The notes under the pieces were generated by a model, which saw only the letters and a program-made list of their open reading frames with translations, was not told where the DNA came from and searched no databases. Positions 1 to 37,477 of a stretch of DNA of 37,477 nucleotides are shown one piece after another (position 1 is the first letter of the stretch; each line of letters opens with the position of its first letter). Position numbers and translations under genes: made by a program. The stretch is from Hydrogenophaga sp. (GTDB lineage: Bacteria > Pseudomonadota > Gammaproteobacteria > Burkholderiales > Burkholderiaceae_C). The stretch lies in the NCBI RefSeq assembly GCF_028698005.1, contig NZ_JAQVEJ010000011.1:1-37477 (forward strand). Direction: 5' to 3'.

Positions 1-80
1 TGCTCGGCCAGCAGCGACACGCTGTAGACGTCGAACAGCGTGCCATAGGCATCGAACAGGACCGCGCGTGGTTTTTCCAT
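1..80 (-). CDS. Haloacid dehalogenase type II-like protein, 5' end only
   Basis: Only the first 26 codons lie in the window; the gene continues beyond base 1. The start is the ATG read from base 80 on the minus strand. The peptide reads MEKPRAVLFDAYGTLFDVYS. A hydrophobic strand leads into FDAYGTLFD, which is the motif I of the HAD superfamily. In the L-2-haloacid dehalogenase (type II) branch the first Asp of this motif (here residue 10) is the nucleophile, and the Ala-Tyr-Gly-Thr wording is typical of that branch. The substrate cannot be inferred from this fragment; many type II proteins act on small organic acids or phosphates. It is transcribed away from the betaine-uptake operon, with an AT-rich gap between the two. 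Confidence 0.75.
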   Translation of the reverse strand, partial: MEKPRAVLFDAYGTLFDVYSVSLLAE

Positions 81-110
81 GCCGTCACTTTATTCGATCC
101 TTTGACATTC

Positions 111-138
111 ATTTAAACAGGAAAAACCAAAATATCAA
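111..138 (-). promoter_or_regulatory. Possible sigma-70 promoter for the HAD gene
   Basis: Read on the minus strand, TTGATA (133-138) is followed after 16 bp by TTAAAT (111-116), about 30 bp upstream of the start codon at 80. The boxes match the consensus at 5 of 6 and 4 of 6 positions. The surroundings are clearly AT-rich in an otherwise GC-rich window, as expected for a promoter. This is pattern matching only. Confidence 0.35.
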
Positions 139-215
139 TGACTTTTTTATACGTAATAGGCGTCAATTCGATGGCCCATGCGGTCGATCGCGATGGGGTT
201 CGCTGACAGATGGGC

Positions 216-244
216 TTGCCTAATTGGCTTTGTGCAAATATAAT
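216..244 (+). promoter_or_regulatory. Sigma-70 promoter of the betaine-uptake operon
   Basis: TTGCCT (216-221) and a perfect TATAAT (239-244) are separated by 17 bp, the optimal spacing. Transcription would begin near base 251, leaving a leader of about 150 nt before the start codon at 402. Confidence 0.6.
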
Positions 245-265
245 TTGGCCACACATATCTCTAAT

Positions 266-319
266 GGATGCCGGCCCCGGATTTGGGTGGCCGTGTGCCG
301 CCTGCGGTGGCCAGCATCC
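266..319 (+). promoter_or_regulatory. Leader hairpin upstream of the betaine-uptake operon
   Basis: GGATGCCGGCC (266-276) is complementary to GGCCAGCATCC (309-319) at 10 of 11 positions, closing a 32-nt GC-rich loop. It lies in the predicted 5' untranslated region, about 70 nt upstream of the ribosome site. There is no T-run, so it is not a standard terminator. Role unknown; it matches no riboswitch I recognise. Confidence 0.4.
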
Positions 320-401
320 GGTGGTCTGCGACCGCCTCTTCGTGCCCGCGGCTGGCTCGCGGGGTCACCCTGACATATATCCCCATCAGCAGGAGGAATC
401 C

Positions 402-1457
402 ATGTATTCATCACCGCTTCGCCTTTCTGTGGGCGCCTGTTTCGGTCTTGCCGCCCTGGCGCTGGCCGGCTGTGGCCAGAGCAACCAGGAGGCGGCCGTG
501 TCGGCCGCCGTCGAGGCACCGGCGCAGGCCGCCTGCGGCAAGGTCACCGTGGCCAACATGAACTGGCAGTCGGCCGAGGTGCTGGCCAGTATCGACAAGA
601 TGATCATGACCCATGGCTATGGCTGCGAGGTCGAGATCGTGCCCGGCGATACCATGCCGACCCTGACCTCCATGATGGAAAAGGGCCAGCCCGACGTGGC
701 TCCCGAAGCCTGGATCAACGCCGTGCGCGAGCCGCTCGAAGCGGCCGTGCAGGCCGGCAAGCTGCACTATGCGGCGCGTTCGCTCAGCGACGGTGGCGTG
801 GAGGGCTGGTGGATTCCCAAGTACGTGGCCGACGCCCACCCGGAGATCAAGACCATCGACGATGCGCTGGCACGTCCCGACCTGTTCCCCGCGCCGGAGC
901 AGCCGGGCAAGGGCGCGGTGCACAACTGCCCCTCGGGCTGGAACTGCCAGATCACGACCGACAATGCTTTCAAGGCCTGGGGCGCCGCGGGCAAGAACTT
1001 CGTGCTGCTGGACACCGGGTCGGCCGCTGGCCTGGACGGCTCCATCGCCAAGGCCTACGAACGCCAGGAAGGCTGGCTGGGCTACTACTGGGCGCCGACC
1101 TCGATCCTGGGCAAGTACGAGATGGTGCGCCTGGAAGCGGGCGTGCCGCTGGACCGCGTGGCCTTTGACGGCTGCAACGCCAAGGCCGACTGCAGCCAGC
1201 CGACCAAGACCGACTGGCCACGTGCCGAGGTTTTCACCGTGGTCACCGACCGCTTCAAAAACGAGGGTGGTGCGGCCTATGAGTACCTCGCCCGCCGAAG
1301 CTGGAACAACGACACGGTCAACAAGCTGCTGGCCTGGATGAGCGACAACCAGGCCACGGGTGACGACGGTGCCCGCCAGTTCCTGCGCACCAGCGAGGCG
1401 GTGTGGATGCCCTGGGTCACACCCGAGGCGGCGGACAAGATCAAGGCGGCGCTTTGA
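402..1457 (+). CDS. Glycine betaine/proline-type ABC transporter, substrate-binding lipoprotein
   Basis: This 351-residue protein would capture a quaternary-amine osmolyte such as glycine betaine, proline betaine or choline and deliver it to the permease encoded next. It begins with a signal peptide ending in the lipobox LALAGC, with Cys24 as the acylation site, so it is probably anchored in a membrane. The mature part has features of the OpuAC/ProX family (QSAEVLASIDKMIMTHGYGC near the N-terminus, VAPEAWINAVREPL, GWLGYYWAPTSILGKYEMV). I chose the ATG at 402 because it follows AGGAGG by five bases and gives a clean signal peptide; the frame is open upstream to 210. The gene is first in a three-gene operon and its stop codon overlaps the permease start (TGATG). 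Exact ligand cannot be read from sequence. Confidence 0.88.
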   Translation: MYSSPLRLSVGACFGLAALALAGCGQSNQEAAVSAAVEAPAQAACGKVTVANMNWQSAEVLASIDKMIMTHGYGCEVEIVPGDTMPTLTSMMEKGQPDVAPEAWINAVREPLEAAVQAGKLHYAARSLSDGGVEGWWIPKYVADAHPEIKTIDDALARPDLFPAPEQPGKGAVHNCPSGWNCQITTDNAFKAWGAAGKNFVLLDTGSAAGLDGSIAKAYERQEGWLGYYWAPTSILGKYEMVRLEAGVPLDRVAFDGCNAKADCSQPTKTDWPRAEVFTVVTDRFKNEGGAAYEYLARRSWNNDTVNKLLAWMSDNQATGDDGARQFLRTSEAVWMPWVTPEAADKIKAAL

Positions 1458-2359
1458 TGGCAGGGGCCGGTATGGACTGGCTCAGGCAGTTCCCCGCCAT
1501 GGGTGCCGATGCCCTGAGCGCGTTGCGGCGCACCATTGACGAAGCTTTCCGCGGCTTCACGCGCGAACACGGCGCGGCGCTGGAGCAGGTGTTTCTGCCG
1601 CTGCGCGAGTTCCTGCTGTTTTCCGAGCGCCTGCTGACGCATTCGCCCTGGCCCGTCGTGCTGGGCGTGATCGCGCTCGTGGTCTGGCTGGCCACGCGCA
1701 GCGGCAAGGTGGTGCTGGGCGCCGTGGTGACACTGCTGCTGATCGGCTACTTCGGCATGTGGGACGACACCATGAAGACCATCTCGATGATCTTCGTGTG
1801 CACGGTGGTGGCACTCGTGCTGGGGTTGCCGCTGGGCATCCTCATGAGCCGCTCCGACCGCCTGCAGCGCCTCGTCAACCCGGTGCTCGACGTCATGCAG
1901 ACGATGCCCAGTTTCGTGTACCTGATTCCGGTGGTGATGCTGCTGGGCATCGGACGCGTGCCGGGGCTGATCGCGGTGGTGATCTATGCGATCCCGCCGG
2001 TGATCCGCTTCACCAACCTGGGCATCCGCCTGGTCGACAAGGACCTGCTGGAGGCGGCCGACGCCTTCGGCAGCTCGGCCTGGCAGAAGATGCGTCAGGT
2101 GCAGCTGCCGCTGGCGCTGCCGACCATCATGGCCGGCGTGAACCAGACCATCATGCTGTCGCTGGCCATGGTCGTGATCGCCGCCATGATCGGGGTGCAG
2201 GGCCTGGGCCAGCCGGTGCTGCGCGCGATCTCGAACCAGTACTTCACCATGGGCGTGTTCAACGGTCTGGCCATCGTGGGCATCGCCATCATCTTCGACC
2301 GCGCATCGCAGGCCTACGGCAAGCGACTGCAAAAACACCTGGAGGTCAGGCATGGTTGA
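1457..2359 (+). CDS. Betaine/proline-type ABC transporter permease (ProW-like)
   Basis: This is a 300-residue inner-membrane permease of the BPD_transp_1 type. After an N-terminal cytoplasmic/amphipathic stretch of about 70 residues, a series of hydrophobic segments follows (for example WPVVLGVIALVVWLATRSG and MIFVCTVVALVLGLPLGIL). The region EAADAFGSSAWQKMRQVQLP is the EAA loop that docks on the ATPase. The order of genes (binding protein, permease, ATPase) and the ProW-like sequence support a glycine betaine or proline betaine importer. The start ATG overlaps the preceding TGA; the last 8 bp overlap the ATPase gene, indicating translational coupling. A second in-frame ATG at 1472 would shorten it by five residues. 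Confidence 0.88.
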   Translation: MAGAGMDWLRQFPAMGADALSALRRTIDEAFRGFTREHGAALEQVFLPLREFLLFSERLLTHSPWPVVLGVIALVVWLATRSGKVVLGAVVTLLLIGYFGMWDDTMKTISMIFVCTVVALVLGLPLGILMSRSDRLQRLVNPVLDVMQTMPSFVYLIPVVMLLGIGRVPGLIAVVIYAIPPVIRFTNLGIRLVDKDLLEAADAFGSSAWQKMRQVQLPLALPTIMAGVNQTIMLSLAMVVIAAMIGVQGLGQPVLRAISNQYFTMGVFNGLAIVGIAIIFDRASQAYGKRLQKHLEVRHG

Positions 2360-3461
2360 CGCAGGCCATCAGCCCGTGGCGCCAGCCGGCACGCCGGCGA
2401 CCACGGGCATCCGTATCCGCAATCTCTACAAGATCTTCGGTCCCGCGCCAGAAAAGTTCCTGCCGCTGGTGCAGCAGGGCATGAGCAAGCAGGAACTGCG
2501 CGACCAGCACAACCACGTGCTGGGCCTGCGCGACATCAATATCGACATGCCCGGTGGCGCCATACAGGTGGTGATGGGGCTGTCGGGTTCGGGCAAGAGC
2601 ACGCTGATCCGCCACGTCAACCGCCTGATCGACCCGACGGCGGGCGAGGTGCTGGTGCAGGTGGGCGGGCAGGAGGTGGACGTCGTCAAGATGTCGCCCT
2701 CCGCGCTGCGGCGCTTCCGGCGCGAGCAGACCGCGATGGTGTTCCAGAAGTTCGCACTGTTCCCGCACCTGACCGTGCTGGAGAACACGGAGTACGGGCT
2801 GGATGTGCAGGGTGTGCCGCGCAAGCAGCGGCGCGAGCGCGCACTGCGCTGGATCGAACGTGTGGGCCTCAAAGGCTACGAAGACAGCTACCCGAACCAG
2901 CTCTCGGGCGGCATGCAGCAGCGCGTGGGCCTGGCGCGGGCGCTGACCAACGATGCGCCGATCCTGCTGATGGACGAGGCCTTCTCGGCGCTGGACCCGC
3001 TGATCCGCGCCGACATGCAAGGGGTGTTGCTGGACATCCAGCAGGAGATCGGCAAGACCATCGTGTTCATCACGCACGACCTCGAAGAGGCGCTGCGCCT
3101 GGGTGACCGGATTGCCATCCTGCGCGATGGCGAGGTGGTGCAGCAGGGCACGGGCCAGCAGATCGTGCTGCAGCCGGCCGATGATTACATCACCAATTTC
3201 GTCAAGGACGTCAACCGTGGCCGCGTCATCCGCTGCCGCACGCTGATGCAGCCTGGGGCGCCGGTGCCTGGCCCGACGGTGGACGCCAGCCTGGTGATCG
3301 AGGAGGCCGCGCGCCAGCTCAGCGCCGACAACTGCGAGATGGCCAACGTCGTCAACAGCCGTGGCCGCCACCTGGGCGTGGTGAGCCTATCGGACATCAT
3401 CGGCGCGATGGTACCGCCGGCGCAGCCGGAAGCGGCCAGCACCTGGCCCAAGGCCGCCTGA
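2352..3461 (+). CDS. Betaine/proline-type ABC transporter ATP-binding protein (ProV-like)
   Basis: This 369-residue ATPase drives the uptake system. Visible motifs are Walker A GLSGSGKST (around residue 76), the Q-loop MVFQKFALFPH, signature LSGGMQQRVGLARAL, Walker B ILLMDEAFSALDP and the H-loop FITHDLEEAL. The long N-terminal extension with KFLPLVQQGMSKQELRDQ is characteristic of the ProV/OpuAA group. The C-terminal 90 residues (from about VKDVNRGRVIRC) contain a CBS-like segment ending in GVVSLSDIIGAM. The protein is somewhat shorter than E. coli ProV (400 residues), so the CBS module may be reduced. In OpuA of Gram-positive bacteria CBS domains sense ionic strength; the same role here is an inference. 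Last gene of the operon. Confidence 0.9.
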   Translation: MVDAGHQPVAPAGTPATTGIRIRNLYKIFGPAPEKFLPLVQQGMSKQELRDQHNHVLGLRDINIDMPGGAIQVVMGLSGSGKSTLIRHVNRLIDPTAGEVLVQVGGQEVDVVKMSPSALRRFRREQTAMVFQKFALFPHLTVLENTEYGLDVQGVPRKQRRERALRWIERVGLKGYEDSYPNQLSGGMQQRVGLARALTNDAPILLMDEAFSALDPLIRADMQGVLLDIQQEIGKTIVFITHDLEEALRLGDRIAILRDGEVVQQGTGQQIVLQPADDYITNFVKDVNRGRVIRCRTLMQPGAPVPGPTVDASLVIEEAARQLSADNCEMANVVNSRGRHLGVVSLSDIIGAMVPPAQPEAASTWPKAA

Positions 3462-3470
3462 GGCCAGGGC

Positions 3471-3959
3471 TCAGAGTTCGGCCAGCGGCGTGCGCGCTCC
3501 GGCGCTGGCCGGGTCCAGCACCTGCAGCAGCGTGCCCAGATGCTGGTGCAACTGGCGCAAGGTGTCGGGCGGCAGCTGTTGCAGGGCCGCAGGCAGCACG
3601 CCTTCGTGCGGGCCGGGTGCGTTGCGCAGCAGCGCCGCGCCGGCTTCGGTCAGCCGCAGCAGCACATTGCGGCGGTCCTCCGGCGAGCGGTCCGAGACGA
3701 CCAGCGACTTGCGCAGCAACTGGCGCACCAGGTTGCTGGCGGTGGAGGGATGGATGTCCATGCGCTGCGCGAGGTCCGAGATGCCCAGACCCGGGTCGCG
3801 ACCGATCTCGCCCAACGCCCACAACTGGGCACCGCCGATGCCGACCTGTCGCTCCACCTCGCTGAAGTGCTGGCGTACCTCGCCGAAAACAAGGCGGAAC
3901 TGTCGCAGCACCTGGGTGGCGAGCTGATGGTGGGTGGAGGGAAGGGGTGTCTCGGTCAT
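3471..3959 (-). CDS. MarR family transcriptional regulator
   Basis: This 162-residue protein has the MarR layout: an N-terminal dimerisation helix (HHQLATQVLRQFRLVFGEV), a winged helix-turn-helix at about residues 45-105 (LGISDLAQRMDIHPSTASNLV as recognition region, wing DRSPEDRRNVLLRLTEAG), and a C-terminal helix pair. The start is the ATG at 3959; a longer open frame to 4214 runs into the opposing LysR gene and is not used. The gene converges on the end of the betaine operon with only 9 bp between stop codons and is divergent from the LysR gene at 4039. Ligand and targets are unknown. A short palindrome 10 bp upstream of its start may be its own operator. Confidence 0.85.
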   Translation of the reverse strand: MTETPLPSTHHQLATQVLRQFRLVFGEVRQHFSEVERQVGIGGAQLWALGEIGRDPGLGISDLAQRMDIHPSTASNLVRQLLRKSLVVSDRSPEDRRNVLLRLTEAGAALLRNAPGPHEGVLPAALQQLPPDTLRQLHQHLGTLLQVLDPASAGARTPLAEL

Positions 3960-3968
3960 GGGGTCGCC

Positions 3969-3978
3969 TGCAATTGCA
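3969..3978. promoter_or_regulatory. Palindrome, possible MarR operator
   Basis: TGCAATTGCA is a perfect 10-bp palindrome, 10 bp upstream of the MarR start codon and within the 79-bp gap to the divergent LysR gene. MarR proteins commonly bind such short inverted repeats next to their own gene. No experimental consensus can be assigned. Confidence 0.35.
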
Positions 3979-4038
3979 TCATCATGCCTCAAGCCCGGTC
4001 TGCCGAGGGCGGCGGCCGCACGTGTACCATCGACCGCT

Positions 4039-4971
4039 GTGGACAAGCTCAAACAACTGGAGACCTTCGTTGCGGTCGCTGCCCGTGGCAGCCTGACGGC
4101 AGCGGCCAAGGCCGAAGGGGTGGCGCCGGCCATCATCGGGCGCCGGCTCGATGGCCTGGAATCACGGCTGGGCGTCAAGCTCATGGTGCGTACCACGCGC
4201 CGCATCACCCTCACCCACGAAGGCTCGGCGTTTCTGGAGGACTGTCAGCGTCTGCTGGCCGACCTGGCCAGCGCCGAGGCCAGCGTCAGCGCCGGCGGCG
4301 TCAAGGCCAGCGGGCACCTGCGCATCACCGCGCCGGCCGGTTTCGGCCGCCGCCATGTGGCGCCTCTGGTGCCGCGCTTTCGCGAGCTGCACCCCGAGGT
4401 GAGCATTTCCCTCAACCTCAGCGACCGCGTGGTCGATGTGGCCGGCGAGGGTTTCGACTGCGCGGTGCGCGTGGGCGATCTGCCGGATTCGTCGCTGGTG
4501 AGCGTGCGACTGGCCGATAACCGGCGCCTGTGCGTGGCCACGCCGCGTTATCTGCAGCAGCACGGCCGGCCGCAGACGCCGGCCGACCTGGTGCGCTTCG
4601 ATTGCCTGACGCTCTCGTCCGATGCGTCGCAAACGCGCGGCTGGGCCTTCTCCGTGCCGCGGGACGCCGGCGGCGCAGGGGAGCGCGAGCTGATCTACCT
4701 GCGTCCGCGTGGACCGCTGGACTGCTCGGATGGACAGGTGCTGCACGAGTGGTGCCTGGCCGGCTGGGGCATCGCGTGGCGCAGTACCTGGGAGGTCGAG
4801 GCCGACATCGCCGCCGGCCGGCTGGTGACTGTTCTGGATGCGTTTGCCGCGCCCCCGAACGGCATTTTTGCCGTGTTTCCGCAGCGCAAGCACCTGGCCT
4901 TGCGTGTGCGGCTGTGGATCGATTTCCTCAAACACCATTATGCGCAGCCGGATTTCTGGTCCGGCACCTAA
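4039..4971 (+). CDS. LysR family transcriptional regulator
   Basis: This 310-residue regulator begins with a winged helix-turn-helix (residues about 3-60, DKLKQLETFVAVAARGSLTA through LGVKLMVRTTRRITLTHEG) followed by a LysR_substrate domain (about 90-295). It resembles the large group of orphan regulators near DmlR/AaeR. I chose the GTG at 4039 because it puts the family's usual first residues directly at the N-terminus; ATG codons farther upstream would add a proline/alanine-rich leader and overlap the MarR gene. It is divergent from the MarR gene. The next plus-strand gene is a secreted protease only 25 bp downstream, but a regulatory link is not evident. Target and effector are unknown. 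Confidence 0.85.
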   Translation: MDKLKQLETFVAVAARGSLTAAAKAEGVAPAIIGRRLDGLESRLGVKLMVRTTRRITLTHEGSAFLEDCQRLLADLASAEASVSAGGVKASGHLRITAPAGFGRRHVAPLVPRFRELHPEVSISLNLSDRVVDVAGEGFDCAVRVGDLPDSSLVSVRLADNRRLCVATPRYLQQHGRPQTPADLVRFDCLTLSSDASQTRGWAFSVPRDAGGAGERELIYLRPRGPLDCSDGQVLHEWCLAGWGIAWRSTWEVEADIAAGRLVTVLDAFAAPPNGIFAVFPQRKHLALRVRLWIDFLKHHYAQPDFWSGT

Positions 4972-4996
4972 GATCGACGCAGGGAAGAGAACGACG

Positions 4997-5785
4997 ATGG
5001 CACAAAGGACATGGAGATTCACAGGCGCGTTGTTGGCACTGCTGCTGGGCGCCTGCGGTGGCGGCGATGAGGAACCCGAGGTGGCCATCACCGACCCGGT
5101 GCAGCGTTGCGCGGGCATTGGCGTGCAGCCTTACGTGGCCAATGGCACGTCCTGCGTGCCGTCGGCCGCCACGCCCGTGGTCTTGCTGCTGGTGCGCGAT
5201 CGCGACGGCGACGTCGGCGCATGCTCGGGTGTCAAGGTGGCGCCGGGCCGGGTGCTCACGGCGGCCCATTGCGTCGATGCGCAAACGCGGGCGGTGGCCG
5301 GGATCGTCTGGAACGAACAGGGCCAGGCGACCCAGATACGGGCGTCGGGCTGGGTGGCGCACCCCTCGTTCAGCGAGGGCGACGACTACTATGTCGACGA
5401 TGTCGCCGTCGTGTCCTTCCCCGATGAACTGCCCGGCCCCTCGGCGCCGGTGCTGGGCCAGCGATCGCCACGAGCCGGGCAGGCCATCCTGATCGCCGGC
5501 TGGGGCGCGCCGGACTACACGCTGGCGGTGGGCTCTGCCCAACTGGACAAGGTGGCGCCGGACTACCTGCGCATTGCCTACGACGGCTCGCTGAGCAATG
5601 CCTGTCCGGGCGACTCCGGTGGACCGGCGCTGCGCAGCGTGGGCGGCCGGCAGGCGGTGGTGGGTCTGGTGTCGACCGGCACCCAGGACTGCAAGGCCGG
5701 TGGCCAGACCTTCTTCGTCAACCTGAGCAAACCGGCTGTGCTGTCGTTCATCCGTCGCGAGGTGCCGCAGGCCGAGGTCCTCTGA
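4997..5785 (+). CDS. Secreted trypsin-like (S1 family) serine protease, predicted lipoprotein
   Basis: This 262-residue protein starts with a signal peptide ending LLLGAC, so Cys20 is a likely lipidation site. The chymotrypsin-fold catalytic triad is visible: His91 in VLTAAHCVD, Asp135 in YYVDDVAVVS and Ser207 in NACPGDSGGPAL. Cys92 in TAAHC with Cys76 and Cys203 with Cys232 could form the usual S1 disulfides. The residue six before the catalytic Ser is Asn201, not the Asp of trypsins, so specificity is not obviously trypsin-like. It has no additional domain and is near the minimum size for the family. Substrate and role are unknown; it lies between a LysR gene and a convergent exporter gene. 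Confidence 0.82.
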   Translation: MAQRTWRFTGALLALLLGACGGGDEEPEVAITDPVQRCAGIGVQPYVANGTSCVPSAATPVVLLLVRDRDGDVGACSGVKVAPGRVLTAAHCVDAQTRAVAGIVWNEQGQATQIRASGWVAHPSFSEGDDYYVDDVAVVSFPDELPGPSAPVLGQRSPRAGQAILIAGWGAPDYTLAVGSAQLDKVAPDYLRIAYDGSLSNACPGDSGGPALRSVGGRQAVVGLVSTGTQDCKAGGQTFFVNLSKPAVLSFIRREVPQAEVL

Positions 5786-5803
5786 GCCGGGCCCGGGAGC
5801 GCC

Positions 5804-6448
5804 TCAGAACAGCCCGGCCACCAGCGTCGTGGCCGTGCCCCACATCATCAGGGCCACGACGCCGTCGAGCAGGCGCCACAGGCGCAGCGAATTGAGGCGG
5901 CGACCCAGCCAGAAGGCGACCGAGCCCAACAGCAGGAACCAGACCACCGAGCCCGTGGCGGCCCCCAGGCCGAAGGTGGTGTGGCCCTGGCCGTAGGCCA
6001 GCGAGGCGGTGCCGATCAGCACCGCGGTGTCCAGCCAGGCGTGCGGATTCAGGAAGGAAAACGCCAGGGCCGAGGCGATGGCCTGGCGCGCCGTCGTCGT
6101 GCTGTCCCGTGCCGTCGTGCCGTCGGCGGGCATCGCGGTGGGCACGGGGGCGGTGTCGGGGCGCAGGAAGCGCTGGAAGGCCTGCCAGCCATAGACCGTC
6201 AGGAACAGCACGCCGGCGCCGACCAGTGCGCCCAGCAACTTGTCGGACAGGCCGCCCAGCTTCGCCAGGCCCAGCACACCGAGCGAGATCAGCACGATGT
6301 CGGCCGCCGCGCAGCTCAGCACCGTGAGCCACAGATGCTGGCGGCGCAGGCCCATGCGCAGCACGTGCGCGTTCTGGGGGCCGATGGCCATGATGAGCGA
6401 CAGGCTCAGCGTCATGCCGGCGATGAAGGCGGTAGGGGCGAATGCCAC
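5804..6448 (-). CDS. LysE/ArgO family amino-acid exporter
   Basis: This 214-residue integral membrane protein belongs to the LysE superfamily. The N-terminal segment GMTLSLSLIMAIGPQNAHVL carries the family motif (GPQN), and about six hydrophobic segments follow, with a polar linker at about residues 90-120 (PDTAPVPTAMPADGTTARDS) and the second conserved region SFLNPHAWLDTAVLIGT. LysE and ArgO export lysine and/or arginine and protect against basic amino-acid overload. The gene is divergent from a LysG/ArgP-like regulator, the classical arrangement for this pair. The start read from 6448 is a GTG; the next candidate ATG is 33 bp inside. It converges on the protease gene with 18 bp between stops. 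Confidence 0.87.
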   Translation of the reverse strand: MAFAPTAFIAGMTLSLSLIMAIGPQNAHVLRMGLRRQHLWLTVLSCAAADIVLISLGVLGLAKLGGLSDKLLGALVGAGVLFLTVYGWQAFQRFLRPDTAPVPTAMPADGTTARDSTTTARQAIASALAFSFLNPHAWLDTAVLIGTASLAYGQGHTTFGLGAATGSVVWFLLLGSVAFWLGRRLNSLRLWRLLDGVVALMMWGTATTLVAGLF

Positions 6449-6542
6449 GGTGAGCGTCCTGGGTGTGTGGGTTTCTGTTTCGTGCCAGGTGGGCGGTGAA
6501 ACGTCGGGAGAGTGTGCCTGCGGTGGTGATATATTTAAATCG

Positions 6543-6571
6543 TATTTAATAAAAATTAATTTGATTAAATA
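6543..6571. promoter_or_regulatory. AT-rich inverted repeat between lysE/argO-type exporter and argP-like gene
   Basis: TATTTAAT (6543-6550) and ATTAAATA (6564-6571) form a perfect 8-bp inverted repeat with a 13-bp spacer, 7 bp before the regulator's start codon. The surrounding bases 6526-6578 are almost entirely A/T in a GC-rich genome. LysR-type regulators bind interrupted dyads of this kind, so this is a good candidate operator that would control the exporter and repress the regulator's own gene. Confidence 0.5.
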
Positions 6572-6578
6572 AACTCAA

Positions 6579-7493
6579 ATGCTTGAGACCCGGCAACTCG
6601 AAGCCCTGGCGGCGGTGGTGGAGCATGGTGGTTTCGGGCCGGCGGCGCAGGCCCTGTCGCTGTCGCTGGCCGCCGTGTCCCTGCGCATCAAGGCGCTGGA
6701 AGAGCGGCTGGGGCAGCGCTTGCTGGTGCGCGGCAAGACGGTGCGTGCCACGGCTGCCGGCCAGGCGCTGCTGGCGCATGCCAAGCGGGTGCGGTTGATG
6801 GAGGCCGATCTGCTGACCGAGTTGCAGGGCGGCGGGACGGCACGCGGCACCCGCTGGCAAAGCCTGAGTGCGGCCGTCAACGCCGACTCGCTGGCCTGCT
6901 GGTTCCTGCCCGGGGTGGCGCCGCTGTTGCAGCGGCACCGGCTGCTGCTGGAGGTGGTGGTCGACGACCAGGACCACACGCATGGCGCGCTCAAGAGCGG
7001 CGATGTGATCGGCTGCGTGACGACACTGGCCGAGCCCATGCGTGGCTGCGTGGCCGAGCCGCTGGGGGTGATGCGTTACCACTGCGTGGCCGCGCCGGCC
7101 GTGGCACAGCGCTGCCGCACCGCTGGCGGCGCGGTGTCGCCGCATCGCCTGCTGGCCCAGCCGGCGGTGATCTTCAACCGCAAGGATGCGCTGCAGGATG
7201 CCTTCCTGCAGCAGCACTTCGGCCTGGCCCAGCCGAACTACCCGCGCCATTTCGTGCCCGCGATCGATGCGTTCGAGGCCGCCATCGCGCTGGGCATGGG
7301 CTGGGGCATGGTGCCCGAGCAGCATCTGGCGGGGCGCACGGGTCTGGTCGAGATCCTGCCCGGCGCCACGGTGGATGTGGCCCTGTACTGGCAGCACTGG
7401 GCACGCGAACCGCTGTCGGCGCAGCGCCTGACGGCGGCGGTGAAGGCGGCGGCCGGGAAATACCTGAGCCGCCACGCTCCACCGCTGGCCTGA
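6579..7493 (+). CDS. LysR family regulator, ArgP/LysG-like
   Basis: This 304-residue regulator has an N-terminal winged helix-turn-helix (MLETRQLEALAAVVEHGGFG to about residue 60, including AAVSLRIKALEERLGQRLLV) and a LysR effector domain. Sequence style and divergence from a LysE/ArgO exporter point to the ArgP (IciA)/LysG subgroup, which activates exporter genes when intracellular lysine or arginine rises. The effector domain includes WFLPGVAPLL and GWGMVPEQHL, regions typical of ArgP. No clear Shine-Dalgarno site precedes the ATG; the dyad at 6543-6571 is just upstream. argS follows 59 bp downstream, an arginine-related neighbour, but it appears to have its own promoter. Confidence 0.85.
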   Translation: MLETRQLEALAAVVEHGGFGPAAQALSLSLAAVSLRIKALEERLGQRLLVRGKTVRATAAGQALLAHAKRVRLMEADLLTELQGGGTARGTRWQSLSAAVNADSLACWFLPGVAPLLQRHRLLLEVVVDDQDHTHGALKSGDVIGCVTTLAEPMRGCVAEPLGVMRYHCVAAPAVAQRCRTAGGAVSPHRLLAQPAVIFNRKDALQDAFLQQHFGLAQPNYPRHFVPAIDAFEAAIALGMGWGMVPEQHLAGRTGLVEILPGATVDVALYWQHWAREPLSAQRLTAAVKAAAGKYLSRHAPPLA

Positions 7494-7540
7494 ACACCCA
7501 CGCTCCGCCACTGGCGCGGGTCGCCGCTTCGGCGAGAACC

Positions 7541-7546
7541 TAAAAT
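7541..7546 (+). promoter_or_regulatory. Candidate -10 box of argS
   Basis: TAAAAT lies 6 bp upstream of the argS start codon. No good -35 box is seen. If used, the transcript would be nearly leaderless. Tentative. Confidence 0.3.
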
Positions 7547-7552
7547 CGCCGG

Positions 7553-9226
7553 ATGCTCAAGATCAAACAGGAATTGCTGGCCGGCCTGGCCGCCACGCTG
7601 GACCAGTTGCTGCCTGGCGCTGGGGACAAGGCCGCCTTCGAGTCGCCCAAGGTGGCGGCCCATGGCGACTTTGCCGTCACTGCCGCCATGCAACTGGCCA
7701 AACCGCTCAAGGCCAACCCGCGCCAGGTCGGTGAACAGATCCGCGCGGCGCTGCTGGCGCAGCCCGTGTACCAGCAGTGGGTGTCCGACATCGAGATCGC
7801 CGGCCCCGGCTTCATCAATATCCGCCTCAAGCCCGAGGCCAAGCAGCAGATCGTGCGCGAGGTGCTGGCCGGGGGCGAAGGCTTCGGCCAACAGCCGGCC
7901 AACGGCCAGCGCCTGATGGTCGAGTTCGTCTCCGCCAACCCGACCGGCCCGCTGCACGTGGGCCACGGCCGCCAGGCGGCGCTGGGCGATGCCATCTGCA
8001 ACCTTTTCGCCAGCCAGGGCTGGGACGTGTACCGCGAGTTCTATTACAACGACGCGGGCGTGCAGATCGGCACGCTGGCCACCTCCACCCAGCTGCGCGC
8101 CAAGGGCTTCAAGCCCGGTGACGCCGAGTGGCCCGAGGCGGCCTACAACGGCGACTACATCCAGGACATCGCCAACGACTTCCTGGCCAAGAAGACCGTG
8201 CACTCCGATGACCGCGAGTTCACTGCCAGCGGCGACGTGGACGACCTGGACAACATCCGCCAGTTCGCCGTGGCCTACCTGCGCCGCGAGCAGGATCTGG
8301 ACCTCAAGGCCTTCGACGTGCGCTTCGACAACTACTACCTGGAGTCGAGCCTGTACACCAACGGTCACGTCGAAGCGACCGTGCAGCGCCTGATCGCCAA
8401 CGGCAAGACCTACGAGCAGGACGGCGCGTTGTGGCTCAGGTCCACCGACTACGGTGACGACAAGGACCGCGTGATGCGCAAGAGCGACGGCACCTACACC
8501 TACTTCGTGCCCGACGTCGCCTACCACATCCAGAAGTTCCAGCGCGGCTTCACCAAGGTCATCAACATCCAGGGGACCGACCACCACGGCACCATCGCGC
8601 GCGTGCGCGCCGGCCTGCAGGCCGCCGACGTGGGCATTCCCGCCGGCTACCCCGACTACGTGCTGCACACCATGGTGCGCGTGGTGCGCAACGGCGAAGA
8701 GGTCAAGATCAGCAAGCGCGCCGGCTCCTATGTGACGCTGCGCGACCTGATCGAGTGGACCAGCAAGGACGCCGTGCGCTTCTTCCTGTTGTCGCGCAAG
8801 CCCGACACCGAATACACCTTCGACGTCGATCTGGCGGTGCAGAAGAACAACGACAACCCGGTCTATTACATCCAGTATGCACACGCGCGCATCTGCTCGG
8901 TGCTGGCGGGCTGGGGTGGCGACGTCGCTTCCCTGAAGGACGCCGACCTGTCCGCGCTCGACACGCCGGCGGCCCAGTCGCTGATGCTGCAGCTGGCCAG
9001 GTACCCCGCCATGCTGAGCGCGGCGGCGGCCGACTTCGCGCCCCACGACGTGACCTTCTACCTGCGCGACCTGGCGGCGGCCTACCACAGCTACTACGAT
9101 GCCGAACGCATCCTGGTGGACGACGAGAAGGTCCGGCTCGCGCGCCTGGCGCTGGTCGCGGCCACCGCGCAGGTGCTGCACAATGGCCTGGCAGTGCTGG
9201 GCGTCAGTGCCCCGCAGAAGATGTAA
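7553..9226 (+). CDS. argS: Arginyl-tRNA synthetase
   Basis: This 557-residue class I synthetase attaches arginine to tRNA-Arg in the cytoplasm. The N-terminal Arg-tRNA synthetase additional domain (residues about 5-95) includes [20 protein letters not shown]. The HIGH-type signature is HVGH at 135-138 in [20 protein letters not shown], and the KMSKS-type signature is KISKR at 385-389. The C-terminal anticodon-binding DALR domain includes [11 protein letters not shown], as expected. Length is normal for the bacterial enzyme. It is followed 12 bp later by a SPOR-domain gene, a conserved neighbour in Burkholderiales, so the two are likely co-transcribed. Confidence 0.97.
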
Positions 9227-9238
9227 CGGAAGTCCCAT

Positions 9239-9868
9239 ATGAAGACTCGAGCTGCCCGGTTGCACCGGGTTCTGGGTGGTACCTTGCTGGGCCTGGTCAT
9301 CGGCGTGCTGCTCGGGTTGGGCATCGCGCTGGCGGTGGCCGTCTATGTGACCAAGGTGCCTGTGCCCTTCGTGGACCGGGGCCTGGCCAGCAAACCGGGA
9401 CAGGACGCGGCCGAGGCCGAGCGCAACAAGGGCTGGAACCCGAATGCCCACCTGGGTGGTGGCACCGCTTCGCCGCCGGCCGCGTTGCCGCCGACGGCCG
9501 GCGGCGCGCCGGCCGTGGTGGCGCCCGAAGCGCCGCCGGCCGCCGGGCGCGATCCGATCGCCGAATTGCTCGAGTCGCGCATGGGGCAGGATCGGGACGA
9601 GACGCCGGCCGCGGCCACGCCGCCAGCCGATCCTTTCATCTACTTCGTCCAGGTCGGCGCCTTCCGCAACCCGCAGGAAGCCGAAAGCCAGCGTGCGCGC
9701 GTGGCCATGCTGGGCATGGCCGCCGAGATCACCGAGCGCGAGCAGGGCGGCCGGGCCGTGTTCCGTGTGCGGGTCGGCCCGTTCAGCCAGCGCGAGGTGG
9801 CGGATGCCACGCGCGAACAGCTCGAGGTCAACGGGGTGGAGGCTGCCCTGGTGCGGGTGCAACGGTGA
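9239..9868 (+). CDS. SPOR-domain membrane protein
   Basis: This 209-residue protein has a short cytoplasmic N-terminus, one membrane helix (about residues 13-39, LGGTLLGLVIGVLLGLGIAL), a proline/alanine-rich periplasmic linker (about 70-125) and a C-terminal SPOR domain (about 130-207, starting FIYFVQVGAFRNPQEAESQR). SPOR domains bind denuded glycan strands of septal peptidoglycan, and proteins of this layout (FtsN-like) localise to the division site. The position after argS and before dsbA is typical of Burkholderiales. I do not assign ftsN because several SPOR proteins share this architecture. Confidence 0.88.
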   Translation: MKTRAARLHRVLGGTLLGLVIGVLLGLGIALAVAVYVTKVPVPFVDRGLASKPGQDAAEAERNKGWNPNAHLGGGTASPPAALPPTAGGAPAVVAPEAPPAAGRDPIAELLESRMGQDRDETPAAATPPADPFIYFVQVGAFRNPQEAESQRARVAMLGMAAEITEREQGGRAVFRVRVGPFSQREVADATREQLEVNGVEAALVRVQR

Positions 9869-9876
9869 CCTCCCAC

Positions 9877-9921
9877 GGTGCGGTATGGCCGCACCCGAGC
9901 CGGAACTTTTTGCACCGGCTC
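9877..9921 (+). terminator. Two tandem hairpins between SPOR gene and dsbA
   Basis: GGTGCGG/CCGCACC (9877-9895, 5-nt loop) is directly followed by GAGCCGG/CCGGCTC (9897-9921, 11-nt loop containing a T5 run). Both stems are perfect 7-mers. They could attenuate read-through from argS into dsbA. Neither has a 3' T-run, so termination is uncertain. Confidence 0.35.
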
Positions 9922-9969
9922 CGGCCCAACGGCCAGGCATTCCAACTTGATTGATCAGGAGTCGATTTC

Positions 9970-10626
9970 ATGCAACGCCGTGCGTTTTCCCGTCATCTGC
10001 TGGCCGCCGGAGCGGCCGTCCTGGCACCCGTGGCCGGCCTCCACCCGTCGCTGGCCCAGGCCCAGGCGGCGGGCACGCCGCGCTTCAAGGAAGGCACCGA
10101 CTACGTCAGGCTGGGCCGGCCGGCACCGGTGGATGCCCCGGCCGGCCAGGTCGAGGTGCTGGAGTTCTTTGCCTACACCTGCATCCATTGCTTCAACTTC
10201 GAACCCGTGTTCGAGAGCTGGAAGCGCAAGGCCCCCGCCCATGTGGTGGTGCGCCGCGTGCCGGTGGCCTTCAGCGAGGCCTTCATTCCGATGCAGCGCC
10301 TGTACTACACGCTGGAGGCCATGGGCCAGCTCGATGCCCTGCACGGCAAGGTGTTCGAGGCCATCCACGTTGGCAAGCAGCGGCTGGTGAACGAGGCAGC
10401 CATCACCGCCTGGGTGGAAAAACAGGGCGTTGACGTCAAGAAGTTTTCCGAGCTGTTCAATTCCTTCTCGGTCACTGGCAAGGCGCGCCGGGCTGCGCAG
10501 CTGCAGGATGCCTACCAGGTCGAGGGCACGCCCGCGCTGGGCGTGGGTGGCCGCTACACCGTTGCCGGGCAGGGGCCGCGCACGGTGCTGGTCGCCGATG
10601 CGCTGATCGCCGAGTTGAAGAAATAA
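9970..10626 (+). CDS. dsbA: DsbA-family periplasmic thiol:disulfide oxidoreductase
   Basis: This 218-residue protein has an N-terminal signal peptide (RRAFSRHLLAAGAAVLAPVAG, probable cleavage after Ala-Gln-Ala around residue 33) and a thioredoxin-fold domain with an inserted helical domain. The active site is CIHC at residues 71-74 (FFAYTCIHCFNFEPV), and the cis-proline loop is GTPALGVGGRY. It would introduce disulfide bonds into exported proteins, reoxidised by DsbB. The usual DsbA dipeptide is Pro-His, so Ile-His is a deviation that may change redox potential. Several secreted proteins in this window contain paired cysteines and may be clients, which is inference. Confidence 0.88.
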   Translation: MQRRAFSRHLLAAGAAVLAPVAGLHPSLAQAQAAGTPRFKEGTDYVRLGRPAPVDAPAGQVEVLEFFAYTCIHCFNFEPVFESWKRKAPAHVVVRRVPVAFSEAFIPMQRLYYTLEAMGQLDALHGKVFEAIHVGKQRLVNEAAITAWVEKQGVDVKKFSELFNSFSVTGKARRAAQLQDAYQVEGTPALGVGGRYTVAGQGPRTVLVADALIAELKK

Positions 10627-10645
10627 GGGCACCCTCCGTGGCGCG

Positions 10646-10710
10646 CCCTCGGCGCGGCGAGGGGGGACGGCACCTGCGGCCGGGCCAGGCCCGTTCCGGG
10701 GTGTCCCCGG
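10646..10710 (+). terminator. Cluster of GC-rich hairpins after dsbA
   Basis: The gap to lptA contains CCCTCG/CGAGGG (10646-10663), CGGGCC/GGCCCG (10681-10693) and CCGGGG/CCCCGG with a 3-nt loop (10696-10710). They may end the dsbA transcript and separate it from lptA. No T-run is present. Confidence 0.35.
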
Positions 10711-10778
10711 GCTGTGCACTGTCTCATTCGTTGTGTACTTTTGGATGGGGTCGGGGCATTTCACGGCTTGATGGCCGC

Positions 10779-10784
10779 TACAAT
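10779..10784 (+). promoter_or_regulatory. Candidate -10 box upstream of lptA
   Basis: TACAAT lies 29 bp upstream of the lptA start. It matches the -10 consensus at 5 of 6 positions, but no convincing -35 is seen at 16-18 bp. The upstream hairpins suggest transcription restarts here. Confidence 0.35.
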
Positions 10785-10813
10785 GAAACGCAAGAATCGT
10801 GCCCTGGAATGTC

Positions 10814-11476
10814 ATGACACCCACCCTCCGATCCCATTTCGCGTTCCGTGCCGCTGCCGTCTTGTCGCTGGCGGCCGGCCTGTTGCTGCCGGGCCTGGTG
10901 CAGGCCGAGCTGGCCGACCGTGAAAAACCCATGAACGTCGAGGCCGACGCGCTGCGCCACGATGACGTCCAGCAGATCAGCGTCTTTACCGGCAACGTGG
11001 TCATCACCAAGGGCACCATCGTCATGCGGGGTGGGCGTGCCGAAGTACGCCAGGACGCCGAGGGCAACCAACTGGGTGTGCTGACGGCCGAGCCCGGCAA
11101 GCTGGCTTTCTTCCGCCAGAAGCGCGAGGGGCTCGACGAGTGGATTGAGGGCGAGGGCGACAAGATCGAGTACGAAAGCAAGACCGAGACGGTGGTGATC
11201 ACGGGCCAGGCGGTGATGCGACGCTACCGCGGTACCTTCCTCAACGACGAGAGCAGCGGCAGCCAGATCACCTACAGCGGCCAGACCGAGATCTACACGG
11301 TCAAGAGCGGCGCGGGCAGCAAAACGGCGTCCAATCCTTCCGGGCGCGTGCGCGCCATGCTGACACCCATCCAGAAGGATGCGCAGGGCAACCCGTTGCC
11401 GCCTCCGTCGTCACAACCCTCGGGTGAGCCGGCCCAACTGCAACCGAGTTCCCGGATCGAAGAGAAGCGCAAGTGA
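10814..11476 (+). CDS. lptA: Lipopolysaccharide transport periplasmic protein LptA
   Basis: This 220-residue protein forms the periplasmic bridge that carries lipopolysaccharide from the inner-membrane LptBFGC complex to LptDE. It has a signal peptide ([21 protein letters not shown]) and then an OstA-like beta-jellyroll domain with typical phrases ([53 protein letters not shown]). The C-terminal 40 residues are a Pro/Ser-rich tail. I chose the ATG at 10814 because it immediately precedes the basic n-region of the signal peptide. The stop codon overlaps the lptB GTG start. The usual upstream partners kdsC and lptC are absent here; dsbA lies upstream instead. Confidence 0.92.
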
Positions 11477-12261
11477 CGGACGCGATGGGAGGAACGGGGT
11501 CGCAGCCGCCAATGGCCTCGCACAGCCGTCTGGAGGTGCGTGGCCTGCGCAAGTCCTATGGCAGCCGCCAGGTGGTCAAGGATGTGTCGCTGACGGTTGA
11601 CAAGGGCGAGGTGGTGGGCCTGCTCGGCCCCAATGGGGCCGGCAAGACGACGTCGTTCTACATGATCGTCGGCCTGCTGCGTGCCGATGGCGGCGAGATC
11701 CTGCTGGACGGCCGCCGGATCGAGCGCCTGCCCATCCACCACCGTGCGCGCCTGGGTCTGGGCTATCTGCCGCAGGAGGCCTCCATTTTCCGCAAGCTGA
11801 CGGTGCAGCAGAACGTGCGCGCCGTGCTGGAGTTGCAGAAGGGGCCCGACGGGCGCCGCCTGGCGGGCGCCGACATCGAGCGGCGCCTGGATGATCTGCT
11901 CAAGGAACTGCGGGTCGACCACCTGCGCGATTCGCCGGCACCGGCCCTCTCGGGTGGCGAGCGCCGGCGCGTGGAGATCGCGCGTGCGCTGGCCACGAAC
12001 CCGCGCTTCATCCTGCTGGACGAGCCCTTCGCGGGCATCGATCCGATCGCCGTGATCGAAATCCAGCAGATCATCGGTTTTCTCAAGAACCGTGGCATCG
12101 GTGTGCTCATCACCGACCACAACGTGCGCGAAACCCTGGGCATCTGCGACCACGCCTACATCATCAGCGATGGCCAGGTGCTGGCCAGCGGCACCACGGC
12201 CGAGATTGTCAACAACGCCGAGGTGCGCCGGGTCTATCTGGGCGAGCACTTCCGGATGTGA
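11473..12261 (+). CDS. lptB: Lipopolysaccharide export ATP-binding protein LptB
   Basis: This 262-residue ABC ATPase powers extraction of lipopolysaccharide from the inner membrane with LptF and LptG. Motifs are Walker [13 protein letters not shown]-loop [16 protein letters not shown], signature [15 protein letters not shown], Walker [14 protein letters not shown] and H-loop [11 protein letters not shown], all in the form typical of LptB. The GTG at 11473 overlaps the lptA TGA, so translation is coupled; an ATG at 11485 or 11512 is also possible and would remove a short non-conserved N-terminus. rpoN follows after a gap containing two repeat copies. Confidence 0.95.
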
Positions 12262-12283
12262 TGGTCTCCGCGCCCGCCATGTT

Positions 12284-12341
12284 GTGTACGTCGCTGCCCC
12301 CCGGGGGGGCTCGGCCTTGCTTGGGGCGGCCCGGCGCTGCG
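12284..12341 (+). repeat. 58-bp GC-rich intergenic repeat, copy 1
   Basis: This copy begins GTGTACGTCGCTGCCCCCCG and ends GGCCCGGCGCTGCG. It is identical to copy 2 at 12371-12428 except for one base (C versus T in the GGCTCGG/GGCTTGG segment). The core GCCCCCCGGGGGGC is palindromic. It lies in the lptB-rpoN gap. Confidence 0.85.
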
Positions 12342-12370
12342 CGCACGTATGCCCCCACGCTCGTCACTTC

Positions 12371-12428
12371 GTGTACGTCGCTGCCCCCCGGGGGGGCTTG
12401 GCCTTGCTTGGGGCGGCCCGGCGCTGCG
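12371..12428 (+). repeat. 58-bp GC-rich intergenic repeat, copy 2
   Basis: This is a direct repeat of 12284-12341 with a single mismatch; the repeat period is 87 bp and the spacer is 29 bp. It ends 8 bp before the rpoN start codon, so the transcript's ribosome-binding region may be partly formed by the repeat and its palindromic core. Confidence 0.85.
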
Positions 12429-12436
12429 GCCATCCG

Positions 12437-13990
12437 ATGAAACAGGGTCTGTCGCTGCGGGTATCGCAGCATCTGGCGCTGACACCCCAACTGCAGCAGT
12501 CGATCCGTCTGCTGCAGCTGTCCACGCTGGAAATGGCGCAGGAGGTCGAGCAGATGCTCGACGAGAACCCGTTCCTGGAGCGTGGCGACGAGCAGGCCGA
12601 GCGGGAGGCCTTCGGCCTGGATCAGCAGGACGCACCGGTGGCCACCGGTGAGCGGATTGCCGAGGTGGCTTCGTCGGCGGGCGAGGCCGAAGCCGCCGGG
12701 GGAGACGAGGTCGAGGCCAGCCTGGATGGCGGTGGGTCGATCGAGGAAAGTTGGGAGGGCGACGGCACGGTCGACGTCAGCCCGGACGACGCCGAATGGG
12801 GGGGCGATGCCCCGGCCCGGGGCGCCGGCGGGCAGGACGATGACGCCCCCACGGCGACCGAGCTGGCGAGCGCCACGGTCAGCCTGCAGGAACACCTGCA
12901 CGAGCAGGCGCGTTGCCTGCGGCTCACGCCCGAAGAGCAGGCGGCGCTGTACTTCCTGATCGAATCCCTCAACGAGGATGGCTACCTGGACGAACCCCTG
13001 GACGGGCTGGCGCGGGACTTCTGGTGCCAGATGTACCCGGGTCAGGGCGAACCGGACCTGGAGGCGCAGGAGGAAGCCCAGGCACACCTGCGGATGGCCC
13101 TGGGCTGGCTGCACAGCATGGAGCCGATCGGGGTGGGCGCGCGCGACCTGCGCGAATGCCTGAAGCTGCAGATCCTGGAGCTGCGCAACAGCCCCGAGGC
13201 GCGCGCGGCCCTGGCGCTGTGCGAGCAGCCGCTGGAGCTGATGGCCAAGCGCGATGTGCGCCGGCTGATGGCGGCGTGCGGGCTCGATGCCGAAGCGGTG
13301 CGCGCCGGCCTGGCGCTGATCAACCGTCTGGAGCCCAAGCCCGGGCGACGCTTTGCGGACGCCGAGCGCAACGTGATCGTGCCGGACGTGATCGTCACCC
13401 GTGCCGGGCGTGGCTTCAAGGTGCAGCTCAACCCGGATGTGATGCCGCGCCTGCGCGTGCAGGACACCTATGCCAATGCCATGCGGCAGGGCCGGGGCGA
13501 GGGCCACGCCGCCATGCAGCAGCGCCTGCAGGAGGCGCGCTGGTTCATCAAGAACATCCAGCAGCGCTTCGACACCATCCTGCGTGTCTCCAGCGCCATC
13601 GTCGAGCGCCAGCGCAACTTCTTCATGCATGGCGAGCTGGCCATGCGTCCGCTGGTCCTGCGCGAGATCGCCGACGAGCTGGGTCTGCACGAATCGACGA
13701 TCAGCCGCGTGACCACCGCCAAGTACATGGCCACACCCTTCGGTACCTACGAACTCAAGTACTTCTTCGGTTCCTCACTGGGGACCGAAACCGGTGGCAA
13801 TGCGTCGAGCACGGCGGTGCGTGCCTTGCTCAAGCAGTTCATCGCGGCCGAGGAACCGTCCAAGCCGCTGTCGGACAACCAGTTGTCCGACCTGCTCAAG
13901 GAGCAGGGCATCGAATGTGCCCGCCGCACCGTGGCCAAGTACCGCGAGGCGCTGCGCATCGCGCCGGCCAATCTGCGCAAGGCGCTGTAA
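12437..13990 (+). CDS. rpoN: RNA polymerase sigma-54 factor
   Basis: This 517-residue sigma factor directs RNA polymerase to -24/-12 promoters and needs an AAA+ activator. The N-terminal glutamine/leucine-rich activator-interacting region is clear (QHLALTPQLQQSIRLLQLST). An acidic region II follows (about residues 50-145), then the core-binding domain, a helix-turn-helix (REIADELGLHESTISRVTTA) and the C-terminal RpoN box ARRTVAKYREAL. The ATG at 12437 is chosen because it begins exactly at the conserved N-terminus. Its usual downstream neighbours (hpf/ptsN/hprK) are absent; a denitrification cluster follows. A sigma-54 promoter served by the linked activator NorR is found at 32008-32023. Confidence 0.96.
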   Translation: MKQGLSLRVSQHLALTPQLQQSIRLLQLSTLEMAQEVEQMLDENPFLERGDEQAEREAFGLDQQDAPVATGERIAEVASSAGEAEAAGGDEVEASLDGGGSIEESWEGDGTVDVSPDDAEWGGDAPARGAGGQDDDAPTATELASATVSLQEHLHEQARCLRLTPEEQAALYFLIESLNEDGYLDEPLDGLARDFWCQMYPGQGEPDLEAQEEAQAHLRMALGWLHSMEPIGVGARDLRECLKLQILELRNSPEARAALALCEQPLELMAKRDVRRLMAACGLDAEAVRAGLALINRLEPKPGRRFADAERNVIVPDVIVTRAGRGFKVQLNPDVMPRLRVQDTYANAMRQGRGEGHAAMQQRLQEARWFIKNIQQRFDTILRVSSAIVERQRNFFMHGELAMRPLVLREIADELGLHESTISRVTTAKYMATPFGTYELKYFFGSSLGTETGGNASSTAVRALLKQFIAAEEPSKPLSDNQLSDLLKEQGIECARRTVAKYREALRIAPANLRKAL

Positions 13991-14102
13991 CGGGTCGGCG
14001 CCCCCGGGTGCCGGTGCTGCGCGCACCCTCCATCGGGTTTGCTGGCTGGTACGGGCCGCGTCGGCCGCCGGGTGGGCATGCCCGGCCTGACATAGTTCTT
14101 TC

Positions 14103-14134
14103 GGATGATGGCCGGGCGGGCGCCATCGTCCTTT
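14103..14134 (+). terminator. Probable rpoN terminator
   Basis: GGATGATGGC (14103-14112) pairs with GCCATCGTCC (14122-14131) over 10 bp with one G-U pair and a 9-nt loop, followed by CTTT. It is 112 bp after the rpoN stop and would insulate rpoN from narK1. Confidence 0.5.
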
Positions 14135-14148
14135 CGACGCCGCCCGCC

Positions 14149-14170
14149 CCGACCATCGGCGGATGGTCGG
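14149..14170. promoter_or_regulatory. Perfect 9-bp inverted repeat upstream of narK1
   Basis: CCGACCATC and GATGGTCGG flank a 4-bp GGCG spacer, 52 bp upstream of the narK1 start. It might be a second terminator hairpin or a regulator site. It does not match FNR (TTGAT-N4-ATCAA) or NarL heptamer patterns. Confidence 0.35.
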
Positions 14171-14222
14171 CGAGGTGCCGGTGGGCGACAGTCGGGGCTC
14201 ACCCCATTGCCGCACCACGACC

Positions 14223-15491
14223 ATGCCCGATAACGCCAGCCCGCCCGTTTCCCGCCAGGCCTGGAGCGTTCTGATCGTCAGCACGCTGGCCTTCACGGTC
14301 TGCTTCATGGTCTGGATGATGTTCGGCGTGATCGGCATTCCGCTGAAGCAGCAACTGGGTCTGAACGCGACCGAGTTCGGCCTGCTCACCGCGATGCCGG
14401 TGCTCACGGGATCGCTGGTGCGTGTGCCGCTGGGCATCTGGACCGACCGGTACGGTGGCCGCATCGTGATGGCGGTGCTGATGGCCGTCACCGTGCCGGC
14501 GATCTGGCTGATGGGCTATGCCACGCAGTTCTGGCACTTTCTGGTGATCGGCCTGTTCGTCGGCCTGGCCGGCGGCTCGTTCTCGGTCGGCACGCCCTAC
14601 GTGGCGCGCTGGTTTCCCCGGCACCGCCAGGGTATGGCCATGGGCGTCTATGGCGCCGGCAACTCCGGATCGGCCGTCAACAAGTTCGTCGCGCCGGCGC
14701 TGCTGGTGGCCGGCGGCTGGACGCTGGTGCCGCAGGTGTATGCGCTCACCATGGCCGTCACGGTGGTGCTGTTCTGGCTGTTCAGCGCGCACGACGCGAA
14801 GCACCTGGTGCCGGGCAGCGTGCGCTTCACCGACCAGCTCAGGGCGCTGAAAGACCCGCGCGTGCTCAAGTACTGCCAGTACTACAGCATCGTGTTCGGC
14901 GGCTACGTGGCGCTGGCGCTGTGGATGGTGCAGTACTACGTGGGCGAGTACGGGCTGGACATCCGCGTGGCGGCCTTGCTGGCGGCCTGCTTTTCGTTGC
15001 CCGGCGGCGTGCTGCGCGCCATGGGTGGCGTGCTGTCGGACAGGTACGGCGCGCACAAGGTCACCTGGTGGGTGATGTGGGTGAGCTGGATCTGCCTGTT
15101 CCTGCTGAGCTATCCGCAGACGGACTTCACGATTGCCACGGTGGACGGTCCGCGCACCTTCCACCTCGGCCTGAACGTCTACGCCTTCACCGCGCTGATG
15201 GCCGTGCTCGGCGTGGCCTGGGCCTTTGGCAAGGCCAGCGTGTTCAAGTACATCAGCAACGACTATCCCCACAACATCGGCACCATCAGCGGCATCGTCG
15301 GCCTGGCCGGGGGGCTGGGGGGCTTTGTGTTGCCGATCCTGTTCGGCGTCCTGCTGGACGTCACCGGCATCCGCTCCAGCGCCTTCATGCTGCTGTATGG
15401 CGTGGTCTGGGTCTCGCTGATCTGGATGTACTGGACCGAGGTGCGTCGCACCGACGTGATGGGCAGCCGCCCCGCCGCCCAAACCGCCTGA
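14223..15491 (+). CDS. narK1: Nitrate/nitrite transporter, NarK1 type
   Basis: This 422-residue major facilitator protein has about 12 membrane helices. Conserved features are the first helices (WSVLIVSTLAFTVCFMVWMM), LTGSLVRVPLGIWTDRYGGR with a substrate-binding Arg in helix 2, the NNP signature region (GGSFSVGTPYVARWFPRH, GVYGAGNSGSA) and the second Arg region LPGGVLRAMGGVLSDRYG. NarK1-type carriers are thought to import nitrate with protons. I chose the ATG at 14223; the frame is open to 14163 but those codons fall in a hairpin. It is first in the nar cluster, 13 bp before narK2. No promoter with an FNR or NarL site is obvious upstream. Confidence 0.9.
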   Translation: MPDNASPPVSRQAWSVLIVSTLAFTVCFMVWMMFGVIGIPLKQQLGLNATEFGLLTAMPVLTGSLVRVPLGIWTDRYGGRIVMAVLMAVTVPAIWLMGYATQFWHFLVIGLFVGLAGGSFSVGTPYVARWFPRHRQGMAMGVYGAGNSGSAVNKFVAPALLVAGGWTLVPQVYALTMAVTVVLFWLFSAHDAKHLVPGSVRFTDQLRALKDPRVLKYCQYYSIVFGGYVALALWMVQYYVGEYGLDIRVAALLAACFSLPGGVLRAMGGVLSDRYGAHKVTWWVMWVSWICLFLLSYPQTDFTIATVDGPRTFHLGLNVYAFTALMAVLGVAWAFGKASVFKYISNDYPHNIGTISGIVGLAGGLGGFVLPILFGVLLDVTGIRSSAFMLLYGVVWVSLIWMYWTEVRRTDVMGSRPAAQTA

Positions 15492-15504
15492 ACGAAAGCC
15501 TGCC

Positions 15505-16935
15505 ATGGATACCACCACCACATCGCGTGCCGGCCGCTTGCTCACGATCTGGACGCCGGAGGACAAGGCCTTCTGGGCGCGGGAAGGCGAGGCCATCGCC
15601 AAGCTGAATCTGTGGATCTCGGTGCCAGCGCTGTTTCTGGCGTTTGCGGTCTGGCAGGTCTGGAGTGTGGTGGCGGTCAGCCTGCCCACCCTGGGCTTCA
15701 ACTACACCACGAACCAGTTGTTCTGGCTGGCGGCGGCACCGGCCCTCTCGGGCGCCACGCTGCGCATCTTCTATTCGTTCATGGTGCCCCTGGTCGGTGG
15801 CCGCCGCTGGACGGCGCTGTCCACGGCCAGCCTGCTGATCCCGACCATCGGCATCGGCATCGCGGTGCAGGACCCGTCCACGCCCTATCCCACGATGCTG
15901 GTGCTGGCGCTGCTGTGCGGCCTGGGCGGGGGCAATTTCAGTTCCAGCATGGCCAACATCAGCTACTTCTTCCCGAATGACCGCAAGGGGTCGGCGCTGG
16001 GGGTGAACGCGGGGCTGGGCAACCTGGGGGTGTCCGTCGTGCAGTTCCTGAGCCCGATCGTGGTGACCGTGGGCGTGCTCGGGGTTTTTGGCGGCGAACC
16101 GCAAACCATCGTGCGCGATGGCGAGCAGGTCAAGGTCTGGATGCAGAACGCGGCCTTCATCTGGGTGCCGTGGATCGCGCTGGCTGCCGTGATCGCCTGG
16201 TTCGTGATGAACGACGTGGCCGATGCCAAGGCCTCGGTCGCCGCGCAGGCGGCGATTTTCGGGCAGCCGCACAACTGGATCATGTGCCTGCTGTACCTGG
16301 GCACGTTCGGCTCCTTCATCGGCTTCGCGGCCGGTTTCCCGCTGCTGATCAAGAGCCAGTTCCCCGATGTGAACCCGCTGGCCTATGCCTGGCTGGGCCC
16401 GCTGGTCGGCGCCGTGGTGCGCCCATTCGGCGGCTGGCTGTCCGACAAGGTCGGTGGCGGTGTCGTGACGATGTGGAATTTCCTGGTGATGGCGCTGGCC
16501 GTGCTGGGTGTGCTGTGGTTCCTGCCCAAGGGAGCGGGCGGCTATGCGCTGCCCTTCGGTCCGGCGGGAGGCAGCTTCACGGGCTTTTTCCTGATGTTCC
16601 TGGTGCTGTTCGTCACCACCGGCATCGGCAACGGGTCGACCTTCCGGATGATCCCGGTGATCTTCAACACACTGGCCATGCGCGGTGCCGGCCCGGGCGC
16701 GGCCGAGCAGGCCGCCGCGATCAAGGAGGGCAACGTGCTGGGCGCCGCGGCCGTCGGTTTCGCGGGCGCGTTGGGTGCCTACGGCGGCTTCTTCATCCCC
16801 AAGAGCTACGGCAGCTCCATCGCCGCCACCGGCGGCCCCGAGGCCGCGCTGTGGATCTTTGTTGCCTTCTACCTGCTGTGCGTGGCCGTGACCTGGTGGT
16901 ACTACGCCCGTCGCCATGCCCCCATGCCCTGCTGA
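15505..16935 (+). CDS. narK2: Nitrate/nitrite antiporter, NarK2 type
   Basis: This 476-residue carrier is the second, more divergent NarK. The N-terminal cytoplasmic segment TIWTPEDKAFWAREGEAIA is characteristic of the NarK2/NarK group, as are GGGNFSSSMANISYFFPND and the extended loop with VRDGEQVKVWMQNAAFIW. NarK2-type proteins exchange cytoplasmic nitrite for periplasmic nitrate. In Paracoccus the two types are fused into one polypeptide; here they are separate and adjacent, as in Pseudomonas and Burkholderia. Narrow spacing to narK1 and narG (24 bp) indicates one operon. Confidence 0.92.
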   Translation: MDTTTTSRAGRLLTIWTPEDKAFWAREGEAIAKLNLWISVPALFLAFAVWQVWSVVAVSLPTLGFNYTTNQLFWLAAAPALSGATLRIFYSFMVPLVGGRRWTALSTASLLIPTIGIGIAVQDPSTPYPTMLVLALLCGLGGGNFSSSMANISYFFPNDRKGSALGVNAGLGNLGVSVVQFLSPIVVTVGVLGVFGGEPQTIVRDGEQVKVWMQNAAFIWVPWIALAAVIAWFVMNDVADAKASVAAQAAIFGQPHNWIMCLLYLGTFGSFIGFAAGFPLLIKSQFPDVNPLAYAWLGPLVGAVVRPFGGWLSDKVGGGVVTMWNFLVMALAVLGVLWFLPKGAGGYALPFGPAGGSFTGFFLMFLVLFVTTGIGNGSTFRMIPVIFNTLAMRGAGPGAAEQAAAIKEGNVLGAAAVGFAGALGAYGGFFIPKSYGSSIAATGGPEAALWIFVAFYLLCVAVTWWYYARRHAPMPC

Positions 16936-16959
16936 GTCCACCGAGAAAGAGATAAGACG

Positions 16960-19900
16960 ATGAGCCACTTCCTCGACCGCCTGACCCATTTCCGCCTGCC
17001 CAGGGAAAGCTTTTCCGGCGATCACGGCCGTACCACCGGCGAAGACCGTACCTGGGAGGACGCCTACCGCCAGCGCTGGTCGCACGACAAGATCGTGCGC
17101 AGCACGCACGGCGTGAACTGCACGGGTTCGTGCTCGTGGAAGATCTACGTCAAGGGCGGTATCGTGACCTGGGAGACCCAGCAGACCGATTACCCGCGCA
17201 CGCGCTGGGACATGCCCAACCACGAGCCGCGTGGCTGTGCACGCGGGGCCAGCTATTCCTGGTACCTCTACAGCGCCAACCGTGTCAAGTACCCGATGGT
17301 GCGTGGCCGGCTGCTGGCACGCTGGCGTGCCGCCCTGAAGGTCGCCAAGACCCCGGTCGATGCCTGGGCGCTGATCGCCGAGGACGATGCCGCGCGGCGC
17401 GACTACCAGCAGGTGCGCGGCATGGGGGGCTTCGTGCGCTCGCACTGGGACGAGGTCAACCAGCTGATTGCCGCGGCCAACGTCTACACGATCAAGCGGC
17501 ACGGGCCCGACCGCATCATCGGCTTCTCGCCCATCCCGGCCATGAGCATGGTCAGCTACGCGGCCGGCAGCCGCTACCTGAGCCTGATCGGCGGCGTGTG
17601 CATGAGCTTCTACGACTGGTACTGCGACCTGCCGCCGGCCTCGCCCCAGGTCTGGGGCGAGCAGACCGACGTGCCCGAATCGGCCGACTGGTACAACTCG
17701 AACTACATCATCGCCTGGGGCTCCAACGTGCCGCAGACGCGCACGCCCGATGCGCACTTCTTCACCGAGGTGCGCTACAAGGGGGCCAAGACCGTGGCCG
17801 TGACGCCGGACTACAGCGAGGTCGCCAAGCTGGCCGACCTCTGGCTGCACCCCAAGCAGGGCACCGATGCGGCGCTGGCCATGGCGATGGGCCACGTGGC
17901 GCTCAACGAGTTCTATTTCAAGACCCGGTCGGCGTACTTCGACGACTACGCGCGCCGCTACACCGACCTGCCGATGCTGGTGCTGCTGCGGGAACACACC
18001 CTGCCCGATGGCAGCGTGGTGCAGGTGCCCGACCGCTACCTGCGTGCCAGCGACTTCAACGGCGACCTGGGGCAGCAGAACAACCCGGACTGGAAGACCA
18101 TCGCCTTCGACACCGACGGCCGCGCCGTGCTGCCGCATGGCTCGATCGGCTTTCGCTGGGGCGCCGAGGGCCGCGACGACGCCGGCAAGTGGAACCTGGA
18201 GGCGAAGGAGGCACGCCACGGCGCCGAGGTCCGGCTCAAGCTGTCGGTGCTGGAGGACGGCAGCCAGGAGAGCGAGATCGTGGACGTCGGCTTTCCCTAC
18301 TTCGGCGGCATCGAGACGCCACATTTCACGGCCAACGAACAGCAGGGCGACGTGAACCGCGCCCGGGTACCGGCCGTGCGCCTGCGCCTGGGCAAGGCGG
18401 GCGACATCCGCGAGGCGCTGGTCGCCACGGTGTTCGACCTGCAGGCCGCGCAGTACGGGATCGACCGCGGGCTGGGCAGCGGCGCCGCCAGCTACGACGA
18501 CAACGCACCTTACACGCCGGCCTGGGCCGAGCACATCACTGGCGTGCCGCGCCAGCAGGTCATCGCCGTGGCGCGCGAGTTCGCCGCCAACGCCGACAAG
18601 ACCCGGGGCAAGTCCATGGTCATCATCGGTGCGGCGATGAACCACTGGTACCACTGCGACATGAACTACCGTGGTGTCATCAACCTGCTGATGATGTGCG
18701 GTTGCATCGGCCAGAGCGGCGGCGGCTGGTCGCACTACGTCGGCCAGGAGAAACTGCGCCCGCAGACTGGCTGGACGGCGCTGGCCTTCGCGCTCGACTG
18801 GGCGCGCCCGCCGCGTCAGCAGAACAGCACCAGTTTCTTCTACGCGCACACCGACCAGTGGCGCTACGAGAAGCTGGGCGTGGACGAGATCGTCAGCCCG
18901 CTGGCCGACCGCGAGCGATTCGGCGGCAGCATGATCGACTACAACGTGCGCGCCGAACGCATGGGCTGGCTGCCCAGCGCGCCGCAGCTCAGAACCAACC
19001 CGCTGGGCATCGCCGCCCAGGCCGAGGCCGCAGGCCTGTCGCCGCGCGACTACGTGGCGCGGGCGTTGACCGACGGCCGCCTGCAGATGAGCTGCGAGGA
19101 CCCGGACGCGCCGGAAAACTGGCCGCGCAACCTGTTTGTCTGGCGCTCCAACCTGCTGGGCTCCAGCGGCAAGGGCCACGAGTATTTCTGCAAGCACCTG
19201 CTGGGCACCGAGAACGGCGTGCAGGGCAAGGACCTGGGGCTCGGTGACGCCCGGCCCGAAGAGGTCACCTGGCATGCCGATGCGCCGCAGGGCAAGCTGG
19301 ACCTGCTGGTCACGCTCGACTTCCGGATGAGCACGACCTGCCTGTACTCCGACATCGTGCTGCCCACCGCGAGCTGGTACGAAAAGAACGACCTCAACAC
19401 CAGCGACATGCACCCCTTCATCCACCCGCTGTCGGCGGCCGTGGACCCGGTGTGGGAGTCGCGCAGCGACTGGGAGATCTACAAAGGCTTTGCCAAGGCC
19501 TTCAGCGAGGTCTGCGTGGGCCATCTGGGCGTCGAGCGCGACACCGTGCTCACGCCGCTGATGCACGACACGCCGGCCGAGCTGGCACAGCCCTATGGTG
19601 TGGCCGAGTGGAAGAAGGGCGAGTGTGAGCTGATTCCCGGCAAGACGGCGCCGCAGGTCACGGTGGTCGAGCGCGACTACCCGAACCTGTACAAGCGCTT
19701 CACGGCCCTGGGCCCGCTGATGGACACGCTCGGCAATGGCGGCAAGGGCATCGCCTGGGCGACCGGCACCGAGGTCGAGCAGCTTGGCCAGCTCAACGGC
19801 ATCACCGCCGAGCCCGGCGCCACCGAGGGCCGCCCGCGCATCGTCAGCGACATCGACGCCTGCGAGGTGATCCTGCAACTGGCGCCCGAGACCAACGGCC

Positions 19901-20766
19901 ACGTTGCCGTCAAGGCCTGGGAAGCGCTGTCCAGGGCGACCGGTCGTGACCACAAACACCTGGCGCTGTACCGCGAGGACGAGAAGATCCGCTACCGCGA
20001 CATCCAGGCGCAACCGCGCAAGATCATCTCCAGCCCGACCTGGAGCGGCATCGAGAGCGAGACGGTGAGCTACAACGCCGGCTATACCAACGTGCATGAG
20101 CTGATCCCGTGGCGCACGCTCACCGGTCGCCAGCAGTTCTACCAGGATCACCCCTGGATGATCGCCTTTGGCGAAGGGTTCAGCAGCTACCGACCGCCGA
20201 TCGACATGAAGGCCACCCACGGCATGCAGGGCATCAGGCCGAACGGCCATCCCGAGATCCAGCTGAACTTCATCACGCCGCACCAGAAGTGGGGCATCCA
20301 CAGCACCTACACCGACAACCTGCTGATGCTGACCTTGAACCGGGGCGGTCCGGTGGCCTGGATCAGCGAGGAAGATGCCCAACGCGCCGGCATCGAGGAC
20401 AACGACTGGATGGAGATGTTCAACCTGAACGGCGCGGTGGCCGTGCGCGCGGTGGTCAGCCAGCGCGTCAAGCCCGGCATGGTGATGATGTACCACGCGC
20501 AGGAAAAGATCATCAACACGCCCGGCAGCGAGATCACCGGCGTGCGCGGCGGCATCCACAACTCGGTCACGCGCATCGTGCTCAAGCCCACCCACATGAT
20601 CGGCGGCTACGCGCAGTACAGCTACGGCTTCAACTACTACGGGACCATCGGCACCAACCGCGACGAGTTCGTGGTGGTGCGCAAGATGGCCAAGGTGGAC
20701 TGGCTCGACACACCGCGCGGTGACCACCTGGCGGCGGCCTACCAATCGCAGGGTGAGAACCCCTGA
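16960..20766 (+). CDS. narG: Respiratory nitrate reductase alpha subunit NarG
   Basis: This 1268-residue subunit holds the molybdenum bis-MGD site that reduces nitrate to nitrite on the cytoplasmic side of the membrane. The FS0 [4Fe-4S] ligands are His50, Cys54, Cys58 and Cys93 (HGVNCTGSCSW and PRGCARG), each one position later than in E. coli NarG. The Mo ligand equivalent to E. coli Asp222 is Asp223 (YCDLPPASP). Long family stretches are intact (GEQTDVPESADW, CLYSDIVLPTASWYEKNDLN, MVMMYHAQEKIINTPG). There is no Tat signal, as expected. Length is close to that of E. coli (1247). It is followed by narH after 28 bp. Confidence 0.98.
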   Translation: MSHFLDRLTHFRLPRESFSGDHGRTTGEDRTWEDAYRQRWSHDKIVRSTHGVNCTGSCSWKIYVKGGIVTWETQQTDYPRTRWDMPNHEPRGCARGASYSWYLYSANRVKYPMVRGRLLARWRAALKVAKTPVDAWALIAEDDAARRDYQQVRGMGGFVRSHWDEVNQLIAAANVYTIKRHGPDRIIGFSPIPAMSMVSYAAGSRYLSLIGGVCMSFYDWYCDLPPASPQVWGEQTDVPESADWYNSNYIIAWGSNVPQTRTPDAHFFTEVRYKGAKTVAVTPDYSEVAKLADLWLHPKQGTDAALAMAMGHVALNEFYFKTRSAYFDDYARRYTDLPMLVLLREHTLPDGSVVQVPDRYLRASDFNGDLGQQNNPDWKTIAFDTDGRAVLPHGSIGFRWGAEGRDDAGKWNLEAKEARHGAEVRLKLSVLEDGSQESEIVDVGFPYFGGIETPHFTANEQQGDVNRARVPAVRLRLGKAGDIREALVATVFDLQAAQYGIDRGLGSGAASYDDNAPYTPAWAEHITGVPRQQVIAVAREFAANADKTRGKSMVIIGAAMNHWYHCDMNYRGVINLLMMCGCIGQSGGGWSHYVGQEKLRPQTGWTALAFALDWARPPRQQNSTSFFYAHTDQWRYEKLGVDEIVSPLADRERFGGSMIDYNVRAERMGWLPSAPQLRTNPLGIAAQAEAAGLSPRDYVARALTDGRLQMSCEDPDAPENWPRNLFVWRSNLLGSSGKGHEYFCKHLLGTENGVQGKDLGLGDARPEEVTWHADAPQGKLDLLVTLDFRMSTTCLYSDIVLPTASWYEKNDLNTSDMHPFIHPLSAAVDPVWESRSDWEIYKGFAKAFSEVCVGHLGVERDTVLTPLMHDTPAELAQPYGVAEWKKGECELIPGKTAPQVTVVERDYPNLYKRFTALGPLMDTLGNGGKGIAWATGTEVEQLGQLNGITAEPGATEGRPRIVSDIDACEVILQLAPETNGHVAVKAWEALSRATGRDHKHLALYREDEKIRYRDIQAQPRKIISSPTWSGIESETVSYNAGYTNVHELIPWRTLTGRQQFYQDHPWMIAFGEGFSSYRPPIDMKATHGMQGIRPNGHPEIQLNFITPHQKWGIHSTYTDNLLMLTLNRGGPVAWISEEDAQRAGIEDNDWMEMFNLNGAVAVRAVVSQRVKPGMVMMYHAQEKIINTPGSEITGVRGGIHNSVTRIVLKPTHMIGGYAQYSYGFNYYGTIGTNRDEFVVVRKMAKVDWLDTPRGDHLAAAYQSQGENP

Positions 20767-20794
20767 GCAGCAGCACAACGACAAGGAACCCGCG

Positions 20795-22318
20795 ATGAAA
20801 GTCAGAGCACAGATCGGCATGGTGCTGAACCTGGACAAGTGCATCGGCTGCCACACCTGCAGCGTGACCTGCAAGAACGTCTGGACCAGCCGCCCCGGTG
20901 TCGAGTACGCCTGGTTCAACAACGTCGAGACCAAGCCCGGCATCGGCTACCCCAAGGAGTGGGAAAACCAGGACAAATGGAACGGTGGCTGGACGCGCAA
21001 GGCCGACGGCTCCATCGTGCCGCGCCAGGGCGGCCGGTGGCAACTGCTGATGAAGATCTTCGCCAACCCCAACCTGCCGGAGATCGACGACTACTACGAG
21101 CCCTTCACCTTCGACTACGACCACCTGCACAGCGCCCGGGAGATGAAGGCGGCACCCACCGCGCGCCCGCGCAGCCTGATCACGGGCCAGCGCATGGAGA
21201 AGATCGAGTGGGGACCGAACTGGGAGGAGATCCTGGGCGGCGAGTTCAGCAAGCGCAGCCGGGACGTCAACTTCGAGCAGGTGCAAAAGGACATCTACGG
21301 CCAGTTCGAGAGCACCTTCATGATGTACCTGCCGCGTCTGTGCGAGCACTGTCTCAACCCGGCCTGCGTGGCGTCGTGCCCCTCGGGCTCGATCTACAAG
21401 CGCGAGGAAGACGGCATCGTGCTGATCGACCAGGACAAATGCCGTGGTTGGCGCATGTGCGTGAGTGGCTGCCCCTACAAGAAGATCTACTACAACTGGA
21501 AGAGCGGCAAGGCCGAGAAGTGCATCTTCTGCTACCCGCGCATCGAGGCCGGGCAGCCCACCGTGTGCTCGGAGACCTGCGTGGGCCGCATCCGCTACCT
21601 GGGCGTGCTGCTGTACGACGCCGACCGCATCGAGGCCGCCGCCAGCGTCGAAAAGGACATCGACCTGTACCAAGCCCAGCTCGACATCTTCCTGGATCCG
21701 AACGATCCTGCCGTGATCGCACAGGCGCGTGCCGATGGCGTGCCCGAAGCCTGGCTGATCGCCGCGCGCAACAGCCCGGTCTACAAGATGGCCGTGGACT
21801 GGAAGGTGGCGCTGCCGCTGCACCCGGAATACCGCACCCTGCCCATGGTCTGGTACGTGCCGCCGCTGTCGCCCATCACCGCGGCCACCAATGCCGGCCA
21901 CGTGGGTGCCAACGGCGAGCTGCCCGACGTGAACCAGCTGCGCATCCCGGTCAAGTACCTGGCCAATCTGCTGACGGCGGGCGACACCGTGCCCGTGGTG
22001 CGCGCGCTCGAGCGCATGCTGGCCATGCGTGCCTGGCAGCGTGGCAAGCACGTGGATGGCGTGCCCAACCAGGCCGCCATCGACCAGGTCGGCCTGAGCG
22101 CCGCCGAGGTCGAGGCGATGTACCACGTGATGGCCATTGCCAACTACGAGGACCGCTTCGTGATCCCGACCACACACCGCGAGTACGCCGAGAACGCCTT
22201 CAACGTGCGCGGCGGTTGCGGCTTCTCCTTCGGCAATGGCTGCAGCGAGGGCGTGACCGAGACCAGCCTGTTCGGCAGCGAGAAGAAGCGCACCATTCCG
22301 ATCAAGGCGTCGTTGTGA
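20795..22318 (+). CDS. narH: Respiratory nitrate reductase beta subunit NarH
   Basis: This 507-residue iron-sulfur subunit passes electrons from the NarI hemes to NarG. Four cysteine groups are seen: CIGCHTCSVTC, CEHCLNPACVASCP, CRGWRMCVSGCP and CIFCYPRIEAGQPTVCSETC. The third group has Trp in place of one Cys, the feature that makes that centre a [3Fe-4S] cluster in E. coli NarH. The start is the ATG at 20795, directly before the conserved MKVRAQIGMVLNLDKCIGC. Slightly upstream codons are open but overlap the end of narG. narJ follows after 11 bp. Confidence 0.98.
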   Translation: MKVRAQIGMVLNLDKCIGCHTCSVTCKNVWTSRPGVEYAWFNNVETKPGIGYPKEWENQDKWNGGWTRKADGSIVPRQGGRWQLLMKIFANPNLPEIDDYYEPFTFDYDHLHSAREMKAAPTARPRSLITGQRMEKIEWGPNWEEILGGEFSKRSRDVNFEQVQKDIYGQFESTFMMYLPRLCEHCLNPACVASCPSGSIYKREEDGIVLIDQDKCRGWRMCVSGCPYKKIYYNWKSGKAEKCIFCYPRIEAGQPTVCSETCVGRIRYLGVLLYDADRIEAAASVEKDIDLYQAQLDIFLDPNDPAVIAQARADGVPEAWLIAARNSPVYKMAVDWKVALPLHPEYRTLPMVWYVPPLSPITAATNAGHVGANGELPDVNQLRIPVKYLANLLTAGDTVPVVRALERMLAMRAWQRGKHVDGVPNQAAIDQVGLSAAEVEAMYHVMAIANYEDRFVIPTTHREYAENAFNVRGGCGFSFGNGCSEGVTETSLFGSEKKRTIPIKASL

Positions 22319-22329
22319 GGAGCGTGGAC

Positions 22330-23013
22330 ATGACAGAGCCCATCACCTTCACCCTGCGCGCGCTGGCCCACCTGCTGCGCTATCCCGACGCCGCCATGCG
22401 CGCCCATCTGGCCGACATCCCTGCCGTGCTGGATGCCGAGGGCGCGCTCGGCCGCGTGCGCCGGGCCGAGCTCGACGCGCTGATGGACCGGTTGCTGGCC
22501 GAAGGGCTGGACGCCGAGGCCACCTATGTGGACCTGTTCGACCGCGGGCGCGGCACCGCGCTGCACCTGTTCGAGCACGTGCATGGCGATTCGCGCGACC
22601 GCGGCCCGGCCATGGTCGACCTGGTACGGACCTATGAGCAGGCCGGCCTGCTGCTCGACCCCACCGAGCTGCCCGACCACCTGACGGTGCTGCTGGAATA
22701 CGCCTCGACCCAGCCGGCACGCGAGGCACGCGCCTTCATCGGCGAGTTCGCCCACATCCTGCGCTCGATCGGGGCCGCGCTGCAGCGCCGTGAAAGCGAC
22801 TACACGGCCGTGATGGCCGCGGTGCTCGAGGTGGCCGGCCAGCCGCTGCGGGACGACGCCCCGCCGGCGGCGGAAGAATCGCTGGATGCCAGCTGGGAAG
22901 AGCCCGCTGCCTTCGATGGCTGCTCGACGCAAGGCCAGGCTTCGCCCGGCATGCCGCAACCCGTCCACCTGATCCGCCGCCCGCCGCCTGCCACCGGTGG
23001 CCACGTCCGCTGA
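22330..23013 (+). CDS. narJ: Nitrate reductase molybdenum cofactor assembly chaperone NarJ
   Basis: This 227-residue all-helical protein belongs to the TorD/DmsD/NarJ chaperone family. It binds apo-NarG, helps insert the molybdenum cofactor and controls attachment of NarGH to NarI. Typical features are the early LAHLLRYPDAAM motif, YVDLFDRGRGTALHLFEHVHGDSRDRG (LFEHVHGDSRDRG being a family hallmark) and LPDHLTVLLEYAS. The C-terminal 40 residues (from about ASWEEPAAFDGC) are a variable, low-complexity tail. Its place between narH and narI is standard. narI begins 15 bp later. Confidence 0.95.
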   Translation: MTEPITFTLRALAHLLRYPDAAMRAHLADIPAVLDAEGALGRVRRAELDALMDRLLAEGLDAEATYVDLFDRGRGTALHLFEHVHGDSRDRGPAMVDLVRTYEQAGLLLDPTELPDHLTVLLEYASTQPAREARAFIGEFAHILRSIGAALQRRESDYTAVMAAVLEVAGQPLRDDAPPAAEESLDASWEEPAAFDGCSTQGQASPGMPQPVHLIRRPPPATGGHVR

Positions 23014-23028
23014 ACCGAGGAGCCTGCC

Positions 23029-23766
23029 ATGCCACTGGTCGTCCACAATTTTCTGTTCAACGTCTACCCCTACATCTGTCTCGCGGTGTTCCTGATGGGC
23101 AGCCTGGCGCGCTTCGACCGCGACCAGTACACGTGGAAGAGCGATTCGTCGCAAATGCTGCGTGCGCGCCAGTTGCGCTGGGGCAGCAACCTCTTTCACG
23201 TCGGCATCCTGTTCCTGCTGCTCGGCCACACCGTGGGTCTGCTGACGCCGCATTTCATGTACGAGTGGCTGATCACCGCACCCCAGAAGCAGATGCTGGC
23301 CATCGTCTCGGGTGGCGTCGCCGGCGTCGTCTGCTTCGTCGGTCTGACGATGCTGCTGCACCGGCGCGTGTTCGATCCCCGGATCCGGCTGACCAGCCAC
23401 CGCACGGACCTGGCGATCCTGATCATCCTGTGGGTGCAACTGGTGCTGGGCCTGGTGACACTGCCGTTCTCGTACAGCCACCGTGCCGATGCCAGTGCCA
23501 TGCTGATCCTGGCCGACTGGGCGCAGCGCATCGTCACCTTCCGGCCCGATGCCAGTGCCCTGGTGGCGCTGGACTGGCCGTTCAAGGTCCACATGGTGCT
23601 GGGCATGACGATCTTCCTGCTGTTCCCGTTCAGCCGGCTGGTCCATGTCTGGAGCGGCTTCGCGTCGGTGGCCTACCTGTTCCGGCCTTATCAGCTGGTG
23701 CGCTCGCGCCGCCTGAACCTGCCGGCCGCGCACGCGCCGGCCAAGCACCCGGGAGGTCAGGCATGA
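23029..23766 (+). CDS. narI: Respiratory nitrate reductase gamma subunit NarI
   Basis: This 245-residue membrane cytochrome b oxidises quinol and passes electrons to NarH. It has five predicted membrane helices. Heme ligands equivalent to E. coli His56 and His66 are His57 and His67 (SNLFHVGILFLLLGHTVG); the later pair lies in FKVHMVLGMTIFLLFPFSRL and SRLVHVW. Family phrases such as LTPHFMYEWLI and KYQLV-like RPYQLVRSRR are present. The stop overlaps the start of the parvulin gene (ATGA), indicating translational coupling. Confidence 0.97.
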   Translation: MPLVVHNFLFNVYPYICLAVFLMGSLARFDRDQYTWKSDSSQMLRARQLRWGSNLFHVGILFLLLGHTVGLLTPHFMYEWLITAPQKQMLAIVSGGVAGVVCFVGLTMLLHRRVFDPRIRLTSHRTDLAILIILWVQLVLGLVTLPFSYSHRADASAMLILADWAQRIVTFRPDASALVALDWPFKVHMVLGMTIFLLFPFSRLVHVWSGFASVAYLFRPYQLVRSRRLNLPAAHAPAKHPGGQA

Positions 23767-24644
23767 GCGCGCAGGGCGCACACCAGGGGTGCGGGGGCGG
23801 CTGCTCCTGCCAGGGGGATGCGGGGCACGATGTGCCGCGCATCGAGGCACCGGTGGAAGTGCCCGCCGACTGGTGCGCGCCGCAGGTCAACGGCGTTGCC
23901 CTGTGCGGCCCCGCCGAGTTGCTCGACACCGCGGCGTTGCGCCAGCGTGCCTGCACCGAGTTGCTGCGCCAGGCGGCCATCGGGCAGGGGCTGCTCGACC
24001 GGGACGACCCGGTGCCCGAGGGCGGTGTGATCAGCGAAGCCGCCGGCCAGGCCATCGAGCGCCTGCTCGATGCCGCGCTGCCGCTGCCCGAACCCGACGA
24101 GGACGCCTGCCGCCGGCACTATGTCGCCCATGCCGCACGCTATGCACACGGCGAGCGGGTGCGCGCGCGTCACGTGCTGTTCGCCGTGACCCCGGGCGTG
24201 GATGTCAACGCCCTGCGCCAGCGGGCCGAGGCCTGTCTGCTCGACGTGCGCAATGCCACGCCCGAGGAACGCGCCGCCGGCGACCGCTTCGCGCAGGTGG
24301 CTGCCGTCAGCAGCAACTGCCCCAGTGGCGCGCAGGGGGGTGAGCTGGGCTGGCTGACGCGCGAGGACTGCGCGCCCGAGTTCGCGCGCGAGCTGTTCGG
24401 TCAGACCGAGATCGGCGTATTGCCGCGCCTGGTGCACAGCCGCTTCGGTTTGCATGTGGTCGAGGTGCTGGCGCGCGAAAGCGGCCGCGTGCCGCCGTTC
24501 GAGCAGGTGCGCCATGCGGTCTCGCAGGCCCTGCACCAGCAAAGCTTCGCCACGGCACTGTCGCAGTATCTGCGACTGCTGGCCGGCCAGGCGCGGGTGT
24601 CCGGCGTCGACCTCGATGGCGCACCGTCCCCGCTCGTGCAATAG
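23763..24644 (+). CDS. Parvulin-type (PpiC) peptidyl-prolyl isomerase of the nar operon
   Basis: This 293-residue protein has an N-terminal SurA/NifM-like helical region (about residues 30-120) and a PpiC rotamase domain (about 135-235). Recognisable parvulin segments are RARHVLFAV, RFAQVAAVSSNCPSGAQGGE LGWL and PRLVHSRFGLHVVEVL. The first 25 residues hold CGGGCSC flanked by His residues, a possible metal-binding patch. A PpiC gene directly after narI is also known in Pseudomonas aeruginosa, so a role in folding or maturation of nitrate reductase is plausible but inferred. No signal peptide is seen, suggesting a cytoplasmic location. It overlaps narI by 4 bp. Confidence 0.88.
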   Translation: MSAQGAHQGCGGGCSCQGDAGHDVPRIEAPVEVPADWCAPQVNGVALCGPAELLDTAALRQRACTELLRQAAIGQGLLDRDDPVPEGGVISEAAGQAIERLLDAALPLPEPDEDACRRHYVAHAARYAHGERVRARHVLFAVTPGVDVNALRQRAEACLLDVRNATPEERAAGDRFAQVAAVSSNCPSGAQGGELGWLTREDCAPEFARELFGQTEIGVLPRLVHSRFGLHVVEVLARESGRVPPFEQVRHAVSQALHQQSFATALSQYLRLLAGQARVSGVDLDGAPSPLVQ

Positions 24645-24655
24645 GGCCGACCGCG

Positions 24656-24679
24656 ACCGGCGGCCGCCCCACCGCCGGT
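24656..24679 (+). terminator. Hairpin after the nar operon
   Basis: ACCGGCGG and CCGCCGGT form a perfect 8-bp stem with an 8-nt loop, 11 bp after the PpiC stop. No strict T-run follows (GGTTTGC). It may reduce read-through from nar into narXL. Confidence 0.4.
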
Positions 24680-24793
24680 GGTTTGCGGCGACAATGCAAG
24701 ACGCATGTGCGGGTTTTTCTTCTGGGAAAAATAGTGTGAGCAGGCCCTGGGGTGGTTCCGCAAGGGTGCTGCGCCACAACATGGTCTTTGCCG

Positions 24794-26740
24794 ATGCGTG
24801 CATCGCTGTCTCATCACACCACGCCCGGCCCTAGCCGGCCGCTGGCGACCAAGATCGGCATCATCGGGTGCCTGGTGCTGTTGCTGTCGCTGCTGGCCAT
24901 CGGCCTGACACTCTGGATCACCTGGCAGATGCAGGGCGGCGCTGCGGCGGTCAATGAGGCCGGGCGCATGCGGATGCAGACCTGGCGCATGGCCCAGATG
25001 CTGTCCGGGGAGCCGGTGCCGCAACTGCCCGCGTTGCTGGCCCAGTTCGACCGAAGCCTCGGCCTGTTGCGCCAGGGCGACCCCGCACGGCCGCTGGCCG
25101 TGCCGCGCGACGGGTCTTCGCGGCAGGCCCTGCAGGCGGTCGAGGCGAACTGGGCAGCCCTGCGCGATCAGTGGGCGCAGGCGGCGGAACCCGGGCGCAC
25201 TTGGGATGGCGACACCGGGCCGGACACCTGGGCGGTGCAGGCCGACGCGTTCGTCGCGGACATCGACCGGCTGGTTGACTCGATCGAAAAGCAGCTGGAG
25301 CGGTGGACCACATGGCTGAACATGGCGCAGTTCGTGATGATGGCGCTGGTGGTCGTGACCGCCGTGGCGCTGCTGTATGCCGCCCAGTTGTGGATCCTCG
25401 GGCCGCTGTCGCGCCTGCAGGCGGGGCTGGCACGGATCGAGGCCGGTGACCTCAAGGCGCATCTCGATGAGCGGGGCAATGACGAATTCGCCGCCGTGGC
25501 CGTGGGCTTCAACCGCATGGCACGGCATCTGCAACACCTGTATGCCAGCCTGGAGCAGCGGGTGGCGAGCAAGACGCGCCACCTGGAAACCGAGCGCGCC
25601 CGGCTGGCGATTCTGTATGAGGCGGCGGCCTTCGCATCGACCGCGGGCACCCTGGAAGCGCTGGCACGTGGCTTCGCCGCCCAGATCCGTCGCGCCGCGC
25701 GGGCCGATGGCGTGGCCATCCGCTGGTCGGACGAGCACAACCTTCGCTATGTCATGCTCGCGTCCGAAGGGTTGCCGGATGACCTGGTGGCGGCCGAACA
25801 CTGCATCCCCACGGGCTCCTGCCACTGCGGGCAGCCCCAGTCGCAGGCGCAGATACGGGCGGTGCCGCTGGTGACGTTGGCCGGCGGGCCACCGGCGCGG
25901 CCGGTGATGGCCGGCGGGCAATGCCTGCGTGCCGGTTTCTCCGGCGTGATCAATGTGCCGATGCGCCTGCACGAGCGTGTCGTCGGCGAGATCGACCTGT
26001 TCTTCCGTGCCTTTCCCGATTTCAACGGCCACGACCGCTCCCTGGTCGATACGCTGGCCAGCCATCTGGCGGGGGGCATCGAGGGCCTGCGCGTCGAGGC
26101 CTTGCAGCGGGAGTCGGCGGTGGCCGAGGAGCGCAGTCTGCTGGCGCGGGAGTTGCACGACTCCATCGCCCAGGGCCTGTCCTTCCTGAAGATCCAGGCG
26201 GGCCTGTTGCGCGAGCGGCTGGGCCCGGTGCCCGAAGGGCCGCTGCGCGCCACGCTCGATGAGCTGGATACCGGTATCCGCGAAAGCCTCTCGGACGTGC
26301 GCGAGCTGCTGGTGCACTTTCGCACGCGCACCAGTGGCGAGGACATTGCACCGGCCCTGCAGACCACGCTGACCAAGTTCGAGCACCAGACCGGCCTGGC
26401 GGCGCACCTGGACATCGAGGGCGAGGGCCTGCCCCTGCCGCCCGACGTGCAGATCCAGGTGCTGCACGTGGTGCAGGAGGCCCTGTCCAACGTGCGCAAG
26501 CACGCGCGCGCCAACCAGGTCTGGGTCGATGTGCAGCAGTCGCCCCAGTGGGTGGTGTCGGTCCGCGACGATGGCTGCGGCCTGCGTGAGGCCGCCAGCG
26601 CGCAGGACGAGACCCACGTGGGCCTGCGCATCATGCGCGAACGCGCGGCCAGCATCGGCGCGCGCTTGGACATCGCCTCGGCTGCCGACGCCGGCACCTG
26701 CGTGACGCTCACCCTGCCGTCCCTGCTCCCCAACACATGA
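24794..26740 (+). CDS. narX: Nitrate/nitrite sensor histidine kinase NarX
   Basis: This 648-residue kinase detects periplasmic nitrate and nitrite and phosphorylates NarL. Domain order: membrane helix (about 19-45); periplasmic sensor with a P-box-like motif NEAGRMRMQTWRM (54-66), containing the Arg that binds nitrate in E. coli NarX; second helix (about 178-198); HAMP (about 200-250); a GAF-like central region with Cys337, Cys343 and Cys345; HisKA_3 dimerisation domain with phospho-acceptor His455 in LARELHDSIAQ; and a C-terminal ATPase domain (EALSNVRKHARA, DDGCG, GLRIMRERA). I chose the ATG at 24794, which leaves a short basic N-terminus; a GTG at 24752 is also open. Its stop overlaps the narL start. 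Confidence 0.93.
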   Translation: MRASLSHHTTPGPSRPLATKIGIIGCLVLLLSLLAIGLTLWITWQMQGGAAAVNEAGRMRMQTWRMAQMLSGEPVPQLPALLAQFDRSLGLLRQGDPARPLAVPRDGSSRQALQAVEANWAALRDQWAQAAEPGRTWDGDTGPDTWAVQADAFVADIDRLVDSIEKQLERWTTWLNMAQFVMMALVVVTAVALLYAAQLWILGPLSRLQAGLARIEAGDLKAHLDERGNDEFAAVAVGFNRMARHLQHLYASLEQRVASKTRHLETERARLAILYEAAAFASTAGTLEALARGFAAQIRRAARADGVAIRWSDEHNLRYVMLASEGLPDDLVAAEHCIPTGSCHCGQPQSQAQIRAVPLVTLAGGPPARPVMAGGQCLRAGFSGVINVPMRLHERVVGEIDLFFRAFPDFNGHDRSLVDTLASHLAGGIEGLRVEALQRESAVAEERSLLARELHDSIAQGLSFLKIQAGLLRERLGPVPEGPLRATLDELDTGIRESLSDVRELLVHFRTRTSGEDIAPALQTTLTKFEHQTGLAAHLDIEGEGLPLPPDVQIQVLHVVQEALSNVRKHARANQVWVDVQQSPQWVVSVRDDGCGLREAASAQDETHVGLRIMRERAASIGARLDIASAADAGTCVTLTLPSLLPNT

Positions 26741-27414
26741 ACGCTCCCATCCGCCTGCTGGTCGTGGACGACCACACCCTGTTCCGGCGCGGTCTGACCG
26801 CCCTGCTGGCCAGCCAGCCCCATCTGCAGGTGGTGGGCGAGGCGGCGGATGCGGGCGAGGCCATGCGTCGCGCCGCCGAACTCCAGCCCGACGTGATCCT
26901 GCTGGACCATCACCTGCCGGGTGTCAGTGGCGTGGACGCGCTCGCGGGCTTGCGGCAGGCCGCGCCCGCGGCCCGCGTGCTGATGCTGACCGTGAGCGAG
27001 GATGCCCAAACGCTCTCGCGTGCGCTGAGCCATGGTGCCCACGGCTACCTGCTCAAGACGGTGGACAGCGACATGCTGGTGCAGGCCATTGACCGTGCAC
27101 GGCAGGATCGCTCCACCATCAGCGCCGAGATGACCGACAAGCTGGTCAGCGCATTCCAGACACTGCACGCCACGACCGCCACGCCGGCGGCACTGCCCCT
27201 GACCGCTGAAGACCCCCTGGCGCAGTTGTCGCCGCGCGAACGCGAGATCCTGCGCGAAATCACCGCGGGCGCCAGCAACAAGGAGATTGCGCGGACCCTG
27301 GGGATCGCCGAAACCACGGTCAAGATCCATGTCCAGCACATCCTGCGCAAGCTTCACCTGAGCTCCCGGGTGCAGGCGGCGGTGATGGCCGCCGCCCTCG
27401 ACAACGGCCATTGA
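26737..27414 (+). CDS. narL: Nitrate/nitrite response regulator NarL
   Basis: This 225-residue regulator has a receiver domain (residues 1-125) with acidic pocket Asp11-Asp12 and phospho-acceptor Asp57 in LLDHHLPG, and a LuxR-type helix-turn-helix (about 160-222) with LSPREREILREITAGASNKE and ETTVKIHVQHILRKL. With NarX it would activate nar and other anaerobic genes in response to nitrate. Its ATG overlaps the narX TGA. The sequence between the receiver and HTH is a typical flexible linker. No NarL heptamers were evident near narK1, so its targets in this window are not proven. Confidence 0.94.
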   Translation: MNAPIRLLVVDDHTLFRRGLTALLASQPHLQVVGEAADAGEAMRRAAELQPDVILLDHHLPGVSGVDALAGLRQAAPAARVLMLTVSEDAQTLSRALSHGAHGYLLKTVDSDMLVQAIDRARQDRSTISAEMTDKLVSAFQTLHATTATPAALPLTAEDPLAQLSPREREILREITAGASNKEIARTLGIAETTVKIHVQHILRKLHLSSRVQAAVMAAALDNGH

Positions 27415-27425
27415 CTCACGACGAA

Positions 27426-27474
27426 TGACCGGGCCCGCCGCGCTGCCCTCGGGGCAAGGCGGCGGGCCCGGTCA
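27426..27474. terminator. Strong bidirectional hairpin between narL and norB
   Basis: TGACCGGGCCCGCCGC (27426-27441) is perfectly complementary to GCGGCGGGCCCGGTCA (27459-27474), a 16-bp stem. The 17-nt loop itself contains a TGCCC/GGGCA stem. It sits 12 bp after narL and 20 bp after norB (minus strand), exactly where a shared terminator for two convergent operons is expected. There is no long T-run on either side. Confidence 0.7.
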
Positions 27475-27493
27475 CGGGCGGGATCCTGTGAGG

Positions 27494-29782
27494 TCAGCCG
27501 CGCGCCTGGCCGAGTGCCTGCCGGGTTGCCGTCTGGCCGGCGACGCGGCCACCGGCCAGACCGATCACCACCTGCCAGGCCAGGGCCACGGCGCCGATGA
27601 TGAACACGACGTCACCGAAGGTGCGCACCCAGCGCAGGGTCTGCAGCAGGGGCTGCTGCATGAAGGCCTCGCTGCGGGCGTACCACAGGCCTTCGCTGGC
27701 GCTGGCCATGAACTGGATGATGCCCACGGGCAGCAGGCTGGTGGCGATCATCAGCACCAGGCCACCGTTGAGGCCCCAGAAGGCGGTCTTCATCAGGCCT
27801 TCGCTGAAGGCGAACTGCGGGCGCACATAGCGCAGCACCAGGAGCGTGAAACCCAGCGCCAGGAAGCCGTACACCCCGAACAGCGCGGCGTGGGCGTGCA
27901 CGGGCGTGGTGTTCAGGCCCTGTACGTAGTACAGCGAGATGGGCGGGTTGATCATGAAGCCGAAGACGCCGGCGCCCAGCATGTTCCAGAAGGCCACGGC
28001 CACGAAGCACAGCAGGGGCCACTTCAGGTTGTCCATCCAGGGGGCGCGGGTCTTGAGGCGCCAGTTCTCCCAGGCTTCGTGGCCCAGCACGATCAGCGGC
28101 ACCACTTCCAGCGCGCTGAACGCGGCGCCCACGGCCATGACGGGCGTGGTGGTACCGGCGAAGTACAGGTGGTGGAAGGTGCCGGGGATGCCGCCGAGCA
28201 TGAACAGCGAGGCCGACGCCAGGCTGGCCGCGGTGGCCATCGGGCGCGAGACCAGGCCCATGCTGCTGAACACGAAGGCCAGCGCGGTGGTGGCGAAGAC
28301 TTCGAAGAAGCCCTCCACCCACAGGTGCACCACCCACCAGCGCCAGTACTCCATCACCGACAGGCTGGTGCGCTCGCCGTAGAACAGGCCCGCGCCGTAG
28401 AACAGGCCGATGGCGCCGACCGAGGCGGTCAGCAGGGCCAGCAGGTTCTTGTCCTCACCGTTGCGCCTGAGCAGCGCGGGCAGCACGGCGCGCAGCATCA
28501 GCACCAGCCACAGCAGGATGCCGACCCACTTGAGGATCTGCCACAGGCGCCCCAGGTCCACGTACTCGTAGCCCTGATGGCCGAGCCAGAAGTTCCACTC
28601 GGGCGGGAGCTTTTGCGCGATGGCCAGGTAGTTGCCCGCGAACGAGCCCACGCACACGGCCACCAGTGCCCAGAACAGCACGTCCACGCCGAGCTTCTGG
28701 AATTTCGGGTCCTTGCCACCGTTGATGATGGGCCCGAGGAACAGGCCCACGGCCAGGAAGCCGGTGGCGATCCAGAACAGCGCGGCCTGGATGTGCCAGG
28801 TCCGCGTGAGCGCATACGGGAACCACTGCGACACGTCGATGCCGTAGAAGTGCTGGCCTTCCACCGTGTAGTGCGCGGTGAAGCCGCCCAGGAAGACCTG
28901 GAACACGAACAGGGCCACCACCAGGAACAGGTACTTGCCCAGGCTGCGCTGCGAGGGCGTGAGACCGACGAGCGACAGCGGATCGCGCGCGGGCGCGGCG
29001 GGCAGGGGCTCGTCGTGGTCACGCAGGAAGGCCCAGCCCCACACGAGGAAGCCGATGCCGGCCAGCAGAATGACCACGCTGGCGATCGACCAGACGATGT
29101 TCTCGCCGCTGGGCTGGTTGTCGATCAGCGGTTCGTGCGGCCAGTTGTTGGTGTAGGTCACGTCCGAGCCCGGGCGCTCGGTCGCGGCGGCCCAGGCGGT
29201 CCAGAAGAAGAATTGCGTCATGGCCTCGCGCCGCTCGGCGCTGGGCAGCGTGTTCTCCTTCATGGCGAAGCTCTGGCGGCTCTGGCGCAGCGCGGGTGCG
29301 TCCGAGAAGAGCTGGTCGTAGTAGGTTGCCGTCCGCGCGATGGCCTGCGCGCGGCGCTCGCTCACCACCAGCGTGTTGCTGTCGTCCACGCCGCTGGCGC
29401 GGTACTCGGCCTTGAGCTCGGCGCGCAGCGCGCCCTGGGCGCCGGCGTCCAGCTCGGCGTAGGGCTTGCCGTGGCGTTCCTGCGCGGCCAGGTCGAGCCA
29501 GGCGGTCAGCTCGCGGTGCAGCCAGTCGGCCGTCCAGTCCGGCGCCTGGTAGGCACCGTGGCCCCAGATGGAGCCCAGCTGCATGCCACCCACCGACTGC
29601 CAGGCGGTCTGGCCGTCGATGATCTGCTCACCCGTGAACAGGGCCTTGCCCCCGGTGGTGACCACCTTGTCGGGCATGGGCGGCGCCGAGCGGTAGACCT
29701 CGGCGCCGAAATAGCCCAGCAGCGAGAACATGACGATGCACACGCCGATCAGCGTGAACCAGTATTTCTTGTAGACACCCAT
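27494..29782 (-). CDS. norB: Quinol-dependent nitric oxide reductase (qNorB)
   Basis: This 762-residue membrane enzyme reduces two NO to N2O using quinol. The length and an N-terminal extension of about 200 residues after the first helix (LFTGEQIIDGQTAWQSVGGM, GSIWGHGAYQAPDWTADWLH) mark the quinol-oxidising single-subunit form rather than the cytochrome c-linked NorCB. Metal ligands are visible: the low-spin heme His in RTWHIQ, His and Glu in WWVVHLWVEGFFE (near residue 486), His-His in GTFHHLYFAG (near 535), and the HAHAALFGVYG heme pair (near 628). The ATG at 29782 follows AGGAG. It is 15 bp downstream of ric, last in the nirK-ric-norB operon, and has no separate promoter visible. Confidence 0.96.
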   Translation of the reverse strand: MGVYKKYWFTLIGVCIVMFSLLGYFGAEVYRSAPPMPDKVVTTGGKALFTGEQIIDGQTAWQSVGGMQLGSIWGHGAYQAPDWTADWLHRELTAWLDLAAQERHGKPYAELDAGAQGALRAELKAEYRASGVDDSNTLVVSERRAQAIARTATYYDQLFSDAPALRQSRQSFAMKENTLPSAERREAMTQFFFWTAWAAATERPGSDVTYTNNWPHEPLIDNQPSGENIVWSIASVVILLAGIGFLVWGWAFLRDHDEPLPAAPARDPLSLVGLTPSQRSLGKYLFLVVALFVFQVFLGGFTAHYTVEGQHFYGIDVSQWFPYALTRTWHIQAALFWIATGFLAVGLFLGPIINGGKDPKFQKLGVDVLFWALVAVCVGSFAGNYLAIAQKLPPEWNFWLGHQGYEYVDLGRLWQILKWVGILLWLVLMLRAVLPALLRRNGEDKNLLALLTASVGAIGLFYGAGLFYGERTSLSVMEYWRWWVVHLWVEGFFEVFATTALAFVFSSMGLVSRPMATAASLASASLFMLGGIPGTFHHLYFAGTTTPVMAVGAAFSALEVVPLIVLGHEAWENWRLKTRAPWMDNLKWPLLCFVAVAFWNMLGAGVFGFMINPPISLYYVQGLNTTPVHAHAALFGVYGFLALGFTLLVLRYVRPQFAFSEGLMKTAFWGLNGGLVLMIATSLLPVGIIQFMASASEGLWYARSEAFMQQPLLQTLRWVRTFGDVVFIIGAVALAWQVVIGLAGGRVAGQTATRQALGQARG

Positions 29783-29797
29783 GGTGCGGCTCCTGTG

Positions 29798-30472
29798 TCA
29801 GTGCGTGGCGGCCGGCGCGAAGCGCTCGAACAGCACGTTGTTTTCCAGATGGATATGGGTCATGAGGTCCTCGCGGAAGGTGCGCAGGCCCGTGTAGAGC
29901 GCGCGCCAGGTGGTGCAGGCGGCCGGCGGTGGTGTGATGTCATTCGTCAACCCTTCCAGGCGGCGCAGCTCGGTCCCGTGCTCGTTGTGCTCGGCGCGCA
30001 TCACCCCGATGGGCATGCCGGCCATGCGGCCGTGGCCGCGCGCGATGAGGGGAAACAGGATCTGCTCCTCCTTGCGCATGTGGCTTTCCAGTTCCTGCGC
30101 CATGGCCTCCAGGTGGTTCGCCAGGCCATGCGGGCAGTCCTCGCGCTCGCCGTGCACCTGCTCCACCCGGCGCGCCAGGCGGATCAGTTCGGGCAACTGC
30201 TCGCGGTGTACCGCGTGATAGCGCTCGAGGATGTGGTCCACCAGCTCGGTGTCGGAGGCCCCTTCCCACGAGACGGGCTGCTCGGCGGCGCGCTGCGCAA
30301 GCGCGTGCAGCGCCTCCACCAGCGGTTCGGGGTCGATGCCGGCCTCGGTGGCGGCGGTGCGCAGTGTGCGGTTGCCGGCGCAGCAGAAGTCGAAATGGTG
30401 GGCGTCGAAGACGCGCGTGGCGCCGGGGATGCGCCGGGCCAGCTGGCCCAGCGATTGGTCCAGGATGTTCAT
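29798..30472 (-). CDS. Iron-sulfur cluster repair di-iron protein (Ric; YtfE/ScdA/DnrN family)
   Basis: This 224-residue protein has an N-terminal DUF542/ScdA_N domain (residues about 3-58) with the diagnostic FDFCCAGNRTLRTAA, and a hemerythrin-like di-iron domain (about 75-220) with the expected His/Glu sets in LPELIRL, ESHMRKEEQILFP, RAEHNEHGTE and THIHLENNVLFERF. The family repairs Fe-S clusters damaged by NO and oxidants and can release iron or convert NO. The start at 30472 follows AAGGAGA. It lies between nirK (32 bp upstream) and norB (15 bp downstream), so it should be made whenever NO is made. DnrN-type genes are known near NO-response genes in several denitrifiers. Confidence 0.93.
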   Translation of the reverse strand: MNILDQSLGQLARRIPGATRVFDAHHFDFCCAGNRTLRTAATEAGIDPEPLVEALHALAQRAAEQPVSWEGASDTELVDHILERYHAVHREQLPELIRLARRVEQVHGEREDCPHGLANHLEAMAQELESHMRKEEQILFPLIARGHGRMAGMPIGVMRAEHNEHGTELRRLEGLTNDITPPPAACTTWRALYTGLRTFREDLMTHIHLENNVLFERFAPAATH

Positions 30473-30504
30473 GGTGTCGTTCTCCTTGGGTGGGTGGACT
30501 TGGG

Positions 30505-31971
30505 TCAGAGGCGGCCGGGCTTGTAGACGCCGGGCACGCCCTCGCCGGCGACTTCGAGCACACCCACCGCGCCCTTGCCGGTGCGCGAGAGGGCGTGATC
30601 GACCAGCAGGTAGCTGCCGGGGTGCTCGACCTTGAATTCGACGATCGTGGCGCCGCCCGGTGCCACGAGGGTGGTCTGCACGCCGGTCTTGTAGGCGTTG
30701 AGCGCGGCCTCGCTGTAGACCTTGTCGAAGATCTCGCCGATCACGTGGAACGACGAGACCTTGTTCGGGCCGCCGACGCCGAAGTAGATGCGCACCGTCT
30801 CGCCCACCTGGGCCTGCAGCTTGTGCGTCTTGCTCAGGGCGCCGACGGCGCCGTTGAAGACGTAGTAGTCGGGCAGCTCGTTGGCCATCTTGTCCAGATC
30901 GGGTTCCTGGTGGCCCTTGGCGCCGAAGGGGCGGTGCGTGTACATGTCGCCCTGCATCACGTAGTACTCGCGGTCCACCTTGGCCAGGCCTTCCTCGGGC
31001 TCGATGAGGATCATTCCGTACATGCCGGCGGCGATGTGTTGCGGCACCAGCGGCGTGGCGCAGTGGTAGACGTACAGGCCGGGGTTCAGTGCCTTGAAGG
31101 TGATGGTCTTTTCCTGGCCGGGCGCGACCTGGGTGTGCTCGCCGCCGCCGTGCCCGCCGGTGACCGCGTGCAGGTCGATCGAGTGGATGGCCTTGCTCTC
31201 GCGGGCATTGGCCAGCGTCAGCTCGATGGTGTCGCCCACGCGGGCGCGCAGCATCGGCCCCGGCACCTGGCGGTCGAAGGTCCAGTAGGTGAAGGTGGTG
31301 CCGTCGTCGAGCTTGCCGGGCAACTCCACCGTTTCCATGCGCAGCTTCTGGACCTGGGGCGCCCGCGCGCCGATGGCGGCCGGCACTTTCGTCGGGTCGG
31401 CAGCGATGCTGACGGCCGCCGGGTCCGCGCCACGCTGCGGCACGGCGGCGGGGGTGTACAGCGCCAGCGCGGCCTGGGTGGACGGGCTGGCGGCCGGGGC
31501 CGCGTCGCTGTTCTGGGCCGGGGCTTGGCCCGTCACACGCAGCAGGCCTTCCATGCCGATCTGGCGGTGGCCCGGCACCGAGCAGAAATAGGTGAATTCG
31601 CCCGGCTGCGTGACCGTGAAGCGCACACGGACCTTGCCCGTGCCGGCGCTGAACTTGGGCGAGGCCACGTTCAGGTCGCTGATGACGAAGTCGTGTTCGG
31701 CGCCTTCGCCGCTGTCGAGCTCGACCTCGATCGTGTCGCCGACCCTGGCGTCGATGGTGGGGTTGACCTGGCCCTTGTCGTCCACATAGACCATCCTGCC
31801 GTCGACAATGTTGGTGTGCAGCTTGATGTGCCGGGCGGTGGCCGGGGCGCTGGTTGCGGCGGCGGTCATGTGGGCGGCACCGGGTTCGTGTTGGGCGAGT
31901 GCGGGCAGTGCCAGCATGCACAGTGCCGCGGCGATCGGCATGAGGCGGCGTGCGGGCCTTCGGGTGATCAT
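30505..31971 (-). CDS. nirK: Copper nitrite reductase with extra N-terminal cupredoxin domain (NirK/AniA type)
   Basis: This 488-residue periplasmic enzyme reduces nitrite to NO. It has a signal peptide (LMPIAAALCMLALPALAQ), an additional N-terminal cupredoxin domain (about 45-147) with a full type-1 copper set (His93, Cys130, His135, Met140 in FTYFCSVPGHRQIGM), an Ala/Pro-rich linker (about 150-205) and the two-domain NirK core. Core type-1 ligands are His263, Cys304, His312 and Met317; type-2 ligands are His268, His303 and His459; catalytic Asp266 and His409 are present. The CATPLVPQHIAAGMYG loop resembles AniA-like class II enzymes. An N-terminally tethered cupredoxin is known in Hyphomicrobium denitrificans NirK. 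The start follows AGGAG. A sigma-54 promoter lies 37 bp upstream. Confidence 0.95.
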   Translation of the reverse strand: MITRRPARRLMPIAAALCMLALPALAQHEPGAAHMTAAATSAPATARHIKLHTNIVDGRMVYVDDKGQVNPTIDARVGDTIEVELDSGEGAEHDFVISDLNVASPKFSAGTGKVRVRFTVTQPGEFTYFCSVPGHRQIGMEGLLRVTGQAPAQNSDAAPAASPSTQAALALYTPAAVPQRGADPAAVSIAADPTKVPAAIGARAPQVQKLRMETVELPGKLDDGTTFTYWTFDRQVPGPMLRARVGDTIELTLANARESKAIHSIDLHAVTGGHGGGEHTQVAPGQEKTITFKALNPGLYVYHCATPLVPQHIAAGMYGMILIEPEEGLAKVDREYYVMQGDMYTHRPFGAKGHQEPDLDKMANELPDYYVFNGAVGALSKTHKLQAQVGETVRIYFGVGGPNKVSSFHVIGEIFDKVYSEAALNAYKTGVQTTLVAPGGATIVEFKVEHPGSYLLVDHALSRTGKGAVGVLEVAGEGVPGVYKPGRL

Positions 31972-32007
31972 GAGTTTTCTCCTGCGGTGGTTGAATGCAC
32001 AGCCTTA

Positions 32008-32023
32008 TGCGAAGGGCGTGCCA
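32008..32023 (-). promoter_or_regulatory. Sigma-54 (-24/-12) promoter of nirK-ric-norB
   Basis: On the minus strand the sequence reads TGGCACGCCCTTCGCA. It has a perfect -24 element TGGCACG and a -12 element TCGC with one mismatch to TTGC, and obeys the GG-N10-GC spacing rule. Transcription would begin near 31997, about 25 bp before the nirK start codon. Confidence 0.75.
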
Positions 32024-32038
32024 GGGGAAAACCCTAGG

Positions 32039-32051
32039 AAAATCAATGACC
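32039..32051. promoter_or_regulatory. Possible degenerate third NorR site
   Basis: A 13-bp window in phase with the two NorR boxes (25-26 bp spacing) keeps only the ACC half of GGT-N7-ACC. E. coli norVW has three NorR sites, which is why this position was inspected. Weak. Confidence 0.25.
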
Positions 32052-32064
32052 TGAAAACCAGTAA

Positions 32065-32077
32065 GGTCAAAAATACC
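32065..32077. promoter_or_regulatory. NorR binding site 1 (GGT-N7-ACC)
   Basis: GGTCAAAAATACC matches the GGT-N7-ACC consensus reported for NorR in Ralstonia eutropha. It lies about 70 bp upstream of the predicted nirK transcription start, a normal enhancer distance for a sigma-54 activator. Confidence 0.7.
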
Positions 32078-32089
32078 CGTTTTGATGAG

Positions 32090-32102
32090 GGTGTAAAATA
32101 CC
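32090..32102. promoter_or_regulatory. NorR binding site 2 (GGT-N7-ACC)
   Basis: GGTGTAAAATACC is a second perfect GGT-N7-ACC box, 25 bp from site 1 and therefore close to the same face of the helix after about 2.4 turns. It ends 4 bp before the norR start codon, so NorR binding could also repress its own gene. Confidence 0.7.
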
Positions 32103-32106
32103 CAAC

Positions 32107-33675
32107 ATGGTCAAAAACACCTCGTTCGGTGGCGATGGTCGCCTCGTGCTCGATCTGCTGGTCGCCGATCTGGCGGTGGATCTGCCAACAGCCATCCGGC
32201 TGCAGCGCCTGGTGGACACCTTGCGCGTGCATTTCGGCTGCGGCGCCGTGGCCCTGCTGCAACTGGAGGGGGAATACCTCAAGCCATTGGCCACGGCCGG
32301 TCTGGTTCGCGACGCGCTCGGCCGGCGCTTTTCCATGGCGCAGCACCCCCGGCTGGCCACCATCCTGGCACGGCGCGACATCACCTGCTTTCACCACGAC
32401 AGCGCGCTGCCCGACCCGTACGACGGTCTGCTGGACGAACTCGAAGGCGCGTCGCTGCCGGTGCACGACTGCATGGGCATCAGCCTGTGGGTGGACGGGC
32501 AGCCCTGGGGCGTGCTGACCCTGGACGCCCTGGCGGTGGGCACCTTCGACGCCCGCGCGCAGCAGCGCCTGCAGACGCTGCTGCCGCTGGTGGAGGCCAC
32601 CGTGCGGCTGGCGCGCCTGGAGGGCGAGCTGCGCACGCTGCGGCTGCACCACGGCGGTGGCGGCGCGTCCATGGCCGAGGATGCCGAGGTCCTGGGGCAG
32701 AGCGAGGGCATTGCCCGCCTGCTGCACGAGCTGCAGGTGGTCGCCGACACCGATCTGCCGGTGCTGCTGCTGGGCGAGACCGGCGTCGGCAAGGAACTGT
32801 TCGCGCACCGCCTGCACGCGCTTTCGCGGCGCCGGGCCAAACCGCTGGTGCACGTCAACTGTGCGGCGCTGCCCGAGTCGCTGGCCGAGAGCGAGCTGTT
32901 CGGTCATGTGCGTGGTGCCTTCTCGGGCGCCGTCGGCGACCGCCCGGGCCGCTTCGAGGCGGCCGAGGGGGGCACGCTGTTTCTCGACGAGGTGGGGGAA
33001 CTGTCGCTGGCCGTGCAGGCCAAGCTGTTGCGCACGCTGCAGAACGGCGAGATCCAGCGCCTGGGGGCCGACCGCCCGCGTCGTGTGGACGTGCGCGTGA
33101 TCGCCGCCACCAACCGCAGCCTGCGCGAACACGTGCGCGACGGCAGCTTTCGGGCCGATCTGTACCACCGCCTGTCGGTCTATCCGCTGCCGATTCCGCC
33201 GTTGCGCGAGCGTGGCCACGACGTGCTGCTGCTGGCCGGGCGCTTTCTCGAACTCAACCGCGCCCGCCTGGGGCTGCGCAGCCTGCGCCTGAGCGCCGAG
33301 GCGGAAGAGGCACTGCGGCGCTACCACTGGCCCGGCAACGTGCGCGAGCTCGAGCACGTCATCAGCCGCGCGGCGCTCAAGGCCGTGAGCCGCGGCGCCT
33401 CGCGCGCCGACATCGTGACGCTTGGCCCCGAACTGCTCGATCTGGAGGAAACGGCGCCGGTGCCGGTCACCCCTTCCTCCTCGCCCCTGCCGGTGGTGGC
33501 AGCGGCGGCGGCGCCGGCGGGTACCCTGCGGGATCAGGTGGCGGCGTTCGAGCGCCAGGCGATCCGCGCCGCGCTGGACGTGCACGGTGGCAACTGGGCG
33601 CAGGCCGCCCGCGCCCTGGGCCTGGACGCGAGCAACCTGCACAAGCTGGCGCGCCGGCTCCAGCTCAAGGCCTGA
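32107..33675 (+). CDS. norR: NO-sensing sigma-54-dependent activator NorR
   Basis: This 522-residue activator has a GAF sensor (about 20-165), an AAA+ domain (about 193-425) and a C-terminal Fis-type helix-turn-helix (about 475-520, [20 protein letters not shown]). The non-heme iron ligand set described for E. coli NorR is matched by Asp103, Asp106 (DPYD), His120, Cys122 (HDC) and Asp140. AAA+ motifs are Walker A GETGVGKE (223-230), the sigma-54 contact loop GAFSGA (270-275; usual form GAFTGA) and Walker B LFLDE (291-295). When NO binds the iron, the GAF domain releases the AAA+ domain to activate sigma-54 promoters. It is divergent from nirK, and the gap holds two NorR boxes and a sigma-54 promoter. 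Confidence 0.94.
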
Positions 33676-33702
33676 GCGCCGCTCCTGAACGACAATCCCT
33701 GC

Positions 33703-35058
33703 ATGAACGATCTTTCCCTGTTCCTGCCCTGCGCGGCAGGCGTTGAGTCCTACCTTGCGGCCGAAGTGCGGCGCATCACCGGCGTGGACGCGGTGGCGCC
33801 CGCGCGCGCGGGCGTCGCGGTGCGGGCGTCCTGGCGCGATGCGCTCAAGCTCAACCTGCACAGCCGACTGGCCCAGCGGGTGCTGGTGCAGCTGTGGCGC
33901 GGCCCCTACCGCAGCGAGGCCGACCTGTACGACGCGGCCAAGGAGGTGGCCTGGGAGATCTGGTTCACACCCGCGCAGACCATCAAGGTCGAGGTGACGG
34001 CGCAGCACAGCCCGCTCAAGAGCCTGAACTTCGCGGCGCTCAAGATCAAGGACGCGGTCTGCGACCGCTTCCGCGAGCGGCGCGGCGAGCGCCCGAGCGT
34101 GAACACGAACTGGCCCGATGTGCGCCTGTACGCGCACCTGACCGCCGACACGCTGAGCCTGTCCATCGACACCTCGGGCGAGCCGCTGTTCAAGCGCGGC
34201 TGGCGCGAGGACAAGGGTGACGCGCCGCTGAAGGAGACGCTGGCGGCGGCCATGATCGCCGCCACCGGCTGGGATGCGGCCGCCGACATGGCGCTGGACG
34301 AGATTGCGCCGCTGTACGACCCGTGCTGCGGCAGCGGTACCGTGGCCATCGAGGCGGCACAGATCGCGCTGCGCGTGGCGCCCGGCCTGCAGCGGCGCTT
34401 CGCATTCGAAAAGCTCCTGCCGTTCCAGCCGCACGTCTGGCAGGCACTGCGCCAGGAGGCGGAGCAGCAGCGGCGCGAATGGCCCGCCGGGCACCGGCCC
34501 ATCGTGTTCGGCTCCGACGTGGCCTTCCGCATGGTTGACTTCGCGCAGCGCAACGCCGAGCGTGCGGGCGTGGCCCACGCGCTGGAGCTGCGCGGCGGTG
34601 ACGCGCTGCAGCGCATGCCGCCCAGCGAGCGGCCCGGCGTGCTGCTGCTGAATCCGCCTTATGGCGAGCGCATTGCGGCGGCCGGTGTGGCCGGCCGCAA
34701 TGCGCGCGAGCGGGCCTCCGAGCGCGCGGGCGCACGCGCGCCGCGCACCTTCACCGTGGGCGCGGCCGCGCCGGCGCCCGTGGAACGCATGGGCCGCGAA
34801 AGCGCGCAGATGAGCGATGGCAGTGCCGATGCCGAGGGCAGCGATTTCTTCGCCCGGCTCGCCACGCACTGGAAGAACCATTACGCGGGCTGGACGGCCT
34901 GGCTGCTCACGCCGGACCTGAAGCTGCCCGGCAAGATGCGCTTCAAGGAGTCGCGCCGCGTGCCAATGTGGAACGGCCCCATCGAATGCCGCCTGTTCCG
35001 CTTCGACCTGACGCCGCGTCGCGCGCCCGCAGCGGCCGGCGGGAACGAAGGGCGCTGA
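33703..35058 (+). CDS. THUMP-domain class I RNA methyltransferase (RlmL/Trm14-like)
   Basis: This 451-residue protein has an N-terminal ferredoxin-like/THUMP RNA-binding region (about 1-160, beginning LFLPCAAGVESYLAAEVRR and including DLYDAAKEVAWEIWF) and a Rossmann methyltransferase domain with the SAM loop YDPCCGSGTVAIEAA and the catalytic NPPYGERI at about 317. In E. coli the equivalent RlmL half modifies G2445 of 23S rRNA to m2G. A low-complexity Ala/Arg insertion of about 60 residues (324-385) interrupts the region after NPPY. The C-terminal end (FKESRRVPMWNGPIECRLFRFDL) is family-like. It begins 27 bp after norR but is unrelated in function, so the denitrification cluster probably ends before it. 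Confidence 0.87.
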   Translation: MNDLSLFLPCAAGVESYLAAEVRRITGVDAVAPARAGVAVRASWRDALKLNLHSRLAQRVLVQLWRGPYRSEADLYDAAKEVAWEIWFTPAQTIKVEVTAQHSPLKSLNFAALKIKDAVCDRFRERRGERPSVNTNWPDVRLYAHLTADTLSLSIDTSGEPLFKRGWREDKGDAPLKETLAAAMIAATGWDAAADMALDEIAPLYDPCCGSGTVAIEAAQIALRVAPGLQRRFAFEKLLPFQPHVWQALRQEAEQQRREWPAGHRPIVFGSDVAFRMVDFAQRNAERAGVAHALELRGGDALQRMPPSERPGVLLLNPPYGERIAAAGVAGRNARERASERAGARAPRTFTVGAAAPAPVERMGRESAQMSDGSADAEGSDFFARLATHWKNHYAGWTAWLLTPDLKLPGKMRFKESRRVPMWNGPIECRLFRFDLTPRRAPAAAGGNEGR

Positions 35059-35060
35059 AT

Positions 35061-35494
35061 ATGGTGGAGAGCACGCCGCTGGTCATCGACACCAACGTCA
35101 TCCTCGACATGTACGTGTACGAGGACCCGGCGGTGGTGGCGCTGCGCGAGTGGCTCGAAAGCGGGCAGGGGCCCTGGCACGCTACGGCCGCCATGCGCGA
35201 GGAGCTGCGACGCGTGCTGGACTATCCGCACATCGCACGGCGCCTGGCACAGCGTGGCTTCGCCGCCGACGAGGTGTTGGTCCGGTTCGACCGCCACGCC
35301 CGTCCCGCCGAGCCCGCGCCGCGTGCCGTCTATGTCTGCAAGGACCCGGATGACCAGAAGTTCATCGACCTGGCCGTCGTGCTGGGTGCGTGTCTGGTGA
35401 GCAAGGACAAGGCCGTGCTGCGCATGACCGGACGGCTGGCCCGGCTGGGTGTGCGCGTGCAGCGGCAATGGACTGGCGCGGCTACACTGGCCGC

Positions 35495-35498
<4 letters not shown>
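35061..35498 (+). CDS. PIN-domain protein, putative ribonuclease
   Basis: This 145-residue protein is a single PIN domain of the family annotated as putative toxin-antitoxin toxin component. Acidic metal-binding residues are present: Asp10 in VIDTNVILD, Glu in [12 protein letters not shown], and Asp in [11 protein letters not shown]. The late motif SKDKAVLRM is typical. Such proteins can act as magnesium-dependent RNases. No antitoxin-like gene adjoins it: upstream 2 bp away is the RNA methyltransferase and downstream, overlapping by 4 bp, is a YecA-like protein. A role in RNA processing together with these neighbours is possible, but inferred. Confidence 0.82.
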
Positions 35499-36286
<788 letters not shown>

Positions 36287-36298
36287 TGCGCCAGTCGC

Positions 36299-36778
36299 TC
36301 AGAGCCGCTCCAGCAGCCCTTGCAGGGCGTGGGCCACGGTCTGCTGGCGCACGGCGCTGCGGTCGCCGTCGAAGCGGCGACACTCGGTGACGGTGCCGGC
36401 GGGCGTGGCCCAGCCGAACCAGACGGTGCCCACGGGCTTGGCGGCGCTGCCGCCGGTCGGCCCGGCAATGCCGGTCACGGCGACGGCGTAGCTCACCCCG
36501 GCGCGTTCACGGGCGCCGGCGGCCATCGCGGCGGCCACCTCCTGGCTGACGGCGCCATGCCGCTCGATGAGTGGCGCCGGCACGCCCAGCATCTCCGTCT
36601 TGGCGCGGTTGGAGTAGGTCACGAAGGCGCGGTCGAACCAGTCGCTGGAGCCGCTGAGCGCGGTGCAGGTACCGGCGATGAGCCCGCCCGTGCAGCTCTC
36701 GGCCGTGGCCATCAGCGCGCCGCGTGCGCGCAGCGCGTCGGCCAGCCGTTCCACCAGGGTGTCCAGGTGCTTATCCAT
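36299..36778 (-). CDS. pncC: CinA-family nicotinamide-nucleotide amidohydrolase (PncC-like)
   Basis: This 159-residue protein is the stand-alone C-terminal domain of the CinA family. Characteristic segments are ATAESCTGGLIAGTCTALSG with the catalytic Ser-Cys region, VTYSNRAKTEMLGV, GAVSQEVAAAMAAGAR and AVTGIAGPTGGSAAKPVGTV. PncC converts nicotinamide mononucleotide to nicotinate mononucleotide and ammonia in NAD recycling. The ATG at 36778 overlaps the pgpA end by 8 bp; a longer frame to 37045 is not used. The order thiL-pgpA-cinA is a known Burkholderiales arrangement. Confidence 0.92.
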   Translation of the reverse strand: MDKHLDTLVERLADALRARGALMATAESCTGGLIAGTCTALSGSSDWFDRAFVTYSNRAKTEMLGVPAPLIERHGAVSQEVAAAMAAGARERAGVSYAVAVTGIAGPTGGSAAKPVGTVWFGWATPAGTVTECRRFDGDRSAVRQQTVAHALQGLLERL

Positions 36779-37307
36779 GGGCAAAGAAGCGCCAGCCGGC
36801 GATGACGAGCAGGGTGCAGAAGGCGGCGGCGAAGTCGTCCAGCAGGATGCCGAAGCCCCCGCGCGGACCGAAGCCCTTGAACGTGCGGTCGGCCCAGGCC
36901 ATCGGCCCGACCTTGATCGCGTCGAACAGGCGGAACAGCCCGAACGCGATGGCCTGTCCGAGCAGGCCGGTAGGCGAGACCAGCCACAGCACGAGCCAGA
37001 ACGCGACGACCTCGTCCCACACGATGTGGCCCGAGTCGGCCACACCCAGGTGGCGGGCGGTCACCGTGCAGGCCCACCAGCCGATCAGCGTGCCCAGCCC
37101 GATCACCCAGGCCCAGGCCATCTCGTCGAGCCAGGGGAACAGGAGCACGAACGCGGCCCAGGCCCAGAGCGTGCCCACAGTGCCGGGCGCCAGGCGGGGC
37201 AGGCCGGAGCCGGCCCCCAGGGCGATGAAATGGGCCGGGTGGGCCAGGAGGAAGCGCAGGTCCGGATGCAGCACCGGGGCGGCGGGGACGGCGGGTGGTG
37301 GCGTCAT
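36771..37307 (-). CDS. pgpA: Phosphatidylglycerophosphatase A
   Basis: This 178-residue inner-membrane enzyme removes the phosphate from phosphatidylglycerophosphate to make phosphatidylglycerol. Family features are PAHFIALGAGSGLPRLAPGTVGTL, the acidic GVADSGHIVWDEVVAFW, and FRLFDAIKVGPMAWADR followed by GFGILLDDFAAAF. About four hydrophobic segments alternate with these. The ATG at 37307 precedes a Pro-rich N-terminus. The gene starts 23 bp after the thiL stop and overlaps the cinA-like gene, so the three are probably one transcript. Confidence 0.93.
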   Translation of the reverse strand: MTPPPAVPAAPVLHPDLRFLLAHPAHFIALGAGSGLPRLAPGTVGTLWAWAAFVLLFPWLDEMAWAWVIGLGTLIGWWACTVTARHLGVADSGHIVWDEVVAFWLVLWLVSPTGLLGQAIAFGLFRLFDAIKVGPMAWADRTFKGFGPRGGFGILLDDFAAAFCTLLVIAGWRFFAHG

Positions 37308-37330
37308 GCCGCGATTATCCGGTCGATCGC

Positions 37331-37477
37331 TCAGGCGAAATGGTCGAAGCTGCGCCCGGGCAGCGTCTGCACGGCGCCTTGCGCGTCGAGCCAGCGCAAG
37401 CCGGGTTCGGCGGTGATCCGGCCGATGCGCGTGACCGGCGTGCCGGCCTGCGCGGCGATGGCCTCGATGCGCGCGCG
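37331..37477 (-). CDS. thiL: Thiamine-monophosphate kinase ThiL, 3' end only
   Basis: The last 48 codons are in the window; the gene continues beyond the right edge. The peptide includes IEAIAAQAGTPVTRIGRI, then GLRWLDAQGAV and ends GRSFDHFA. The arrangement 'G-x-x-V-T-x-I-G-x-I ... L-x-D-x-x-G ... F-D-H-F' is the C-terminal signature of ThiL, which phosphorylates thiamine monophosphate to the diphosphate cofactor. Placement directly before pgpA supports the call. Confidence 0.85.
   Translation of the reverse strand, partial: RARIEAIAAQAGTPVTRIGRITAEPGLRWLDAQGAVQTLPGRSFDHFA

Follow-up and report, generated by a model that had tools for sequence, protein, structure and literature searches.

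A predicted NorR/sigma-54 promoter in front of nirK-ric-norB in Hydrogenophaga sp.

The stretch of DNA analyzed here (the window; 37,477 nt, one contig of a 3.17-Mb assembly of Hydrogenophaga sp. in 281 contigs) carries norR divergently oriented to nirK, which is followed by ric and norB. Very probably, this arrangement is a classical NorR promoter of the Burkholderiales that has gained nirK as its first gene, with norR on one side and a single, NO-driven nirK-ric-norB transcript on the other. NorR/sigma-54 control of nirK-ric-norB, as proposed in a first-pass annotation of the window, is backed by the gene identities, by the anatomy of the predicted promoter, and by the conservation of its box array in all 21 loci in which norR adjoins nirK (21/21).

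Genes and predicted promoter elements of the norR-nirK region

The product of nirK (30505..31971, minus strand) scored above the cut-off of TIGR02376 (337.5 versus 296.3 bits) and possesses an extra N-terminal cupredoxin domain. In the alignment with the solved enzymes 6tfd and 2dv6, both of its cupredoxin-type domains were covered and its copper-binding motifs, as judged by eye, were kept. By sequence, NirK is a copper nitrite reductase, and reduction of nitrite to NO is its predicted activity. The adjoining gene, ric (also ytfE or norA; 29798..30472, minus strand), encodes a di-iron protein (NF008221; 322.4 bits, cut-off 254), and norB (27494..29782, minus strand) encodes a single-subunit (quinol-type) NO reductase, in which a cytochrome c-like N terminus is fused to a COX1-type core (PF22085, 234.5 bits; PF00115, 207.2 bits); as NorB gave no NCBIfam match, this assignment is by Pfam only. 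On the opposite strand, norR (32107..33675, plus strand) encodes the sigma-54-dependent NO sensor (NF003451; 711.5 bits, cut-off 476), composed of a GAF (PF01590), an AAA+ (PF00158), and a Fis-type helix-turn-helix domain (PF02954). The gene for sigma-54, rpoN, is present in the same window as a long ORF (12092..13990, plus strand; PF00309, PF04963, and PF04552), the Pfam domains of which begin only at residue 120. The window also contains a nar cluster (named from the translations), NarX/Q-like and NarL-like proteins scoring below the NCBIfam cut-offs, and, at 34968-35498, a PIN-family gene (31.1 bits, NCBIfam cut-off 29.15) labeled as a possible toxin of a toxin–antitoxin pair. In Xenophilus (L009), the norB-ric-nirK-norR block sits beside rpoN; in the window, rpoN and norB are separated by the nar cluster, as if it had been inserted; rlm-like and rpoN genes flank the Xenophilus block on the same two sides as in the window, within 1.3 kb and without a nar cluster.

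Between the ATG codons of nirK (31971, minus strand) and norR (32107, plus strand) lie 135 bp. The first-pass annotation had noticed two perfect NorR boxes (GGT-N7-ACC) spaced 25 bp, and their coordinates are right (box B, 32090..32102; box C, 32065..32077), but the array has three boxes, the equally perfect box A (GGTCAAAAACACC; 32109..32121) having been overlooked. Box A is 19 bp from box B, overlaps the annotated start of norR, and was present in 16/16 named nirK relatives with norR. If the norR ATG at 32107 is right, box A is part of the coding sequence, and NorR could cover the start of its own gene; this start is unsure, the alignments of most relatives beginning at residues 13-18. Facing nirK, a sigma-54 -24/-12 element, TGGCACG-N4-TCGCA (TGGCACGCCCTTCGCA; 32008..32023, minus strand), was found 37 bp from the ATG, precisely where it had been placed before; its -12 part reads TCGC (consensus TTGC). 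Between the boxes and the -24 part, an IHF-like site (AATCAATGACCTG; 32041..32053, plus strand) deviates from WATCAAN4TTR by one mismatch, and only 0.01 of the shuffles scored as well. A NorR promoter is expected to have a -24/-12 element preceded by three GT-N7-AC enhancers, and this layout is present in the window. That the gap is a NorR/sigma-54 promoter facing nirK is well supported by the sequence, and activation depending on NO and on sigma-54 is predicted.

The distances between the three genes downstream, 32 bp (nirK-ric) and 15 bp (ric-norB), were confirmed as first reported; in the 20 relatives with norR adjoining nirK they amount to up to 124 and 26 bp, respectively (with the partial ric alignment, the nirK-ric distance of L011 was not measurable). 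No terminator was found between nirK, ric, and norB on the minus strand. Likewise, a simple sigma-70 scan of nirK-ric-norB on their own strand gave no promoter match, which agrees with the earlier remark that no internal promoter is visible.

Short motifs can arise by chance, and single GGT-N7-ACC boxes are indeed not rare in the GC-rich window (18, with 7.9 expected). The exact 16-mer of the sigma-54 element occurs once in the genome, but 16 other places match it with one mismatch, which makes it weak evidence by itself. In 100 dinucleotide shuffles, the three-box array at this spacing, with up to three mismatches allowed, was matched 0.02 times on average; the window had two matches, one perfect and the other overlapping it out of register with three mismatches. 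A perfect box pair spaced 25 bp is found at a single place in the 3.17-Mb genome (13 more places with one mismatch; 8 per strand for a backwards control pattern), which hints at a single NorR target, albeit for the 25-bp spacing only. Within the 110 bp downstream of the boxes, the sigma-54 score of the window was reached in 0/200 shuffles. Based on the genome-wide pair count, the shuffles, and the array statistics, and with the spacing being fixed over 65 triple-box loci (see below), the reading of the promoter motifs as chance matches was rejected as extremely improbable.

The promoter with and without nirK

A scan for NirK yielded 556 confirmed relatives, 80 of which were examined as named loci. 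At 16 of these 80, norR (at least 65% identity) is divergent before nirK, which is followed by ric and norB; they belong to Xenophilus azovorans, five Comamonas, nine Janthinobacterium, and one Pseudomonadota MAG. The strict triple box was present in 16/16 of them, and nowhere in the available DNA (some contigs being short) of the other 64 nirK loci. When the 17 regions, including that of the window, were aligned, the half-sites of the boxes were invariant, and GG-N10-GC of the -24/-12 element was present in 17/17. Among 399 genomes sampled from the family, 27 contain a NirK homologue (E <= 1e-60), five of which, the window included, have the triple box before nirK. A NirK homologue was also found in 33 of 399 genomes sampled from the order, and the array, in the 30 of these 33 nirK loci examined, only at the window's own. 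As a point against the proposed reading, four members of the window's genus in the samples were listed with neither norR nor nirK. Irrespective of their origin (the window, 16 named, and four from the family sample), all 21 norR-nirK loci have the triple box, and they are distributed over two NCBI families, Comamonadaceae and Oxalobacteraceae. The first-pass annotation had suggested looking for the motif pair upstream of nirK orthologues; besides the window, 20 genomes in which norR is divergent to nirK have the array there. A different arrangement was observed at L277 (G782; 79% identity), where nirK is directly followed by norB in the absence of norR, with a hydrolase-like gene upstream; this locus contained neither a triple box nor an FNR box within one mismatch, and its 5′ leader resembles, by eye, that of Janthinobacterium.

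NorR itself (E <= 1e-100) was found in 76/399 family genomes and 24/399 order genomes, and the upstream side was examined at all 97 distinct NorR places besides that of the window. NorR shares 50-56% identity with that of the window at 46 of the 97 places (63% in one case); these are the hmp-type loci, with a flavohaemoglobin gene on the far side. At the remaining 51, the identity is 58-75%. The strict array was present in 47 of the 51 non-hmp norR regions (the exceptions being L182, L185, L193, and L262) and in one hmp-type locus, L247. The genes facing norR in the 51 non-hmp regions are norB (18), ric-norB (14), ric with no norB found (6), nirK-ric-norB (4), and nine others, namely, six hemerythrin-type genes, one norCB-like pair, and two cases with no gene named (L208 and L266). 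nirK is an optional gene behind this promoter. The hemerythrin-type cargo (L196, L199, L200, L202, L203, and L205) is a small gene, behind which lies a gene that resembles, by eye, those of anaerobic ribonucleotide reductases; the small gene was recognized in L196 by PF01814, in L202 by similarity to L196, and in the others by eye. At L209 (G776), the promoter precedes a pair encoding a cytochrome c and a COX1-type protein, read as the cytochrome c-dependent NO reductase norCB.

The 65 triple-box loci (the window, the 16 named ones, the 47 non-hmp norR regions, and hmp-type L247) share one layout. Their boxes are spaced 18-21 and 24-26 bp, and the best sigma-54 match begins 39-42 nt past box C in 61/65. 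At L016, the best sigma-54 score lies elsewhere, yet GG-N10-GC is found at the usual place; in several Comamonas loci, the sigma-54 match scores only 8-9 of 12, a level that many shuffles also reach. WATCAAN4TTR is matched with up to two mismatches in 58/65 loci (12.9 expected by shuffles), and an IHF-like site lies 10-11 nt past box C in 54/65.

A decayed first gene is seen at L189 (G738), where a stretch resembling the 5′ part of nirK (NirK residues 50-87 only; 80% identity over 98 bp to L010) is sandwiched between the NorR boxes and ric. With the promoter intact and ric-norB still present, nirK was lost there and the promoter kept; as in the window, narL- and narX-like genes lie beyond norB. 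In a quick NorR tree with long branches (72 of 114 rows, 42 of the 46 hmp-type rows left out), the 21 nirK-type rows required five changes, compared with a mean of 18.4 when shuffled. One clade of 23 rows comprises 20 nirK rows plus L179, L182, and L189, which are devoid of nirK; the window NorR falls into a wider clade of 33 rows without a firm place. As the promoter elsewhere mostly occurs without nirK, and in view of the remnant at L189, nirK looks like a gained, and sometimes lost, first gene of a classical NorR norAB operon. The same facts, the commonness of the nirK-less promoter (before norB, ric-norB, ric, or hemerythrin-type genes) and the loss at L189, would also suit a promoter that serves norR-ric-norB and transcribes nirK as a passenger not functionally tied to it. 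However, nirK is promoter-proximal and intact in 21 loci from two NCBI families, and the metal-site motifs of NirK are, by eye, kept, which makes a mere passenger improbable.

Other regulatory inputs and known NorR systems

Even with a working NorR/sigma-54 promoter, nirK could be governed mainly by FNR, NarL, or a DNR-type protein, or by a sigma-70 promoter in the box region, with NorR acting as a booster. Seven Crp/Fnr-type proteins encoded in the genome scored over the cut-off, and the presence of an FNR-like protein (by eye) makes other inputs possible. Furthermore, a weak sigma-70 match towards nirK lies within the box region (9/12; minus strand, 32097-32070; shuffles average 0.4), and an FNR-like sequence with one mismatch overlaps the IHF-like site in eight Janthinobacterium loci. 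At nirK of the window, however, there is no FNR-like box within two mismatches, and the column profile of the conserved site favours IHF over FNR: the YAA half of the IHF site is found in 53/65 loci, the second half-site of FNR, within one mismatch, in 10/65. FNR or DNR acting at the window promoter was rejected on account of the missing box and of the conserved TTGAT element, which fits IHF better. NsrR was rejected as well, the single Rrf2 protein over the cut-off having, by eye, an IscR-like Cys pattern. Close nirK genes without adjoining norR have an FNR/DNR-like box (at most two mismatches) in 16/20 cases (1.6 expected; this set excludes L042, L076, and L277), but 15/21 norR-linked loci also reach such a box at two mismatches (1.2 expected), mostly owing to the TTGAT within the IHF-like site, so that the two groups do not split cleanly. 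Overall, dominance of another regulator over NorR at nirK is considered unlikely. Regarding other denitrification genes, the genome gave no match for nosZ with TIGR04244 (6/14 controls gave matches, none over the cut-off) and none for NirS with PF02239 (matches in 2/14 controls); the negative result of a first NosZ model, PF18764, is void, as it matched in no control genome.

NorR contacts sigma-54 through its GAFTGA motif, and H111 belongs to its iron site. The window NorR reads GAFSGA, as do NorR from Cupriavidus necator and the other aligned NorRs from triple-box loci; GAFTGA is present in E. coli NorR and in the single hmp-type row aligned. Five further iron-site residues, R75, D96, D99, C113, and D131, are named in the available part of PMC4601167. 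All six positions are conserved in the window NorR (R82, D103, D106, H120, C122, and D140).

The norR-norA2B2 region on pHG1 of C. necator (Ralstonia eutropha) H16 resembles that of the window in its divergent norR, three boxes (19/26 bp), a sigma-54 element with TCGC, and ric/ytfE followed by an NO reductase gene, but its operon lacks nirK; this regulator is known to act on norAB (PMC1274295 and PMC9045102, in the excerpts at hand). Similarly, E. coli norR-norVW combines a divergent norR with a sigma-54 element and three GT-N7-AC sites (21/24 bp), but drives a flavorubredoxin NO reductase and has a NorR with GAFTGA instead of GAFSGA; IHF bending and three essential enhancers are described for norVW (accessible part of PMC4601167). 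In Ralstonia solanacearum norAR, norA depends on NorR, whereas norB and hmpX were unchanged in a norR deletion; norA being the only protein-coding gene of the NorR regulon, the nirK homologue aniA is outside (all according to the part of PMC9045102 available). An NO-responsive regulator governing the NO producer is also found where nirK is under NnrR, DNR, or NsrR, but these are Crp/Fnr or Rrf2 regulators acting without sigma-54; such control of nirK, and that of denitrification genes by NnrR/DNR, is covered in the accessible sections of PMC1274295, and the NO-sensing NnrR is required for nirK of R. sphaeroides (PMC8139620, in part). The NorR targets given in those sections of PMC1274295 are norVW, norB, hmp, hcp, dnrN, and nnrS, with nirK absent, and nirK, unlike nirS, has no genomic linkage pattern in the excerpt of PMC4770552. 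In a literature search with subscription journals outside its scope and sources available in part, no description of nirK under NorR was recognized; one may be in print.

Predicted feedback at the nirK operon and its meaning

We infer that the nirK operon is co-transcribed, depends on NO and sigma-54, and feeds back on itself. NorR would sit on all three boxes upstream of nirK, NO at the iron of its GAF domain would free the AAA+ domain, and bending by IHF would allow NorR to open this sigma-54 promoter. NirK (the NO producer), Ric/NorA (an NO-binding di-iron protein), and NorB (the NO consumer) would then all come from a single transcript. As NO would raise NirK, and the same mRNA NorB, the operon would amplify itself while nitrite lasts, and NO would be held near a level fixed by the NirK:NorB ratio. 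The starter NO could come from any source, be it the side reaction of NarG (PMC8139620, part available), neighbours, basal NirK, or Ric itself, because nitrite reduction to NO is reported for YtfE (PMC9052748, part available). The same excerpt of PMC9052748 has NorA attenuating NorR, which would be a built-in damper on the nirK operon.

The first-pass annotation had expected a switch-like start to denitrification. In a toy model of the NorR feedback (invented parameters, ranges chosen by hand, Ric left out), 1617/2000 parameter sets were multistable when nirK alone was under NorR, versus 495/2000 when nirK and norB shared one mRNA; in a smaller scan with norB on the same mRNA, 4/150 were. With norB co-transcribed, the model thus mostly had one steady state, contrary to that expectation, and switch-like dynamics as a necessary consequence was rejected, even though the counts depend on the chosen ranges and the model, its parameters being invented, decides nothing. 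Self-amplification with a clamp is tentatively favoured over a hard switch. The further claim that NO would switch on its own synthesis fits the wiring, but not as an unusual logic, because NnrR and DNR do likewise elsewhere; only the regulator differs.

More tentatively, and with doubt prevailing, respiratory nitrite reduction may have been transferred to the NO-stress regulon (NorR/sigma-54). More NO would then be licensed by NO, and not by lack of oxygen or by nitrate; producer, buffer, and sink would be made in a fixed ratio from one message; nitrite would be sensed via NO; and the NO level would be set by the enzyme ratio, not by the amount of expression.

The components are familiar; what looks new is their wiring, with nirK as an unusual cargo of a NorR-norAB system. 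NorR is viewed as a regulator of detoxification; with nirK among its targets, the step committing cells to NO, and hence to N2O, would come under the control of sigma-54 and NO. If NorR drives nirK, NO released by neighbours is predicted to set off the conversion of nitrite to N2O. Being present in named Comamonas, Janthinobacterium, and Xenophilus isolates, the locus is testable, and the natural series of cargoes under a common promoter design (norB, ric-norB, nirK-ric-norB, and a decayed nirK) suits asking why producer and sink would share an mRNA.
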